Shown in pieces: positions 1 through 64,000 of a stretch of DNA of 64,000 nucleotides (positions within the stretch are counted from its first letter, which is position 1; the number at the start of each line of letters is the position of its first letter). The position numbers were made by a program, and so were the translations under genes. The notes below the pieces were generated by a model. It did no database searches. It saw nothing but the letters and a program-made list of their open reading frames with translations, and was not told the DNA's origin. Origin of the DNA: an uncultured Siphonobacter sp. (lineage in GTDB: Bacteria; Bacteroidota; Bacteroidia; Cytophagales; Spirosomataceae); the NCBI GenBank assembly GCA_913775095.1, contig CAJYIW010000004.1:1-64000 (forward strand), given 5' to 3'.

Positions 1-1902
1 GCTCTGAAAATTCTGAATCAGGAGCCCTATTCCAAAGAAAATATTCTGGGAACACTGGTCATTGATTCGTCCAACGTTCACATTCTTAAACAGCAAACGG
101 AAAAAATCGTTGATCAGCGACAGGATATTAAAAGTCAGCAGGTACGGATTGAGGAGCAGAATCGGCTCTATGCCAGTCAGCAGACGGTGTTGTATATTCT
201 GGGAGCTTCTCTACTAACGGCCATCGTTTTTGCCGGAATTGCCTATAAATCCCTCCGTTCCAACCGACGCATCACCCAGCAGCTGAAAAACCAGAACGAA
301 GAAATCTCGGCCCAGCGAAATACCATCGCCGAACTTGCCGAGCAGGCCCGCCAGTCAACGGAAGCAAAGCTGGGTTTCTTTACCAATTTTTCCCACGAAC
401 TACGCACGCCCCTAACCCTGATTCTGGGTCCCGTAGAAGAGTTACTGGCGGCTCATCCCGCCGAAAGTAATCAGCGGAAAGACCTGGAGGCCATTCAGAG
501 AAATGCCCACTGGCTGTTGAAACTTATTAACCAGCTCATTGATTTCCGGAAAATTGAGGTAGGCAAAATGCCCTTACACGTAGCGGAGTATGATCTCGTG
601 AGTTTCACACGTACGCTGCTTCAGGCTTTTGAGAAAACGGCCCGCCGCCGAACCATACAGTTACGGTTTTTACCCAGCGAAGCCATGATCAAGGCCTGGT
701 TTGATGCCAATTTGCTGGATAAGGTGATTGTGAATCTGCTGTCGAATGCGTTCAAATTCACGCCTGATCACGGTACGATAACAGTGGTGCTTCAGCAGCG
801 TGATTCAGAAGATACCATTCGGCTAAGTGTGGAAGATACCGGACCCGGCCTGAGTGAAGAACAGCAAAGCCGCGTGTTTGAGTGGTTTTATCAGGGTAAT
901 GAATCCACCGGAGTGGGGTCCGGAATCGGTCTGGCACTGGCGAAAGAACTCATTCAGCTTCATCACGGTACCATCCGTGTGCGGAGCCAGGTCGGCAAAG
1001 GAACCAGTTTCGAGATCAGTCTGCCCGCCGGAAAACCCGTGTACGCTCAGGATGAAATCAGGGTCGAACCCTTAGTGGCCGAACCGGAATGGAGCCTGCC
1101 CGAGCCGGAACCAGAAACCGACCACTCGCTGAGCCCTCAGTCGGCGAGCATCCTGCTCATTGAAGATAATCTGGAGCTGCGGTCTTTTCTGTCCCGGAAA
1201 TTAAAACCGTCCTTTCAGGTGCTGGAAGCTGCCGATGGACTGACCGGATTAAATCTGGCCATCGAGGCCCTCCCGGATCTGATTATTTCGGATGTGATGA
1301 TGCCCGGAACCTCGGGTATCCATCTGATTGATACCCTGAAACAGGACTGGCGAACATCACATATTCCCATCATTCTGTTAACGGCCCGCACGGCTCAGGA
1401 GCAGCAGCTGGAGGGCGTTCAGGCGGGAGCGGATCTGTACCTGACCAAACCCTTCGAGCCCGCTTTTCTCCTGGAAAGCCTGAAGACCTTACTTCGCAAC
1501 CGTCAGCTGGTGCGGGAACATTTCCGACGGGAGCTGTCGATTGATACCACCGTGCCCGCTTCTCAGAAAGTAGATCGGAAATTCATTCAGGAATTAGCTA
1601 CGCTGGTGGAAAAGAATCTGAATCGCTCGGATTTAAGCGTGGAGGAATTAGCCCGTGAAATGGGGCTTTCCCGGGTACAACTTTATCGTAAGGTAAAAGC
1701 CCTGCTGGATTGTGGAGTAACCGACTTCATTCAGAACATTCGCCTGACCAAAGCCCGGGAGCTATTGTCCACCCAAAGCTTAACCATTGCGGATGTCGCT
1801 TATCAGGTAGGCTTTTCTTCTCCCACGTATTTTTCAACAGCTTTTAAAGCCAAATACACGATTTCACCCTCCGACTTTAAAAATTTGCACCAGAAAACTT
1901 AA
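1..1902 (+). CDS. Hybrid two-component regulator (HTCS), 5' truncated by window
   Basis: The reading frame is open from base 1, so the N-terminus lies outside the window. The first ~60 codons encode the end of a periplasmic domain (VIDSSNVHILKQQ), then a helical linker, one membrane segment (about codons 63-83) and a second linker. A HisKA domain follows with the phospho-acceptor His at codon 132 (SHELRTP), then HATPase_c (N, G1 and G2 boxes), a receiver domain with Asp at codon 431 (SDVMMPG), and a C-terminal AraC-type helix-turn-helix. The periplasmic tail resembles the sugar-binding-protein sensors of fructose-responsive HTCS such as Bacteroides BT1754; this is family knowledge. Its place ahead of a sugar porter, SusCD and GH32 supports a fructose/fructan sensor. 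The ligand is inferred, because the binding pocket is not in view. Confidence 0.93.
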   Translation, partial: ALKILNQEPYSKENILGTLVIDSSNVHILKQQTEKIVDQRQDIKSQQVRIEEQNRLYASQQTVLYILGASLLTAIVFAGIAYKSLRSNRRITQQLKNQNEEISAQRNTIAELAEQARQSTEAKLGFFTNFSHELRTPLTLILGPVEELLAAHPAESNQRKDLEAIQRNAHWLLKLINQLIDFRKIEVGKMPLHVAEYDLVSFTRTLLQAFEKTARRRTIQLRFLPSEAMIKAWFDANLLDKVIVNLLSNAFKFTPDHGTITVVLQQRDSEDTIRLSVEDTGPGLSEEQQSRVFEWFYQGNESTGVGSGIGLALAKELIQLHHGTIRVRSQVGKGTSFEISLPAGKPVYAQDEIRVEPLVAEPEWSLPEPEPETDHSLSPQSASILLIEDNLELRSFLSRKLKPSFQVLEAADGLTGLNLAIEALPDLIISDVMMPGTSGIHLIDTLKQDWRTSHIPIILLTARTAQEQQLEGVQAGADLYLTKPFEPAFLLESLKTLLRNRQLVREHFRRELSIDTTVPASQKVDRKFIQELATLVEKNLNRSDLSVEELAREMGLSRVQLYRKVKALLDCGVTDFIQNIRLTKARELLSTQSLTIADVAYQVGFSSPTYFSTAFKAKYTISPSDFKNLHQKT

Positions 1903-1905
1903 GGA

Positions 1906-1940
1906 TGTAACAAAATTGAACGGCGTGTAACCTCATTGAA
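1906..1940 (+). promoter_or_regulatory. Two-copy direct repeat, 20-bp period: candidate HTCS operator
   Basis: Two 15-base copies of TGTAACnnnATTGAA start at 1906 and 1926, exactly 20 bp apart, directly after the regulator's stop codon and about 160 bp upstream of the sugar porter start. AraC-type output domains typically bind direct repeats spaced by about two helical turns. The assignment as a binding site is inference from position and spacing. Confidence 0.55.
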
Positions 1941-2098
1941 AGGATTATTGGTTCAAAATATTATAGAAATAATACAATAGTGCTGGATTAGAGAGCATTA
2001 GCCGTCAGGAAGCATCAGGTATCAAAGTTTAACTATTTTGAGATTGAATTTAATTATCAGGAGGAAGAAACGAGACAGTTTTGTTGAAAAATTCCTCT

Positions 2099-3412
2099 AT
2101 GAAAAAAGTTTTTCTCTGGTCGATTGTCATTGCTCTCGGAGGCTTTCTCTTCGGTTTTGACACCGCTGTTATCTCGGGTGCCGAACGGTCCATCCAGGTA
2201 TTATGGAACCTCAGCGTCTTTGAACACGGCTTAACGGTTTCGATTGCTTTAATAGGCACGGTACTGGGAGCTTTGCTGGGAGGGATTCCTTCCGATCGCC
2301 TCGGACGCCGGAAAACGCTGCTGGGCGTGGCAGCCTTATACTTGGTTTCTTCGCTGGGTGCCGCCCTTTCCCCCACGTGGGTACCCTTTTTGTTTTTCCG
2401 TTTTATTGGTGGTCTGGGTGTAGGAGCCTCTTCGGTCACGGCTCCGTTATATATTTCCGAAATTTCTCCGGCCCGTTCCCGGGGCCGAATGGTAGCCTTA
2501 TTTCAGACGAATGTGGTCTTCGGAATCCTGATTGCCTACCTCTCCAATTATGCCTTCGAAGGCATTGGTGAAAATGCCTGGCGTTGGATGCTGGGCGTAC
2601 AGGCCGTTCCATCCTTGCTTTTTCTGATGTTGTTGCTGGGTGTTCCTGAAAGTCCCCGCTGGTTAATTACCAAACTGGGGAAAATAGAAGAAGCCCGCGA
2701 AGTATTACGGATCATTAATCCGGCAGATTACGAAAAAGACGTACAAGCCATTCAGGCGAGTCAGTATGTTCAGGAAGAACAGTCGGAAAACCTCTGGGCC
2801 AAATCCAACCGTTTTCCTGTTATTCTGGCGGTGGTGTTTGCGTTCTTCAATCAGGTTTCCGGTATTAACGCCATCATCTATTACGCTCCACGGATTTTCG
2901 AAATGGCTGGCTTCGAAAAAAGCTCTTCCTTGCTTTCTACCACGGGGATTGGGCTGGTAAACTTCTGCTTTACGCTGCTAGCCATGAACTTCATTGACCG
3001 TTTCGGTCGCCGGACGCTGATGCTGATTGGTTCGTTCGGCGTGATTGGAACCCTGGCCCTGGTGGCCCGTGCGTTCTATACGCAGCAGTTTGATGCCGTA
3101 CCCTATTACCTCTTCGTGTACATCGCCTTCTTCGCATTTTCACAGGGAGCCGTAATCTGGGTGTTTATCTCCGAAATCTTTCCGAATAGTGTTCGGGCCA
3201 AGGGACAGGCTTTGGGCAGTTTCACGCACTGGTTCATGGCCGCTCTCATTGCCTTTACGTTTCCTTACCTCTCTGAACAACTGGGCGGTGGACACACCTT
3301 TTCCTTCTTTGCCATCATGATGTGCCTGCAATTGATCTTCGTCTGGCGGATCATGCCCGAAACGAAAGGCACCAGCCTGGAGCAAATGGACAAGACGCTC
3401 GTCATTCATTAA
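2099..3412 (+). CDS. MFS sugar porter (probable fructose importer)
   Basis: A 437-residue major facilitator of the sugar porter family, in the inner membrane. Family signatures in order are FLFGFDTAVISGA in helix 1, DRLGRRK after helix 2, PESPRWL at the end of the first half, FFNQVSGINAIIYYAP in helix 7, DRFGRRT and a terminal PETKGTSLEQMD. About twelve hydrophobic segments are visible. I chose the ATG at 2099; a TTG at 2081 would add six residues and lies nearer the purine-rich stretch at 2059-2067, so the start is not certain. As first gene after the regulator and before SusCD/GH32, it most likely imports the fructose released from fructan, as BT1758 does in Bacteroides. The substrate is inferred from context. 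Confidence 0.9.
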   Translation: MKKVFLWSIVIALGGFLFGFDTAVISGAERSIQVLWNLSVFEHGLTVSIALIGTVLGALLGGIPSDRLGRRKTLLGVAALYLVSSLGAALSPTWVPFLFFRFIGGLGVGASSVTAPLYISEISPARSRGRMVALFQTNVVFGILIAYLSNYAFEGIGENAWRWMLGVQAVPSLLFLMLLLGVPESPRWLITKLGKIEEAREVLRIINPADYEKDVQAIQASQYVQEEQSENLWAKSNRFPVILAVVFAFFNQVSGINAIIYYAPRIFEMAGFEKSSSLLSTTGIGLVNFCFTLLAMNFIDRFGRRTLMLIGSFGVIGTLALVARAFYTQQFDAVPYYLFVYIAFFAFSQGAVIWVFISEIFPNSVRAKGQALGSFTHWFMAALIAFTFPYLSEQLGGGHTFSFFAIMMCLQLIFVWRIMPETKGTSLEQMDKTLVIH

Positions 3413-3573
3413 TACGTTGAAATCACCCTAAACAATTACTGAACCAAATCTATGAACGTCATGCTTCGCACGTCCCGAACGTGCCCGGGATCTCCGTGTC
3501 TCCTGCGGAGGCCAGTGGCGAAAACGCTACTCCCTGTAACGCCTTTTTCTACATACGTTAAACCTCAAAATCT
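3413..3573 (+). other. Intergenic with small hairpins between porter and susC
   Basis: A 161-bp gap. A 6-bp stem (gcacgt/acgtgc) spans 3468-3484, and a second short stem (ctccg/cggag) lies near 3492-3510. No clear T-tract follows, so neither is a convincing terminator. They could be processing or attenuation elements between the porter and the susC message. Confidence 0.3.
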
Positions 3574-6500
3574 ATGAAAAATCTTTTATTTTTTCTAAGC
3601 CTGTTCCTGATCTCGCAGGCGGCCTTTGCCCAGCGAATGCTGACGGGAACAGTGACGGACTCCAAAACCAAGGAAGTGCTGGTAGGAGCCAGTGTGCTGG
3701 GGGTGGGCAGTAATGCCGGTACTACTACGGACGCTCAGGGAAAATTCACCTTATCGATTCCCGCCACCGTTACCGCTATCAAAGTTTCCTACATTGGGTA
3801 TACCACGCAGGATGTACCCGTAACGGGTTTAAACAACGTGACGGTTGCTCTGGTGGAGGGCCAGCAGCTTTCGGAAGTCGTAGTTCTGGGTTATACCACC
3901 TCTAAAAAAGAAGATCTGACGGGTGCGGTAGCGGTGGTGGAAGTAGCCACGATCAAGAATACCAGTTCCGGTAACCCCATGCAGGCTTTACAGGGCCGCG
4001 TACCGGGTTTATACATCGAGAAAACCGGAACACCTTCGGGAGAAAGCAGCCGGATTCTGATTCGTGGAGCCAATACGCTGGGGAACAATGATCCTTTGTA
4101 CATTATCGACGGCGTGCCTACCAAACGGAGTCAGGTTTTTCAGAGTCTGAATGCCAGTGTCATTCAATCGGTTCAGGTGCTGAAAGATGCTTCCTCTGCT
4201 TCGATTTATGGCTCACGGGCTTCTAATGGGGTAATCATTGTAACTACTAAAAACGGAGCCAGTACGGATGGGAAAGTACACGTGCAACTGAACAGTAGTA
4301 TTACGACCCAATCCGAGAAACCCGAACGGTTCAAAATGCTGAATTCCGTGGATCGCGGACGGGCTTTATGGCAGGCTTCCGTCAATGACAAAGTAGATCC
4401 GGCTTCGGGTTACGGAGACATCTACTCGTTTGACTGGAACCGCGATTTCAATAATCCAGTGCTGAACAGTGTAACGGTGAAACCTTATGTAGGTGGCAAT
4501 ACGAACGTTCCGGCAGGCAATACTAACTGGCAGAAAGAAGTCTATAAAACGGGCATTGTGACGAATCAGGATCTGACGATTTCCAGCGGCAATACCAGTT
4601 CTTCGATTGCCGTGAACCTGAGTTACCTGAAAAATTCGGGCATGCTACGCTTCACCGATTACGAACGTATAACGGGTCGCGTTAACGCCATGACCAGCAA
4701 GTGGGACGGACGATTCAAGTTTGGCGTGAACCTTCAGGCGACGACTTCCAAGGAAACCCCCGTAGCCACTGATTTGGGCGGAGCTTCCGTGCCGGGCTTG
4801 GCCGTTACCATGGCTCCTACGATTCCGGTTTATACCACGACGGGTGAGTATGCGGGTCCGCTGGGTTCTGGTTATTCGGATCGCAATAACCCTTTGCACA
4901 TGCAGTACATCAACCGCTGGGATAAAATCAGACGGCCCTTTTTGTTTGGTAATGTGTACGCGGAGATCGAACCCGTTAATAACCTGATTTTCCGCTCGTC
5001 CGTGGGTATGGATAATTCCGGTTATTCTTTCAAAAACATTGAGCAATCCTTTTCGGAAGGGTTTATCTCGCGGTCGCTCAATAATATGACGCTGACAAAC
5101 ACCAAATTCTTAAGCCTGACCTGGACGAATACCCTGCGGTATAGTCTGGCTTTTGGTTCGCATAAACTGAATGCTCTGGTTGGGATCGAGGCCATTAAAG
5201 ACGATCAGGAAACGCTGTTGTCCTATCGGGAAAACTTTGCTGTGCAGACGGAAGACTACTTCGTGCTGAGTGCGGCTTCGGGCAACGCCAGCAGCATGGG
5301 AACGTCCACGGGAAGTCGCTTACTTTCACAGTTTGCCCGTGTCGACTACGCCTTTAGTGATCGGTATCTGGCGGCCTTGACCCTTCGCCGCGACGGTTCT
5401 TCCCGCTTTGGTTCTCAGAATCGCTACGGCTTTTTTCCTGCTGCTTCCGTCGGCTGGCGGATTGACCGTGAAGCTTTCCTGGCCAATTCCAAGCTGTTCA
5501 GTAACCTGAAGTTACGGGCGGGCGTCGGACGAATCGGGAATCAGGACATTGGGGACTTGGCCCGCTTCGGCTTATTCGAATCGCGTTACGGAACGCTGGC
5601 TTCCCAGGTAACCAACGGTCATAATGCCTTCTTTGACCAATACTGGAACGTCGGAACGGCTTACGATTTAAACGGTTCGAAGAGCGGCACCTTACCCTCG
5701 GGCTTCGTGCAGACCCAGGGAGCAAATACGGCTCTCAAGTGGGAGACGACGGATGAACTGAACGTCGGTCTGGACTTTGCTTTCCTGAACGGAAGCCTGT
5801 ACGGGTCACTGGACGTATTCAGTCGTGAAACGCGGGACATCCTCATTAAACCTCCCGTTGCCTCAGCCGTGGGTGAAGGTCAGTTGCGTTTTGTGAATGG
5901 AGCTACCAAAACCAACAAAGGTTTTGAGTTATCACTCGGCTACAATGGCAAGCCCGTGGGTGACTTTACCTACAGTGTTTTCGCCAACGTCAGCCGCTTC
6001 CGCGATAAAATCACGGTGCTTCCCGAAGAAGTTCGTTCGGCCTTTGCGGGTAATGCCGTCACTACCATCATCGGTCATTCTCAACTGGATCTGTTCGGGT
6101 ATCGTACCGAGGGAATCTTCCAGAATCAGGCGGAAGTGGATGGCCATGCCAAACAGGTAGGGGCCGCTCCGGGTCGGATTCGGTACCGCGATCTGAATAA
6201 CGATGGCGTAATCAATGCTCTGGATCAGGAGTTTTTCGGAACAACCTTACCCGGTCTGGAATACAGTGCCCGCATTGATCTGGGGTATAAAAACTTCGAT
6301 TTCTCCCTCTTCGGATCGGGTATTGCGGGTCGTACGGGCTTTGATCCGTATACCTTCTACAATGACTTCATTCGCGGACGAGATAACGTAGGCCCCGGCG
6401 TGTTCAGAGCCTGGACGCCCCAGAACCCCACCTCAACGGTTCCGGCGTTAACGCTGTCGGACGGCAATGATGAAACACGGAGTTCAGATTATTTCAACGT

Positions 6501-6723
6501 GAACACGTCGTACTTCAAAATCCGTAACGCTCAGATTGGGTACACCTTACCCAAAACCACCGTGCAGGGCTGGGGTCTGGGCAGTGTTCGGCTGTACGTC
6601 ATGGGAGAAAACCTGCTCTGGATTAAAAGCAAAAGCTTCCAGGGTCCTGATCCTGAACGGACTACCCTGGATGCCATTCCCGTACCCCGTGCCTACACGT
6701 TTGGTTTAAATGTATCCTTCTAA
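3574..6723 (+). CDS. SusC-like TonB-dependent outer-membrane transporter
   Basis: A 1049-residue SusC-family transporter that would carry oligosaccharides across the outer membrane using TonB energy. It begins with a signal peptide ending in AFAQ at residue 20. A carboxypeptidase-regulatory-like domain (about 22-110) and a TonB-box-like segment (LSEVVVLGY) follow, then the plug with SusC signatures (LQGRVPGLYIEKTG, DPLYIIDGVPT, VLKDASSASIYGSRASNGVI), and a long beta-barrel ending in the aromatic residue of LNVSF. Only 16 bases separate it from the SusD gene, so the two are co-transcribed and should form the usual SusCD pair. Fructo-oligosaccharide as cargo is inferred from the adjacent GH32 enzyme and the sugar porter. 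Confidence 0.95.
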   Translation: MKNLLFFLSLFLISQAAFAQRMLTGTVTDSKTKEVLVGASVLGVGSNAGTTTDAQGKFTLSIPATVTAIKVSYIGYTTQDVPVTGLNNVTVALVEGQQLSEVVVLGYTTSKKEDLTGAVAVVEVATIKNTSSGNPMQALQGRVPGLYIEKTGTPSGESSRILIRGANTLGNNDPLYIIDGVPTKRSQVFQSLNASVIQSVQVLKDASSASIYGSRASNGVIIVTTKNGASTDGKVHVQLNSSITTQSEKPERFKMLNSVDRGRALWQASVNDKVDPASGYGDIYSFDWNRDFNNPVLNSVTVKPYVGGNTNVPAGNTNWQKEVYKTGIVTNQDLTISSGNTSSSIAVNLSYLKNSGMLRFTDYERITGRVNAMTSKWDGRFKFGVNLQATTSKETPVATDLGGASVPGLAVTMAPTIPVYTTTGEYAGPLGSGYSDRNNPLHMQYINRWDKIRRPFLFGNVYAEIEPVNNLIFRSSVGMDNSGYSFKNIEQSFSEGFISRSLNNMTLTNTKFLSLTWTNTLRYSLAFGSHKLNALVGIEAIKDDQETLLSYRENFAVQTEDYFVLSAASGNASSMGTSTGSRLLSQFARVDYAFSDRYLAALTLRRDGSSRFGSQNRYGFFPAASVGWRIDREAFLANSKLFSNLKLRAGVGRIGNQDIGDLARFGLFESRYGTLASQVTNGHNAFFDQYWNVGTAYDLNGSKSGTLPSGFVQTQGANTALKWETTDELNVGLDFAFLNGSLYGSLDVFSRETRDILIKPPVASAVGEGQLRFVNGATKTNKGFELSLGYNGKPVGDFTYSVFANVSRFRDKITVLPEEVRSAFAGNAVTTIIGHSQLDLFGYRTEGIFQNQAEVDGHAKQVGAAPGRIRYRDLNNDGVINALDQEFFGTTLPGLEYSARIDLGYKNFDFSLFGSGIAGRTGFDPYTFYNDFIRGRDNVGPGVFRAWTPQNPTSTVPALTLSDGNDETRSSDYFNVNTSYFKIRNAQIGYTLPKTTVQGWGLGSVRLYVMGENLLWIKSKSFQGPDPERTTLDAIPVPRAYTFGLNVSF

Positions 6724-6739
6724 ACCGCTTCCTTTTGTT

Positions 6740-8455
6740 ATGAAAACTATTTTTCGCACCCTACTTTTTGCTTCAGGAATCGCTCTGGTTTCCTCCTGCA
6801 ATAACTTTCTGGAGTATCAGCCCAAGGGCACGCTCTCCTCGGATCAGGTAACGTCGGCCTCCAATGCGGAAGCTCTGGTTACCTCGGCTTATGCCGGCAT
6901 TGGTAATGCCGATATGATTGGTCCCATCGCCAGCATGTGGGTCTACGGTAGTGTTCGTTCGGACGATGCCTACAAGGGCGGCGGCGGCGTGGCGGACTTG
7001 CAGGATATTAACTTCTACGAGCAGTATAACCTCACGCAGGCTCAGCAGGGCGGCGGGTTTTATCACCCCTTAACCTGGGAGAACTACTATAAGGCCATTT
7101 CAAGAGCCAACGTCGGCATTCGCTCGCTAACGAATCTGTCTGACACGGATTTCCCATCGAAAAAGACGCGTCTGGCCGAATTGCGTTTCCTGCGGGGACA
7201 TTCGCACTTTATGCTGAAAATGCTTTTCAAGAACATTCCGTTTGTCGATGAAACGCTGAGCAACGATCAGATTCTGGCTACGTCTAATCGTCAGGGGACG
7301 AATGATGCCTTGTGGGAGAAAATTGCTACTGATTTTCAGTATGCTCTGGATAACCTGCCCGTTTCGCAAAGCCAGCCGGGTCGTGCCAACCAGTACGCAG
7401 CGGCGGCATATCTGGCCAAAACGCGATTGTATCAGGCCTATGAGCAGAATGACAATCACCGGGTGACGAACATCAACCGGACGCGTTTGCAACAGGTCGT
7501 CGAATTAACGCAGAAAGTAATCAGTTCGGGTAAGTACGACCTCCATCCGGATTTTGCCCAGAACTTTCTGCCCGAATTTGATAACGGCATGGAATCCGTT
7601 TTTGCGATTCAGTTTTCCATCAATGACGGTACTACGCTGGGACGTTTGAACACCGAAAACGGCCTTAATTACCCGCACGGAGCCCCTCAGTACGGTTGCT
7701 GTGGGTTTCACCAGCCCAGTCAGAACTTAGCCAATGCCTTCGGAACGGATGCCAATGGCTTGCCCAAGTTTGATTCGTTTAATACTACCGAAATTGATTT
7801 CAAGACGGCCACGGTAGACCCCCGCGTGGATCACTCAATTGGCATTGATGGTCACCCGTACAAGTACAACGCCAGCTCTCCTTACAGCAACAGCTGGGTT
7901 CGCGATCCGGGGGTATATGGCTATTTCCAGAGTATGAAAGAACAGCAACTGGCTACGAGTCAGTTTTTCAAAAAGCAGGGTCCTTTTATTGGAGTAGCGA
8001 AAAATGTGGACGTGATCCGTTACGCCGATGTACTGCTCTGGCAGGCCGAAGCCTACATTGAGCTGGGTCAGCCCGAATTGGCTCGTCCGCTAATTAACAA
8101 AATCAGAACCCGGGCCGCCGCCAGTACGGGCCGCACCAAGAAAGCCGACGGTACGGATCCCTCGAAATACCTGATTAAAACGTACGACGCTTCGGGCTGG
8201 ACTCAGGCTTATGCTCGTCGGGCTTTGCAATGGGAACGCCGACTGGAATTTGCTCTGGAAAGTCCCCGTTTCTTTGATCTGGTCCGCTGGGGCATCGCTG
8301 CTGAAACCCTGAACGCTTATCTGGCGAAAGAAAAAACCAGACATTCCTTCCTCAGTGGAGCCAGTTTTACGGCGGGCCGCGATGAATACCTGCCGATTCC
8401 GCAACGCGAAATCAACTTTACCAAAGGCCTGTACATTCAAAATCCAGGCTATTAA
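6740..8455 (+). CDS. SusD-like glycan-binding lipoprotein
   Basis: A 571-residue SusD/RagB family lipoprotein, partner lid of the SusC above. The ATG at 6740 gives a clean lipoprotein signal with lipobox VSSC and the lipidated Cys at residue 20; a longer frame from 6710 would put a non-signal tail in front and overlap susC. Typical SusD features are FLEYQPKGTLS just after the Cys, the TPR-like helices (RAELRFLRGHSHF type region), the YADVLLWQAEAYIELGQ motif, and the C-terminal RRLEFALESPRFFDLVRWG with a final IPQREINFTKGLYIQNPGY-type ending. A glycan-binding role is known for the family. Specificity for fructan is context-based. Confidence 0.95.
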   Translation: MKTIFRTLLFASGIALVSSCNNFLEYQPKGTLSSDQVTSASNAEALVTSAYAGIGNADMIGPIASMWVYGSVRSDDAYKGGGGVADLQDINFYEQYNLTQAQQGGGFYHPLTWENYYKAISRANVGIRSLTNLSDTDFPSKKTRLAELRFLRGHSHFMLKMLFKNIPFVDETLSNDQILATSNRQGTNDALWEKIATDFQYALDNLPVSQSQPGRANQYAAAAYLAKTRLYQAYEQNDNHRVTNINRTRLQQVVELTQKVISSGKYDLHPDFAQNFLPEFDNGMESVFAIQFSINDGTTLGRLNTENGLNYPHGAPQYGCCGFHQPSQNLANAFGTDANGLPKFDSFNTTEIDFKTATVDPRVDHSIGIDGHPYKYNASSPYSNSWVRDPGVYGYFQSMKEQQLATSQFFKKQGPFIGVAKNVDVIRYADVLLWQAEAYIELGQPELARPLINKIRTRAAASTGRTKKADGTDPSKYLIKTYDASGWTQAYARRALQWERRLEFALESPRFFDLVRWGIAAETLNAYLAKEKTRHSFLSGASFTAGRDEYLPIPQREINFTKGLYIQNPGY

Positions 8456-8469
8456 TTTACTTTAGTGTC

Positions 8470-8508
8470 AGTCGGCTGAATGGTCTGATCCATTCAGCCG
8501 ACTTTTAA
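8470..8508 (+). terminator. Strong hairpin between susD and GH32 gene
   Basis: A perfect 14-bp stem (8470-8483 with 8490-8503) has a 6-base loop and is followed by a short T run, 10 bases before the GH32 start. It lies inside the presumed operon, so it may act as a partial terminator or an mRNA-stabilising 3' end for the susCD message. Confidence 0.7.
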
Positions 8509-8517
8509 CCTTTTATT

Positions 8518-10065
8518 ATGAAAAAGAAAGTAATGCTGAGTTTGTTAGCTGCCCTGATGGCAACTTACTCTCAGGCCCAGACGCCAGCCGAAGCCTACCG
8601 TCCGGCCTTTCACTTTACTCCTGAAAAGAACTGGACAAATGATCCGAATGGTCTCTTATACTACGAAGGGGAGTATCACCTTTTTTACCAGTACAATCCT
8701 TTCGGGGATACCTGGGGACACATGAGCTGGGGTCACGCCATTAGTAAAGACCTGATTCACTGGCAGCATTTACCGCTGGCCATTCCCGAATTCGATAATC
8801 CTGACGGCAAAAGCCAGACTATGATTTTCTCGGGTAGTGCCGTGATTGATTACGGAAACAAAAGTCAGGTATGCCCTCCGGGCACTAAAGATTGCATGGT
8901 GGCCATCTATACCGGACACGTGCACGCCAAAAATGAAGAGCTGGAGCAACATCAGAATCTTGCCTACAGCACCGATAAGGGCCGAACCTGGACGCAGTAT
9001 GCTAAAAACCCCGTGTTAACCCTGGGCACGCCGTCCTTCCGCGACCCGAACGTATTCTGGTACGAGCCACAGAAAAAATGGGTGATGTCGGTAGTGAAGC
9101 CGGATATTCATACGGCCATGTTCTATGAATCCAAAGACCTGAAAAGCTGGACCAAGACGGGAGAATTTGGCAAGCAGGGAGACGTTTCCAAAATCTGGGA
9201 ATGCCCGGCCCTGATGGAAGTACCCATTGACAATGAGCCCGGTAAGAAAAAGTGGGTATTGTATATTTCGTCGGGCCATCCCGTGGAGGGTTTTGTGGGG
9301 ATGCAGTATTTTGTGGGTAACTACGACGGCAAAACGTTTACGCTCGATAAAGACAGTCCGAAACCCGCTAAAGCAGGCTGGGGTAACATCATTGATTACG
9401 GCAAGGATTACTACGCAGCGATTGAGTTTAATAACCTGCCTAAATCGCAGACCAGGCCCATTACGCTGGGTTGGGCGTTGAACTGGACCTACGCCAAGGA
9501 ATTGCCTACGAGTCCGTTTCGGGGCGGTATGACTTTGCCCCGCGAGGTTTCACTCAAACGCACCCCCGAAGGGTTAATTCTGATTCAGAAACCTTACCTG
9601 GAACTGGCGAAACTGAAACGCACTTCACTGGAATCCATCAAGTCTGTATCGTTAGCCAGTAAAGAAAATGATCTGAATAAAGCCACGGGAGATCGGCTGG
9701 AAATCAGAGCAGAGCTGCTACCCGAACAGGCGAAAGAGATTGGATTGAAACTGTATAAATCAGGGGACGAAGAAACGATCGTTCGTTACACGGACGGCAA
9801 AGTACAGCTGGATCGCCGGAAGTCAGGCAAGGTAGATTTCAATCCGGCATTTGCCAGTGTAGAAGAAGCTCCGGCCAAACTCAAAAATGGAATGGTAAAA
9901 CTTCACATCATTGTGGATGCTTCGCTGGTGGAAGTTTACATTAACGATGGCGAAGCCGTCATTACGGACCATGTGTTCCCCACTAAGAAAGACGGGAAAG
10001 TAAGTTTGTATACGAAAGAAGGAAAAGGAAGTTTTAGAAACGTTACCGTGGAAAAGCTGGATTAA
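8518..10065 (+). CDS. GH32 fructanase (levanase/inulinase-type beta-fructosidase)
   Basis: A 515-residue secreted glycoside hydrolase family 32 enzyme that would release fructose from beta-fructans or sucrose-type ends. The signal peptide ends at SQAQ (residue 21). The three GH32 catalytic motifs are present: WTNDPNG with the nucleophile Asp42, FRDPNVFW with the transition-state Asp176, and WECPALM with the acid/base Glu228. The five-bladed propeller is followed by a C-terminal beta-sandwich (about residue 360 on) with the family's DASLVEVYINDG segment. Length and layout fit exo-acting levanases and inulinases, but exo versus endo and linkage preference cannot be read from motifs alone. It is the only glycosidase in this locus, so the locus may handle short fructo-oligosaccharides or rely on enzymes elsewhere. 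Confidence 0.94.
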   Translation: MKKKVMLSLLAALMATYSQAQTPAEAYRPAFHFTPEKNWTNDPNGLLYYEGEYHLFYQYNPFGDTWGHMSWGHAISKDLIHWQHLPLAIPEFDNPDGKSQTMIFSGSAVIDYGNKSQVCPPGTKDCMVAIYTGHVHAKNEELEQHQNLAYSTDKGRTWTQYAKNPVLTLGTPSFRDPNVFWYEPQKKWVMSVVKPDIHTAMFYESKDLKSWTKTGEFGKQGDVSKIWECPALMEVPIDNEPGKKKWVLYISSGHPVEGFVGMQYFVGNYDGKTFTLDKDSPKPAKAGWGNIIDYGKDYYAAIEFNNLPKSQTRPITLGWALNWTYAKELPTSPFRGGMTLPREVSLKRTPEGLILIQKPYLELAKLKRTSLESIKSVSLASKENDLNKATGDRLEIRAELLPEQAKEIGLKLYKSGDEETIVRYTDGKVQLDRRKSGKVDFNPAFASVEEAPAKLKNGMVKLHIIVDASLVEVYINDGEAVITDHVFPTKKDGKVSLYTKEGKGSFRNVTVEKLD

Positions 10066-10081
10066 TTCCAGAAAAAATCAG

Positions 10082-10126
10082 GATCGGCTGGCAGACCAGG
10101 AGTAACTTATGGTCTGCCAGCCGATC
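10082..10126 (+). terminator. Long hairpin closing the fructan locus
   Basis: A perfect 17-bp inverted repeat (10082-10098 with 10110-10126) with an 11-base loop starts 16 bases after the GH32 stop. The T-tract is poor, but the stem strength and position fit a transcript end. Confidence 0.75.
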
Positions 10127-10153
10127 TTACGTTATAAACTATCAAAATTCTGG

Positions 10154-10516
10154 CCTCTCGACCAACGGGAGAGACTTGGCTTGGGGACAACTTGCTGGCC
10201 TTGGAGTACTTTCATCTCCAGGCAAGGTTCTTCGCTTCGCTCAGGATAACAGGGTATCAATCACTTAACCCACCCCTGTCATCTCGACCGCAGGGAGAGA
10301 ACTTACCTGGGAATGAGGACAGCTTGCTGACTTTGGACGTACGTCTACCCTACCTTCCGGTAAGGTCCCTCGCTTCGCTCAGGATGACAGCGTATTAATC
10401 ACTTAACCCTGTCTCACTGTCATCTCGACCAACGGGAGAGACTTGGCTTGAGGACAGCTTGCTGACCTTGGAGATACGTTCATCTGCCAACAAAGTCCTT
10501 CGCTCAGGATGACAGG
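10154..10516 (+). repeat. Three ~110-bp dispersed repeat units, forward orientation
   Basis: Three imperfect units lie at about 10154-10253, 10275-10390 and 10417-10516. Each begins with a TGTCATCTCGACCnnnGGGAGAGA-type end (the first copy lacks the outermost bases) and finishes with a CTTCGCTCAGGATGACA-type end, giving a CTGTCAT/ATGACAG terminal inverted repeat. The interior is poorly conserved. Short open frames here are only translations of the repeat. This accounts for the gene-free stretch between the GH32 hairpin and the GIY-YIG gene. Confidence 0.85.
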
Positions 10517-10544
10517 GTTGGGCTATTGCGGGCAACTCTTTTTG

Positions 10545-10844
10545 TCAGCTAACCAGCAAAAAGGCTTTTTTAGGATTAGTCGTTGCAATGAGTTCTTCTT
10601 TCTTTTTTCTGGGCCATCCCTTGATCTCCTTCTCCCGGGCAATAGCTTCCTGAATGCGTTGAAAAGGCTCCCAGTATACAAGATTATAACAGTAATATTT
10701 CCCTGCAAACGTCTCGGAGTTACCTCGATTCTCAAAGTGTTGATTCATCCGAATAGCTAAATCGTTGGTAACTCCAACGTATAAAACCGTTTTACCTGAA
10801 TTCGTAGTTATGTACACGAAGTAGGAATAGACCCTCATAGCCAT
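10545..10844 (-). CDS. Small GIY-YIG domain nuclease
   Basis: A complete 99-residue single-domain GIY-YIG protein of the UPF0213/YhbQ type. The fold signatures are visible in order: the GIY-equivalent FVYIT near residue 9, the YIG-equivalent LYVGVTNDL at about 26-34 followed by an Arg and His (IRMNQH), the catalytic-helix Glu in EAIAREKEIKGW near residue 66, and a terminal NPKKAF. A second Met at residue 3 (10838) is an equally plausible start. Members of this group are small nucleases whose cellular role is mostly unassigned. The gene sits alone and is flanked on both sides by repeat units in mirror orientation (10154-10516 and 10946-11301). A link between nuclease and repeats is possible but is inference. 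Confidence 0.88.
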   Translation of the reverse strand: MAMRVYSYFVYITTNSGKTVLYVGVTNDLAIRMNQHFENRGNSETFAGKYYCYNLVYWEPFQRIQEAIAREKEIKGWPRKKKEELIATTNPKKAFLLVS

Positions 10845-10945
10845 TTAAGTAAATAGGATTCTTTAGAAAAGGTAGGTTGTTTCTGAACAGAGTTGGTTAC
10901 CGATGGATAAACGGTCGTATTGTAAGAAACATCTTTTCCGCAAAT

Positions 10946-11301
10946 CCTGTCATGCTGAGCGAAGCGAAGGACCTTCCCTGCTGTCGAGGTAACTTTCCAG
11001 GAGGGAAGTTCATTTCAACCCTAAGTAAGGTCTCTCCCTGCGGTCGAGAAGACAGGGAGGCGGGGTATTAATTCTATCTCCTCTATCTCCCAACCCTGTC
11101 ATCCTGAGCGAAGCGAAGGACCTTACTTGCCAATTAGATAACTTTCCAGCAGGGAAGTATATCCCAACCCTAAGTAAGATCTCTCCCTACGGTCGAGATG
11201 ACATGGAGGCGGGGTATGAATTCTATCTGTTCTATCTCCCAACCCTGTCATACTGAGCGGAGCGAAAGACCTTACTTGCTGATGAGGTAACTTCCCAAGC
11301 T
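10946..11301 (-). repeat. Three ~110-bp dispersed repeat units, inverted orientation
   Basis: Units lie at about 10946-11056, 11094-11203 and a partial one at 11243-11301. Each starts with a CCTGTCATnCTGAGCGAAG-type end and, where complete, finishes with a GGTCTCTCCCTnCGGTCGAG-type end, the reverse complement of the units at 10154-10516. The third lacks its distal end and stops about 20 bases short of the GH105 stop codon. Nothing else is visible between 10845 and 11321. Confidence 0.85.
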
Positions 11302-11321
11302 GGAGTAAACGCCTCGTCGTT

Positions 11322-12485
11322 TTAGCGGGGTACTTTCACAACCGAACGCTTGATGGCATCCGGCTTTTTGGTGAGGTATCGATGCAATTCGCAACCCGCC
11401 AGCAGAAAAGCTCCGACGCCAAAATTGGTGGTGGAATGGGCATCAACGATTTGTCCCGGAATGGCTTTTTCGCCAATCGGCTGCACGTAACCTACTTTTC
11501 CATCGGCTTGTAACGCCACCGTTGACAGGTATTTCCAGGCTTTCAAAGCAGCGGGTAAGTACACTTTGTTAGATAGATAGCCGTGATTGATTCCCCATAA
11601 AAGTCCATAGGTAAAGAAGGCCGTTCCGCTGGTTTCGGGGCCGGGGGCGTGCTGTGGGTCCAGCATACTTCTGGTCCAGTATCCTTCCTTTTGCTGGGAT
11701 TTCAGAATGGCTTCGGCCATGCCCGCAAACTTCGTTTCATATTCCTTCCGGTGCGGATCGTTTTTAGGCAGGTCCTGTAAAACCTTAGCCAGTCCGGCAA
11801 ACACCCAGCCGTCTCCCCGGGCCCAGAAATCCTTTTTACCATTTACGCTTTTGTGTTTGGGATAGACGTACTTGGCATCGCGGTAATAAAGCTTTTCCTC
11901 CGCGTCGTACATGATTGTGTTGGCGTATGAAAAATACTCGTGCAGTTTTTCGAGATACTTCGCTTCACCGGTAACGTTATACAGCTTGGTCATCACGGGC
12001 ATAACCATGTATAAGCCATCCGCCCACCACCAGTAATCCGATTGGGGTGTGTTCATTTCATAGCTCATTACTTCCTTAGCCCGGGCAATTTTATGAGGTT
12101 CAGGTTTTAGGTTATAGAGGTCTATGTAGGTCTGGAAGCAAATCTGCCAGTCGCCGAACAATACATAATCGTCCGTTTCTCCATAGGAATATTTCCAGTT
12201 TTCGGGCTGATTGGATTTCGCTCCTTTCCATTCGTTGTGCTCCGCCCAGGCTTCGGAATATTGACGGTAGGTTTCGTTTCCGGTGCGGAAATACGCTTCC
12301 ATATTTCCCGTGTGGTACGCCGCATGGTCCCAAAACGCCCGGCCGTGTTTTGGATTATTCGTTTGCCAGTAGGCATTTGCCTTTTCAATGTCCTGTAAAA
12401 CGTTCTTTGCGGAAGGCGTTCGCTGAGCGTACGTAACAAGTGTGCAGACCAGCCAAAGAAGGCTGAAGTAAATGGTTTTCATCAT
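11322..12485 (-). CDS. GH105-type unsaturated glucuronyl/galacturonyl hydrolase
   Basis: A 387-residue secreted enzyme of the GH88/GH105 (YteR-like) alpha6/alpha6-barrel group, which removes the 4,5-unsaturated uronic acid left by polysaccharide lyases. A signal peptide ends near TYAQ (residue 21). Family motifs include the GETDDYVLFGDW stretch (Asp105/106), YWWWADGLYMVMP with the catalytic-type Asp156, and FWARGDGWVFAGLAKVLQDLP. It is the last gene of the minus-strand operon, 49 bases after the GH127 gene. Rhamnogalacturonan or arabinogalactan substrates would both fit this family; the context does not separate them. A start at the second Met is equally possible. Confidence 0.88.
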   Translation of the reverse strand: MMKTIYFSLLWLVCTLVTYAQRTPSAKNVLQDIEKANAYWQTNNPKHGRAFWDHAAYHTGNMEAYFRTGNETYRQYSEAWAEHNEWKGAKSNQPENWKYSYGETDDYVLFGDWQICFQTYIDLYNLKPEPHKIARAKEVMSYEMNTPQSDYWWWADGLYMVMPVMTKLYNVTGEAKYLEKLHEYFSYANTIMYDAEEKLYYRDAKYVYPKHKSVNGKKDFWARGDGWVFAGLAKVLQDLPKNDPHRKEYETKFAGMAEAILKSQQKEGYWTRSMLDPQHAPGPETSGTAFFTYGLLWGINHGYLSNKVYLPAALKAWKYLSTVALQADGKVGYVQPIGEKAIPGQIVDAHSTTNFGVGAFLLAGCELHRYLTKKPDAIKRSVVKVPR

Positions 12486-12501
12486 GGAAGATCATAAAGA
12501 A

Positions 12502-12522
12502 CGGGAAGCGGTGCACTTCCCG
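12502..12522 (-). other. Short hairpin between GH127 and GH105 genes
   Basis: A 7-bp stem (cgggaag/cttcccg) with a 7-base loop lies in the 49-base gap between the two genes. It has no T-tract, so it is more likely an intra-operon processing structure than a terminator. Confidence 0.3.
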
Positions 12523-12534
12523 GGAATTCAGGGA

Positions 12535-14874
12535 TTACTTGAGTAACCGTACTTCGTAAATCGGTCCGGTTGGTGAGCCCGCTGGAGCTTCGAACTTGAT
12601 GACCAGGCTCTCTGCTTTCTGAAGGGATTCGGGTAAGGCATAGGTTTTCGTGAAGAAACCTTTACCGTCCTTTTTCTCCAGCTGTACCTTTTCCAGTAAC
12701 TCACCGTTGAGGTACAGATTGAAACGCTGGGGAGCGTCGTCCGCGTGCAGGGTTACCTGCAAATGGCGGGCCGCCTGATTTTTATTCTTCAGTACATAGC
12801 TAAACCAGCCTTTTGCCCGGCGGAAGTGCACATCTTCGTACACGCCAATCTCCGTTTGTTCGCCCTGAAAGCCGTGATCGGACTCGGGTTGCTGCTCGCC
12901 GGCAGCAATTTTATCCACGGTGGATTTTTCCAGTTTCAGCGTCAGCTCGTCGCTTTTCTCCAGCTCTTTCCGTCGGGCTTTCTGGTTTTCGGGCGAGGCG
13001 TAAGGCCAGTAAATCATATACCGGCTTTCGTGAATCTGATAGAAAGGCTGCAATTCGGTCGTCTGACCTGCCAGACGGAATCGTAAAGGCTGACCAGGAA
13101 CGGGTTTGATGCTTGCCACCAGATCCTGCGAATTGGAATTAATTAACAGCGGAGCCTGAGCCAAGGGTGTCATGGTTCCGTGGGCAATATGCCCCATTCG
13201 GCTGTCATCGGCGTAGAGGCCGGTTAGATTTTGCTGACCCGTGGCACTAGCCAGAACAATGGGACCATGCACAAAAGATACCCAGGCCGAGGAGTCGGGT
13301 AATGGTTCTGCGGTGGTACTCATGGGCAGGCTCAGGCTGAGCTGATCGCCGGTTTTCCAGGTGCGGTCAATGACCACGTACCCCTGGGCATCCGCAGAAA
13401 CGTTGACCGATTTTCCGTTTACTTTTACCTGAAAGCCTTTGGCCCAGATCGGTTGACGCAGGTGCAGAGCCAGTCGGGTGGGCTTGTTTACTTTGAAGCT
13501 TAAGCGACTCTGTTCTTCTTCAGGGAACCGCGTTTGCTGGGTTAAGGTTACTCCTTTTTCTTTCCAGGTTAAGACCGAAGGAATGAAGAGGTTTACGTAG
13601 ACACCGGACTGATCGTGAGCATAAATCAGCTGGCCGTACTTGCCGTGATTTTCCATGCCTGAACCTACGCAACACCAGAAACCGTCCTGCGGCTGGGAAT
13701 ACACCCGGTAATGCTGGGGCCGCATCGGCGTAAAGTACACAAAGCCTCCTTTGTCGGGGTTTTGCGAGGAAAGGATGTGGTTATATAAGGTCCGTTCGTA
13801 GTAATCGACGTAGGACGAAGCGGGCTGACGACGATACAAATCCTCGGTCAGTTTGAGCATGTTGTAACTATTGCAGGTTTCCGGACCTTCCACCGAATTA
13901 ACCATGGAGGTGAAATTGCTGGCGGGATGAAAATGCTCCCGAACGCTATTGCCGCCAATGGAAACCGTGCGGTGATGTACGACCGTCTGCCAGAAGTAGT
14001 CGGCCGCCCCCGCCCAGGCTTCGTCTTTGCTCTGCTGAGCCACCCGCAAGTATCCGATTACTTTAGGAATCTGCATGTTGGCGTGCAGTCCGTTCAGCTG
14101 ATCTTTCTGGTTCAAAAGGGGCTTGAGCGTGGATTGATCCGAAAAACGCCGGGCGAGGGTCAGGTACTTTTGATCACCCGTGATGGCGGCTACGTCGGCA
14201 AACACTTCGTTCAATCCTCCGTGTTCAGAGATTAGTAACTGTTGAATCTGCTCATCGCTCAGTGAAGCCGTCAGGTTAAGCATCCAGTCGGTGTAGGCAA
14301 TCAGCATGGCTTTCGCCCGTTGATTACCCGCAATCAGGTACGCATCCCGTAGTCCGGCGTAGGTTTTATGAATGTTATAAAGCGGAACCCATTTTTTATT
14401 GAGTGAAAAGGTACCGGCATCAATTTTCCCCCCTTTAATCTCCTCCCAGATCACCTTTCCCCCCGGAACGCCACCGATGTACCCGTTCCCGTTTTTCTGT
14501 TGACAGGAATCCAGCACGCTAACCATGTAATTCAGCCGACGCGTGGCCTCTTTGTCTCCCGTGGCGGCTACCATCTGGGAAAGAGCCGTGAGGTAATGAC
14601 CGCCAATGTGGCCATCCAGACCCGTATTTTCCCAGTTTCCGTAACTTTTTACTGCCGATGAAAGCCCCGCTTCCCGACGGTAGGGAGCTAAAAGCCGGTC
14701 GGGATTCAGTTTTAGTATATAAGCCAAATCAGTTTGCTGGGCCTGCTGAAAGGGGCCGGGTAATAACCGGACGGAAGCGAGCGGAAACGTTTCTACCTGC
14801 TGAGCCTGCGAGGGCTGGAACAGCAGCGAAAGGGTAAGGACGGATCCAAGGGTTTTGAGGCTTATCTTTTTCAT
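12535..14874 (-). CDS. GH127 beta-L-arabinofuranosidase-type glycosidase
   Basis: A 779-residue secreted DUF1680/GH127 enzyme. The signal peptide ends near PSQAQ. The catalytic domain shows the family's NWENTGLDGHIGGHYL segment and the zinc-cysteine catalytic centre: Glu332 and Cys334 in PETCNSYNMLK, and Cys401/Cys402 in WCCVGSGMENHGKYG. This matches the Glu/Cys/Cys/Cys zinc site of Bifidobacterium HypBA1, in which the first Cys of the pair is the nucleophile (established for that enzyme). A C-terminal beta-sandwich extension follows from about residue 650. GH127 members act on beta-L-arabinofuranosides and some relatives on other sugars, so an arabinose-removing step on a plant side chain is the best reading. 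It lies 64 bases after the GH43 gene in the same operon. Confidence 0.92.
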   Translation of the reverse strand: MKKISLKTLGSVLTLSLLFQPSQAQQVETFPLASVRLLPGPFQQAQQTDLAYILKLNPDRLLAPYRREAGLSSAVKSYGNWENTGLDGHIGGHYLTALSQMVAATGDKEATRRLNYMVSVLDSCQQKNGNGYIGGVPGGKVIWEEIKGGKIDAGTFSLNKKWVPLYNIHKTYAGLRDAYLIAGNQRAKAMLIAYTDWMLNLTASLSDEQIQQLLISEHGGLNEVFADVAAITGDQKYLTLARRFSDQSTLKPLLNQKDQLNGLHANMQIPKVIGYLRVAQQSKDEAWAGAADYFWQTVVHHRTVSIGGNSVREHFHPASNFTSMVNSVEGPETCNSYNMLKLTEDLYRRQPASSYVDYYERTLYNHILSSQNPDKGGFVYFTPMRPQHYRVYSQPQDGFWCCVGSGMENHGKYGQLIYAHDQSGVYVNLFIPSVLTWKEKGVTLTQQTRFPEEEQSRLSFKVNKPTRLALHLRQPIWAKGFQVKVNGKSVNVSADAQGYVVIDRTWKTGDQLSLSLPMSTTAEPLPDSSAWVSFVHGPIVLASATGQQNLTGLYADDSRMGHIAHGTMTPLAQAPLLINSNSQDLVASIKPVPGQPLRFRLAGQTTELQPFYQIHESRYMIYWPYASPENQKARRKELEKSDELTLKLEKSTVDKIAAGEQQPESDHGFQGEQTEIGVYEDVHFRRAKGWFSYVLKNKNQAARHLQVTLHADDAPQRFNLYLNGELLEKVQLEKKDGKGFFTKTYALPESLQKAESLVIKFEAPAGSPTGPIYEVRLLK

Positions 14875-14938
14875 GTACTATCAGGAATTCCTTCGCTAGT
14901 ATGAGGTTAAAGGTGAAAGATAACCTGCATTCCGGAAA

Positions 14939-15919
14939 TTAATTACGAAAGGCCGACTTAATACTCCAGCAATCCATCCATTCCACAACGGGCTGACCGT
15001 TTTCAAACTGAATGGGTAACCAGAGGTAGCGACTGTCTTTCAGATCTTTAGGATTCCAGCGATCCGCCATAAAAATGAAGGCATCCTTTTTACCCGGAAT
15101 GGACTGAATGTAAGTCGACTGCCCGTCGAATGTTAATTTTGCATTCGGACCTTTCATCGGATCTCCCAGGAGTTTCCAGGGGCCGAAAAGTGATTCCGAG
15201 ACGTGCAAACTGGCCTGATTAGGCTTCCAGCCCGTACAGCCACTGGTGATGAGGTAATACTTCCCGTCTTTTTTCAAAAGAGCCGGAGCTTCGCGGTGGT
15301 TACTGAAAAGCAGCGTGTCCTGCGTCGTTACGGAAAGGAAATCATCGCTCAGTTTGGCAATGCGAAGGTCGTAATTATCGCGGGCCGAGTACACGTGATA
15401 CGCGGAGCCGTCGGTATCGACAAAAAGCGTCATGTCTCTCGACATATGGCCGTTGGGCCGAAAACTTTTCAGGTAGGTAAACGGTCCGGTAGCTTTGTCG
15501 CTGACGGCCACTCCGGCCCGGGCGGCGTCATACCCTTTGCCCGGTAATTCAAGGTGAAACCAGAGGACGTATTTTTTCGTCTTCGGGTTATAAATCACTT
15601 TGGGACGTTCCATTAATCCGCCTACGGCAATTTCACTGGCAGGATCGGTTGATTTGGCCAGAGCCATGCCCTGATTTTTCCAGTTGTACAAATCTTTGGA
15701 GGAATAGACACTAATGCCTTCCGAAGCCGATTTTCCGCGGATTTCTCCGTACCAGTAATAGGTTCCTCTATCGTACAGCAAACCGCCGCCGTGGGCGTTG
15801 ATGAGTTCGCCGGTTTCGTCGAACCAGCGTTCGCCGGGGGTAAATTCTTTTGTTTTCTGGGCCAAACCGCTGCCCGGAAAAAGGGCCACGGAAAGCAGAA
15901 GAATCAGGAGTTTTTTCAT
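14939..15919 (-). CDS. GH43 subfamily 24/34-like glycosidase (exo-galactanase type)
   Basis: A 326-residue secreted five-bladed propeller enzyme. The ATG at 15919 gives a clean signal peptide (GSGLAQ at residue 21); a TTG at 15940 would only add a leader and lies in the hairpin. The motifs are AHGGGLLYDRGTYYWYGE (about 42-59), ERPKVIYN (104-111), RDMTLFVD (161-168) and HREAPALL with the acid-type Glu210. The usual GH43 general-base Asp is absent from the first blade, where AHGG stands instead. That replacement is characteristic of the exo-beta-1,3-galactanase group of GH43, so a galactosidase acting on arabinogalactan or pectic galactan is more likely than an arabinanase. The exact substrate is unproven. 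Confidence 0.83.
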   Translation of the reverse strand: MKKLLILLLSVALFPGSGLAQKTKEFTPGERWFDETGELINAHGGGLLYDRGTYYWYGEIRGKSASEGISVYSSKDLYNWKNQGMALAKSTDPASEIAVGGLMERPKVIYNPKTKKYVLWFHLELPGKGYDAARAGVAVSDKATGPFTYLKSFRPNGHMSRDMTLFVDTDGSAYHVYSARDNYDLRIAKLSDDFLSVTTQDTLLFSNHREAPALLKKDGKYYLITSGCTGWKPNQASLHVSESLFGPWKLLGDPMKGPNAKLTFDGQSTYIQSIPGKKDAFIFMADRWNPKDLKDSRYLWLPIQFENGQPVVEWMDCWSIKSAFRN

Positions 15920-15938
15920 CGTAAATGGGAGGTAAACC

Positions 15939-15973
15939 AATAGTCCTGACTGGAATCTCCAGTCAGGACTATT
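15939..15973 (-). terminator. Perfect hairpin between susD and GH43 gene
   Basis: A 16-bp perfect stem (15939-15954 with 15958-15973) has a 3-base loop. It starts 13 bases after the SusD stop and ends 19 bases before the GH43 ATG. The position matches the susD-GH32 hairpin of the first locus. It is likely a partial terminator or RNA-stability element. Confidence 0.7.
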
Positions 15974-15986
15974 CGCTAATGAATGC

Positions 15987-17621
15987 TTAATACCCGGGGT
16001 TTTGTTCTAAAATCGCATCTTTATTAAGCTGAATTTCCGTTAACGGAATCGGCATTAATAAATGCGTATTACTCAGACCGCGAGTCGGGTTAAAGCCGTT
16101 GTTACCGTTCAGACGGGTCGCACGGTCCACCAGTGTTTTGGTTCGCATCAGCGTCATCCGGCGGTTTTCTTCTCCGATTAACTCCCGCACCCGCTCATCC
16201 AGAATGAAGTTCAGCGTCAGGTCTGAGGCCGCTACTTTGCCAACCGTGGGGTAGTTCGGGAAAGCCCGCTCGCGAAGCATGTTGATGCTCGTGGCAGCCG
16301 CTTCAAGTTTGCCCTGTTTGAACTGAGCTTCCGCCAGTAACAGATAGGTTTCTCCCAGACGCATCAGGACCATGTCTTTGATCATCGCGTAACCAAACGT
16401 GTCATTGGGATCGAACTGATACCACTTCGTGGTGTGCGGAGCAAGGTTGAAAACCGTATCAGCTCCCGCGTAAGGAACGGGTTTTCCGAAAGTCGCTGGC
16501 CGGCTGGCATCGTTATAAGTGTACCGACGACGGATGTTATACTGCGAGTTACGCATATCGCCGGGTTTATACAGTTCGTAAAGAACCCAGTTGCTCAGTC
16601 TGAGACGTCCCAGGGCCCGTCCCCCCGTAGAATCGGAAAGAGCCATGCCTGGTACGTTGTGGTAAGCGGCTCCCCATACCCGGCGGTGCTGCGGGTTATC
16701 CGTAATTCCACCCACTACCGAATTGGGGTTTTCCTGCTCCAGAGTCCAGATGGCTTCGGTGTTACCCTGTACGCGGCGTTGGTTACCGTAGATGAACATA
16801 TCGTGGTAATAATCACCGGGTTGCGTGGACTGAATGCCGTACCGACCTTTCACCAGTTTAAACCGGCCACTGTTGACGATGCCCTGTAACTGAGCTTCGG
16901 CCAGGTCTGGTTTGTCCATTCGCAGATACGCTTCGCCCAGCAACTGCATGGCCATGAATTTATTCGCCCGACCGTACAGCTTGCCTTTGGTGTTACTGCC
17001 CACACTTTCAATGTCGGGTAAGTTATTCACGGCAAAGGTCAGATCCTCCACGATGACTTTGTTAACCTCATCGAGTGAAGCCCTTACGAAGTCGGTCTTG
17101 GGGGCTGACAGGGCAGTGGTAATCACGGGTACGCCGCCAAAGCAGGTCGCCAGGTTATTGTAGGCAAAAGCTCTGAAAAACCGGGCTTCGGCACTGATGC
17201 GGTTCTTACCTCCCTGACTGATGCCGGTTAAGCCCGGATTATCAACGGAATTGATAATCGTATTCGTCAGGTTAATCATGATGTAATTCCGGTTCCAGAA
17301 ATAACCCGCTGCTCCGTCCGTGGGCGTCAGCAGGGTATAGTTGTAATACGGAATTTCAATGCCCTGCTGGTTGGGTGTTGCATTGGCAACGTCCGTTCCT
17401 ACCTGCCATACGCTAAGCCAGCCCTGCTGACCAGACCAGGAGTAATACGTACTGGTGTGGTTGTAAAGTCCGACCAGGGAAGAATTAAGGCCCAGCGAAT
17501 CGTTTAGGGTGATGGGCGTGTACGCAGAATAGGGTTTTTCGTCGAGAAAGCTTTTTTGGCAGGACGAAGTGGCCAGAGCTACTGCCGCCAGAGCCGCCAG
17601 CTTTATATATATTTTTTTCAT
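15987..17621 (-). CDS. SusD/RagB-like glycan-binding lipoprotein
   Basis: A 544-residue SusD-family lipoprotein. The ATG at 17621 gives a lipoprotein signal with lipobox ATSSC and the lipidated Cys at residue 21; a TTG at 17630 would only add three residues. Features are KSFLDEKPYS after the Cys, the AEARFFRAFAYNNLATCFGGVP segment of the first TPR-like helices, VLMRLGETYLLLAEAQFKQGK, and a C-terminus of LMPIPLTEIQLNKDAILEQNPGY type that is typical of the family. It is 24 bases downstream of the susC gene, so the two form a SusCD pair for uptake of the glycan processed by the GH43, GH127 and GH105 enzymes. Confidence 0.95.
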   Translation of the reverse strand: MKKIYIKLAALAAVALATSSCQKSFLDEKPYSAYTPITLNDSLGLNSSLVGLYNHTSTYYSWSGQQGWLSVWQVGTDVANATPNQQGIEIPYYNYTLLTPTDGAAGYFWNRNYIMINLTNTIINSVDNPGLTGISQGGKNRISAEARFFRAFAYNNLATCFGGVPVITTALSAPKTDFVRASLDEVNKVIVEDLTFAVNNLPDIESVGSNTKGKLYGRANKFMAMQLLGEAYLRMDKPDLAEAQLQGIVNSGRFKLVKGRYGIQSTQPGDYYHDMFIYGNQRRVQGNTEAIWTLEQENPNSVVGGITDNPQHRRVWGAAYHNVPGMALSDSTGGRALGRLRLSNWVLYELYKPGDMRNSQYNIRRRYTYNDASRPATFGKPVPYAGADTVFNLAPHTTKWYQFDPNDTFGYAMIKDMVLMRLGETYLLLAEAQFKQGKLEAAATSINMLRERAFPNYPTVGKVAASDLTLNFILDERVRELIGEENRRMTLMRTKTLVDRATRLNGNNGFNPTRGLSNTHLLMPIPLTEIQLNKDAILEQNPGY

Positions 17622-17645
17622 CGTGTTCAAGAGTAAAATCGCGGA

Positions 17646-20600
17646 TTAACGAAGCGAAACATTTAAGCCCAATACCAGCGAACGAGTCAGCGGATAGTTA
17701 TTCGTCCAGTCTCCTGAACCGCGACTGCTTTGTACCGCTTCGGGGTCCCAGCCAATCCAGTTCGTGAAGGTGTATAAGTTCCGGCCACTGGCGTATACGG
17801 TCAGGCTGCCCAGTCCCATTTTGTTCGCCAGGTTCTGATTCAGGTTGTAGCTCAGCGTCACGTCTTTGATCCGCGTATAGCTGGCGTCCGAAGCATAACC
17901 ATAACCCCGAGTATTGCGGTAAGCCAGCGAAGGCCGGGTATTGCTCTTGTTATCAACCGTCCAGTAACCTACTTCAACAGGTGTGTTCCGTTTACCCGTT
18001 TCATCGGCGTAGGTAAGGTCGGCGTTGTTACGAGTGACGCCCTGCACCGTTTGCAGGAAAACGCTCAGGTGGAAATTCTTGTAATGGAAGGTATTCGTTA
18101 ATCCACCCGTCCATTTAGGAGCCGTTTGTCCGAGGATCATCCGGTCGCCGTCGGGGGTAATTTTTCCATCGCCATCAAGATCGGCAAATTTCAGATCCCC
18201 CGCCACGGCACTCGGATCCTGATCGGCTGGGTTTTCGCCCTGTTGCCATACGCCAGTCATTTTGTAGTCATAGATGACACTGATGGGTTTACCAATGAAC
18301 CAGCGGTTACCTAAGTCATCTTTCTTATCTCCGTACAGATCCACGATGCGGTTGCGGTTCGAAGCAAATACCAGCGTTGTTTCCCACTTGAAATCCGAAG
18401 CGGTCAGGTTACGCGTGTTCAGCGTTACTTCAACCCCGGTGTTGGAGGTTTCACCCAGGTTATCAAATACGCTGGAATAACCCGTCATGATGGGTAAACT
18501 CCGAAGCAACAGCAACCCTTTCGTGCGGTTTTTGTAGAATTCCAGACTACCGTTGATGCGATCATTAAAGAAGCCGAAATCCACCCCTAAGTTCTGGCTC
18601 ACTGTTGTTTCCCACTGCAGGTTGTTGTTACCCAGGTTGCCGGGGAAAGTTCCGATGGTGCTGATGCCGTTGAAAGGCGAGCGACCCGTATTGGACGTAG
18701 TAACCGTCCGGTACACGCTGATGGCTTCGTTACCCGTTTTTCCGTAAGAGAAACGCAGTTTCAGGTTGTTCACGAAGCTCTGATTTTTCATGAAAGCTTC
18801 GTTGCTGATATTCCAGCCCAAAGCCGCCGATGGGAACAGACCATACTTGGTAGTATTGCCTCCGAAAACCGACGATCCGTCATTCCGGGCCGTAACCGTG
18901 AACAGATACCGGCTATCGTAGGAATAATTAATCCGTCCCATTTGAGAATTCAGGGCATAACGGTCTGCATACGAACTGCTCGACTGCGTGGCCCCGGCCC
19001 CCAGGTTATTGAACGAAAGCTGATCATTCACAAAACCCGTAGACGAACCCGTGGTAGTCCCGTACTTGCGTTGCTGGGCACTATACAGCCCCGTAAAATC
19101 GAAGTGATGCTTACCAAAGTCCTTGGCGTAGGAAATGATGTTTTCCAGCGTGAAACTGTTGGTTTCCGAGTAAGACGTAGACGCTGATCCCAATAAGTCA
19201 TTGGCCGCCCGTCCGGTATAACTGCCGAAGCGGGATGGAATGTACGAATAACCAATGTTCATGCGGTATTTCAGACCTTCCAGTTTACCGGGTAACTTCA
19301 CTTCCACGTAGCCGTTTCCGTTCAGGTTGGTATTGCGATCCAGCCGGTCCGTGGTTAAACCCAGCAAGGGGTTAGAGAACAGCTGCTCGGGGAACATGGG
19401 GAAAATTTTGTAAGTCCCGTTGGTGTTGAACATCTGGCCGTAGGGGCTCATGGCTGAAGCGTTCAGCAGGTTGGCCCGACCCCCGTCGCGGTTATTGTTG
19501 GCGATGAAGAGGGACGTTCCCACGGTCAGGAAATCCGTCAGGGTAACATCGAGGTTCGAACGGAAACTGGCCCGCTTGTAGTTGTATCCCTTCACTACGC
19601 CTTTCTGACTCAAAAATTCACCGGAAACGAAATACCGAACGTTAGGGGAACCACCGGAAATGCTCAGGTTATGATCCTGCAACACACCCGTTTGCGTAGA
19701 TTCCTTGATCCAGTCTGTGGTAATGCCCGCGTTGTAATTGGGAAGCTCGTCGTAGTTCGGAACGGGGAACGGAGCTTTCTGTCCCGTCTGTGTGATGAAG
19801 TCAGCGTATTTCTGTACGTATTCAGCTCCGTTTCGTGGACGCAGGATGTTCGCAAACTCTTCAACCCCTACGTAGTTGTTATAGCGAATGGTGGGCTTAC
19901 CCGTGTTTCCGCGTTTGGTGGTAATCAGAATAACCCCGTTGGCTCCGTTCGTACCATAAATGGCTACGGCGGAGGCATCCTTCAGAATTTCCATCGACTC
20001 AATGTCGTTGGGGTTAATATCGTTAAGCGAACCTCCGGTTTTACTCAGAGGAATCCCATCGACCACCACGAACGGACCTGAGTTGGCATTGATTGAGTTT
20101 TGTCCCCGAACGATCGTAGTAGGCGTTGCCCCGGGTACGGATGAAGGCTGGGAGATGTTAACCCCGGCTACCGATCCCTGAACGGCCTGTAATACGTTGG
20201 TTACCGGCAGCTGGGACAAGCGGGCTTTCGGCACGGAAGCTACCGAACCGGTTATGTCCGAACGTTTCTGAGTACCGTATCCCACCACTACCACTTCACT
20301 AAGGGCCTTGCTGTCGTCGGTCAGTTGTACGTTAAGCGTAGTTTGCGAACCTACGGCGATCTGCTGGGTAGCATAGCCTACGTAAGAAAAAATCAGGGTA
20401 GCGTTTGACGTGCCATCCGGAATCTGGAGCTTAAAGTTTCCGTCGGCGTCGGTATTCGTTCCGAGGTTCGTTCCTTTCAGGGAAACGCTGGCTCCGGGAA
20501 TGCCCTGCCCGTTGGCGTCGGTCACTTTACCCGTGATGACGATGGCGGCCTGAGTACGTCGGATTTTCGTCGATACATTCGAAGAGGGGCCGGTCCAGGG

Positions 20601-20666
20601 CTGAGCAAACAATCCACCGGGGAGGTGTAAAATTGCTCCACAAATGAGTAGCCATTTGAATTTCAT
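17646..20666 (-). CDS. SusC/RagA-like TonB-dependent transporter
   Basis: A 1006-residue SusC-family outer-membrane transporter. A signal peptide (GGLFAQ near residue 22) is followed by a carboxypeptidase-regulatory-like domain (ITGKVTDANGQGIPGASVSLK), the conserved ALSEVVVVGYGTQKRSDITG TonB-box region, the plug (VLQAVQGSVAGVNI, VVVDGIPL, MEILKDASAVAIYG, NGANGVILITTKRG) and a beta-barrel ending LGLNVSLR. It lacks the long N-terminal signalling extension that marks sigma/anti-sigma-coupled receptors, which agrees with control by the nearby hybrid regulator. It is the first gene of the minus-strand SusC-SusD-GH43-GH127-GH105 series, probably with its own promoter, since a terminator-like hairpin separates it from the double-GH43 gene. 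Confidence 0.95.
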   Translation of the reverse strand: MKFKWLLICGAILHLPGGLFAQPWTGPSSNVSTKIRRTQAAIVITGKVTDANGQGIPGASVSLKGTNLGTNTDADGNFKLQIPDGTSNATLIFSYVGYATQQIAVGSQTTLNVQLTDDSKALSEVVVVGYGTQKRSDITGSVASVPKARLSQLPVTNVLQAVQGSVAGVNISQPSSVPGATPTTIVRGQNSINANSGPFVVVDGIPLSKTGGSLNDINPNDIESMEILKDASAVAIYGTNGANGVILITTKRGNTGKPTIRYNNYVGVEEFANILRPRNGAEYVQKYADFITQTGQKAPFPVPNYDELPNYNAGITTDWIKESTQTGVLQDHNLSISGGSPNVRYFVSGEFLSQKGVVKGYNYKRASFRSNLDVTLTDFLTVGTSLFIANNNRDGGRANLLNASAMSPYGQMFNTNGTYKIFPMFPEQLFSNPLLGLTTDRLDRNTNLNGNGYVEVKLPGKLEGLKYRMNIGYSYIPSRFGSYTGRAANDLLGSASTSYSETNSFTLENIISYAKDFGKHHFDFTGLYSAQQRKYGTTTGSSTGFVNDQLSFNNLGAGATQSSSSYADRYALNSQMGRINYSYDSRYLFTVTARNDGSSVFGGNTTKYGLFPSAALGWNISNEAFMKNQSFVNNLKLRFSYGKTGNEAISVYRTVTTSNTGRSPFNGISTIGTFPGNLGNNNLQWETTVSQNLGVDFGFFNDRINGSLEFYKNRTKGLLLLRSLPIMTGYSSVFDNLGETSNTGVEVTLNTRNLTASDFKWETTLVFASNRNRIVDLYGDKKDDLGNRWFIGKPISVIYDYKMTGVWQQGENPADQDPSAVAGDLKFADLDGDGKITPDGDRMILGQTAPKWTGGLTNTFHYKNFHLSVFLQTVQGVTRNNADLTYADETGKRNTPVEVGYWTVDNKSNTRPSLAYRNTRGYGYASDASYTRIKDVTLSYNLNQNLANKMGLGSLTVYASGRNLYTFTNWIGWDPEAVQSSRGSGDWTNNYPLTRSLVLGLNVSLR

Positions 20667-20892
20667 AGATGTACAGGGGAGGGGTCTAACTATTTGTAGA
20701 ATTAATGTTCAATAGATGGAATATGATTAAACTTATTACTCGAATAGTCCAAAAGTAGAGTAGCAAAAGCGGAAGAATGGGGGGTGTTTTCGTCAAAAAG
20801 CGGGGGTGAATTTGATTCCATCCCATTCAGAATCAGAAGCTTATTTTTTTAGCGAGAATAGTAGGGATTCGGATCAGGGACGTACCAAAAAA
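20667..20892 (-). promoter_or_regulatory. Upstream region of the susC operon with TAnnTTTG box
   Basis: On the minus strand TACTTTTG (20757 to 20750) matches the Bacteroidota -7 consensus TAnnTTTG, about 90 bases before the susC start. Further upstream a cAAAAGCGG-type motif occurs at 20764-20772 and 20795-20803, about three helical turns apart. These are candidate promoter and regulator sites. No convincing -33 element is seen. Confidence 0.45.
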
Positions 20893-20922
20893 AATCAGCT
20901 GAAGCAGATGCCCCAGCTGATT
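20893..20922 (-). terminator. Terminator after the double-GH43 gene
   Basis: A 9-bp stem (20893-20901 with 20914-20922) is followed, in minus-strand direction, by a T-rich run (20884-20894). It begins about 25 bases past the stop codon of the minus-strand gene at 20947. Confidence 0.7.
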
Positions 20923-20946
20923 TGGTAACAATGAAGACGGATAAAC

Positions 20947-22866
20947 TTACTTTTTCTTTTTCAGGGAAACGGGTTTAATTCCTTCAAAAGTGGGCTGAAC
21001 CTGTTTGATACTGCCGTCGGCGTTGAACGTCAGAGCGTCAATACAGGTTTCCCGATTGAAGCCCGCCGCATCGCCCATGGTAATTCCATCGGGGTAATGG
21101 AAGCGGTGATAGACAATATACCACTCGTCTTTACCGGGAATCTGGATGATGGAGTTATGTCCCGTTCCGTAAATGCCCTGCTTCTTATCTTTCTCGATGA
21201 CCATATTGTGAGCCGGAACAGTAATAGGGCCCAGGGGCGATTTAGACGTGCCGTATCGCACGCGGTAATTTTCGCTGCGGGTGTCGTCCTCCGACCAGAA
21301 GAAATAATACGTTCCATTGCGATAAGTCACATAGGTCCCTTCACGGAACGTTTGGTCGGGGGTAATCACTTTCTGGGTTTCGGGTTTAATCGAAAGCAAA
21401 TCATCGCTAAGTTCCGCTACGGCCATGTAGCCATTCCCCCAATAGAGGTAACTCTTGTTCGTTTTCGGATCAGTGAAGACATCCGGGTCGATTTCCTGGC
21501 CGCCTTTTACTCCTTCGGGACGGGTAGCAATGAAGGGTTTCCCAACATCTGTGAAGGGCCCGGTTGGTTCATCGGCAGTAGCCAGCCCGATTTTCTGAGC
21601 TCCTGAATAATAGTAGAAGTACTTGTATTTCCCATTGATTTTTTTCTCAACAATGCAGGGAGCCCAGGCATTGCGTTTCGCCCAGGTGGTTTGCTTGGGT
21701 AAGTCCAGCATAACTCCCTCGTCGTGCCAGTTCACGAGGTTATCCGAAGAAAACACTTTAAAGTACGTTCCCGACCATGAATCAAAGCCGTCGCTGGTGG
21801 GATACAGGTAAAACTTACCGGTTTTCTCGGCATATAAGATCTCGGGATCGGCATAATACCCTCCCAGCACGGGGTTATTAGCCAGCGGCCATTTTTTAGT
21901 CAGAGCCTGGTATTCTTTTTCGGTGATGGGGAGCACGGTGCCATGGCGGGGCAGGAAGTTCATGGAAATCTCATGGTCTACCTTCGTGAATTTCTTCAGG
22001 TCCTTACTCATCGTGAATTCGTAGCGACCTTTCGTGTACACGTCATACATCAGAATATACGAATCGGAGTTGTTCAGCTTGAAAATGCCAGAACCTTCCA
22101 CGGGGTCTTTCGTTTGTTGCAGGTATTCGTCGTGCTGGGTGTAAGGCCCGGTTAAATTCTTTGCCGTCGATTGCTTGATGCCATTGCCATTTCCTTCCGT
22201 TTTGTAAAACAGGTGATACACGCCGTCCTTATTAATGATGTCTGCATCAATGCAGGAACCGCCCTGAGGATTAGTGAAGAGTAATTTCGGAGCACTTTCC
22301 AGAGCCGTAAAATCGGCATTGGCGTAGGCGTAGTAGACTTTATCCGCGTCCTGACCGGAACGCATGGACCAGTAGATCATGTATTTCTTCGCCACCGGAT
22401 CGAAAATGGTCTGCGGTGCCCAGACGCGGTTTACGTCTTTAAATTCGGAATAGGTTTGAGTCACGTCGATTTTACTGGACTCCCAGTTCACCAGATCCTT
22501 TGATTTGAGTAGTACCATGCCGTGCTGGGGTCCCCAGCCGTTCTTGACGGTGTTCATATCGGTGGCCACCATGTAAAACCACTGGCCATTTTCCGAACGG
22601 AGAATGTGAGGATCCCGCACGCCGCCCGTCGCACTGATATCGGCCGAAGCAATGACGGGCTGATTGTAATTCAGGGCTTTGTAATTGTATCCATCTTTGC
22701 TTACGGCAAAGCGAATGGCTTCCTGATTCGCACCCTTTCCTACGAAATAAACGAAGAGGTAGGCCGAGGCAGGGTCTTTCCTGGGGGGCGTAGCAACCAG
22801 AGCCTGGTTCACACTGCTCAGGAGCAGGAGACAAAGGCAACACAGGTGTTTCAAACGTAAAAGCAT
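20947..22866 (-). CDS. Tandem double-GH43 glycosidase
   Basis: A 639-residue secreted protein with two complete GH43-type propellers in one chain. The first spans about residues 35-320, with the base-type Asp in GGVRDPHILR, a modulator-type Asp in CIDADIINKDG and a Glu in PVEGSGIF. The second spans about 340-630, with YYADPEILYAEKTG, an EIDPDVFTD segment and an REGTYVTYRNG Glu. Key acids appear to be present in both, so both domains may be active. It lies upstream of the susC operon, divergent from the regulator at 23051, and ends at its own terminator. Arabinofuranosidase, xylosidase or arabinanase activity are the family's usual options, and the context favours arabinose side-chain removal. 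The linker is short, so the two sites may face one another. Confidence 0.88.
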   Translation of the reverse strand: MLLRLKHLCCLCLLLLSSVNQALVATPPRKDPASAYLFVYFVGKGANQEAIRFAVSKDGYNYKALNYNQPVIASADISATGGVRDPHILRSENGQWFYMVATDMNTVKNGWGPQHGMVLLKSKDLVNWESSKIDVTQTYSEFKDVNRVWAPQTIFDPVAKKYMIYWSMRSGQDADKVYYAYANADFTALESAPKLLFTNPQGGSCIDADIINKDGVYHLFYKTEGNGNGIKQSTAKNLTGPYTQHDEYLQQTKDPVEGSGIFKLNNSDSYILMYDVYTKGRYEFTMSKDLKKFTKVDHEISMNFLPRHGTVLPITEKEYQALTKKWPLANNPVLGGYYADPEILYAEKTGKFYLYPTSDGFDSWSGTYFKVFSSDNLVNWHDEGVMLDLPKQTTWAKRNAWAPCIVEKKINGKYKYFYYYSGAQKIGLATADEPTGPFTDVGKPFIATRPEGVKGGQEIDPDVFTDPKTNKSYLYWGNGYMAVAELSDDLLSIKPETQKVITPDQTFREGTYVTYRNGTYYFFWSEDDTRSENYRVRYGTSKSPLGPITVPAHNMVIEKDKKQGIYGTGHNSIIQIPGKDEWYIVYHRFHYPDGITMGDAAGFNRETCIDALTFNADGSIKQVQPTFEGIKPVSLKKKK

Positions 22867-23050
22867 AGCTTGAATAAAAGAATGGAGCGTTTATTTGTAA
22901 ATAAAATAGAATTAAAGCAACTTATGATACCCTAAACGTTGCGTTAGATCTTCAGGAGTCTGATTTCCATAACAGGCAAAAATACATGGGTTTGTAATGG
23001 GAATACAAGCTGAAATTCGTCAAAACAGAGGGCTATTTTAGCCAATAGGT
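22867..23050. promoter_or_regulatory. Divergent promoter region between GH43 gene and HTCS
   Basis: A 184-bp AT-rich gap between divergent starts. It holds a palindromic TTTATTTGTAAATAAA near 22889-22904 and a 5-bp hairpin (ggcta/tagcc, 23031-23043) eight bases before the regulator's ATG. No exact TAnnTTTG box was found. Confidence 0.35.
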
Positions 23051-26000
23051 ATGCAGGGCATTTACAAAACCATTCTTTTCCTTCTGGGCCTGGCCCTTTT
23101 TCCGCTGTTGGGTGAGGGGCAATCCGAACCGGGACAGTTTCGATTTGAGCACATTACGGTCAACGAAGGGCTGTCGCACAGCGATGCGATGTGCGTGACT
23201 CAGGATCCGCTGGGCTTCCTCTGGATTGGAACCAACAAAGGTCTGGACCGGTACGACGGTCACGAACTGAAAAAATACGAATTAACTACAAATGATCAGA
23301 TCGGAACGGCAACAAACCGGATTCGCACGATGCACGTCGACCGGAACGGCCACCTCTGGACGGGCGTAGAGCGGGCGGGACTGTATTGGTACAACGCGAA
23401 TTTTGACCGGTTTTTCAGCATTCGGGAGCGGCCCGGAGCTCATGCTCATGTTCAGTTGATTCAGGAACTGGCCCGCGTGAACGTCAATGCCATCACTTCT
23501 GATGCGTCCAACCGGATCTGGGTCGCCACCCATCAGCTGGGTCTTTTCTGCATCCAGATGACCCGTGCCGGAGCTATTCAATTCATACAGAAAATTAACT
23601 TTCCGGGTTTATCCGAACTTACCGTTACCCGACTTACGCTGGATCAACGGGGGCAATTGTGGATCGGCACCATGGATCGCGGCTTATGGGTCTTACACCA
23701 ACCCGCAACCTCGACGACGGCCAGTCAGGTAAAACTCCTGGGGGCCACCAATATCCGGGCTCTGCACTGCGACCGTCGGGGAGATTTGTGGCTGGGTAGC
23801 GGGAGCCAGGTATTCTGGGTCGATTCCCAATCCTTACGCCAGGGAGAGCATATTCAGCCCAGGGCCCTGCAACGCAGTTTTGCGGAAATCGAAAGTCTGT
23901 ATCTGGATTCCGTTCATCGGCTTTGGATTGGAACGAGTTATGGGCTGATGCTGATGAATCCCGGACGCTCCGAAGGAATCCCCGTGGATGAAAAACAGGT
24001 ACACACGTTTTTACCCCAGGATACGGATCCGCACAGCATCAATTCGGTTCGGGTGCATGACATTCTGGAAGATCGTTTCCATAACCTCTGGCTGGCGACT
24101 TCCGCGGGAGGATTGAATCTGCTTAAACTGCAATCCAAAGCCTTCGGACTGATTCGCCGGCAAATGCTGGGTGCCACGACTCCCGCTCACAACTACATTA
24201 ATGCGGTGTACAAAGATGAAACGTCTCAGTTGCTCTGGATCGGTACCCGAAATGGCTTTGCCCGCTATGACCTGAAAACAAAAAGTTACCATAACTACCT
24301 GAACCGGACGGCCTTTGGTCAGGACAATGGCGTGGACGTAACCGCCTTCTGTCAGGATCGCCGGGGGACGCTCTGGATTGGTACGCGTTACCGGGGCTTA
24401 ATGCGGCTGACTGGCTCGGGGAACCCCGTACCCTTACCCATGATGCCGGGAGGACCTGGCTGGAGCGGCATCAGTATTGAAAACATCATTCAGGATCGGC
24501 AGGGAATCATTTGGGTAGCCACGTTCAACGCCGGGATTTTGGCCTACGCAGAGGATGGGACTTTTCTGAAATCTTTTTCCATACAGAATAAAACGCTTCC
24601 GACCCGACAGTTTACCTCCCTGTTATACGAGGCCTCTCAGGACATTCTCTGGGCCAGCACTCGCGACCGTGGGGTGCTGAAGCTGAAAATTGTGGATGGT
24701 AATCTTCGCGTCCTCAAAGATTTTGGCCATGAGCCCGAAAATGTTCATAGCTTGAAGACGAATTACGCCTGGCCGCTGGTGAAAGATCCGCAGGGGAATC
24801 TGTGGGTTGGAACTATTGGTGGAGGGCTACACCGGATTTCGGCCCGGGAAGAAACCATCGAGCGGTACGACGGACGAATTCCGGAAATGGACGTTGAGAG
24901 TTTATTAATGGACGAGTCGGGTAATCTATGGATTGGCGGAGCGGGACTCTATCAGTTTAATCCGCAGAAAAATCAGTTGCTGCATTACGACGTAACGGAC
25001 GGTTTGCAGAGTAATTCCTTTAAGGTAGGAGCCGCGTATCGTTCTCAGGATGGTACCCTGTACATGGGTGGCGTAAACGGCATTACCTATTTCAAACCCG
25101 CCGAGATTCGCCCTAACCCTCATCCACCACTGGTTCAGATTACGGAATTACGTATTCATAATCAATCGGTTACTGCGGGGGACACGCTCAACGGGCGGGT
25201 GTTGCTGACCCAGTCTCTTTCGGACGCTCCGCGAATGGAGCTGTCTGCTTCCGAGAATGATTTCTCTTTCACGTTTGTGGGCTTGAATTATGCAAATCCC
25301 AGAAAACAGAGGTATGCCTACCAGATGGAAGGTTACACCTCCGGCTGGATTGAACTGCCCGCGGGTCAGCGAACAGCGAGTTTTTCCAACCTGCCGGCCG
25401 GTGACTATGTATTCCGCGTACGTGCCTCGAATGGGGATGGTGTCTGGTCGACCAATGCCATGTTTGTACCCATCACCATTTTGCCGCCCTGGTGGAAAAG
25501 CTGGTGGGCCTATGTGATGTACGCTCTGGTCATCAGTGGTGCGTTACTGCTGTACCGACGCATCGCTACCGCTCAGCAGGATTTGAAAAATAAACTGTCT
25601 TTTGAGAAGTTTCAGAACGAAAAAGAAAAAGAGCTGACGGATCTGAAGTTACGATTCTTTACGAACGTTTCGCACGAGTTACGAACACCCCTGACGCTGA
25701 TTTTAGGTCCGATTGAAGAGCTGTTGTCCAGTAAGAGTCAGGGGCCGGGGCTCAAAGAAAAGATAGTGCTCATGCATGGTCAGACGCGTAAACTGCTGGA
25801 TCTGGTCAACCAGTTGCTCGACTTCCGAAAAGTGGAATCCGGGCATCTGAGTCTGAAAGCCAGCAAAGAGAATATCACCAGTTTCGTAACCGAGCTATTC
25901 CTGATTTTCAGGCTAAAAGCCGAAGAGAAAGAATTGGATTATGAACTGGAAGCACCGAAAGAAGCCATTTCACTCTATTTTGATCGGGATAAACTGGAAA

Positions 26001-27271
26001 TCATTCTGACAAATCTGCTTTCCAACGCTTTTAAATATACGTCAGCTGGTGGGAAAGTTCGTTTTGGTCTGGAGGTGGTGGGGAATTGCCACCAGAATGC
26101 CGTTTTTCATCAGGGACGACTGTCCAATCATTACCTGGAAATTTGCATTCGGGACTGGGGGGTAGGCATGCAGGAGGCCGAGCTCGAGCATATTTTTGAT
26201 CCGTATTATCAGGCCTCGCACACGGAGACCCTGCGAGTGATGGGCTCGGGTATTGGTCTTTCGCTGGTACGGCAATGGGTCGAGCGGCACCGGGGCGAAA
26301 TAAGCGTCATCAGTTCCCCGGGCAAGGGGACCACCTTTACCGTACGATTACCATTTGGAAGTGCCCATTTACTGGAAGGTGATTTACGTTCGGCTGAACC
26401 TGCCATGGATAGTTCCATCACTCCCGAGAACCTGGAGATCATTGCCGAGCCTCTGAACCTGCCGGCTCGATTACCTAATTCGCTGCGTATACTGGTGGTA
26501 GAGGATAATGAAGAAGTGCGAACGTACCTGAAGCAGTTATTTAGTGATGATTTTGAGGTAATTACCGCGGTGGATGGACTGGAAGGCTGGAATCAGGCCC
26601 TGACGTATTTACCCGACCTGGTGGTTAGTGACATCATGATGCCCGGCAGTGACGGACTGGAGTTATGCCGGAAAATCAAGCATCATCCCAAGACGAACCA
26701 TATTCCCGTGGTTCTGCTCACGGCCCGGGCGGCGGCTTTGTACGAACTGGAAGGTCTGGAAACCGGAGCGGATGACTACGTCTCCAAACCTTTTCATCCT
26801 AAACTACTGGTCGCAAAAGTAACGGGGCTGCTCCAGAACCGGATGAAACTGCGGGAGTATTACCACCGCCAGATTTTGCTGGAACCCGGTGAAGTAGCCA
26901 TTCCTGATGCCGATAAACAATTCCTGGAAAAAGCCATGCAGATCGTCGAAGGACAATTGCAGGAACCGGATTTCAACGTGCAGATGCTGGTTCAGGAAAT
27001 GGGCATGAGCCAGTCCGTTTTTTATCGCCGCCTGAAAAGCATTACCGGACAAACCGTCGTTGAATTCATCCGCGATGTCCGCATGAAACGGGCCGCCCAG
27101 TTACTGGCTGGTACGAACATCAGGGTATCGGATGTGGCTTATCAGGTAGGCATTGAAGATGTCAAATACTTCCGGAAAATGTTTCAGAAACTGTATAACG
27201 TGCCGCCTTCGGAATATGCCCGGCAGTTTCGCAATGCCGAGCTGATGGATGACGGGTCTCAAAATGTATAG
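23051..27271 (+). CDS. Reg_prop/Y_Y_Y hybrid two-component regulator (HTCS)
   Basis: A 1406-residue one-protein sensor-regulator. A signal peptide (to about residue 24) is followed by about thirteen Reg_prop blades (LWIGT/LWVAT repeats, residues 40-700) forming the periplasmic double propeller, then a Y_Y_Y domain (about 710-810). A membrane helix runs from about 818 to 838. The HisKA domain has His875 (SHELRTP), HATPase_c follows, then a receiver with Asp1194 (SDIMMPG) and the conserved KPFHPK Lys, and a C-terminal AraC-type helix-turn-helix (about 1290-1395). This architecture is known to bind oligosaccharide breakdown products directly and to activate the adjacent polysaccharide locus. It is divergent from the double-GH43 gene, so it presumably controls the 11322-22866 genes. 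Confidence 0.95.
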   Translation: MQGIYKTILFLLGLALFPLLGEGQSEPGQFRFEHITVNEGLSHSDAMCVTQDPLGFLWIGTNKGLDRYDGHELKKYELTTNDQIGTATNRIRTMHVDRNGHLWTGVERAGLYWYNANFDRFFSIRERPGAHAHVQLIQELARVNVNAITSDASNRIWVATHQLGLFCIQMTRAGAIQFIQKINFPGLSELTVTRLTLDQRGQLWIGTMDRGLWVLHQPATSTTASQVKLLGATNIRALHCDRRGDLWLGSGSQVFWVDSQSLRQGEHIQPRALQRSFAEIESLYLDSVHRLWIGTSYGLMLMNPGRSEGIPVDEKQVHTFLPQDTDPHSINSVRVHDILEDRFHNLWLATSAGGLNLLKLQSKAFGLIRRQMLGATTPAHNYINAVYKDETSQLLWIGTRNGFARYDLKTKSYHNYLNRTAFGQDNGVDVTAFCQDRRGTLWIGTRYRGLMRLTGSGNPVPLPMMPGGPGWSGISIENIIQDRQGIIWVATFNAGILAYAEDGTFLKSFSIQNKTLPTRQFTSLLYEASQDILWASTRDRGVLKLKIVDGNLRVLKDFGHEPENVHSLKTNYAWPLVKDPQGNLWVGTIGGGLHRISAREETIERYDGRIPEMDVESLLMDESGNLWIGGAGLYQFNPQKNQLLHYDVTDGLQSNSFKVGAAYRSQDGTLYMGGVNGITYFKPAEIRPNPHPPLVQITELRIHNQSVTAGDTLNGRVLLTQSLSDAPRMELSASENDFSFTFVGLNYANPRKQRYAYQMEGYTSGWIELPAGQRTASFSNLPAGDYVFRVRASNGDGVWSTNAMFVPITILPPWWKSWWAYVMYALVISGALLLYRRIATAQQDLKNKLSFEKFQNEKEKELTDLKLRFFTNVSHELRTPLTLILGPIEELLSSKSQGPGLKEKIVLMHGQTRKLLDLVNQLLDFRKVESGHLSLKASKENITSFVTELFLIFRLKAEEKELDYELEAPKEAISLYFDRDKLEIILTNLLSNAFKYTSAGGKVRFGLEVVGNCHQNAVFHQGRLSNHYLEICIRDWGVGMQEAELEHIFDPYYQASHTETLRVMGSGIGLSLVRQWVERHRGEISVISSPGKGTTFTVRLPFGSAHLLEGDLRSAEPAMDSSITPENLEIIAEPLNLPARLPNSLRILVVEDNEEVRTYLKQLFSDDFEVITAVDGLEGWNQALTYLPDLVVSDIMMPGSDGLELCRKIKHHPKTNHIPVVLLTARAAALYELEGLETGADDYVSKPFHPKLLVAKVTGLLQNRMKLREYYHRQILLEPGEVAIPDADKQFLEKAMQIVEGQLQEPDFNVQMLVQEMGMSQSVFYRRLKSITGQTVVEFIRDVRMKRAAQLLAGTNIRVSDVAYQVGIEDVKYFRKMFQKLYNVPPSEYARQFRNAELMDDGSQNV

Positions 27272-27369
27272 ATCACAAATAAACTTACACTAACGATTAG
27301 TAGCGTTAGGCCAATGATCAGCCATTGCTGAACACGACTTTTGCGTTCGGTTGGAGAGTTAGACTTCAT
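27259..27369 (-). CDS. Putative 36-residue single-span membrane protein
   Basis: A short frame (ATG at 27369, TGA at 27259-27261) encodes 36 residues: a polar, basic N-terminus (MKSNSPTERKSRVQQ), then one hydrophobic span WLIIGLTLLIVSVSLFVIYT and a Phe. The tail overlaps the last 13 bases of the convergent regulator gene. The amphipathic basic start followed by a clean transmembrane stretch up to the stop is unlikely by chance in a GC-balanced intergenic region. I do not recognise a family and assign no function. It could be a membrane toxin-like or regulatory small protein, or simply a conserved small Cytophagales membrane protein. Confidence 0.5.
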   Translation of the reverse strand: MKSNSPTERKSRVQQWLIIGLTLLIVSVSLFVIYTF

Positions 27370-27730
27370 GGGTACTGATAAGTTTATGCAATACTAGGTA
27401 TGAACCCGCTGGAAAAGGGTGTCTTTTTCGGTTCAAATAGGGGACATACTCATCTATGCCGCCTGGCGTATAGGAAAAGAGGGTTAGCGGACTGCTGCAA
27501 TAGGTCTCTAGCCCTTTTTTCCTGGGTAAGGAATTCCTGTCTGACTGGCACGATCCGCTCGGGTTAAGGTTTTTACTTCTCCTTTCGGCATAAATGCCGT
27601 CTTTTTTTTCTTCCTGCCTGCAACATTCACCAGGCGTCGCCCCTCTTTGATAAAAACAACGAGACTCTAAGCCTGTAGCTGCCTGCATTCCGCGGCTTTT
27701 GCGGGAAAACCTTCAAACTCTATTCTTGTC
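27370..27730 (+). other. 361-bp intergenic stretch ahead of TonB receptor
   Basis: No convincing gene. A G-U tolerant 7-bp stem (gggttag/ctagccc) at about 27481-27520 is followed by TTTTTT, and a second, cleaner terminator lies at 27586-27611. A 109-codon minus-strand frame (27359-27688) reads through both hairpins and has no domain character. The layout could encode a leader RNA or small RNA, or could just end transcripts from upstream. Confidence 0.35.
27586..27611 (+). terminator. Rho-independent terminator
   Basis: A 6-bp stem (cggcat/atgccg) with a 2-base loop is followed by a CTTTTTTTTC tract, on the plus strand. It sits about 120 bases before the next gene and 315 bases after the regulator stop, so it closes some transcript that runs through this gap. 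Confidence 0.75.
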
Positions 27731-30154
27731 ATGAAAATACTTTTCTCGCTGACCGTCCTGGTTTTGTGGGCTGGAAATACTTTGGCCCAATCTACGCACC
27801 CCGGTAGTCTGAGGGGTTCACTGGTAGACTCCACTACCCGGCAGAACATTCCTTTCGCGAATGCCGCCCTGTATCAGGGCACCACTTTAATCACCGGAGC
27901 AACGACGGATAGCGAAGGGATTTTTATCATTCAGAACGTACCGCTCGGAAAATACACCCTCACGTTATCTTCCGTGGGATTTATTAAACGCAGTACAGAA
28001 TTGTTGCTAACGGCTCAACACCCCAACCTGGAACTGGGAGCCCGGGCGTTACTTTCCGAAAACAGAACGCTGGGCGAAGTAACGATTTCGGCCCAGAAGG
28101 CCCTGGTGGAAGATAAGGGTGATAAACTCGTCTACAATGCGGAAAAGGATATCTCCAACGCGGGAGGATCCGCAGCGGACGTATTGCGAAAAGTGCCCTC
28201 GTTAAGTGTGGACATGGACGGCACGGTCCAGATGAGGGGTAACAGCAACATTCGGGTATTAATCAACGGAAAACCTTCCGCTTTGATGGCCCGAAATCTG
28301 GCGGATGCCCTTCGCCAGATGCCCGCCGACAATATCCGATCGGTGGAAGTCATTACGAGTCCGGGAGCGAAATACGATGCCGAAGGTTCCGCGGGCGTGA
28401 TTAACATCATTACCAGGAAAGCATTACAGGGTTTCAATGGGTCGGTCATGGCAGCCCAGGGAACCCTGAATCGAAGCCTGAACCTGAAACTGGCCCTGAA
28501 GACGAAAAAGCTCGGCTTCTCGCTATCGGCCAACGGCTATCAGTTTCGGAACATCAGGGAATCCCAGCTCCAGCGTACGTCACTGGCCGATGGCAATCCC
28601 ATCAGTTTTCTGAATCAGAGTAGCAAAGCCGATAATACCGGGATAGGAGGGAACGGCGAATGGAGTCTGGACTACGAGCCCGATTCTACCAGCCATTTTA
28701 ATTTTTCAGTGAATGCCTGGGGTGGGAGTTACCCCAAGAATAGCCAGGTAATCAATCGCTTAACGGATGCAGGGGGCAGACCATTGCAGGCTTTTGGCAA
28801 TGAAGTTCGCTTTGTGAATCCTTACGGCAACAGCCAGTTTGATCTGGGGTACACCAAAACGTTCCGGAAACCCGAGCAGGAGTTTTCGCTTCTGTCCCAG
28901 TACAGCCGGATGCCCGATAATTATTTTTATGATACCGATCGGTATAACCCGGACGACCAGCTGATTTTTCGTCAGAAAAGCATCAATTACAGCCGTAATC
29001 AGGAATACACGTTTCAGGCGGATTACACGCACCCGTTTCAATGGCGTACCACAAAAGATACCACCCGGCTGAAACTGGAAATTGGAATCAAGGCCATTCG
29101 CCGGAATATTGGAAGCGAATTCAGCGTTGAGCAATCTTCAGATGGTCATTCTCCGCTGGTACCCGATCCCACCCAATCCAATGATTTTGCCTATATCCAA
29201 AATGTCTATTCCGGCTATACTGCCTTGAGGGCAGAGACTAAATCCCGGTTTAGTTTTAATCTGGGAACGCGGCTGGAGCGAACGGTTATTGAGGGTGATT
29301 TCAGGAGTACGGATACCAAACTTTCCAGTACGTACACCAACCTGATTCCCAGCCTTACGCTATCTAAAAAATGGGGCGTACATACCTATAAGGTGAGTTA
29401 CACCCAGCGGATTCAACGGCCCATGCTCTGGTACCTGAATCCCTGGACGAATGCGAGTGATCCCCAGAATCTGGAAACGGGTAATCCTTATCTTAAACCT
29501 GAACTCAATCACGCTCTGGAACTGGGACATAGTCTGACAACTAAAAATGGGTTATCCGTGAATACCGCCCTGTACGCCCGAATGACCAATAATGCTATTG
29601 AGTACCTGCGAACGGTCAGCGAAACGGGGGTCGCTGTGAGTAGCCCTGAAAACATTGGGCAACGAAAAGCCACGGGACTCAACGTTAATCTATCAGGGCA
29701 GGCCTCTAAAAACTGGACCCTCAATGGCGGAGCTGACCTGCGGTACGTTGAAATTTTTAGCCGGGCCCAGCATCAGGGTAACTCGGGAGTGGTCAGTAAT
29801 TTTAATGTCAACAGTACGTATAAATTTCCACGGAACATCACTTTTCAGGCGAATGGAAGCGTCAGCACGGGCTGGATTAACCTGCAGGGCAAAGGATCGG
29901 GCTTTTACTGGTATGGTTTTGCGTTGAAACGTGAATTCTGGGAAAAAAAGGCCAGCCTTACGCTGGGAGTAAACAATCCTTTGAACCGGGGGTTGAGACA
30001 AACGTATCGGCAGTTTGCTCCAACGTTTGAATCGGTGACGCATTCGCTTTACGTGAACCGTTCCGCACGGCTGGCCTTTGAATGGCGTTTTGGGAAGATG
30101 TCCTCCGGTGGCAAGCAAGGACGAAAAATCAGTAATGATGATACGGGACGGTAA
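27731..30154 (+). CDS. TonB-dependent receptor with OMP beta-barrel family barrel
   Basis: An 807-residue outer-membrane protein. The signal peptide ends at TLAQ (residue 20). A carboxypeptidase-regulatory-like domain (about 26-105) leads into the plug (AADVLRKVPSLSVDMDG, VRVLINGKPS type, EVITSPGAKYDAEGSAGVINI), and the rest is the broad Outer_membrane_protein_beta-barrel family barrel. This group is distinct from SusC: no SusD partner is adjacent, and the plug has the alternative NIRSVEVITSPGAKYDAEG signature. The cargo is unknown; members are often linked to peptide, metal or unidentified ligand uptake. It stands alone, between a terminator at 27586-27611 and a hairpin at 30176-30218. Confidence 0.9.
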   Translation: MKILFSLTVLVLWAGNTLAQSTHPGSLRGSLVDSTTRQNIPFANAALYQGTTLITGATTDSEGIFIIQNVPLGKYTLTLSSVGFIKRSTELLLTAQHPNLELGARALLSENRTLGEVTISAQKALVEDKGDKLVYNAEKDISNAGGSAADVLRKVPSLSVDMDGTVQMRGNSNIRVLINGKPSALMARNLADALRQMPADNIRSVEVITSPGAKYDAEGSAGVINIITRKALQGFNGSVMAAQGTLNRSLNLKLALKTKKLGFSLSANGYQFRNIRESQLQRTSLADGNPISFLNQSSKADNTGIGGNGEWSLDYEPDSTSHFNFSVNAWGGSYPKNSQVINRLTDAGGRPLQAFGNEVRFVNPYGNSQFDLGYTKTFRKPEQEFSLLSQYSRMPDNYFYDTDRYNPDDQLIFRQKSINYSRNQEYTFQADYTHPFQWRTTKDTTRLKLEIGIKAIRRNIGSEFSVEQSSDGHSPLVPDPTQSNDFAYIQNVYSGYTALRAETKSRFSFNLGTRLERTVIEGDFRSTDTKLSSTYTNLIPSLTLSKKWGVHTYKVSYTQRIQRPMLWYLNPWTNASDPQNLETGNPYLKPELNHALELGHSLTTKNGLSVNTALYARMTNNAIEYLRTVSETGVAVSSPENIGQRKATGLNVNLSGQASKNWTLNGGADLRYVEIFSRAQHQGNSGVVSNFNVNSTYKFPRNITFQANGSVSTGWINLQGKGSGFYWYGFALKREFWEKKASLTLGVNNPLNRGLRQTYRQFAPTFESVTHSLYVNRSARLAFEWRFGKMSSGGKQGRKISNDDTGR

Positions 30155-30175
30155 ACGGGTGTAAATGATATGCAA

Positions 30176-30218
30176 GAACAGATTTTCTTTCAATCATTAC
30201 TAAATAGAAAATCTGTTC
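30176..30218 (+). terminator. Hairpin after the TonB receptor gene
   Basis: A perfect 13-bp stem (30176-30188 with 30206-30218) encloses a 17-base loop, 22 bases after the stop codon. The T-tract is short, so termination is likely but not certain. Confidence 0.6.
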
Positions 30219-30266
30219 TTATGCATTATAAAAATGTAAAATTTTGTATTGTTATATAATTATAGT

Positions 30267-30318
30267 TATGTTAAGTAACAGATTTATTACTCCTATTTAA
30301 CCAGGATTACTTAACATA
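30267..30318. repeat. 12-bp perfect inverted repeat
   Basis: TATGTTAAGTAA (30267-30278) and its reverse complement (30307-30318) enclose a 28-base AT-rich spacer. This could be an operator, a cruciform or the scar of an insertion. Confidence 0.5.
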
Positions 30319-30396
30319 TTTCGTTCCTATTCAACATAAAGTAGGTTATTACACAACCCAACTTATCCTGAATTATAATGTATTTAATACATTACC

Positions 30397-30588
30397 CTAC
30401 TTTCTATACGCATGAATTATATTAACCATACAGCCACATACAGGAATAGAGATCATACTACTGATAAGATAAACAATGAATACTTTTATTTTAAGCTTTT
30501 TTTCATGCTCGGGTATGTCGTCTTTTATTTCATACGTTATTCTGAAATACTGGCCTTCCCGAACTTCCCGCAGTAGATTGATGCACAT
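30397..30588 (-). CDS. Weak hypothetical 63-residue protein with one hydrophobic segment
   Basis: A 63-codon frame with an ATG at 30588 and an in-frame stop 30 bases upstream of it. The N-terminal half is charged (EVREGQYFRITYEIKDD, EHEKKLKIK) and is followed by a hydrophobic stretch (VFIVYLISSMISIPVCGCM) and a basic end. Charged-then-membrane organisation gives it some credibility, but its codon use follows the AT-rich surroundings and I know no homologue. It may not be a gene. Confidence 0.25.
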   Translation of the reverse strand: MCINLLREVREGQYFRITYEIKDDIPEHEKKLKIKVFIVYLISSMISIPVCGCMVNIIHAYRK

Positions 30589-30965
30589 AATGCAGCTTAA
30601 TAGTATTGGTTTATGGCGTCACCTGCCGCTACTCCTACAGAGTGTAAAGATTGATTACTCACTCGTGTAATCCCAATGGCATACAGTCTCTTAATTCTAC
30701 CTACTCCAACTAAAGACTTTGCCCCTATACTAAGAAAAAATTTCGTTCAACTACTTTATGAATAACGATGAATTATTTACTGGTAATCAGAGAAATGTGA
30801 GACTGTATTAATGTGAGTTTTATATTATGCTTAGCCCTGTGATTTTTGAATGATTGAGTATTCATAATGATGTACTTATGGAGTATAGAAGCATCATTAA
30901 AAGAAAAAACCATATATTTGTAAAAATAATTATTATAACGTAACAATAACGTTACAAAAACTATT

Positions 30966-30973
30966 TACATTTG
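30966..30973 (+). promoter_or_regulatory. TAnnTTTG -7 box ahead of the zinc-ribbon gene
   Basis: TACATTTG matches the Bacteroidota -7 consensus and lies 31 bases before the ATG at 31005, giving a short leader. The duplicated 11-mer at 30937-30958 sits just upstream, where a regulator could act. Confidence 0.5.
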
Positions 30974-31004
30974 CTTTATAGTTTTCAACTCAACTGATCC
31001 TACT

Positions 31005-31304
31005 ATGCCTCGTTTATCAAGAGAAGGATTCAAGCATAATGCTAAAGTATTTGAAAAGACCTGTCAATGGTGTGGAACGCCGTTCTTTGCTTCCCGCTCC
31101 ACTGCCAAGTTTTGTTCGTCGACGTGCAGAGCTTATTCCCATCAGGCCGATACGCTGGATACGGCAGCTCCCTGGCAGGAGACTGATCGTACGGTAGATG
31201 CTCTGCTCCACCAGATCGCTTTTCTCAAATCTCAGGTTGAGTCTCTTTCGAGGGATAATCACGAATTGCGAAGAGCTTTGGAGGAAGCCAAAAAGGCAGA
31301 ATAA
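31005..31304 (+). CDS. Small zinc-ribbon plus coiled-coil protein
   Basis: A 99-residue protein of unknown function. The N-terminal half carries a CxxC...CxxxC knuckle (Cys20, Cys23, Cys37, Cys41; QWCGTPFFASRSTAKFC core) that would bind one zinc. From about residue 62 to the end there is a heptad-patterned helix (LLHQIAFLKSQVESLS...) suited to dimerisation. A zinc knuckle followed by a coiled coil suggests a DNA- or protein-binding adaptor, but no specific family is recognised. The gene is monocistronic: it has a promoter-like box 31 bases upstream and a strong bidirectional terminator directly after. Confidence 0.75.
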   Translation: MPRLSREGFKHNAKVFEKTCQWCGTPFFASRSTAKFCSSTCRAYSHQADTLDTAAPWQETDRTVDALLHQIAFLKSQVESLSRDNHELRRALEEAKKAE

Positions 31305-31307
31305 GTT

Positions 31308-31350
31308 AAAAGCCCTGCCGGGGGAGCATTCTCCCCCCGGCAGGGCTTTT
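31308..31350. terminator. Strong bidirectional terminator
   Basis: A GC-rich stem of about 17 bp (31308-31324 with 31333-31350) is flanked by A and T runs, between convergent genes ending at 31304 (plus) and 31379 (minus). It should serve both strands. Confidence 0.85.
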
Positions 31351-31378
31351 ACTGATCTATCTCTAAAGAAATAATACC

Positions 31379-33154
31379 TTATTGTTTCAATACCCGATCC
31401 AGCTCAATGGCGGAGGTGATCAGGGCTAAGTGCGTCAAAGCCTGCGGATAGTTACCCAGCTGCTCGCCGCGTTTACTGATCTGTTCTGAAAACAAGCCCA
31501 GGCTGTTCGAATACCCCAGGATTTTCTCGAAGAAGTTACTGGCTCGTTCGACCTGACCATCCTTTGCCAGACACTCCACGAACCAGAACGAACACATCGT
31601 AAAGGTGCCCTCCTCCCCTTCCAGACCGTCAATGTTGGATTCTGCATTATTGTAGCGGTAGATGAGTACATCCAGCTTCAACTCCCGTTCAATGGCCTGC
31701 AATGTTTTCTGCCAGCGGGGTTCGTTTGAAGTGATGAACTGAACGGCGGGCATCAGCAATACGGAAGCGTCGAGCTCGTGCCCACCTTTGTACTGCACGA
31801 AAGATTCCTTCTCCTCGGACCAGAATTCATTGTACACATAATTGTAAATCTCATTCCGGGTGTTGTACCACTTTTCACGGGGGTACGGGAAGGAACGTTC
31901 TTCACCAATTTTAATGGCCCGGTCCAACGCCACCCAGCACATCATGAACGAGTGCAGAAACTCCCGTTCTTTTCCCCGGATTTCCCACATGCCATGATCC
32001 GGTGTTTTCCAGTGGTCACAGACGTATTCTACTTCAACCGTCAGTTTTTGCCAGAATTCGTAGGTCAGATGCCCCCCGTACTTATTGAAAAGATAAATCG
32101 TGTCGATGAGTTCTCCGTAGATATCCATCTGTTTCTGGTCAACGGCTCCGTTACCAATCAGTACAGGTTTGGAATCCTGGTATCCCCGGAAATGCTTCAG
32201 CTCTGTTTCATCGTCGGGCATGGTTCCGTCTACTTTATACATGAGCTGCAAGGGCTCATCTAGGCAATGGGCTTCTACCCAGTCCATAAAGGTGCGGGCT
32301 TCATCGATGAAGCCCAGACGGAGGAAAGCGAACATGGTAAAGGCCGAGTCCCTGATCCAGCAGTATCGGTAATCCCAGTTGCGTTCACCTCCCAGCGTTT
32401 CGGGTAGAGCAAAAGTGGGAGCTGCTACTACGGAACCATACTGGTGGGAAGACAGCAACTTCAGCGTAATGGCGGAACGAATCACCATTTCCCGCCAACG
32501 CCCCTGATAGGTACACTTACGGGTCCAGTCTTTCCAGAAATGATGCGTTTCATCGTAATGGGCGGTACAGAAATCCGTTACGCCTTCGGTAATCTCGTCA
32601 TTCCCGTCACAAAGGATGAAGCATAAGGTTTGCCCTTCCTTCAGGGTAAAGTGAGTCACCACGTCGTTATCGGCCAGATCCATTTCAATGTCGCTGTAGA
32701 GATGGAGAATCTGGTCATTGTCCCCGCTGAACTTTACGCCCTTGGTAACCTGCTCGGCCGTGTGGCCACTCTGGGAATAGTTAAACCGGGGCCGACAGGA
32801 AAGTTTAAACTCCACGTTACCCCGAACGGCCGTTACTTTTCGGATGAGCGTCATGTGAGAACCCTCTTCGTGAACGGGCATGAAATCGGCCAGTTCGGCA
32901 ATGCCATAGTCCGAAAAAAAACGGGTAACGAGAATGGCCGTATCCGTTAGGTAAATTTGTTTATAGGATAAATCCTGCAGCGTAGGAATGATTGAAAAGT
33001 GACCTCCTTTTTCAGGATCCAGCATGGCGGTAAAAACCGAAGGAGAATCGAAACGAGGTAAACACAAAAAATCAATAGAACCATAATGGGAAACCAGAGC
33101 GGCGGTATTCATATTACCAATCAAACCGTACTGGTCAATAGTAGCCTGCTTCAT
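31379..33154 (-). CDS. GH15 family glucoamylase/trehalase-type enzyme
   Basis: A 591-residue cytoplasmic protein without a signal peptide. It has the TREH_N-type N-terminal beta-sandwich (MKQATIDQYGLIGNMNTAALVS...FDSPSVF) and a GH15 alpha6/alpha6 barrel. Catalytic signatures are RNWDYRYCWIRDSAFTMFA (about 260-278), with an acid in the region around the conserved WIRDS, and LGLFSEQ with Glu557, the expected general base. Close relatives include mycobacterial GH15 trehalases, while others are glucoamylases or glucodextranases. The trehalose-synthesis genes nearby favour trehalase or alpha-glucosidase activity. It is transcribed alone on the minus strand. Confidence 0.87.
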   Translation of the reverse strand: MKQATIDQYGLIGNMNTAALVSHYGSIDFLCLPRFDSPSVFTAMLDPEKGGHFSIIPTLQDLSYKQIYLTDTAILVTRFFSDYGIAELADFMPVHEEGSHMTLIRKVTAVRGNVEFKLSCRPRFNYSQSGHTAEQVTKGVKFSGDNDQILHLYSDIEMDLADNDVVTHFTLKEGQTLCFILCDGNDEITEGVTDFCTAHYDETHHFWKDWTRKCTYQGRWREMVIRSAITLKLLSSHQYGSVVAAPTFALPETLGGERNWDYRYCWIRDSAFTMFAFLRLGFIDEARTFMDWVEAHCLDEPLQLMYKVDGTMPDDETELKHFRGYQDSKPVLIGNGAVDQKQMDIYGELIDTIYLFNKYGGHLTYEFWQKLTVEVEYVCDHWKTPDHGMWEIRGKEREFLHSFMMCWVALDRAIKIGEERSFPYPREKWYNTRNEIYNYVYNEFWSEEKESFVQYKGGHELDASVLLMPAVQFITSNEPRWQKTLQAIERELKLDVLIYRYNNAESNIDGLEGEEGTFTMCSFWFVECLAKDGQVERASNFFEKILGYSNSLGLFSEQISKRGEQLGNYPQALTHLALITSAIELDRVLKQ

Positions 33155-33306
33155 ATCAATGCCTTAAGGGGTGGTTTAGTAACTGGGTTAATAATTGAGT
33201 GTTTATGGCGGTAAAAGGATCATGCGAGCCTCCCGTTTTTTGGGTATTCTCACCAAATTCTAATTTCATTTTCGCGGGAAAATCCCTGAAAATCTAGTCC
33301 TTCCTT

Positions 33307-33314
33307 TACCTTCG
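33307..33314 (+). promoter_or_regulatory. TAnnTTCG -7-like box
   Basis: TACCTTCG lies 30 bases before the ATG at 33344. It differs from the TAnnTTTG consensus at one position, a variant also seen upstream of the minus-strand riboswitch (54586-54579). This is suggestive only. Confidence 0.35.
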
Positions 33315-33343
33315 TAGCTTCTCTCTAAACCTTAAGTATTCGT

Positions 33344-35464
33344 ATGATTCGCTGGATTTTTTTCGTACTGGCGGCGTTGTCGCTGGTTCGGGCCGGAGTG
33401 GCTCAAACTCCCCGCAGCTGGCCCGCCACTTACCCCTGGTGGAAGAGTAATAACCTCCGCACCATTCAGTTTAACTTACCTGCTACGGAAGCAGCCACCT
33501 TACGGGCCGACTCGGTGGTAGCCGATCTCAAACGGCATTACGCCAATACCCTGATTATCAACATTGGCGGAATCATGGCATTTTATCCGACCCGACTGGA
33601 TTTCCATTACCGCAATCCCTACCTGCGTTCGGAAACAGTGATGAAAGAAATCATCGACCAGTGTCATCAGGCAGGCATCAGGGTTATCGTTCGCTTTGAC
33701 TTCAGTCGCGTACACGAGAGCATTTTCAAGGCTCATCCCGACTGGTGCTACCTTTCCCCCAAAGGCGAACGGGTTTATAATACGGATATGGTGGTCGTTT
33801 CGATCAATGCTCCCTACGTACAGCAAAAGGCCTTTGACATCATTGCGGAAGTACTGGACACCTTCCCCATCGACGGAGTATTCCTGAACATGCCGGGATA
33901 CCAGGTCAATAATCCCTACGAAGGCGTCTATCACGGCATTGATCAGAATGAACACGATAAAAAACGTTTCGCCGAGTATAGCCAGGGTCTGGTGTTACCA
34001 ACCAAAGAAGACAAAAACGATCCGCTCTTTCAGAAATACCTGGCTTTTAAAAAGTTTACCGTCGAAGAATGGACGAAGCGTCTGCACCACCTGATTAAAT
34101 CGAAAAGTGAAAAAATAGCCTTATGCACCTACCTGGATGAATACGTGGACATCATCCGCCACGAATCGCAGACCAACAGCCTGCCTTACTGGCCTTACAC
34201 CGCATCCGATAACGTCAACAACGCCATTCATACGTTTCCGGCTCACACGATCAGTAATGCCAGTATTCAGCAAATTTCCTTTCAGTCCCGATTCAATGCC
34301 ATTGAACCCGACGAGATCAGGATTCGGTTGTACGAAAACATCGCCAACGGTTCGGGGCTGGACATCAGCATGATGGGTGACATGCAGGATTACGAAGACG
34401 AACGCAATTATCCGGTCATTAAAGAAGTCTACGGCTTTCACAAACGGCATGAAAAGTACTACGGTCGCTATACTTCCGTATCGAAAATTGCCCTGATTGC
34501 TCCCGGTTCCTGGCCCAGTGGCTTGCCCATGCAGGAATACCGGGGTATTCAGCTCATGCTGAAAGAAGCCCACCTGCCTTTTGATATCATCGAAGACGCC
34601 CAGATTCAGAAACGGGCGGCAGATCTGAAACGCTACTCGCTGATCATTCTTCCGGATATTATCTCCCTGCCAGCGGGCTCTATCAGTGTTTTGAAACAGC
34701 TCAGTCAGCAGGGAACTCATCTGCTGGCCACCAACCGAAGTCTTTCCGACCAGCCGGACGCTCTGCGGGAATTATTTGGCGTGGAGACCATCAACACCGA
34801 AAGTGAAGGCAGCGGCTATTACCTGACTCCGGTTCATCAGCCCATGTTTCGTCGACTGGCTGGTCAGAAAATGATCATGTGGAAGTTCAATCTGGGACAG
34901 TATGGCTGGACTAAAGATACCCGGCTTCAGTTACCCATTCTGGCCAAGGGCCGGCCGGGTCCTCCGGAGATCATCGGCGGTCATGACTCTACGGGTTATT
35001 ATGCTCTCGGACTGCATACGTATGGCAAAACCGTGAACGCTTTGCTGCCCATCAACCTGGGCCGCCTGTATTACCTGCACGGTTATCAGGAGCATAAACA
35101 CCTGTTACTCGATCTGATGGATCACCTGGATCCCAACCTGTCTAAAACCATTGAAACCAATGCCCCCGGCCGGGTTGAAGTGATTCTACAGGAGTATACC
35201 GAAAATACACCCGCTGCCCTCACCAGAAAGAAAACCGACGGCCTGATTCTGCACCTCATCAACCTGACCGGTTTCAGTGGGAATACGTATTTTCCGCCCA
35301 TACCCGTCCAGCAGTTGAGTTTTAAAATCAAGTCGGCGTTTGCCCCCTCCCGCATCACCCAACTGGATCATAGCAAGGCCATCCCTTTCTCTTACGACCA
35401 GGGAATGATCCGTTTTACCCTCCCCGAGCTTCAGGCTTACGCAGGTATCGTGATAGCCCGATAA
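33344..35464 (+). CDS. GHL6-like putative glycoside hydrolase
   Basis: A 706-residue secreted protein (signal peptide to VAQ at about 21). The N-terminal TIM-barrel-like domain (about 30-390) resembles hypothetical glycosyl hydrolase family 6 (GHL6, PF14871), with motifs such as GIRVIVRFDFSRVHESIF, HPDWCYLSPKGE and PIDGVFLNMPGY. A Rossmann-like module resembling the beta-galactosidase trimerisation domain follows (about 400-600), then a beta-rich tail. I can name the architecture but not the substrate, because no member activity is certain to me. It is monocistronic with its own terminator (35470-35496), amid alpha-glucan genes. Confidence 0.75.
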   Translation: MIRWIFFVLAALSLVRAGVAQTPRSWPATYPWWKSNNLRTIQFNLPATEAATLRADSVVADLKRHYANTLIINIGGIMAFYPTRLDFHYRNPYLRSETVMKEIIDQCHQAGIRVIVRFDFSRVHESIFKAHPDWCYLSPKGERVYNTDMVVVSINAPYVQQKAFDIIAEVLDTFPIDGVFLNMPGYQVNNPYEGVYHGIDQNEHDKKRFAEYSQGLVLPTKEDKNDPLFQKYLAFKKFTVEEWTKRLHHLIKSKSEKIALCTYLDEYVDIIRHESQTNSLPYWPYTASDNVNNAIHTFPAHTISNASIQQISFQSRFNAIEPDEIRIRLYENIANGSGLDISMMGDMQDYEDERNYPVIKEVYGFHKRHEKYYGRYTSVSKIALIAPGSWPSGLPMQEYRGIQLMLKEAHLPFDIIEDAQIQKRAADLKRYSLIILPDIISLPAGSISVLKQLSQQGTHLLATNRSLSDQPDALRELFGVETINTESEGSGYYLTPVHQPMFRRLAGQKMIMWKFNLGQYGWTKDTRLQLPILAKGRPGPPEIIGGHDSTGYYALGLHTYGKTVNALLPINLGRLYYLHGYQEHKHLLLDLMDHLDPNLSKTIETNAPGRVEVILQEYTENTPAALTRKKTDGLILHLINLTGFSGNTYFPPIPVQQLSFKIKSAFAPSRITQLDHSKAIPFSYDQGMIRFTLPELQAYAGIVIAR

Positions 35465-35469
35465 AAAAC

Positions 35470-35496
35470 GAGTCCCCCGACTGAATCGGGGGACTC
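35470..35496 (+). terminator. Terminator hairpin after the GHL6-like gene
   Basis: A perfect 11-bp stem (35470-35480 with 35486-35496) with a 5-base loop starts 5 bases after the stop codon. Confidence 0.8.
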
Positions 35497-35732
35497 TATG
35501 CAAAGGTTGAAGGCTGAATGTACAAGCAGTACGCCTCTATATGTCCCCCCCCTGGACTAAGGTTATCACGCCTGGACGAAAAAAAATCAAATAAATTTTA
35601 AATCACTGTATTTCAATCATTTACAATAGACAAAACTTTTTCAATATAAGGGTAGTCCTGGTTATACAAAAAATAGGCATTCTTTTTTAATGGGTCGTTC
35701 AGGCCGAGACCACACGAGGGCTTGATTAATTT

Positions 35733-36425
35733 ATGAAAAAGGACGAAATCCATTTAGACGACTGGAAACGAATTCTCTGGGGCATGGCTCCACCTGAATT
35801 TTTTATTGAAGTACTCTTCCGTACTCTTATCATTTACCTCTTCCTTCTCGTGATCATGCGTTTTCTTGGAAAACGCATGAATGGGCAGCTTTCCATTACG
35901 GAAATGGGAGTCATGCTCACGACCGGGGCCATTATTTCGCCCTCTATGCAGGCACCCGACCGGGGAATTGCTCTGGGCATATTTGCCATGACCTGTGCTC
36001 TCCTCTACCAGCGACTGACCACGCTCTGGGGTTTCAATAACAAGAAAATTGAGAAAATCATGCAGGGAACGGTAAGCGTTCTCGTCATTGACGGTGTCAT
36101 TCAGGTGGACAGCCTGAATGGGAACCGTGTTTCCCGTCAGCAGCTGTTTACGGAACTTCGCCGAAAAAGTGTGTATAATCTGGGACAGGCCAAGCGGGTC
36201 TACCTCGAAGCTTCGGGACTGTTCAGCATCTACGAACGAAAAGAAGCTTTACCGGGCCTGTCGACTTTACCTCCGAATGTTGCAGATGAGGAGATACACA
36301 ACATTCAGAAGGTGCTGGATGATACCCTGGCGTGCAGCAATTGCGGCACGAGTGTGCCGAAACAAGAACAATCAAACCCTTGCCCTACCTGTCAGTCCAG
36401 AGACTGGGCGGATGCCGTTTTATAG
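35733..36425 (+). CDS. DUF421 (YetF-like) membrane protein with C-terminal zinc ribbon, copy 1
   Basis: A 230-residue inner-membrane protein. Two to three hydrophobic helices (about 25-95, including FRTLIIYLFLLVIMRFLGKR) precede the YetF-type soluble domain (VSVLVIDGVIQVDSLNGNRVSRQQLFTEL, about 110-165). A C-terminal CSNCG...CPTC zinc ribbon is an addition not found in the simple YetF proteins I know. Function is not established for this family; stress and membrane roles have been suggested for relatives. The gene starts an apparent operon (8-base gap to the next) that continues through the second copy, a GH13 and TreZ. Confidence 0.82.
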   Translation: MKKDEIHLDDWKRILWGMAPPEFFIEVLFRTLIIYLFLLVIMRFLGKRMNGQLSITEMGVMLTTGAIISPSMQAPDRGIALGIFAMTCALLYQRLTTLWGFNNKKIEKIMQGTVSVLVIDGVIQVDSLNGNRVSRQQLFTELRRKSVYNLGQAKRVYLEASGLFSIYERKEALPGLSTLPPNVADEEIHNIQKVLDDTLACSNCGTSVPKQEQSNPCPTCQSRDWADAVL

Positions 36426-36433
36426 ACTTTGCC

Positions 36434-37132
36434 ATGAAACCTGAAGATATCAATATCACCGACTGGCCGCGGATCCTGATGGGTGAGTTACCCACCGATT
36501 ATTTTTTCGAGATTCTGCTCCGCATGGCTTTCACGTATCTGCTGCTCATGGTATCCATGCGTCTGATGGGTAGGCGAATGGCCTCCCAGATGAACCGCAA
36601 TGAAATGGCCGCCCTTACTTCGCTGGCCGCAGCGATTGGTATGCCCGTCTTATCTCCGGATCGGGGCCTGTTACCGGCCGTTGCCATTGCCATCATTATC
36701 GTGCTCGGACAGAGGCTGATTGCCCGGCTGGCTTCCCGTAACGAACGGTTTGAGGCTATTACTCAGGATGAGCTGGATATTCTGGTTCAGAATGGAATTC
36801 TGAATCTGGACCAGATGAAACGAAGCCGAATCACCCGCGAACGCCTCTTTGCCCAGCTTCGTTCGGAGGGACTTTTACACCTGGGGCAGGTTCGACGCTT
36901 GTACCTGGAAGCCAACGGAAAATTTACACTCATTCAGGAAGAACCTTCCATTCCGGGCCTTTCGGTCATTCCCAACTGGGACAAGAAGCTGATTGAAGAA
37001 CAAACCAAAGCGGAAGATCGGCTGGTTTGTAAAAATTGTGGCAACCGAATGCCCGACGAATCCAGTACCGACGAACCCTGTGCCCAGTGCGGCGATCAAA
37101 ACTGGTTAGCTCCCATTCAGACGGAAGAATAG
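36434..37132 (+). CDS. DUF421 (YetF-like) membrane protein with C-terminal zinc ribbon, copy 2
   Basis: A 232-residue paralogue of the preceding gene, starting 8 bases after it. The ATG at 36434 aligns with copy 1 (both begin MK..EI..DDW or MKPEDINITDW), while the frame open from 36332 overlaps copy 1 and lacks homology. The helices (FFEILLRMAFTYLLLMVSMRLMGRR) and soluble domain (LDILVQNGILNLDQMKRSRITRERLF) are conserved, and the zinc ribbon is CKNCG...CAQCG. Two heteromerising paralogues are a reasonable idea, but this is inference. Forty bases separate it from the GH13 gene. Confidence 0.82.
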   Translation: MKPEDINITDWPRILMGELPTDYFFEILLRMAFTYLLLMVSMRLMGRRMASQMNRNEMAALTSLAAAIGMPVLSPDRGLLPAVAIAIIIVLGQRLIARLASRNERFEAITQDELDILVQNGILNLDQMKRSRITRERLFAQLRSEGLLHLGQVRRLYLEANGKFTLIQEEPSIPGLSVIPNWDKKLIEEQTKAEDRLVCKNCGNRMPDESSTDEPCAQCGDQNWLAPIQTEE

Positions 37133-37172
37133 TTTTTTTAGAAGGCTGAACCTGTACCAATTCTTTTCGTGA

Positions 37173-38771
37173 ATGACCCCGCAACTCTGGTGGCAATCGG
37201 GTATAATTTATCAAATTTACCCCCGCTCTTTTCAGGACAGCAACGCCGATGGCATCGGCGATTTAAATGGTATCATCCGTCGACTGGATTATCTGAAATG
37301 GCTGGGTATTCAGGCCGTCTGGATTTCACCCGTTTATCCTTCCCCCATGGCCGACTATGGCTATGATATTTCCGATTATCAGGACATTCATCCCATTTTT
37401 GGGTCCATGGAAGACTTCGATCGCCTGCTCGACGAAGTTCATCAGCGGGGTATGAAGCTGATTCTTGACCTGGTTCCGAACCATACTTCCGATCAGCACC
37501 CCTGGTTTCTGGAGTCCCGGTCTTCCAGGGATAACCCCAAACGCGACTGGTACATCTGGAAGGATGCCCTGCCCGATGGCTCGGAGCCTAATAACTGGCT
37601 GGCGATGTTTGGAGGAAAAGCCTGGGAATGGGACGAAACCACCCAGCAGTATTACTATCACGCCTTCCTGAAAGAACAGCCGGACCTGAACTGGCGGAAC
37701 CCGGACGTGCAACGAGCCATGATGGACGTGATGCATTTCTGGCTCCGGAAAGGCGTGGATGGATTTCGGGTGGATGTCATGTGGCACATGATCAAGGATA
37801 GCCAGTTCCGAAACAATCCGGTTAACCCGGATTATCAGCCTCACCAGGCTACGGTGGATCAGTTACTGGCCGTCTATTCGACGGATCAGCCCGAGGTGCA
37901 TGGCATCGTCCGGCAGATGCGGCAGGTGCTGGATAGTTACCCCGAGCGGATGATGATTGGGGAGATTTACCTGCCCGTTCACAAGCTGGTTACGTACTAC
38001 GGCGAAAACGGCTCGGGAGCTCATCTGCCCTTCAATTTTCAGTTACTTAACCTGCCCTGGGATGCCAGTCAGCTGGCCGCAGCCATCAGTCAGTACGAGG
38101 GAGCCCTGCCCGAAAACGGCTGGCCGAACTGGGTGTTGGGTAACCACGATCAGCCCCGCATTACCAGCCGGGTCGGCATTCAGCAGGCCCGCGTGGCGGC
38201 TCTTCTGTTATTAACCCTTCGGGGTACCCCTACGATTTATTACGGGGATGAAATTGGCATGCAGGACGTTCCGATTCCTTTCGATGAAGTTCAGGATCCG
38301 CAGGGACTGAATATGCCGGATAAGAACCTCAGCCGGGATCCTTCCCGTACGCCCATGCAGTGGGATGCTTCAGTGAATGGAGGATTTAGCCCCAGTAAAC
38401 CCTGGCTACGGCTTTCCAGTGCGTTCCGTCGGCAAAATGTAGATTCGGAACGCGATAATCCTTTTTCCATGCTGACGCTTTATAAACGTTTGATTGATCT
38501 AAGGCAGAAAGAAGTTTCGTTTACCGCCGGAGCTTACATTCCGGTGCATTCGGATCATCAGATACTGGCTTACAAGCGAACGTTTGAAGAGGCGGCCAGC
38601 TTCCTGATTGTGCTGAACCTTACCCATCGTCCCGCCTATTTCAAACCCGAACATTATGCATTTCAGGGAACCGTCGTACTTTCCACCCTTCCCGAAGAGG
38701 AAGGCCAGGAAGTTGATACTTATTTTGCTTTGAGCGGCGATCAGGGCATTATCATTCGATTAGACGAATGA
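37173..38771 (+). CDS. GH13 alpha-glucosidase (oligo-1,6-glucosidase/alpha-amylase family)
   Basis: A 532-residue cytoplasmic GH13 enzyme. The signatures are IIYQIYPRSFQDSNADGIGD at the N-terminus, DLVPNHTSDQHPWF (region I), GVDGFRVDVMWHM with the nucleophile Asp, MMIGEIY with the acid/base Glu, and VLGNHDQPR with the transition-state Asp. The SRDPSRTPMQWD element is typical of alpha-glucosidase-type subfamilies. It would cleave glucose from alpha-glucosides, possibly maltose, isomaltose or trehalose; I cannot say which. The TGA stop overlaps an ATG (38768), but the downstream TreZ start is better placed at 38816. Confidence 0.9.
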   Translation: MTPQLWWQSGIIYQIYPRSFQDSNADGIGDLNGIIRRLDYLKWLGIQAVWISPVYPSPMADYGYDISDYQDIHPIFGSMEDFDRLLDEVHQRGMKLILDLVPNHTSDQHPWFLESRSSRDNPKRDWYIWKDALPDGSEPNNWLAMFGGKAWEWDETTQQYYYHAFLKEQPDLNWRNPDVQRAMMDVMHFWLRKGVDGFRVDVMWHMIKDSQFRNNPVNPDYQPHQATVDQLLAVYSTDQPEVHGIVRQMRQVLDSYPERMMIGEIYLPVHKLVTYYGENGSGAHLPFNFQLLNLPWDASQLAAAISQYEGALPENGWPNWVLGNHDQPRITSRVGIQQARVAALLLLTLRGTPTIYYGDEIGMQDVPIPFDEVQDPQGLNMPDKNLSRDPSRTPMQWDASVNGGFSPSKPWLRLSSAFRRQNVDSERDNPFSMLTLYKRLIDLRQKEVSFTAGAYIPVHSDHQILAYKRTFEEAASFLIVLNLTHRPAYFKPEHYAFQGTVVLSTLPEEEGQEVDTYFALSGDQGIIIRLDE

Positions 38772-38815
38772 TCTATTTACCTCACCTTTCTAATCGCAAT
38801 TCTTCAACTCATCTT

Positions 38816-40666
38816 ATGAAAAAAGCAGGCTCTCATTACCACGGAGATCACTCCTGTACATTTACGGTCTGGGCTCCCGAAAAAGAGCAAATGTTCCTGG
38901 AACTGGTTCATCCACGGGAAGAAACATTACCCATGATTAAAAACGATCTGGGATATTTTGAATTAACGCTTCCGGAGACAGGCCCCGGCACGCGTTATTT
39001 TTTCCGACCTGAAAATGAACATCATTACCCCGATCCGGCGTCTCAGTTTCAGCCCGAAGGCGTGCACGGGCCTTCGGAGGTGGTAGATCAGCAATCGTAC
39101 CCGTGGAAGGATCAGGTCTGGAAAGGGATTCCTTTTCCCTCGGCTATTCTGTACGAGTTACACGTCGGTACGTTCACGCCCGAGGGAACGTTTGAAGCCG
39201 TCATTCCCCGATTAAAAGATTTAAAGGAACTGGGCATTAACGCTCTGGAAATCATGCCCATTGCTCAGTTCCCCGGCGGACGTAACTGGGGCTATGACGG
39301 GGTGTTCCCCTACGCGGTGCAAAACACCTACGGAGGCCCGGAAAGCTTGAAAAAACTCGTGGATGCCTGCCATGCCGAAGGCATAGCCGTGTATCTGGAC
39401 GTGGTGTATAACCACGTAGGGCCGGAAGGAAACTATCTGGAAGAATTTGGTCCTTACCACACGGAAAAATACTGCACGCCCTGGGGCGGAGCCATGAATT
39501 TTGATGAAGCCTGGAGTGACGGCGTGAAAGAATTTTTTATCCAGAACGCTCTGTACTGGATCGAAGAATTTCACATGGATGGCCTCCGTTTCGACGCTAT
39601 TCATACCATTTTTGACCAGAGTGCCCTGCATTTCTGGCAGTTGCTTCACGAAAAAATTCACGAGCTGGAACTCAAACTGGGCCGGACCGTGGTGATGATC
39701 GCGGAAAGTGATTTAAACGACCCAAAGGTATTGAAATCCGTTGATACGGGTGGCTGGGGCTTTACCGCTCAATGGTTTGATGATTTTCACCATTCTCTTT
39801 ATTCCATCATTGATGATAAGGAAGGGCTGAGACGGTACCCGGATTTTGGTCAAATGGATCAGTTAGCCAAAGCCTATACCGATGGATTTGTGCACAGCGG
39901 GGAATTCAATAAAAACCGCAAGCGAAGATTCGGAGCTTCGTCGGTCAGCTTACCGGGTCATCAGTTCATTGCTTTCATTGATAATCACGATCAGGCGGGT
40001 AACCGTCTGATGGGTGAACGCTTGTCCATGTTACTGGATGCGGATCGTCTGAAGGTAGCTGCCGCCGCCATGATGCTGAGTCCCTGCGTACCCATGCTGT
40101 TTATGGGCGAGGAATACGCAGCCCAGACGCCCTTTCTGTATTTCATCAGCCATTCCAAGCCGGAGTTGATTGAGATGGTTCAGAAGGGCCGGACCGAAGA
40201 TTTTAAATCATTCAATGAGGGCAAGCAGGAAGTTCCACCCGACCCCCAGGATGAGCAGACGTTTCAGGACTCCATCCTGAACTGGGATCAGCGGAAAGAA
40301 GACAAACACCAGCAAATGCTGCACTGGTATAAAGCCCTGATTCAGCTCCGGCAAACGCAACCCATCCTCAGGAATTTCAATAAAGATCTCGTTCAGGTAC
40401 AGACCATTGATGAATCCGGGTTTGTACTGGTTCGTCAAAATACCGATCATAACCAATGCCTGATCGCTTTCTTTAATTTATCCAATGATTCAATTCAGAC
40501 GCACGTTCCTAAAAAATGCAATAGCTGGAACAAATTGCTGGATTCAAGGGATCCTCAGTTCACCACTTCCGAGGCTACCCAGGAAGTTTATTCAGATGAC
40601 GTATATGCTAATGCGGTAATAAATCTGTACCCGTGGAGTGTGGTCGTATATTGTGGCGAAAATTAA
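38816..40666 (+). CDS. treZ: Malto-oligosyltrehalose trehalohydrolase, paralogue 1
   Basis: A 616-residue cytoplasmic GH13 enzyme that releases trehalose from malto-oligosyltrehalose. It has an N-terminal E-set/CBM48-type domain (to about residue 95), then the barrel: ILYELHVGTFTPEGTF, NWGYDGVFPYAVQNTYGGPE, VYNHVGPEGNYL, HMDGLRFDAIHTI (nucleophile Asp), VVMIAESDLNDPKV (acid/base Glu), and FIDNHDQAGN (Asp). An ATG at 38768 that overlaps the previous stop would add 16 residues with no homology, so 38816 is preferred. It shares the apparent DUF421-GH13 operon and ends at a terminator (40672-40700). A second TreZ lies at 42993, so this is one of two diverged copies. Confidence 0.9.
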   Translation: MKKAGSHYHGDHSCTFTVWAPEKEQMFLELVHPREETLPMIKNDLGYFELTLPETGPGTRYFFRPENEHHYPDPASQFQPEGVHGPSEVVDQQSYPWKDQVWKGIPFPSAILYELHVGTFTPEGTFEAVIPRLKDLKELGINALEIMPIAQFPGGRNWGYDGVFPYAVQNTYGGPESLKKLVDACHAEGIAVYLDVVYNHVGPEGNYLEEFGPYHTEKYCTPWGGAMNFDEAWSDGVKEFFIQNALYWIEEFHMDGLRFDAIHTIFDQSALHFWQLLHEKIHELELKLGRTVVMIAESDLNDPKVLKSVDTGGWGFTAQWFDDFHHSLYSIIDDKEGLRRYPDFGQMDQLAKAYTDGFVHSGEFNKNRKRRFGASSVSLPGHQFIAFIDNHDQAGNRLMGERLSMLLDADRLKVAAAAMMLSPCVPMLFMGEEYAAQTPFLYFISHSKPELIEMVQKGRTEDFKSFNEGKQEVPPDPQDEQTFQDSILNWDQRKEDKHQQMLHWYKALIQLRQTQPILRNFNKDLVQVQTIDESGFVLVRQNTDHNQCLIAFFNLSNDSIQTHVPKKCNSWNKLLDSRDPQFTTSEATQEVYSDDVYANAVINLYPWSVVVYCGEN

Positions 40667-40671
40667 ACGCG

Positions 40672-40700
40672 AATCCCCGCTAATTCTAGCGGGGATTTTC
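40672..40700 (+). terminator. Terminator after treZ paralogue 1
   Basis: A 10-bp stem (40672-40681 with 40688-40697) with a 6-base loop is followed by TTTC, five bases after the stop codon. Confidence 0.8.
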
Positions 40701-40863
40701 TTTGAGTTCAGCCGTGAAATATGTCGTATTTTCCTCAAATCTCTACAGAATCTGGTTCGGATAGTTTTTTAGATACTATGAGTGCTTAAGATAACGCATG
40801 TTGTAACATACTAGTAGAAACTGCTAATCTCCAGCCGACTTAAACTAATTATAGACCCAACGA

Positions 40864-42990
40864 ATGAAGTCCACTACTACTTACCCTGGCTCTCCTTTCC
40901 CGCTAGGTGCAACATACGACGGCGAAGGCGTAAACTTTGCCATCTTCGCAGAAAATGCAACCGCTATTGATTTATGTCTGTTTGATGAGATTTCCGGTCA
41001 GTCCGAGACGACCACCATTCCCCTGCTGGAGCGGGCCTATCACATCTGGCACGTCTACATTCCGGGCCTGAAACCCGGCCAACTTTACGGCTATCGGGTA
41101 GATGGACCTTACGAACCAGAAAATGGCCACCGCTTCAACCGGAACAAGTTATTGATTGATCCCTACACGAAGGCTCTCGCGGGTACGGTGGAATGGAACG
41201 AGTCGCTTTTCTCGTATAAAATGGGCGAAGAGGACCTGACATTCAGTGATACGGATAGTGCTCCTTACGTGCCTAAATCAGTAGTTATTGATACGAATTT
41301 TGACTGGGAAGGTGATACATTCCCCAAGATTCCTTACAACCATACGATTGTCTACGAAACACACGTAAAAGGCTTTACGCAGTTACATCCCGAAATTCCT
41401 GAAGAAATTCGCGGTACGTACGCTGCCTTAGGGCATCCGGTTACCATCAAATACCTGAAAGAACTGGGTGTTACAGCGGTAGAGTTAATGCCTATTCACT
41501 CGTTCATCAATGACAGCCATCTGGTTGAAAAAGGACTTAAGAATTACTGGGGTTATAACTCCATCGGGTTTTTCTCTCCTGACGCAGAGTACTCCAGTTC
41601 AGGCGTACGCGGCGAGCAGGTTACCGAGTTCAAAACGATGGTGAAAGAACTTCACAAAGCAGGCATCGAAGTTATTCTTGACGTCGTATATAACCATACG
41701 GCAGAAGGAAATGAAAAAGGCCCGACGCTTTCGTTCAAAGGCATCGACAACGCGGCTTACTATCGTCTGCACGAAGGTCGTTACTACAACGATTATACGG
41801 GTACGGGCAATACGCTCAACGTAATGCAACCGAACGTGCTGCGGTTAATCATGGACAGCCTTCGTTACTGGGTGCAGGAGATGCACGTGGACGGATTCCG
41901 TTTTGACCTGGCCTCTACACTGGCTCGGGGTCTGCACGACGTGGATAAACTGAATTCATTCTTCGACGTAATTTATCAGGATCCTATTATTTCTCAGTCC
42001 AAACTCATTGCGGAGCCCTGGGATGTGGGTGAAGGTGGGTATCAGGTTGGTAAATTCCCTCCGGGCTGGGCCGAATGGAACGGCATGTACCGCGATTGCG
42101 TCCGTGATTACTGGAGAGGTGCCGATAGTAAGCTGGGCGAATTTGCCAGCCGTTTCCTGGGCAGTCCTGACTTATACCGCGAAGATTACCGTAGCCCAAC
42201 GGCCAGTATCAACTTCATTACGGCTCATGATGGCTTTACGCTTAATGATCTCGTTTGTTACAACGATAAACACAACGAAGCGAACGGCGAGGACAATAAC
42301 GACGGCGAAAGCCACAACCGTTCCTGGAACTGCGGAGCGGAAGGTCCGACGGACGATGAGGAAATCAATAAGTTACGTCAGCAGCAGAAGCGTAACTTCC
42401 TGACTACCCTGTTCCTTTCGCAAGGCGTGGCCATGCTGGTTGCCGGTGATGAATTTGGCCGCACCCAGGGAGGAAATAACAACGCCTACTGTCAGGATAA
42501 TGAAATTTCCTGGCTCCATTGGGATAATCAGGACGTTGATTTACTGGAATACACCAAAAAAATCATCAAGTTCAGTCAGCAACACCCGGTCTTCTGCCGT
42601 CGGGGCTGGTTTAAAGGTCAGCCCATTCAGGGAACCGACCGCGAGGATATCGCCTGGTTCCTGCCCGATGGGAATGAAATGAGTGATGAAGACTGGCAAA
42701 ATGGCTACGCCAAATCACTGGGGGTTTACCTGAGTGGTCATGCCATCAAGTCAGTAAGTGAAAAAGGCGAGAAAATTCTTGATGATAGTTTTTACGTGCT
42801 CTTCAACGCCCACTACGAACCCATTGAATACCAGATTCCTTCGAAAAAATGGGGCGGTAACTGGGTAAAAGTAGTGGATAGTTATGCCAACTACGTTGAC
42901 GAGAACGGAGAACCCTACGATAACGGACAAAAAGTAACCGTAGAAGGCCGCTCAGTCGTGGTACTGAAAAGCCCCCTTTCGACTCATTAA
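40864..42990 (+). CDS. glgX: Glycogen debranching enzyme (GlgX/TreX type)
   Basis: A 708-residue GH13 debranching enzyme that hydrolyses alpha-1,6 branches of glycogen or limit dextrin. An N-terminal CBM48-type domain begins at SPFPLGATYDGEGVNFAIFA; the barrel follows with VYETHVKGFTQLHP, NYWGYNSIGFFSPDAEYSS, DVVYNHTAEGN, VDGFRFDLAS (nucleophile Asp), LIAEPWD (acid/base Glu) and FITAHDGFTLNDLV (Asp). Length and motif order match the GlgX/TreX family. It starts an operon: two bases separate its stop from the treZ start. The linear chains it releases would feed TreY and MalQ in the next genes. Confidence 0.94.
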   Translation: MKSTTTYPGSPFPLGATYDGEGVNFAIFAENATAIDLCLFDEISGQSETTTIPLLERAYHIWHVYIPGLKPGQLYGYRVDGPYEPENGHRFNRNKLLIDPYTKALAGTVEWNESLFSYKMGEEDLTFSDTDSAPYVPKSVVIDTNFDWEGDTFPKIPYNHTIVYETHVKGFTQLHPEIPEEIRGTYAALGHPVTIKYLKELGVTAVELMPIHSFINDSHLVEKGLKNYWGYNSIGFFSPDAEYSSSGVRGEQVTEFKTMVKELHKAGIEVILDVVYNHTAEGNEKGPTLSFKGIDNAAYYRLHEGRYYNDYTGTGNTLNVMQPNVLRLIMDSLRYWVQEMHVDGFRFDLASTLARGLHDVDKLNSFFDVIYQDPIISQSKLIAEPWDVGEGGYQVGKFPPGWAEWNGMYRDCVRDYWRGADSKLGEFASRFLGSPDLYREDYRSPTASINFITAHDGFTLNDLVCYNDKHNEANGEDNNDGESHNRSWNCGAEGPTDDEEINKLRQQQKRNFLTTLFLSQGVAMLVAGDEFGRTQGGNNNAYCQDNEISWLHWDNQDVDLLEYTKKIIKFSQQHPVFCRRGWFKGQPIQGTDREDIAWFLPDGNEMSDEDWQNGYAKSLGVYLSGHAIKSVSEKGEKILDDSFYVLFNAHYEPIEYQIPSKKWGGNWVKVVDSYANYVDENGEPYDNGQKVTVEGRSVVVLKSPLSTH

Positions 42991-42992
42991 CC

Positions 42993-44834
42993 ATGAAAGA
43001 AATAGACCTGAGTGCTCGCAGCCTCGGGGTGAATTTCAATCAGGCGGGAGAGGCCCACATTGTGGTGTGGGCCCCCCTGCTTGAATCAGTAGAGATTTAT
43101 CTGGAAAAGCCACGGGTCATGTATCCGCTGATGAAAGATAAATACGGCTACTGGGAATTGACCACCCCTGAATTGAAACCCGGCGATTTGTACCAGTTTG
43201 TGTTGAACGACGGTCGTCACGTACCCGATCCTGCTTCGATTAGCCAGCCTTACGGCGTACATGGCTCTTCCCAGGCTCTGGATCTTCAATCTTACCCCTG
43301 GACGGATCAGTCCTGGAAGAATCCCCAACTGGAGGATTACATTTTCTACGAACTTCACGTAGGCACTTTTTCGGAAGAAGGCACTTTTGCCGGTATTGAA
43401 TCCAAACTTGATTATCTGGTTGATTTAGGCATAACGGCCATTGAGCTGATGCCCGTTGCTCAGTTTCCCGGTAAGCGTAACTGGGGCTACGATGGGGTCT
43501 ATCCCTTCGCTGTTCAGGATTCCTACGGCGGCCCTGAAGGCTTGAAACACCTGGTAAACGCCTGCCATGAAAAAGGCCTCGCCGTCGTGCTGGATGTAGT
43601 TTATAACCACATGGGACCAGAAGGAAATTATTTTTCTCTGTATGGTCCATACTTCACCAAACAGTATCGGACACCCTGGGGCGATGCCATCAATTTCGAC
43701 GATGAATGGAGCGACGGCGTTCGTGACTATTTCATTGAGAATACGCTGATGTGGTTCCGGGACTATCACATTGATGGGTTACGGCTGGATGCGGTACACG
43801 CCATTCGTGATTTCAGCCCCGTGCACATTCTTCGGGAAATCAAGCAGTACGTCAATGATCTCTCCCGGGAAACGGGTCGCAATCATTACCTGATCGTAGA
43901 GATGGAGCTGAACGATAACCGCTTCATCAATTCATTTGACAAGGGCGGTTACGGAATGGACGCTCAGTGGAGTGATGAGTTCCACCACGCCCTCCGCGTA
44001 TCAGCCGGTGGCGAACGCACGGGTTATTACGCGGATATGGACGGTACTGCCGCTTTCGCCAAAGCCTATCAGAACGCTTACGTACACACAGGTGAGTACA
44101 CCTTCCGAAGAAATAAAACCTTTGGTACGCCAACGGAGCATTTTGGTAACCATCAGTTTGTGGTCTTCTCCCAGAATCACGATCACATTGGCAACCGGAT
44201 GAATGGGGATCGGTCCAGTCAGCTAACCAATTTTGAGATGCTGAAGGTAATGGCCGGGTCAGTTATCACCAGTCCATTTTTACCCCTGCTGTTTATGGGC
44301 GAAGAATGGGCAGAATCGCGGCCCTTCCTTTATTTCACCGACCACAGTGATCCGGAATTATCGACGGCCGTGCGGGAGGGCCGGAAGAAAGAGTTTGCTG
44401 CCTTCCACGGCGAAGGCGAAGCCCCGGACCCCACGATTCAGGACAGCTTCGATCAGTCCAAACTTGAGTGGAACTTACAGCAGGACCACATTCATCATAC
44501 GTTATACAACTACTACAGGCAACTTATTCAGATTCGCAAAGACCATTCTTTAATCCGGCAGGGCAATCGCCAGGACATGGATGTCATGGTGGATGAAGCG
44601 AAAGACGTTATCGTGGTTCGTCGCTGGCACCAGCAACAGCAACTCCTGATTGCCATGAATTTCTCCTGCGATCCCTATGTCATTACGGTATCGGATCAGG
44701 CTCCGGTCTGGAAAAAATGCCTGGATTCGGCGGACCCTCAGTGGGGGGGCGAACAAGCCTCTCCCGATGAGCTTCAGGCCGGCACTCTATTAACGCTTCA
44801 ACCCGAATCGATTTTAATGTATTCCCATGAATAA
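42993..44834 (+). CDS. treZ: Malto-oligosyltrehalose trehalohydrolase, paralogue 2
   Basis: A 613-residue GH13 enzyme. It has the same layout as the copy at 38816: an N-terminal beta domain, FYELHVGTFSEEGTF, NWGYDGVYPFAVQDSYGG, VYNHMGPEGNYFS, HIDGLRLDAVHAI (nucleophile Asp), LIVEMELNDNRF (Glu) and SQNHDHIGNR (Asp). The acid/base segment reads EMELND rather than the more usual ExDLND. Its stop lies inside the next gene (8-base overlap), so translation is probably coupled to TreY-MalQ. As the copy directly linked to TreY, it is the likelier partner for trehalose synthesis. The role of the first copy is unknown. Confidence 0.92.
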   Translation: MKEIDLSARSLGVNFNQAGEAHIVVWAPLLESVEIYLEKPRVMYPLMKDKYGYWELTTPELKPGDLYQFVLNDGRHVPDPASISQPYGVHGSSQALDLQSYPWTDQSWKNPQLEDYIFYELHVGTFSEEGTFAGIESKLDYLVDLGITAIELMPVAQFPGKRNWGYDGVYPFAVQDSYGGPEGLKHLVNACHEKGLAVVLDVVYNHMGPEGNYFSLYGPYFTKQYRTPWGDAINFDDEWSDGVRDYFIENTLMWFRDYHIDGLRLDAVHAIRDFSPVHILREIKQYVNDLSRETGRNHYLIVEMELNDNRFINSFDKGGYGMDAQWSDEFHHALRVSAGGERTGYYADMDGTAAFAKAYQNAYVHTGEYTFRRNKTFGTPTEHFGNHQFVVFSQNHDHIGNRMNGDRSSQLTNFEMLKVMAGSVITSPFLPLLFMGEEWAESRPFLYFTDHSDPELSTAVREGRKKEFAAFHGEGEAPDPTIQDSFDQSKLEWNLQQDHIHHTLYNYYRQLIQIRKDHSLIRQGNRQDMDVMVDEAKDVIVVRRWHQQQQLLIAMNFSCDPYVITVSDQAPVWKKCLDSADPQWGGEQASPDELQAGTLLTLQPESILMYSHE

Positions 44835-47800
44835 TCCCATCGCCACGTACCGCTTTCAGTTTCATAAGGACTTTTCGCTGAAAGAGTTCGAAGCGATTAT
44901 TCCCTATCTGAAAAAACTGGGGGTAAGTACGGTATATGCTTCACCCATTTTTGAATCCACGCCGGGCAGTACCCACGGGTACGACGGGTTGAATCCCCAC
45001 CGAATCAATCCCGAGATTGGCACCGAAGCTGATTTCCAACGCATTGCCCGAAACATTCACGAAGAAGGATTTCAGTGGTTACAGGATATTGTTCCGAACC
45101 ACATGGCTTATAGTTCGGCTAATCTCTGGATCTGGGACGTGTTTCAGAAAGGAAAACGTTCCGTCTATGAGGATTTCTTTGACATTGACTGGGAAAATCC
45201 CGTTAGCCCGGGCCAGATCATGGCTCCTTTTCTGGGCGATACGCTGGAAAACGTTATCAGGGAAAATCAGCTTCAGCTGGCTTACCGTCGCGGGCAACTG
45301 GTCTGGGTGGTGTACGATGAAACCGAATTCCCGGTTAATCCGGACAGTTACGCCACCATTCTGGCTGAAGTACCCGAAGCCAAAAGCCTCCTGGAATCGC
45401 TGAAGAAACTGGAAGAGGTTTCGGATAATGGCCTGTATGGCGTTCAATTAAGTGAGCTGCTCCTTCAGCCTATGCAAACGGACGAGGACTTACTAGCGGC
45501 TGTTGAAGCTCAATTGAAGAAAATAAACGGCTCGGCTGATCAGCTGGCGGAATTGGCCAGTCAGCAGTATTTCCGGCTGTGCCATTACGCAGAGACTGAT
45601 TACCAGATCAACTTCCGTCGGTTTTTTACGGTGAATGGACTGATTTGCCTGAACATTCAGAAGCCTGAAGTATTCGAGCATTTTCATAAGTACATTCAGT
45701 CGCTGGTAGATACGGGCGTTTTTCAGGGCTTACGCATTGACCACATCGACGGATTATACAATCCCAGCCGTTACCTCGAACAGCTTCGTGACATAGCGGG
45801 GCCAGAAACCTACATCACGGTTGAAAAAATTCTGGAACCCGGTGAAAAGCTCAATGAAAGCTGGCCCATTCAGGGAAATACAGGATATGATTTTCTTTCG
45901 TACGTCAATAACCTGTTCACCAATAAAGCCGCGGAAAAACCTTTCACGCAATACTACCAGAAGCTGACGGGCGATAAGGATTCCGTTCAGGAACAGATTC
46001 ACCGGAAAAAAGCCATGATCCTGCTGGATCACATGGGTGGCGAACTCGATAATCTGGTTCGGCTGTATACTTCTCTGTCTTTACCGGAAATGGAGACGGA
46101 GGCTTTGAAAGATGGGATCGCTCTCTTCCTGATCCACTGCCCGGTGTATCGCTATTATGGCAATGCCTGGCCGCTGGGTGAGGAAGAACAACAGGCAATC
46201 AAAGAGATATTTAAAGCTATCCGTCAGCAGTACCCCGAAAAAAAGGGGACAATCAATGCTTTAGAAAAAACCTTGCAACTGGAAGAAGCCCTGCCTTTCT
46301 ACCAGCGATGCATGCAGTTTTCGGGCCCGCTGATGGCCAAAGGCGTAGAGGATACGTTACTGTATACCTATACCCGTTTCATTGGTCATAACGAAGTAGG
46401 CGACTCGGTCGAAGAATTTGGCATTACTTCCGAACACTACCATGCCCTCATGGCGGATCGTCAGGAGCACTGGCCCCTGTCCCTGAATGGTACGTCTACG
46501 CACGATACCAAACGCGGCGAAGACGTGCGGGGCCGACTCAATGCTCTGACTGACTTGCCTGAGCAATGGATTGAAACGGTGAGTAACTGGTTCTCGATGC
46601 ATCCTTCAACGAAGTTGCAGCCGAACGACCAGTATCTGATATACCAGACCGTGGTAGGAGCTCACCCCATGCCCGGTCAGGACGATGATGATTTTGAAAA
46701 TCGTCTGCATGAATACCTGCCCAAAGCCCTACGCGAGGGCAAGGTGAATTCTACCTGGACGCAACCGGACGAATCGTACGAGCAGGCGGCTAAAGATTTT
46801 GCTTCGTCCTTGCTGGACAAGTCGGGTGATTTCTATAAAATTTTCGAAAGTTTTCACCGTACGGTGTGCGACTGGGGGATTGTGAATTCTCTGGCTCAGA
46901 CTCTGCTGAAATTTACTTCACCCGGCGTTCCTGATGTATATCAGGGAACGGAGCTTTGGGATCTGAGTCTGGTAGATCCGGATAACCGTCGTCCCGTTGA
47001 CTATAGCCTCCGCGAAAAGTACCTGGATGAAATGGATTCGCTCGACTGGCGGGCTTTATGGCAACATCGGTATTCCGGTCAGATCAAGCTCTGGTTAACG
47101 CATCAATTATTTCAGGAGCGAAAAGAGAACGCGGATACCTTTACTCAGGGTCTGTATCTACCCCTAGCAGTTGAAGGTACTTATAAGGATCATGTGCTTG
47201 CGTTTGCCCGTCGTTACAAGCAAAACTGGTACGTGGTAGCTGTTCCTCTGCACGCCGCCCAGATTGGCTCCATTCACGAAGTGCTGGAGATCGACTGGAA
47301 AGATACCCGCGTAGTACTGCCCGAAGATGCTCCCCAGAACTGGCAGAATCTGTTAGGTTCCGCTTCCGTAAGTTCCGGGTGTCTGGTTCAGGACTTATTC
47401 AGTGAGTTACCGTTTGCTTTACTTAAGGGGCAACCCGACATCCGGGATCGCTCGGCGGGTTTGTTACTGGCCGTTACATCCTTACCCTCGGCCTTCGGGG
47501 TTGGTGATTTAGGACCAGAAGCGTACAAGTTCGCGGATTTCCTGAGCAAGAGTAAGCAGAGTTACTGGCAGTTACTGCCCTTAAATCCGACGGGCGAAGA
47601 TCAGGGTTTTTCTCCCTACAGCTCCATTTCCAGTCGGGCCGGAAATCCTATTTTGATTAGTCCGGAGTCATTACAGACGGATGGTTTATTGGGTGATCTG
47701 GCCGATTACCGCATCATGGAAACCCCGGAAGCGGATTTCAAACAGGCTTTGGCCTTAAAGTATCAGTTACTGGAACAGGCCTACGCTCAATATCAGAAAC

Positions 47801-48933
47801 GGCCTTTGCTGAAACGGGAGTTTGATACCTTCTGTCTGACCGAGGCGGAATGGCTGGACGATTTTGTGCTGTACGTAGTCATTAAACAGCAACAGGAAAA
47901 CAAACCCTGGTTTGAATGGCCCGACGCCCTGAAACACCGGGATGCCCTTACCCTACAGGACTTTAAAGAGGCACACGCGGAGCAACTAGTCTACCAGCGG
48001 TGGATTCAGTTCATTTTCTTCCGGCAGTGGCATCAGCTTCGGCGGTACAGTAACGTGCGGAATGTAAAGCTTTTTGGTGATTTACCCTTCTACCCCAGTT
48101 ATGATTCGGTAGATGTCTGGGCGAATCCTGAGCTTTTCTATCTGGATGAACAGGGGAATATGACCTGCGTGGCGGGGGTTCCACCCGATTACTTCAATGA
48201 AGACGGACAACGCTGGGGCATGCCCATTTACCGATGGGACGTTTTAAAAGCCCGTAAATACGACTGGTGGCTTAACCGGATCAGTAAGAACATGGAGTTG
48301 TATGACTTACTCCGGCTGGATCATTTCCGGGCTTTTGCCAGTTACTGGGAGGTTCCCGCTCAGGAGAAGTCAGCCAAAAATGGCGAATGGAAACCGGGCC
48401 CTGGCCTCGACTTCTTTGATGTATTACGCGAAAAACTGGGCAGCCTGCCCCTGGTAGCCGAAGACCTGGGCGATATTGGTTCCGACGTGTATGAGCTGCG
48501 GGATGCCTGCGTCTTACCTGGTATGCGGGTGTTGCATTTTGCGTTCAGTGATGAAATGCCGAAATCGGTTAATATTCTTCACAACCACATGCCGCTGAGC
48601 ATTGCGTATACCGGCACGCATGATAACAACACCACCAAAGGCTGGTATCGAAATGATTTAAGTGCGGAGGATCACCGCCGACTGGAAGAATACCTGGGCG
48701 GTCCGCTGAAGGAAGAAACCATTCATTTCGTACTCATTCGGATGGTCTATTCTTCCGTAGCCCAAACTGCCATCCTGCCCGTTCAGGATGTATTGGGTCT
48801 CGATGAATCCGCCCGTATGAATACGCCAGCCGGCAACGAAGCCTGCTGGAAATGGCGACTGATTCCCGGCCAGCTAACGCAGGCTCATGAGGAGCAACTC
48901 CGCAAGTGGGCTGAGACCTTCCACCGGGGGTAA
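44827..48933 (+). CDS. treY-malQ: Fused malto-oligosyltrehalose synthase (TreY) and 4-alpha-glucanotransferase (MalQ)
   Basis: A 1368-residue two-enzyme chain. Residues 1 to about 865 are TreY (GH13_26): FHKDFSLKEFEAIIPYLKKLG, VYASPIFESTPGSTHGYDG, LRIDHIDGLYNP with Asp305, TVEKIL with Glu333, and NGTSTHDTKRGEDVRGRL. It converts the reducing end of maltodextrin into a trehalose unit. From about residue 873 to the end lies a GH77 MalQ: AGLLLAVTSLPS, FSPYSSISSRAGNP, LLRLDHFRAFASYW with Asp1165, VAEDLGDIG with Glu1212 and GTHDNNTTKGW with Asp1266. Catalytic residues are present in both halves, so both should be active. MalQ would lengthen short maltodextrins into TreY substrates. The reading frame has no break at the junction. 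Confidence 0.92.
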   Translation: MNNPIATYRFQFHKDFSLKEFEAIIPYLKKLGVSTVYASPIFESTPGSTHGYDGLNPHRINPEIGTEADFQRIARNIHEEGFQWLQDIVPNHMAYSSANLWIWDVFQKGKRSVYEDFFDIDWENPVSPGQIMAPFLGDTLENVIRENQLQLAYRRGQLVWVVYDETEFPVNPDSYATILAEVPEAKSLLESLKKLEEVSDNGLYGVQLSELLLQPMQTDEDLLAAVEAQLKKINGSADQLAELASQQYFRLCHYAETDYQINFRRFFTVNGLICLNIQKPEVFEHFHKYIQSLVDTGVFQGLRIDHIDGLYNPSRYLEQLRDIAGPETYITVEKILEPGEKLNESWPIQGNTGYDFLSYVNNLFTNKAAEKPFTQYYQKLTGDKDSVQEQIHRKKAMILLDHMGGELDNLVRLYTSLSLPEMETEALKDGIALFLIHCPVYRYYGNAWPLGEEEQQAIKEIFKAIRQQYPEKKGTINALEKTLQLEEALPFYQRCMQFSGPLMAKGVEDTLLYTYTRFIGHNEVGDSVEEFGITSEHYHALMADRQEHWPLSLNGTSTHDTKRGEDVRGRLNALTDLPEQWIETVSNWFSMHPSTKLQPNDQYLIYQTVVGAHPMPGQDDDDFENRLHEYLPKALREGKVNSTWTQPDESYEQAAKDFASSLLDKSGDFYKIFESFHRTVCDWGIVNSLAQTLLKFTSPGVPDVYQGTELWDLSLVDPDNRRPVDYSLREKYLDEMDSLDWRALWQHRYSGQIKLWLTHQLFQERKENADTFTQGLYLPLAVEGTYKDHVLAFARRYKQNWYVVAVPLHAAQIGSIHEVLEIDWKDTRVVLPEDAPQNWQNLLGSASVSSGCLVQDLFSELPFALLKGQPDIRDRSAGLLLAVTSLPSAFGVGDLGPEAYKFADFLSKSKQSYWQLLPLNPTGEDQGFSPYSSISSRAGNPILISPESLQTDGLLGDLADYRIMETPEADFKQALALKYQLLEQAYAQYQKRPLLKREFDTFCLTEAEWLDDFVLYVVIKQQQENKPWFEWPDALKHRDALTLQDFKEAHAEQLVYQRWIQFIFFRQWHQLRRYSNVRNVKLFGDLPFYPSYDSVDVWANPELFYLDEQGNMTCVAGVPPDYFNEDGQRWGMPIYRWDVLKARKYDWWLNRISKNMELYDLLRLDHFRAFASYWEVPAQEKSAKNGEWKPGPGLDFFDVLREKLGSLPLVAEDLGDIGSDVYELRDACVLPGMRVLHFAFSDEMPKSVNILHNHMPLSIAYTGTHDNNTTKGWYRNDLSAEDHRRLEEYLGGPLKEETIHFVLIRMVYSSVAQTAILPVQDVLGLDESARMNTPAGNEACWKWRLIPGQLTQAHEEQLRKWAETFHRG

Positions 48934-48952
48934 GAACCCTGACTGATTACTT

Positions 48953-48990
48953 AAAAAGAGCTTTGTCCTAAGTTGGGCGAAGCTCTTTTT
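48953..48990 (+). terminator. Terminator closing the glgX-treZ-treY/malQ operon
   Basis: An 11-bp stem (48953-48963 with 48980-48990) is preceded by AAAAA and ends in TTTTT, 19 bases after the stop codon. Confidence 0.85.
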
Positions 48991-49033
48991 AGTATCAAAT
49001 GCTTTTCACTGACGAGTTACTTCAGTAGCAAAT

Positions 49034-49062
49034 AAGGTTCCTCACTTCGCTCAGAATGACAG
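49034..49062 (+). repeat. Half-copy of the dispersed repeat
   Basis: AAGGTTCCTCACTTCGCTCA and the following GAATGACAG resemble one end of the ~110-bp repeats at 10154-11301. The opposite end is not seen, so this is a degenerate or solo copy. Confidence 0.6.
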
Positions 49063-49175
49063 ATAAGAGATATAGGACTGACCTCCCTCTCCCTGCTACT
49101 GCTAAGGCTTTACCAGTAACGGCAGGAGAATTGAACAAAACTACTTTATTTGCACGGTCTATCTGAAATTAAAGT

Positions 49176-49607
49176 ATGTTTGAGAACCCCTACAACCCCA
49201 TGGCCTGGATTCGCGGCCTTGAGAAAGGTAACGTCCACATTGGTGAACAAACCTGGATTGGTCCCTTTGCCGTGATTGACGGAGAATATGATCAGGTTAC
49301 GTTGGGCCAGGGCTGCGATGTCTCCAGCGGAGCCCAGATTCTGACGCACGATACCGTCAAACGCTGCATCACGGCACGTGCCTATAACCAGATTGATCAC
49401 GCACCTGTAACCATTGGCAACTACGTATACATCGGAACGAACGCCGTGATTCTGAAGGGCTGCGTCATTGGGGATCATTGTGTGATTGCCGCCGGGGCCG
49501 TAGTCAAAGAGCATACCATTGTTCCCCCCTACAGCCTCGTGGCGGGCGTTCCAGCTGAAATCAGGAAGAGTACGAAAGAGATTGTTGATATCTACCGAAA
49601 TTCCTAA
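49176..49607 (+). CDS. Hexapeptide-repeat acyltransferase
   Basis: A 143-residue left-handed beta-helix protein. Imperfect hexapeptide turns (NVHIGEQTWIGPFAVIDG, VTIGNYVYIGTNAVILKGC, VIGDHCVIAAGAVV) run through most of the chain, with His residues near 57 and 71 that could act in catalysis. The C-terminal PPYSLVAGVPAEIRKS is typical of WbbJ/maltose-O-acetyltransferase-like enzymes. The acceptor (sugar, amino acid or lipid-linked glycan) cannot be inferred. The gene is alone; it ends 10 bases before the convergent MFS gene. Confidence 0.85.
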   Translation: MFENPYNPMAWIRGLEKGNVHIGEQTWIGPFAVIDGEYDQVTLGQGCDVSSGAQILTHDTVKRCITARAYNQIDHAPVTIGNYVYIGTNAVILKGCVIGDHCVIAAGAVVKEHTIVPPYSLVAGVPAEIRKSTKEIVDIYRNS

Positions 49608-49617
49608 TTTTTACTTT

Positions 49618-50850
49618 TCAACGTTCTTCAACTGTACTTACCTGTTTCGTTTCCGGTACGCCGAGCCACACCAACAACAAAGCAGCCAGGGCAATACCCG
49701 ACAGAACCAGAAAGACCGTGTGGTAATTACTCCGCTGAAGCAGATACCCCGCAAACGCATTGCTCAGGGACGCTCCCAAACCCACCGCCGTGGCAATGGC
49801 TCCCTGTACGGTGTTGAATAAACCCGTTCCCTGCGTCAGGTCTGATACCATGAGAATGGACAATACCCCAAAAATTCCGGCTCCGATGCCGTCCAGGATC
49901 TGAATGGCGATCAGGGTTACTTCATCGCTGGTCAGGGTGTAGAGCACTCCCCGAATGGGTAATACGATAAAGGCCAGCAATAACAGCCGTTTACGCCCCT
50001 GAGAGGCCCTTTTCCCTACCCAGGCACTCACGGGAATCATGACAATCTGGGCGACAACGATACAGGCGGACATGTAAAGGGAAGCTCCTCCGGCATCGGA
50101 TTTCAGCGAAAGACGCTGCCCTAACAGCGGCAGCATGGCGGCATTGGCAAAATGAAACAGCACGCAGGCCAATGCAAAGAACAAGAGTGACGGCTTGGTT
50201 AGTAACGACTTCCATGGATTTCCGGTTTCTTTGGTATCCGTACTGCCGCGGGCCAGCTCATCGTTGATTTCCTCGCTTTTAATCTGCCAGATGCTCAGAC
50301 TACTTAATACAGACATCAGAGCCAGCAATACAAAAATTCCCTTGCTGCTTACAAAATACCCGATAACTCCCGCCAGCAAAGCGGCCACCACGTTTCCGGC
50401 GTGATTGAACGTTTCATTGCGGCCAATCCGGGCATCCAGAGCCTGAGGACCCACCAGTCCGAGGGTAATCGCCGCAACGGCGGGTCCAAACCAGGCGGCA
50501 GAAATACCCATCAGCACCTGACCACCCATAATGACTGAATAACTGGGCAAAAGGATGGTGAGCAAAGCGGCCACGGCCATTAAGCCGGACGCCAGGATCG
50601 TAAATAACTTTTTTCGCGTCGTGCGATCCACCAGAATACCCGCAGGGGTTTGCATCACCACGGTCGTAATGCCCATCACCGACATGGCAATGCCAATGTC
50701 CTGAGGCTTCCATTTTAAACTGACCATCAGATAAATAGCCAGGTAAGGCCCCATGCCATCGCGAACGTCGGCGAGCAGGAAGTTGGCTTTGTCCAAAGCC
50801 GACAAACTTTGCCGGGAGGGCTGCGGAGTAACGGAAGAAGAGCTTACCAT
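49618..50850 (-). CDS. MFS transporter, drug/metal efflux type
   Basis: A 410-residue major facilitator with about twelve hydrophobic segments. It begins after a short polar leader with LLADVRDGMGPYLAIYL, and carries a loop 2-3 motif (GILVDRTTRKK) and a helix 5-type GNVVAALLAGVIGYF. The NFLLADVRDGMGPYL opening recalls the small group of uncharacterised MFS proteins annotated as efflux or arsenite-related. Direction and substrate are not deducible. Its first bases overlap the last 7 of the DUF486 gene, so the two are probably translated together. Confidence 0.83.
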   Translation of the reverse strand: MVSSSSVTPQPSRQSLSALDKANFLLADVRDGMGPYLAIYLMVSLKWKPQDIGIAMSVMGITTVVMQTPAGILVDRTTRKKLFTILASGLMAVAALLTILLPSYSVIMGGQVLMGISAAWFGPAVAAITLGLVGPQALDARIGRNETFNHAGNVVAALLAGVIGYFVSSKGIFVLLALMSVLSSLSIWQIKSEEINDELARGSTDTKETGNPWKSLLTKPSLLFFALACVLFHFANAAMLPLLGQRLSLKSDAGGASLYMSACIVVAQIVMIPVSAWVGKRASQGRKRLLLLAFIVLPIRGVLYTLTSDEVTLIAIQILDGIGAGIFGVLSILMVSDLTQGTGLFNTVQGAIATAVGLGASLSNAFAGYLLQRSNYHTVFLVLSGIALAALLLVWLGVPETKQVSTVEER

Positions 50851-51215
50851 TTTTTGAAGATGAAAAACACCGCAACTACCAGAAAGACAAATCCAACGGC
50901 ATGATTCCAGGCTAGTTTATCCGTTTTGAACAGATACACCGTCATCAGCGTAAACACGGTCAGGGATACGACTTCCTGAATAATTTTTAACTGAAAAAGG
51001 CTGAAGGGTCCTCCCGTTTCTTCCGACCCAATCCGGTTGGCAGGTACCTGGAATACGTATTCAAAAAAGGCCAGTCCCCAGCTCAGGGCAATGATTCCGA
51101 ACAGCGATAGTTTTGCCAGCTGCGGCCACTGCTTCACCTGCAAATGCCCATACCAGGCCAGGGTCATAAAGGCGTTTGAAACGGTTAATAGAGCAATACA
51201 AGCGAATGCTTTCAT
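50844..51215 (-). CDS. DUF486/DMT-type small membrane protein
   Basis: A 123-residue protein with four hydrophobic helices, matching DUF486 (PF04342), a small group related to the drug/metabolite transporter fold. Recognisable segments are the helix-1 AFMTLAWYGHL, the loop YVFQVPANRIGS (characteristic of the family) and the TM ends FFIFKKW. The role is unknown. It is upstream of and overlaps the MFS gene by 7 bases. Confidence 0.87.
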   Translation of the reverse strand: MKAFACIALLTVSNAFMTLAWYGHLQVKQWPQLAKLSLFGIIALSWGLAFFEYVFQVPANRIGSEETGGPFSLFQLKIIQEVVSLTVFTLMTVYLFKTDKLAWNHAVGFVFLVVAVFFIFKKW

Positions 51216-51358
51216 GATTTAAGTTTTGAGTTTGTATACTCAACCTGATTTTCATACCATCGTCTACTAAGATTAAGTATTTTAATCCACTTTTAAGCTC
51301 ACTATTTTAAATTATCAACACATAAACTGTTAATTGTCAAGTTTTTACTATAAAATGA

Positions 51359-51385
51359 AAGGCCTCTCCCAACGGGAAAGGCCTT
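51359..51385 (-). terminator. Hairpin after the BtuB-like receptor gene
   Basis: The arms aaggcc/ggcctt (51359-51364 with 51380-51385) have an inner tccc/ggga pairing. It begins about 24 bases beyond the minus-strand stop at 51409. Confidence 0.65.
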
Positions 51386-51408
51386 CTACTAATTCAATCA
51401 GGCAGTAC

Positions 51409-53550
51409 TTAAAACTGAAGGGCATATCGCAGGGAAATGCTGCGACCCGGCATGTTATATCCCCGCTTCTCGTAATAATTTTCATCCGTCAGATTGTTAA
51501 GCAGCAACGTAACCGTATGCTTTTTCTGAAGGGTATAGGAGGCAACCAGATCCAGCACCATGAACGGAGTATATTCAATCTCCGGGTTCAGAGCATCGGT
51601 ATAATCAATGTCGCGGCGAGTACCCACGTATCGTCCCGTTAATCGCAGACGCAGGTTGGTGCGGTTATCAAATTCAAGTCCGTAATTCATCGTATTTCTG
51701 GCCACGTTGGCAATCATGCGTTCCGTGCGGGACTCATCGGTTCCCACCAGCACTTCCTGAGCCCTGAACATCGTCGTCAGGCTACCAAACAGGCGTAACG
51801 CATAGGTTTTGTTATGGCCAAAATCGTACCCTGCCTCGGCTTCCAGCCCGTTCATATCGGAATCCGCTGCGTTGACAAAGGTTGTTCGTGAAACGATGAT
51901 ATCCCCGTTACCGACGGGCTCATTCACCGTTCGTACGACCCGGGCGATCCGGTTTTTTACGCGGGTTGAGAAATACGTCGCATTGGCATATAAACCCTGG
52001 TGCTGATACCCAATCCCCGCGTCCCAGCTCCAGCTGCTTTCGTTAAGCAGATCCGGATTTCCACTGGTAACCGCAATTTTCCCGGCGTTACTCCGCACTT
52101 CAGAATACCCGGCCACGTTGTAGGCATCCGGCGTAACAAAAGCCCGGCCTACCGTTGCTTTGATGCGGAAATGCTGGGGCAGCTGATACGTAAGGCCTAA
52201 ATTAGGACTCACGAATGGATTCGTCTTTTTCCCTGCCCGGTACGAGGTTAACAGCGGCGTTTGCTTCACGTCAAACGTGATCTGATCCCAGCGAAGGCCG
52301 GGTTGAATGGTTAGTCGGTCAACATTCAGCGTAGCCTGAGCGTAAACGGCGGAGGAAATCAGGGCGTAATCGGGCTGGGTGGGAGCCCGTTCGGTTACGG
52401 CGTCACTCCAGCGACGACCCTGCGTCGAGGCATTGGTATAATCGTAGCCCAGCACCAGCGAATGGTTGCCCAGCGTCCAGACATCCTTTACCTGCAATCC
52501 CGACCAGGCGTTGGCCGTACGGTTCGAGCGGTACGGGACAATAGGTTTACCCGAAGCGTTCAGCGTATAGTTATTGTTGGATTCATCGGCAGTGAATACC
52601 TTCAGGCTGGGCTGGTGCTTACCAATTTTTCCGGTAAGGGACACCTCGAGCGAAGATCGCTCCACATCTTTGCTGCTGGCTTCCGTGATTCCGTAAGCAA
52701 TATCGCCGGGCGATTGCACATTACGGGCCTGAAACCGTTCCCCGCGAACATCCACTCGCCAGTTTTCGGCGATCTGATACCCCAGGCGTAAGGCTCCTGA
52801 ATAATACCGAAGCTGGGTGTAAGGACGGGTTTGTCCATCATCCCGGCGATCATCCACTTCTTCCCGGTTGCCCGTCGAATAGTTTTTGACGGCATTTTTG
52901 AAGCCAAACGCATCCCGAAGCCAGTTATTTTTTCCGATTCTGTAATCTTTTCCCCGTTCAAAATAGGCGAAAGACAAATCATAGTCGAGTTTGCTGGTCA
53001 GGTTTCCACCCGAGTTAAAACCCGCCTGAAGAGTCTGGAAACTACCGTACTCAGCAAAGGCCTGGCCCGTGGGTGTTCCCTTCGAACGCCGGGTGATGAC
53101 GTTAATCACGCCTCCCATGGCCTGCGAGCCGTATAAAGCCGAAGCCGGACCTTTCAGAACTTCGATGTGATCAATGGCTGATAACTGAATCGTCGAAAGA
53201 TTCGTAGCTCCCGCCGGGCGACCGTCGATGAGCAGTAAGGTACGCTGGTTCAGACCGGAAAACTGCGGACGAAAGCCCCGGATTCCCACGCCCGAAGAAA
53301 GATTCGGATACTGGATTACCTGTACACCAGCGGTTTTCTTGACAATATCCGTCAAATCAGTAGCCGGAGTCAGGTTGAGGTCCGACGAAGTAATGAGTTT
53401 TAAGGCTTGGGGAATCCGGTCCAGTCGGGTTTCGGAACGTGTGGCCGTTACCACCACCGGATTCAGGTTGCGGCTGGAATCAGCAGGAACCTGAGCAAAA
53501 GTCTGATGAGCCAGCAAAGCCAGCCCCAGCGAATAATACGTTAAACGCAT
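51409..53550 (-). CDS. BtuB-like TonB-dependent receptor
   Basis: A 713-residue outer-membrane receptor. The signal peptide ends at TFAQ (residue 20), followed by a TonB-box-type NPVVVTATRS and a plug with VGIRGFRPQFSGL, LLLIDGRPAG, IDHIEVLKGPASALYGSQA and GGVINVITRR. The barrel ends in RYALQF. There is no carboxypeptidase-like N-terminal domain, in contrast to the receptor at 55126. It follows the cobalt/nickel-type transporter by 44 bases and so lies downstream of the minus-strand cobalamin riboswitch. Cobalamin, cobinamide or a cobalt complex is the likely cargo. The gene name btuB is not assigned because no substrate-specific motif is visible. Confidence 0.88.
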   Translation of the reverse strand: MRLTYYSLGLALLAHQTFAQVPADSSRNLNPVVVTATRSETRLDRIPQALKLITSSDLNLTPATDLTDIVKKTAGVQVIQYPNLSSGVGIRGFRPQFSGLNQRTLLLIDGRPAGATNLSTIQLSAIDHIEVLKGPASALYGSQAMGGVINVITRRSKGTPTGQAFAEYGSFQTLQAGFNSGGNLTSKLDYDLSFAYFERGKDYRIGKNNWLRDAFGFKNAVKNYSTGNREEVDDRRDDGQTRPYTQLRYYSGALRLGYQIAENWRVDVRGERFQARNVQSPGDIAYGITEASSKDVERSSLEVSLTGKIGKHQPSLKVFTADESNNNYTLNASGKPIVPYRSNRTANAWSGLQVKDVWTLGNHSLVLGYDYTNASTQGRRWSDAVTERAPTQPDYALISSAVYAQATLNVDRLTIQPGLRWDQITFDVKQTPLLTSYRAGKKTNPFVSPNLGLTYQLPQHFRIKATVGRAFVTPDAYNVAGYSEVRSNAGKIAVTSGNPDLLNESSWSWDAGIGYQHQGLYANATYFSTRVKNRIARVVRTVNEPVGNGDIIVSRTTFVNAADSDMNGLEAEAGYDFGHNKTYALRLFGSLTTMFRAQEVLVGTDESRTERMIANVARNTMNYGLEFDNRTNLRLRLTGRYVGTRRDIDYTDALNPEIEYTPFMVLDLVASYTLQKKHTVTLLLNNLTDENYYEKRGYNMPGRSISLRYALQF

Positions 53551-53594
53551 GGAAAGAAAGTATAGAATTTAAGGGGAAATGATACAGTACTGAT

Positions 53595-54212
53595 TTACTG
53601 GAAAGATTCGTATAACGTAATGACTCCAATCAGAATCGAGAAAAACCCGACTACGTAATTGATCATAACCAGAGCTTTCTGAGCTCGCTGGACGACCTGA
53701 TTGAGGGAAAACGCAAAAATGCAGCCGTATAAAGTCATGGCGGCAATGATACCCAAGCTCTGCAAAACAATGATCCAGACGGCCGTAGAGGCATCTTTAG
53801 CCGCCAGGGTCAAGGCCACGGTGCAGGCTCCGCCCGTTCCGGCCAGTCCGTGAATCATGCCCACGCCGAAGGAGCGGCTGAGTCGGGCTTCTTCGGCGGT
53901 CTGTACGGGAGCGGCCCGGAAATTCCGGCGGATGGCTACTACGCCCAACCAGATCATTAATGGCCCGACGAGAAATTCCACGTACGAGGCCACTTCTTCC
54001 GAAATGCGGGATTTCAGCAACAGGATCAGGCAGGCAAACAGAATCAGGGTGAACGAATGCCCCAGAGCCCAGTGCGAAGACCGCCAGATGACTTTCCAGA
54101 GCTGACCTTTCTTTTTTTCACTGGCCAGTACTGAAACAGCGGCCATGTGATCCGGTTCAAACGAATGCTGGATGCCTAACACCAGTGAATCAAGCAATAA
54201 AGGATTAATCAT
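53595..54212 (-). CDS. NiCoT/NicO-like nickel or cobalt transporter
   Basis: A 205-residue inner-membrane protein with about six hydrophobic helices. The metal-binding signature HX4DH (HSFEPDH, residues 16-22) in helix 1 is the hallmark of nickel/cobalt permeases, and the family GLAGTGGACT segment is in a later helix. It is the first gene after the minus-strand cobalamin riboswitch, which strongly favours cobalt. The ATG at 54212 is the only sensible start. Urease or hydrogenase genes are not seen nearby, so a nickel role is less likely. Confidence 0.86.
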   Translation of the reverse strand: MINPLLLDSLVLGIQHSFEPDHMAAVSVLASEKKKGQLWKVIWRSSHWALGHSFTLILFACLILLLKSRISEEVASYVEFLVGPLMIWLGVVAIRRNFRAAPVQTAEEARLSRSFGVGMIHGLAGTGGACTVALTLAAKDASTAVWIIVLQSLGIIAAMTLYGCIFAFSLNQVVQRAQKALVMINYVVGFFSILIGVITLYESFQ

Positions 54213-54317
54213 ACTATTTCCCTTTTTAGTGTGTACACGGGAAACAGGAACAGAGGCAAAACCTCTTAAGCGTGAAGCCCCCTGCCTTTCTTCCCGAAAG
54301 CATGAATGGTATGTTCA

Positions 54318-54568
54318 ACAGGCAGGTCTTCTGGCTCTTTCCACTCCCAAACGCCTTCCCCCAGCACGCTGAAGTGGCTTTAGTTGTTTGGAGTTTGGGA
54401 GTTTGGGGTTGGGCGTTTAGAGTTATAACGTTTAAAGTTCGTTTATAAACTCTAAACCCTTAACTCAAAACAATCAACTAAACTCTCCGGAAATTACAGC
54501 AGCGGGTACTGCTCCGGTTTTGCACCGGATTCCCTTTTAAGCCTCTTCTGACGGGCAGAACAGGCACC
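54318..54568 (-). promoter_or_regulatory. Cobalamin riboswitch controlling transporter/receptor operon
   Basis: Read on the minus strand, the 5' part has GGTGCCTGTTCTGCC, a GGGAATCCGGTGCAAAACCGG P4-P5-type core, then CCCGCTGCTGTAA. The 3' part has AGCCACTTC, GGGGGAAGGCG and GCCAGAAGACCTGCC, in the order of the class I B12 element. It ends 106 bases before the transporter start. Binding of adenosyl- or related cobalamin should turn the operon off (known for the class). A long palindromic insertion at 54380-54482 lies in its variable region. Confidence 0.9.
54380..54482 (-). repeat. Imperfect palindromic insert in the minus-strand riboswitch
   Basis: A ~100-base imperfect palindrome sits between the conserved CTGTAA and AGCCAC parts. 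Its arms are built from degenerate 7-base units of the ACYCnAA type, clearly related to those at 54786-54865. The pairing here is weaker, with spacer bases, than in the second copy. Confidence 0.75.
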
Positions 54569-54578
54569 AATTGAGCCG

Positions 54579-54586
54579 CGAAAGTA
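54579..54586 (-). promoter_or_regulatory. TAnnTTCG -7-like box of the minus-strand riboswitch transcript
   Basis: Read on the minus strand TACTTTCG (54586 to 54579) lies just ahead of the riboswitch 5' end. It differs by one base from TAnnTTTG. A start about 7 bases downstream would begin the transcript right at the riboswitch. Confidence 0.5.
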
Positions 54587-54663
54587 CGACTATTTTTAAC
54601 GTTCAGGCTTCCATTCAGAAATTTATTATGGATCCTATCCTTATGAATGGCTGAATTATACCC

Positions 54664-54671
54664 TATTTTTG
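54664..54671 (+). promoter_or_regulatory. TAnnTTTG -7 box of the plus-strand riboswitch transcript
   Basis: TATTTTTG matches the Bacteroidota -7 consensus exactly and lies about 40 bases before the conserved part of the riboswitch. It is divergent from the box at 54579-54586; about 80 bp separates them. Confidence 0.55.
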
Positions 54672-54711
54672 CGGCTTCATTCAAGTTCTTTACTTCATTT
54701 TTCCTACGGAA

Positions 54712-54952
54712 TAAGGTTCTGCTTTAGGGCAGATTAATAGGGAATCGTGTGTAACTCACGAACTGTCGTGCAACTGTAAGTTCCAGTTGGGTTTTGAGTT
54801 TGGAGTTTTGAGTTTAGGGTTAATTTGTTAACTCTAAACCCAAAACTCCAAACCCAAAACCCAACCACTCTCCGGCAACAAAGCCACTGTATCGGTACGG
54901 TATGGGAAGGCGTCTGGGAGGGAATGAGTCAGGAGACCTGCCTTTTTCTTAG
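54712..54952 (+). promoter_or_regulatory. Cobalamin riboswitch controlling TonB receptor/PepSY/cob genes
   Basis: GGGAATCGTGTGTAACTCACG, then GTCGTGCAACTGTAA form the conserved 5' core. AAGCCACTG, ATGGGAAGGCG and GAGTCAGGAGACCTGCC form the 3' part, all in the class I order. It lies 173 bases ahead of the receptor's ATG. The palindrome at 54786-54865 occupies its variable region. Cobalamin should repress the downstream uptake and biosynthesis genes. Confidence 0.92.
54786..54865 (+). repeat. 36-bp palindromic insert in the plus-strand riboswitch
   Basis: Arms 54786-54821 and 54830-54865 pair at 33 of 36 positions plus one G-U, with two A-C mismatches and an 8-base loop. The second arm resolves into five near-identical 7-base units (ACTCTAA, ACCCAAA, ACTCCAA, ACCCAAA, ACCCAAC). 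Confidence 0.9.
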
Positions 54953-55099
54953 CTGATCATGCTTTCACGGACTAGAGCGTCGTCAAAAGGGATTTTTGTA
55001 TAGATACAGGCATAAGTATGTCTATACGTTTGTGTCTATACGTAAAATTCTCTGACTTCTTTCTTCTCCTGAATGCGGACTGGCGGAAATTAAGCCAAG

Positions 55100-55125
55100 A
55101 ACTTTTAACACAACCGTTAAAAGTT
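55100..55125 (+). promoter_or_regulatory. Hairpin abutting the receptor start codon
   Basis: A 9-bp perfect stem (55100-55108 with 55117-55125) has an 8-base loop and its last base immediately precedes the ATG at 55126. It would occupy the ribosome-binding region, so it could serve as the expression platform for the upstream riboswitch or an independent translational lock. Confidence 0.5.
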
Positions 55126-57492
55126 ATGCTCCCCACTTCTACTTCACGATTGAGTAGTAAACCCGTTTTCTATACCCTTTTATTCATGCTTGGCTTTTGG
55201 CTCAGCAGCGTTGCCCAGCAAAAAAACGGCTCGATTGAAGGTCGCATCGAAACCGAAGAACAGGAACCCTTACCCGGCATTTCCATTCGTCTGGAGTCTA
55301 CTTCGTTCGGCGTAACTACGGATGCCGATGGTGCTTTCAGGTTGCGGGAGGTTCCGGCGGGTGCTTATACGCTGAGGGTTAGCGGCGTCGGTTATGAAGC
55401 TCGTCAGGTTCAGGTAGCCGTGAAAGCCGGCGAACGTCTGTTGCTGCATTACCAGCTTAATCAGAAAACACAGGAGCTTTCGCTGGTAACGATTACCAGT
55501 CAGCGGAACCGCTCGTTTTCAGCGATCAACAAAATCGACGTTCCGGTTCGGGACCTGCCCTTATCGACGAGTTCCGTCACTTCGAAAACCATCGAGCAAC
55601 GCGGCATGGATGATCTGGGCGATGCCATGAAAAACACCACGGGCGTACGTTCGAATAATACCTACGGTGGGTTTCAGCATTTTACCATTCGGGGTTTCAG
55701 TAACTTCGTGTTACTGGTGGATGGCGTTCGTGATGAGCGGCATAACATTTCCACGAGTGCTCCGAACACCAATCTGGCGAACGTCGAGCGGATTGAAGTA
55801 TTGAAAGGTCCTGCCTCCGTACTCTTTGGTCACTCGGCGTTGGGCGGCATCATCAACATCGTTCGCAAGCAACCCACTGCCGATTTCAAAGCGAATTTTT
55901 CGGCCAGTTACGGCAGTTTTAACACCCGGCGGATGCGGGCCGGAGCGGGTGGTTCGATCAGCTCCAAACTTCGCTATCGCCTGGATTTCGGCGTGTCGAA
56001 TACCGACGGTTTTCGGCAGGCGGGCATTGCGACTAATAATGCGTACGTGGCGTTGGAATACACGCCGACCAGTAAAGATTACTTCCTGCTGTCGATTGGA
56101 GCCAATAAAGATATGTATCGCACGGACTCAGGTATCCCCGTTCTGGCGGGCGGTGCCCTCGTTCCCGGTATGGACATTACCACTCGTTACAACGATCCCG
56201 CTGATTTCCTCAAACACAGCCGGGCGGATTTTCAGCTTCGGTACGTGCGGGAGTTCAGTGAGCATCTCAAGCTTTCGAACCAGCTTTCGTATTCGGATGA
56301 TAACATCGATTATTTTTCCACGGAAGAGCTGACGCTCAATTCCCGGCTGGATTCCATTACGCGTTCCTTTCCCTATTACTTCAATCACCTGACCAAACCC
56401 CTGCAAAATCAGCTGGAATTAACCTACGACTGGACTCAGGGTAAGGTTTCGCAAAAAGTTCTGTTGGGGTATTCATTAAGTTATCTGGACCGAAAGACGT
56501 ACAACGGGAACATTTTCGGTCCCGGCAAAAATGCGAAAATTCCGGTAATCCATCCAATTGAAAATCAGGGCTATATCAGTTATTACGATACCTTCTACCG
56601 GGCCACGGATGAAACTGTTCACGGCATTTATCTACAGGATTTTATTCGCTTTTCCGATAAAATCAAGGCCCTGGCTGGACTCCGTTACGATTTTTTTAAA
56701 GGGAATTATTACACGGATCAGGTCGATAAAGATCGTAACATAACCAGCTATGGTTCTACATCCACTATCGCTCGAAACGCATTAACTTATCGGTTAGGTC
56801 TGGTGTATCAACCGATTGAACCCTTATCTCTATACGCTTCTTATTCTACGTACTTTAAACCTTCCCGCCGTGTAGCTCCGAACGGCGAAACTTTCGATCC
56901 GGAGACGGGGTATCAGGCGGAAGTCGGTTCGCGGTTCGAGCTTTCATCCCGGTTTTCGGCGAATGCCTCGATTTACTACATGCGGAAGGATCATCAGGTG
57001 GAAAGTCTGCCCGGCGGTGTTTTCAAACGCGTAGGTTCAGCGGAATCCAAAGGTTTTGAAGTGGAAGCTCAGGGCAATCCGGTAAGCGGACTGGATCTGA
57101 CCGCTGGTTATACGTTCACGCAGGCGAAATACCTGCCCTTCGCCAGTGCGGAAGTAAACCCGGTAGCCGGAAAAACCGCCGTGCTCGCTCCCAAACATAT
57201 GGTGAATGCCTGGGTAAATTACACGATTCAGCACAAGTTCCTGAAAGGATTAAACGCCGGAGCGGGCTTTAATTTTCAGAGTGATGCTTTCGCTAACTCG
57301 GCCAACACCTACCAGTTACCTGCGTATAAAACCGTGGACGTAGCCCTGGGCTACCAGATCAGCCGGGTGGGACTTCGAGCGAATGTGAATAATCTTCTGA
57401 ACGAACGTTACTTCACGAACGTCATCTTAACCCGGCAGTTTTACCCCGGAGCTACCCGCAATTACCTGCTTACCATCAGTTACCAACTCTAA
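55126..57492 (+). CDS. Siderophore-type TonB-dependent receptor with CPDR domain
   Basis: A 788-residue receptor. The ATG at 55126 gives a proper signal peptide ending near SSVAQQ (residue 31); an ATG at 55018 would put 36 unrelated residues in front. A carboxypeptidase-regulatory-like domain (about 35-115) precedes the siderophore-type plug: DLPLSTSSVTSKTIEQRGM, HFTIRGFSNFVLLVDGVRD, IEVLKGPASVLFG and GGIINIVRKQP. The barrel ends NYLLTISYQL. This FhuA/FecA-like class commonly takes iron complexes, yet the gene lies under a cobalamin riboswitch and leads a cob operon, so a cobalt complex, corrinoid or metallophore is plausible. Substrate unproven. Confidence 0.88.
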   Translation: MLPTSTSRLSSKPVFYTLLFMLGFWLSSVAQQKNGSIEGRIETEEQEPLPGISIRLESTSFGVTTDADGAFRLREVPAGAYTLRVSGVGYEARQVQVAVKAGERLLLHYQLNQKTQELSLVTITSQRNRSFSAINKIDVPVRDLPLSTSSVTSKTIEQRGMDDLGDAMKNTTGVRSNNTYGGFQHFTIRGFSNFVLLVDGVRDERHNISTSAPNTNLANVERIEVLKGPASVLFGHSALGGIINIVRKQPTADFKANFSASYGSFNTRRMRAGAGGSISSKLRYRLDFGVSNTDGFRQAGIATNNAYVALEYTPTSKDYFLLSIGANKDMYRTDSGIPVLAGGALVPGMDITTRYNDPADFLKHSRADFQLRYVREFSEHLKLSNQLSYSDDNIDYFSTEELTLNSRLDSITRSFPYYFNHLTKPLQNQLELTYDWTQGKVSQKVLLGYSLSYLDRKTYNGNIFGPGKNAKIPVIHPIENQGYISYYDTFYRATDETVHGIYLQDFIRFSDKIKALAGLRYDFFKGNYYTDQVDKDRNITSYGSTSTIARNALTYRLGLVYQPIEPLSLYASYSTYFKPSRRVAPNGETFDPETGYQAEVGSRFELSSRFSANASIYYMRKDHQVESLPGGVFKRVGSAESKGFEVEAQGNPVSGLDLTAGYTFTQAKYLPFASAEVNPVAGKTAVLAPKHMVNAWVNYTIQHKFLKGLNAGAGFNFQSDAFANSANTYQLPAYKTVDVALGYQISRVGLRANVNNLLNERYFTNVILTRQFYPGATRNYLLTISYQL

Positions 57493-57497
57493 AACTT

Positions 57498-57528
57498 AAA
57501 GCCGCTGGTGTTCAGACCAGTGGCTTTT
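57498..57528 (+). terminator. Hairpin between receptor and PepSY gene
   Basis: A 12-bp stem with one G-U pair (57498-57509 with 57516-57527) is followed by only a short T run, 10 bases before the next start. It may attenuate rather than end the transcript. Confidence 0.6.
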
Positions 57529-57538
57529 GCTAGTTTCT

Positions 57539-59071
57539 GTGAAAAGATTCACTCAGGCAGTACGGCTGGTTCATCGGTATCTCGGGTTTGTCCTGAGTCT
57601 GCTTTTTGTCATCTGGTTTCTGTCGGGAATCATGATGATGTACGTATCGTATCCGACGCTAAAATCCCACCAGAAACTTCAGCAAACGGCTGAAATCAAT
57701 CTGAACACCAGCTTACTAACACCCGCCGGGGCTTTTCAGAAAGCGGGTTTCTGCGATTCGGTAAAATCCATTCGCCTGGGCATGGTTTTGAATCGCCCGG
57801 TGTACCGGATCATTACTTTAGGAAATAAGCACCTGAGCCTGTACGCGGATTCGGCCTTTGTACTGCCTTACGGAAATGCAGCTTTGGCTCGGCAACTCGC
57901 TCAGAACTGGGCCAAAGCCGGGGTAAAGGAACTCGAAACGTTAACCCGGATTGATCAGTGGATGGCGGCTCATCGTTACCAGGGCTATTTACCCGAAGTG
58001 TACCGGATGAAAATGGAGGATGAGGCCGGGACATATGTGTATGTTTCGCCTTTTTCAAACGAAGTCGTGCAAAGCGTAACGGCCCGGCAACGGTTTCTGG
58101 CCTGGCTCGGCCCCATTCCGCACTGGATTTATCCGACTTTTCTCATTAGAAATCGCCCCGTCTGGAGTCAGGTCGTGATCTGGCTTTCTCTGGTGGGATG
58201 TGTCATGTGTCTGGCCGGCATTGCGATGGGCCTGATTCGTTACCGTCGCAAAGATCCGAAGTCTCTGGATTTTAGTCCCTATAAAAAACGCTGGTTTCGC
58301 TGGCATCATTACACGGGATTTGTCTTTGGACTTTTTGCTTTTACCTGGGTGTTGAGTGGACTCTTTTCCATGAGTCCCTGGAACTGGGCTCCCTCCAGTC
58401 GATTATCAGCCCAGGAAACGGATCAATGGACGGGTGGTCCCCTGAACCCGGCCTTGTTTACGGTTAGTCCCGCCGAAGCCTTTCAGAAATTATCGAAGGA
58501 GCTGATAATCAAGGAAATTCAGCTGATTCAATTCAGGGGTCAGCCCTATTACCTGGCCTTGGAAGATGACCACCACAGCCGCCTGCTGTCGGGCAATGCT
58601 ACGAAGGCGATACCCGTTGAATGGTTTGATCCAGCCTTAATCGAGCAAAGCCTCCGTACCTTGCAACCCCGAACCTCCGTTCTGGAAACGAGCGTTCTGG
58701 AGGCGTATGACGATTATTATTACTCGAAAAAGGCGGAAAAACGACTGCCCGTTTTACGAATGAAACTTGATACGCCGGAACAAATCTGGTATTACGTGGA
58801 TTTAAAAACGAGTCAGGTCGTGTATAAACACCAGAACCTGACCCGACTTGAACGCTGGCTATACCACGGCTTACACAGTCTGGATTTTAGCTTTCTGATC
58901 TACCGACGGCCCTTGTGGGATATTACGCTGATCGTTTTATTACTCGGCGGATTGGCGGCCAGCAGTACGGGTCTGGTCTTAACCTGGAAGTGGGTCAGGC
59001 GAGAGGTGATAAGGAGCAAAACAAAAATCAGTAAAACGGCTGACCGTACCTCGGTTACCCATCTTAACTAA
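57539..59071 (+). CDS. PepSY-domain inner-membrane protein
   Basis: A 510-residue protein of the PepSY-associated TM (PiuB-like) family. I chose the GTG at 57539, giving VKRFTQAVRLVHRYLGF; a TTG at 57527 would add four residues and overlap the hairpin. Four hydrophobic spans are visible (about 16-40, 200-225, 255-280 and 465-490), with PepSY-like soluble segments between the first and second and before the last. Members accompany siderophore receptors and are thought to help with ferric-complex reduction or uptake; the biochemical role is not settled. It follows the receptor by 46 bases and precedes the cobyrinate synthase gene, in one orientation. Confidence 0.85.
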   Translation: MKRFTQAVRLVHRYLGFVLSLLFVIWFLSGIMMMYVSYPTLKSHQKLQQTAEINLNTSLLTPAGAFQKAGFCDSVKSIRLGMVLNRPVYRIITLGNKHLSLYADSAFVLPYGNAALARQLAQNWAKAGVKELETLTRIDQWMAAHRYQGYLPEVYRMKMEDEAGTYVYVSPFSNEVVQSVTARQRFLAWLGPIPHWIYPTFLIRNRPVWSQVVIWLSLVGCVMCLAGIAMGLIRYRRKDPKSLDFSPYKKRWFRWHHYTGFVFGLFAFTWVLSGLFSMSPWNWAPSSRLSAQETDQWTGGPLNPALFTVSPAEAFQKLSKELIIKEIQLIQFRGQPYYLALEDDHHSRLLSGNATKAIPVEWFDPALIEQSLRTLQPRTSVLETSVLEAYDDYYYSKKAEKRLPVLRMKLDTPEQIWYYVDLKTSQVVYKHQNLTRLERWLYHGLHSLDFSFLIYRRPLWDITLIVLLLGGLAASSTGLVLTWKWVRREVIRSKTKISKTADRTSVTHLN

Positions 59072-59088
59072 AGTAATACTTGAGTGTA

Positions 59089-60411
59089 ATGAACGTAACT
59101 CACTTCATGATTGCGGCCCCGTCCAGCGGCTCCGGGAAAACCACCCTGACGCTGGGTTTACTTCGTTTGTTGAAGCAGAGGGGTTATAGCGTTCAGCCTT
59201 TTAAATGCGGCCCTGATTATATTGATTCCCGTCATCACGCTACGGCCGCCGGAAAAACCAGCCTGAATCTGGATAGCTTTCTTTCCTCGGAATCGCACGT
59301 CCGGGAATTATATGCCCGCTTTGCCAGTCAGGCTGATGTAGCGGTCAGCGAGGCCGTCATGGGCCTTTTTGACGGCTCGGACCGCATGCAAAACAGCAGT
59401 GCTCATCTGGCTACCTTACTCCGCATTCCCATTATTCTCGTGGTCAATGCCAAAGCCATGGCCTATTCGGCGGCTCCGCTTTTGTATGGGTACAAACACT
59501 TTAAACCCGAAATTCAGATCGCAGGAGTTATTTTCAATCACGTCAATACGCCGACGCATTACCAGTTTCTGAAAGAAGCCAGCGAGGATGTCGGCATTGA
59601 GGTACTGGGATATTTGCCCTCGAATCCTGCTTTCGAAATTCCCTCGCGGCATCTGGGTTTACATATTTCTTCCGAAACGGATTACGAAGCCATCATTCAA
59701 CGCATTGCCGACGCCCTTCCGCAAACGGTTCAGGTGGATCGCTTACTGGAACTGTGCAAACGTGACCTTTCTACTCCCCAACCCGTCACCGGGCGTTCAT
59801 TCAGACCTTTTCGTATGGCGGTCGCTCAGGATGAGGCCTTTTCGTTTCATTACCCTGCCAATCTGGAAGCCCTGAAACCCTGGGTTAACCTTACTTTTTT
59901 CAGTCCACTGAAAGACGTCGTTTTGCCCGAGACGGATTTTCTGTACTTGCCCGGCGGTTACCCCGAACTGCACGCGGAAGCCCTGAGCAGGAACGTTTCC
60001 ATGCGGGAGAGCATCCGAGCGTATTGCCACAACGGAGGAGCCGCCTATGCCGAATGCGGAGGGCTGATGTATCTGGGAAAAAGTATTACAGACGAATCGA
60101 CCCAGTCCTTTGAAATGGTGGGTATCTTTCCGTACCATACCACCATGCAGAACCGAAAGCTGACCTTGGGTTACCGTCGGATGCACTGGAAAGGCCGGGA
60201 AATCAGAGGCCACGAGTTTCATTATTCCAGGATTCAGGAAGAAGAACCCCTGAGTTCCGTGGCGGAAATTACATCGGCGAAGGGTGCGGCGGTGGCCACC
60301 AAGCTCTTTCAGGTTCAGAACACACTGGCTACCTACGCTCATATCTACTGGGCAGAACAGCCTGAATTTATTATCGACTGGCTGGAGAAATCCGGGCCAT
60401 CAACTCAGTAA
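59089..60411 (+). CDS. cobB: Cobyrinate a,c-diamide synthase
   Basis: A 440-residue two-domain enzyme of the CobB/CbiA family. The N-terminal ATP-dependent domain has the P-loop APSSGSGKTT (10-19) and CGPDYIDSRHH. The C-terminal glutamine amidotransferase domain has LYLPGGYPELHA, catalytic Cys323 in YAECGGLMYL and a late His in THLYW-type context (TYAHIYW). It amidates cobyrinic acid (or hydrogenobyrinic acid) at positions a and c with glutamine nitrogen in the cytoplasm. The ATG at 59089 is preferred over a TTG at 59080. Two bases separate its stop from the next ATG, so it is co-transcribed with cobN. Whether the pathway is aerobic or anaerobic is not shown by this gene alone; the next one favours the CobN branch. 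Confidence 0.92.
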   Translation: MNVTHFMIAAPSSGSGKTTLTLGLLRLLKQRGYSVQPFKCGPDYIDSRHHATAAGKTSLNLDSFLSSESHVRELYARFASQADVAVSEAVMGLFDGSDRMQNSSAHLATLLRIPIILVVNAKAMAYSAAPLLYGYKHFKPEIQIAGVIFNHVNTPTHYQFLKEASEDVGIEVLGYLPSNPAFEIPSRHLGLHISSETDYEAIIQRIADALPQTVQVDRLLELCKRDLSTPQPVTGRSFRPFRMAVAQDEAFSFHYPANLEALKPWVNLTFFSPLKDVVLPETDFLYLPGGYPELHAEALSRNVSMRESIRAYCHNGGAAYAECGGLMYLGKSITDESTQSFEMVGIFPYHTTMQNRKLTLGYRRMHWKGREIRGHEFHYSRIQEEEPLSSVAEITSAKGAAVATKLFQVQNTLATYAHIYWAEQPEFIIDWLEKSGPSTQ

Positions 60412-60413
60412 TC

Positions 60414-63400
60414 ATGTCTGAAATCAAGCGGCAGCGGGTCATGCGGCCCGACGGCAAAGCCATTAATATCGTCCAGCGACGCGGCCATTTATCCTATTGT
60501 TACAACGCCTGCTGCTGCGGTCGCACCGACCGGGGGTATGCTCCCGTGCTGGTGGATGTATACAAGGAAGAATGGCTTCGCCGCAAAATGCGGAATAAGG
60601 TGCATATGACCAAGGGCGGTTGCCTTGGCCCCTGCACGCTGGCTAACGTGGCAACCCTGTTATTCGACGGCCATTCGGTCTGGTTTCATTCCATCAACAG
60701 CGAATGGCACATCCGGGCGATTTTCGATTACATCGACTCCATGATTGCCGCGGATCGATTTCTGACGCCTCCGGCTGAAATCAGCGAATTTGTCTTTCAG
60801 TATTATACCTGGAAAGGCTCGGAAGCCTCGACGCTGCTCGGAGTTACCCCATCACCCACGGATGGCATCGTGTTTCTGACCCACGCCGATACCGACTTAT
60901 TAACCCTGAGTCGGGCGATGCAGGATTTACCCGATGATTTTCCGAAAACCCTTGGCATGAGTCTGCTCGCCATTAAAAGCGAAGCTCACATGGCTCAGTT
61001 ACTCGAACGGGAGATTGGAGCAGCCCAGATTATTATCGTTCGTATTCACGGTCGTCCCAGTAGTATTCCGGGTTTCGGGGAACTGGTCAAACGGGCGAAG
61101 GAGAATAATCAGCACCTGATCGTGATCAGTGGAACGGGGGATCTGAACCCTGAATTTGCGGCCATTTCCAGCGTTTCTCCGGCCATTCAGCAGGATGTGC
61201 TATCGTACATTCAGAGCGGAGGATATGCCAACCTGACCTCCCTATTATACTACGTTTCGGATCATTTACTGATGACGGGCTACGGCTCGGAAGCTCCGGT
61301 AACCCTCCCCGAACACGGCATTTACCACCCGGATTTACCCGAAAACGCGGACTGGAACGACTGGCTGCGGTATTACCAGCCCCACCTTCCCACCATCGGT
61401 ATTACTTTCTATCGTTCGCACTGGATCAGTGGGAATACGCAGTTTGTGGATGCCCTGATTCGTTCGCTGGAAGAACGGTCGGTCAATGCCTTACCCATTT
61501 ATACGTCTTCGCTTAAGACGGTTAATCCCAAAACCAGACAGCCCTTTGCCTTTGATTTTTTCAATCAGGGCGTTCGGATGGATGCGTTGATTAATACCGT
61601 TTCCTACGCCATGACGGACGTGCGGGCCACGGGTAATAAGCCGCAGGAAAGTTTGCTGGCTCTGGATGTACCCATCCTACAGGCCATCACCAGCGGCATG
61701 GGCCGCGTGCCCTGGGAGCTGTCGAGTCGCGGATTAACCCCGCTGGATACCGCTATGAACGTGGCGATACCCGAATTTGACGGGCGAATCATTACCGTGC
61801 CGCTTTCATTTAAGGAGAAAAACAAGGAAGTTACCCATTACGAACCCGTCGAACATCGGGTGGAACGCATCACCGGACTGGCCTATCGGATGGCCCGGCT
61901 TCGGCACGTGCCCAATCCTCAGAAGAAGGTTGCGTTCATTTTCACCAATTCCAACAGCAAAGCTTCCCAGATCGGCAATGCCGTGGGACTGGATGCTCCG
62001 GCTTCGCTCATGCAGATACTGGAGGCCATGCAGGCCGAAGGATATCAGCTTACTGATCTTCCGGAAAATGGCACGCAGCTCATTCATGAACTCATTGATC
62101 GCTGTTCGTATGATGAGACCTATCTCACCCCCGAACAGCTTTCCCGGGCCATTGCCCGTATTCCCGCGAAAACTTACGAAGGTTGGTTTAAGGAGTTACC
62201 AGAGGTTTTACAGCAAAAAATGCTGAAGCAATGGGGACCGCCACCGGGCGAAACCTACGTGCACGAAGGCTGTATCTCGCTGGCCGGAATTGATCTGGGT
62301 CATGCCGTCGTATTGCTGCAGCCCCCCCGCGGTTACGGCATGGACCCCGATGCCATTTATCACCAGCCCGATTTACCCCCGACGCATCATTACTACGCCG
62401 CCTATCGCTGGATTAAAGAAAGTTATAAAGCCGATGCCATCGTTCACGTCGGAAAACACGGCACGCTCGAATGGTTACCCGGCAAGGGCATCGGCCTGTC
62501 CGAAAACTGTTTCCCGGATGCGATTCTGGGCGATATGCCCTTGTTTTATCCCTTCATTATCAACGATCCCGGCGAAGGCTCGCAGGCTAAACGGCGGGCC
62601 CATGCCGTAGTGGTCGATCACCTCACCCCGCCGATGACTTCGGCGGATAGTTACGGCGAGCTGGCTCAGCTCACGCAACTGGTGGATGAGTATTATCAGG
62701 TCGAAATGCTCGATCCGGCTAAGCTGCCTTTGCTCCAGCGGCAAATCTGGGAGTTAATCCAGAAAACCAATTTGCAGGCTGATCTTTCGGCGATGCTCAG
62801 CCGTGATCACGGCGATCATAAGCACGAGTGGGACGATGAGTTAACCCCCGAAGGTGTGCCCGTGACGCTGACGGAAATGGCGGGCAAGGACATTGCTCAC
62901 CTCATCGAAGACATTGACGGGTATTTGTGTGAACTGGGGGCGGCTCAGATTCGGAATGGACTGCACACGCTGGGCCAGATGCCGCAGGGCGAGGCTCTGA
63001 CAGATATGCTGCAATCCATGACGCGGCTGGCTAATCTGGAGTATCCCTCCTTACCGGATACCATCGCCCGGCTTTTTGAGGTACCCGATTTACACCAGCC
63101 GAAGGGTCAGCGGTTATGCCACGTTCGGACTGATTTTCAGACCCTGGCCGACCGTCCTGTGGTTACTCTTTCGGATGCGGCTGATGCTATTGATGAATTA
63201 GGGAAACATCTGTTCTCGCTGCTGGCGAAGTATCATTTTCAGCCTTCGCGGATTGATCAGGTTTTAAGCGAAACGTTTTTAAAAGAGGCTTCTGATCTCC
63301 AGTCCTTAAGACCGATTCTGGAATACATTTGTATGAAACTGATTCCGAATCTGGCTCAGACCGAAAACGAGATTCATCACCTCTTGCATGGACTATCTGG

Positions 63401-64000
63401 TGGGTACGTTCCCGCTGGACCGAGTGGAGCTCCCACCCGGGGCATGGCTCACATTCTGCCCACGGGACGCAATTTTTATGCCGTGGACCCCCGGGCTCTG
63501 CCTTCGCAGGCGGCCTGGGAAGTAGGTCAGCAACTGGCCCGCGAAGTGCTGGATCGTCACCAGAAAGAAACGGGTACGTATCCTGAAAGTGTAGGAATCA
63601 GTATTTGGGGCACGAGTGCCATGCGAACCCACGGCGACGATGTGGCCGAGGTGCTGGCCCTGCTCGGCGTTCGCCCCGTCTGGCAGGCGGAAAGTCGGCA
63701 GATCATGTCGGTCGAAATCATTCCCATCGAAGTGTTAGGTCGTCCCCGAATTGATGTAACCACCCGCATCAGTGGATTTTTCCGGGATGCGTTTCCGCAT
63801 TTGATTGAGTTGATCGACGAAGCCGTCCAGCAGGTCATTGCTCTGGATGAGTCGGATGAGCAGAATTTTGTTCGTAAACATTACCTCCGCGATTTGGCCG
63901 AGCTTTCTGAGTTACCTATAGAAGAAGCCGAAGAGCGGGCCAGCTTCCGCATTTTTGGAGCCGCTCCGGGCAGTTACGGAGCCGGAATTTTACCCCTGAT
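60414..64000 (+). CDS. cobN: CobN cobaltochelatase subunit with N-terminal [2Fe-2S]-like domain, 3' truncated by window
   Basis: An open frame from the ATG at 60414 to the window end (1195 complete codons, no stop). Residues 1 to about 110 form a thioredoxin-like ferredoxin-type domain with cysteines 29, 33, 34, 35, 70 and 74 (YCYNACCCGRTDRG and TKGGCLGPCTLANV). The rest is the CobN/BchH-type chelatase chain, with the invariant HVGKHGTLEWLPGKG at about 676-690, the upstream PRGYGMDPDAIYHQPDLPP segment and GTSAMRTHGDDVAE near 1065. CobN is the large subunit that inserts cobalt into hydrogenobyrinic acid a,c-diamide, with CobS/CobT- or ChlI/D-type partners; none is visible here. It follows cobB by two bases. 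The N-terminal cysteine domain is a fusion and may bind a cluster or cobalt; its role is inferred. Confidence 0.93.
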   Translation, partial: MSEIKRQRVMRPDGKAINIVQRRGHLSYCYNACCCGRTDRGYAPVLVDVYKEEWLRRKMRNKVHMTKGGCLGPCTLANVATLLFDGHSVWFHSINSEWHIRAIFDYIDSMIAADRFLTPPAEISEFVFQYYTWKGSEASTLLGVTPSPTDGIVFLTHADTDLLTLSRAMQDLPDDFPKTLGMSLLAIKSEAHMAQLLEREIGAAQIIIVRIHGRPSSIPGFGELVKRAKENNQHLIVISGTGDLNPEFAAISSVSPAIQQDVLSYIQSGGYANLTSLLYYVSDHLLMTGYGSEAPVTLPEHGIYHPDLPENADWNDWLRYYQPHLPTIGITFYRSHWISGNTQFVDALIRSLEERSVNALPIYTSSLKTVNPKTRQPFAFDFFNQGVRMDALINTVSYAMTDVRATGNKPQESLLALDVPILQAITSGMGRVPWELSSRGLTPLDTAMNVAIPEFDGRIITVPLSFKEKNKEVTHYEPVEHRVERITGLAYRMARLRHVPNPQKKVAFIFTNSNSKASQIGNAVGLDAPASLMQILEAMQAEGYQLTDLPENGTQLIHELIDRCSYDETYLTPEQLSRAIARIPAKTYEGWFKELPEVLQQKMLKQWGPPPGETYVHEGCISLAGIDLGHAVVLLQPPRGYGMDPDAIYHQPDLPPTHHYYAAYRWIKESYKADAIVHVGKHGTLEWLPGKGIGLSENCFPDAILGDMPLFYPFIINDPGEGSQAKRRAHAVVVDHLTPPMTSADSYGELAQLTQLVDEYYQVEMLDPAKLPLLQRQIWELIQKTNLQADLSAMLSRDHGDHKHEWDDELTPEGVPVTLTEMAGKDIAHLIEDIDGYLCELGAAQIRNGLHTLGQMPQGEALTDMLQSMTRLANLEYPSLPDTIARLFEVPDLHQPKGQRLCHVRTDFQTLADRPVVTLSDAADAIDELGKHLFSLLAKYHFQPSRIDQVLSETFLKEASDLQSLRPILEYICMKLIPNLAQTENEIHHLLHGLSGGYVPAGPSGAPTRGMAHILPTGRNFYAVDPRALPSQAAWEVGQQLAREVLDRHQKETGTYPESVGISIWGTSAMRTHGDDVAEVLALLGVRPVWQAESRQIMSVEIIPIEVLGRPRIDVTTRISGFFRDAFPHLIELIDEAVQQVIALDESDEQNFVRKHYLRDLAELSELPIEEAEERASFRIFGAAPGSYGAGILPL

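Follow-up and report, generated by a model that had tools for sequence, protein, structure and literature searches.

Heptad-repeat hairpins of a dispersed Siphonobacter palindrome family as putative extra helices at one junction of cobalamin riboswitches

Introduction

The STRR sequences of cyanobacterial RNase P RNA are said to be 7-mers by which helix P12 is extended and which show no relation between closely allied strains. Heterocystous cyanobacteria have been described as having heptanucleotide STRR in their RNase P RNA (Vioque 1997, NAR 25:3471; via PMC2858038), and P12 is dispensable in cyanobacteria (PMC2858038). Direct repeats of the heptamer TAACTGA occur in Beggiatoaceae, Cyanobacteria and five Bacteroidetes (MacGregor 2015, PMC4679880), heptameric repeats with GGGAATC G-quadruplex-type units are present in Xanthomonas and Nostoc (PMC4692102), and a pneumococcal BOX element lies between two T-box riboswitches that the authors think still function (PMC3049150). 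Repeats in structured RNAs are already known in kind (cyanobacterial RNase P RNA, BOX/T-box, heptamer arrays).

Here we describe hairpins of 7-base units inside cobalamin riboswitches of Siphonobacter, for which the cyanobacterial STRR are the nearest precedent. Both are short tandem repeats inside a structured RNA, the Siphonobacter 7-mers being also dispersed over the genome, but the inserts described here occur in another phylum, in another RNA and with another unit. Since the nearest named relatives of the host are Siphonobacter and not heterocystous cyanobacteria, the inserts are likened to STRR and not filed as STRR. The TAACTGA repeats are similar in forming intergenic 7-mer arrays, and their complement TCAGTTA, when rotated, gives CAGTTAT, which differs from CAGTTTT by one base; however, they are direct repeats (a single indirect case was noted in the genome mainly examined, in which the majority closely precede start codons), and the word 'riboswitch' occurs 0 times in the available text of that paper (PMC4679880). 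The pneumococcal BOX resembles the inserts in being a dispersed repeat that forms a composite RNA together with riboswitches, but in the text available it is one case, placed between two riboswitches and not within an aptamer (PMC3049150). The Xanthomonas and Nostoc heptamers are intergenic, partly inverted and variable in length and sequence between close relatives, but differ by their G-quadruplex-type units, with no riboswitch link in the text consulted (PMC4692102). A literature search of partial coverage returned no repeat inserts within cobalamin riboswitches, no Siphonobacter palindromes of this kind and no exchangeable repeat hairpin within a riboswitch aptamer.

Results

The two riboswitches of the window and their inserts

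The window, i.e., the whole stretch of 64,000 nucleotides analysed, belongs to genome G000. It contains a pair of divergent cobalamin riboswitches, as a sequence-only reading of this DNA had proposed, and both exceed the Rfam gathering score; each carries an insert:

54304..54586, minus strand: cobalamin riboswitch 1 (RF00174), 76.2 bits against the Rfam gathering cut-off of 31.5
54697..54959, plus strand: cobalamin riboswitch 2 (RF00174), 72.0 bits against the Rfam gathering cut-off of 31.5
54379..54482, minus strand: heptad-repeat insert 1, GTTTWG dialect, imperfect hairpin, z -4.1
54786..54865, plus strand: heptad-repeat insert 2, GTTTWG dialect, 36-bp hairpin with 4-nt loop, z -11.2

Near the 3' end of both riboswitches, and matched in the covariance-model alignment, is the sequence AGYCAGRAGACCTGCC, which we take to be the B12 box. 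Riboswitch 1 is the leader of a HupE/UreJ-like membrane gene (53595-54212, minus strand) and riboswitch 2 that of a TonB-dependent receptor gene (55018-57492, plus strand), downstream of which lie a PepSY_TM and a CobB/CobQ-type gene; Pfam assigned the neighbouring genes to HupE/UreJ_2, TonB-dependent receptors and CobB/CobQ-like amidotransferase. The HupE/UreJ_2 gene probably encodes a metal transporter, as suggested by its family, and its protein is 93% identical to that of a Siphonobacter MAG and 91% to that of Siphonobacter sp. SORGH_AS_0500. The HupE/UreJ_2, TonB-dependent receptor and CobB/CobQ-type genes of the neighbourhood would fit control by vitamin B12. The Rfam alignments of 54697-54959 and 54304-54586 pass over or drop some of the P8-P9 region, and the inserts stand unaligned in them.

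Long palindromes between CTGTAA and AGCCAC, with arms of 7-base units, had been noticed in both riboswitches, one of them with a near-perfect 36-bp stem, and the palindromes, their flanks and the units were found as described, the stem being that of insert 2. In sequence, its arms are 38 nt long and 92% complementary around a 4-nt loop, and its RNA forms 36 pairs, with a folding energy of -49.9 kcal/mol (z -11.2, 0/200 shuffles equal). In insert 1, the outer 12-nt arms are 92% and an inner stretch of 24 nt is 79% complementary; the fold reaches -24.9 kcal/mol (z -4.1, 0/200 shuffles equal), the frequency of the minimum free energy structure is 0.0043 and the centroid is a different structure. 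The hairpin of insert 1 is real and far less perfect than that of insert 2. The further claim that the two inserts are clearly related holds for the common unit and not beyond it: they match at 44.6 bits (76% over 66 nt) with a longest identical run of 12 nt, whereas more than 10 other places match insert 2 at 74 to 45.5 bits in a 744-kb sample of the genome. Given this short run and the better genome matches, the window inserts are members of one family and not a recent local duplicate of each other, and local duplication between them was rejected.

A heptad palindrome family in Siphonobacter

The unit is a 7-mer, GTTTWSR on the 5' arm and its complement on the 3' arm, repeated in tandem and degenerate. 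The search for further copies that the sequence-only reading had suggested found many, both with insert 2 as query and with a strict pattern. With insert 2, 99 matches were obtained in the genome it comes from (140 candidates, of which 40 were scored), many of them on both strands at one place, and insert 1 was absent among them. The strict palindrome pattern (GTTTWSAGTT, 2-30 bases, complement) had 38 matches in G000 and 8-49 in each of the six genomes of the genus, overlapping matches inside one element being counted apiece, compared with 0 in the same six genomes for the backwards pattern that served as control. Among 294 other Bacteroidia genomes the strict pattern had 0-2 matches (10/295 genomes with any, G000 included), and since the backwards control also gave 1-2 in some of the 294, these counts are background. 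The palindrome family is typical of Siphonobacter and lineage-specific.

A detector run over 13% of the G000 genome (744 kb, made up of the window and 34 stretches of 20 kb) found 13 heptad palindromes, 10 of which lie outside riboswitches; it missed riboswitch 1 of the window, the arms of which are gapped. The GTTT arm came first in 13/13, and at most a tenth of the palindromes lay inside ORFs by a rough ORF rule. Among the periods 3-11 tried, 7 was strongest in 19 of the 22 left halves for which a period was obtained (two gave 5, one 8; L087 was skipped). As regards the criteria for MITEs, the outer edges are ragged and the loops vary, and a common inner arm edge, GTT/AAC with or without A (GTT/GTTA versus AAC/TAAC), was counted by eye in 16/22 elements; no clean empty site with target duplication was found in the genomes compared. 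Five Y1_Tnp matches were obtained, none of them with GTTTWSR-type tandems within ~1.5 kb, and a REP/RAYT origin was rejected on this ground. For a plasmid or phage source, there was a single match in a cyanobacterial plasmid record, a 36-base stretch of a Kovacikia minuta plasmid (NZ_CP083583.1:883281-883316) sharing 92% identity with the heptad arm of insert 2, and no phage match.

A fixed insertion site at the P8/P9 junction

The six genomes of the genus contain 31 cobalamin riboswitches, and a heptad hairpin is present at the same junction in 23 of them (by eye on parsed segments; L087 was classed by eye, and L218 and L088 were retrieved and parsed separately from other loci). Orthologous riboswitches had related inserts at the same site. 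The eight riboswitches without insert are L064, L069 and the orthologue group L002, L076, L078, L079, L084 and L085. The insert is located after CTGTAA (CTGTAT or CTGTGA in three) plus about five bases, and before (G/A/T)CCAC. The helices concerned are P8 and P9, and in the window they comprise the following strands:

54489..54493, minus strand: P8 5' strand of riboswitch 1 (UUUCC), immediately 5' of insert 1, 5/5 pairs with 54338-54342
54338..54342, minus strand: P8 3' strand of riboswitch 1 (GGAAA), pairing with 54489-54493
54393..54401, minus strand: P9 5' strand of riboswitch 1 (CUCCCAAAC), hand assignment
54344..54352, minus strand: P9 3' strand of riboswitch 1 (GUUUGGGAG), hand assignment
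54780..54784, plus strand: P8 5' strand of riboswitch 2 (GUUCC), 5/5 pairs with 54921-54925
54921..54925, plus strand: P8 3' strand of riboswitch 2 (GGAAU), pairing with 54780-54784
54868..54876, plus strand: P9 5' strand of riboswitch 2 (CUCUCCGGC), directly 3' of insert 2, hand assignment, complementarity by eye to 54912-54920
54912..54920, plus strand: P9 3' strand of riboswitch 2 (GUCUGGGAG), hand assignment

The five bases before the insert pair with the five bases before the B12 box, which is the helix termed P8. All five pairs are possible in 29/31 riboswitches, compared with 201/806 mixtures across orthologue groups, the exceptions being L069 (without insert) and L087 (with insert). 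A P9 helix after the insert is possible at -10 kcal/mol or better in 30/31 versus 356/806 mixtures when a stretch of 32 nt, which overlaps the insert arm, is searched, and at -8 kcal/mol or better in 30/31 versus 393/806 when 20 nt are searched; the evidence for P9 is weaker than that for P8. As P8 pairing is kept around the insert and P9 is able to close after it, the insert is best seen as a putative extra helix at the P8/P9 junction. In riboswitch 1, the P9 5' strand (54393-54401) is heptad-like and lies within the 3' arm of insert 1, so that alternative registers can compete, and since the palindrome as delimited by the sequence-only reading overlaps this P9-capable strand, the boundary of insert 1 is not clean there. 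For P9 of riboswitch 2 the best computed duplex has another register than the hand assignment.

At the insertion site of five of the riboswitches without insert (L002, L076, L078, L084 and L085) there is a short hairpin of the GTTTC...GAAAC type. Such a hairpin could be a seed for heptad growth.

Cobalamin riboswitches compared with other structured RNAs

By length, none of the 13 TPP riboswitches of the genus (all 95-99 nt, two of them just under the family cut-off) and none of the six RNase P RNAs over the cut-off (395-406 nt; one further weak match had 20.4 bits, below the cut-off) contains an insert. With shared ancestry ignored, Fisher tests gave p 4e-6 for cobalamin versus TPP riboswitches and p 1e-7 for cobalamin versus TPP riboswitches plus RNase P RNAs. 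In G000, inserts occur in 4/5 cobalamin riboswitches where the density outside would predict ~0.11 (P 5e-6); with detector hits alone, the figure is 3/5 (P 2e-4). The enrichment in cobalamin riboswitches, the events of which are not independent, exceeds blind tolerance unless riboswitches duplicate together with their inserts. Such duplication would explain part of it, and selection or a local seed hairpin could explain the remainder.

Two dialects and one replaced insert

The riboswitch inserts are written in two dialects of the unit, GTTTWG (n=15) and GTTTWC (n=8). In one pair of G002/G004 orthologues (orthology being taken as colinear by place), the flanks are identical at 148/153 and 136/138 positions (97-99%) and the insert region at 54/101 (53%), with the dialect switched, whereas three other orthologous insert regions of these genomes are identical at 80/85, 91/97 and 100/102 positions. 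This one case indicates replacement of a whole insert within an otherwise unchanged riboswitch. The dialects of riboswitch 1 of the window and riboswitch 1 of SORGH_AS_0500 also differ.

Inserts in other lineages

A survey of 150 genomes with RF00174 gave at least 150 matches, 146 of those listed being from outside Siphonobacter; among these best-scoring matches listed, a choice that disfavours long ones, 130/146 were shorter than 240 nt and 16/146 had 240 nt or more. Eleven of the 16 long matches listed fall among the 31 rows of genus g32, which we take to be Dyadobacter. Twenty stretches were read, most of them selected for length. GAATGA-type palindromes were seen by eye in 8/12 g32 riboswitches read (most chosen for length), and at the same place 3/12 had a hairpin of other make-up and 1/12 none. 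The place is the terminal hairpin between CACTG and CGGGAAGG, another loop than in Siphonobacter. In g31 (2/3) and g36 (1/1), terminal hairpins with CAGT-type units were seen by eye. A strict GAATGANT palindrome had 1-9 matches in 9/16 g32 genomes and 0 in G000, and two of its eight matches in G077 (six places) are the two riboswitches of that genome. Since the g32 unit is unrelated and occupies another loop, repeats have colonised cobalamin riboswitches at least two times, at two sites and with unrelated units.

The GAATGANT palindromes are dispersed over G036, G077, G087, G134 and other g32 genomes, cobalamin riboswitches included. Long terminal hairpins were also observed in cobalamin riboswitches of three further genera, with units of the CAGTAAA/CAGTTAT type in L224 and of the CAGTCCG type in L225 and L232; those of L226 were left unclassified.

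Discussion

The comparisons establish the palindrome family, its fixed site in the riboswitch, the conserved P8 pairing and one replacement. The reading that we prefer, with a probability of roughly two in three, is that self-folding repeats of the family repeatedly entered the P8/P9 junction, were turned over there and were tolerated as an extra helix. Sequences of the dispersed palindromes would repeatedly enter this one peripheral junction, and the inserted RNA would fold back on itself as an extra helix, with P8, and probably P9, still able to pair. We infer that the insert folds by itself, leaves this pairing intact and is tolerated for that reason. A resident cassette could be exchanged as a whole for another member of the family, including one of the other dialect. 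Spread may proceed by slippage and fold-back template switching, or by recombination with other copies; the long arrays at some contig ends, in which one dialect is followed by the other in sharp blocks, point to slippage or block copying. The sequence-only reading had offered a mobile palindromic repeat that landed twice in tolerated loops. A repeat family in tolerated loops is well supported by the genome copies, the inserts of orthologues and the one replacement, but 'two landings' falls short of the 23/31 riboswitches that carry inserts; genome copies and related inserts in orthologous riboswitches, the joint absence of which it had named as evidence to the contrary, are both present.

It is possible, if somewhat unlikely, that there was one ancestral insertion, followed by duplication of whole riboswitches and then by drift, or by gene conversion from one riboswitch to its neighbour. 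This would explain why the carriers share an insertion site, and on a core tree computed with the inserts removed, presence and absence need only two changes. The divergent riboswitch pair of G003 has an identical insert stretch of 33 nt, which suggests local copying; such copying may occur, but it does not explain the window, where no identical run in the pair exceeds 12 bases and copies elsewhere in the genome resemble insert 2 more closely. A single insertion also sits poorly with the replacement of a whole cassette by one of the other dialect between near-identical orthologues, and with the g32 (Dyadobacter) inserts, which lie elsewhere and have another unit. On the best core tree there are eight label changes with three labels, six of them between the two dialects; good support is found for 10/28 inner branches, which by themselves require fewer changes, at least five for GTTTWG and at least four for GTTTWC, each versus the rest.

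The fixed site and the strong enrichment keep a shared structural add-on alive as a rival, which we nevertheless consider unlikely. The extra helix would be selected, its pairing and not its sequence would matter, and repeats would be recruited as a ready hairpin, for example for holding a peripheral domain, for slowing or pausing RNA polymerase or for protecting the leader. Such domestication would account for the high occupancy (23/31) of one site and for the long hairpins of other units, in another cobalamin-riboswitch loop, in other genera; however, 8/31 riboswitches have no insert, including an orthologue group found in 6/6 genomes and two riboswitches of G001, and the 130/146 listed matches outside Siphonobacter that are short (best-scoring matches, long ones being disfavoured) also speak against it. 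The pairing of the arms argues in both directions. Own GTTTWG arms (n=12) give more stable pairing than chimeras within that dialect (-32.4 versus -28.0 kcal/mol, permutation p 0.003), as expected of a selected helix, whereas the excess is not significant for GTTTWC arms (n=6, -31.2 versus -29.1 kcal/mol, p 0.16). This test comprised 18/23 inserts (12/15 GTTTWG, 6/8 GTTTWC), without L071, L077, L218 and L073, which are near-copies of orthologues, and without the unparsed L087. Chimeric arms pair almost as well as own arms, so pairing is largely built into the unit; extra coupling of the arms is found in single inserts, e.g., L005 and L004. Arm coupling in the genome-wide palindromes was set aside as biased, because these elements are found by their pairing, and inserts bordered by riboswitch sequence were used instead. 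A direct folding test, with the insert removed or shuffled in silico, was suggestive of a core fold left intact by the palindrome but did not show it clearly: the riboswitch core folded better with its insert than with a shuffled insert in 14/22 cases (Wilcoxon p 0.07), in minimum free energy folds without pseudoknots, with hairpin boundaries that sometimes swallow P8 pairs, and with L069, which has no heptad insert, omitted.

Extended to other genera, selection of the helix would mean that peripheral junctions are a recurrent docking place at which lineages convergently domesticate their own palindromic repeats as an exchangeable, selected helix, a view that seems doubtful to us on present comparisons. 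That the hairpins are intrinsic terminators or parts of the expression platform is highly improbable and was rejected, for they are long, stable hairpins in untranslated leaders but lie within the aptamer, before the B12 box and with no U-tract after them, and the frequent bidirectional, A/T-flanked terminator-like hairpins elsewhere in the sampled genome look different by eye.

Repeated entry and exchange of family repeats at this junction would amount to a natural exchange experiment, in which close species carry entirely different helices at one junction of the same riboswitch, so that both the need for the helix and the tolerance to it are directly testable. The inserts illustrate how structured RNAs can grow through repeat families, and for what reason some of the sequence of such members is passed over by a covariance model. 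Should the helix be under selection, the convergent recruitment of repeat families into a single riboswitch class would be unusual.

Six contig ends of the window genome (L273-L278) carry tandem (GTTTTSA)n arrays of ~100-145 bases, at which the assembly breaks. Both dialects occur in four of the six (L275-L278), mostly in blocks, and several of these contig ends adjoin a second dispersed repeat with 79 matches in the genome.
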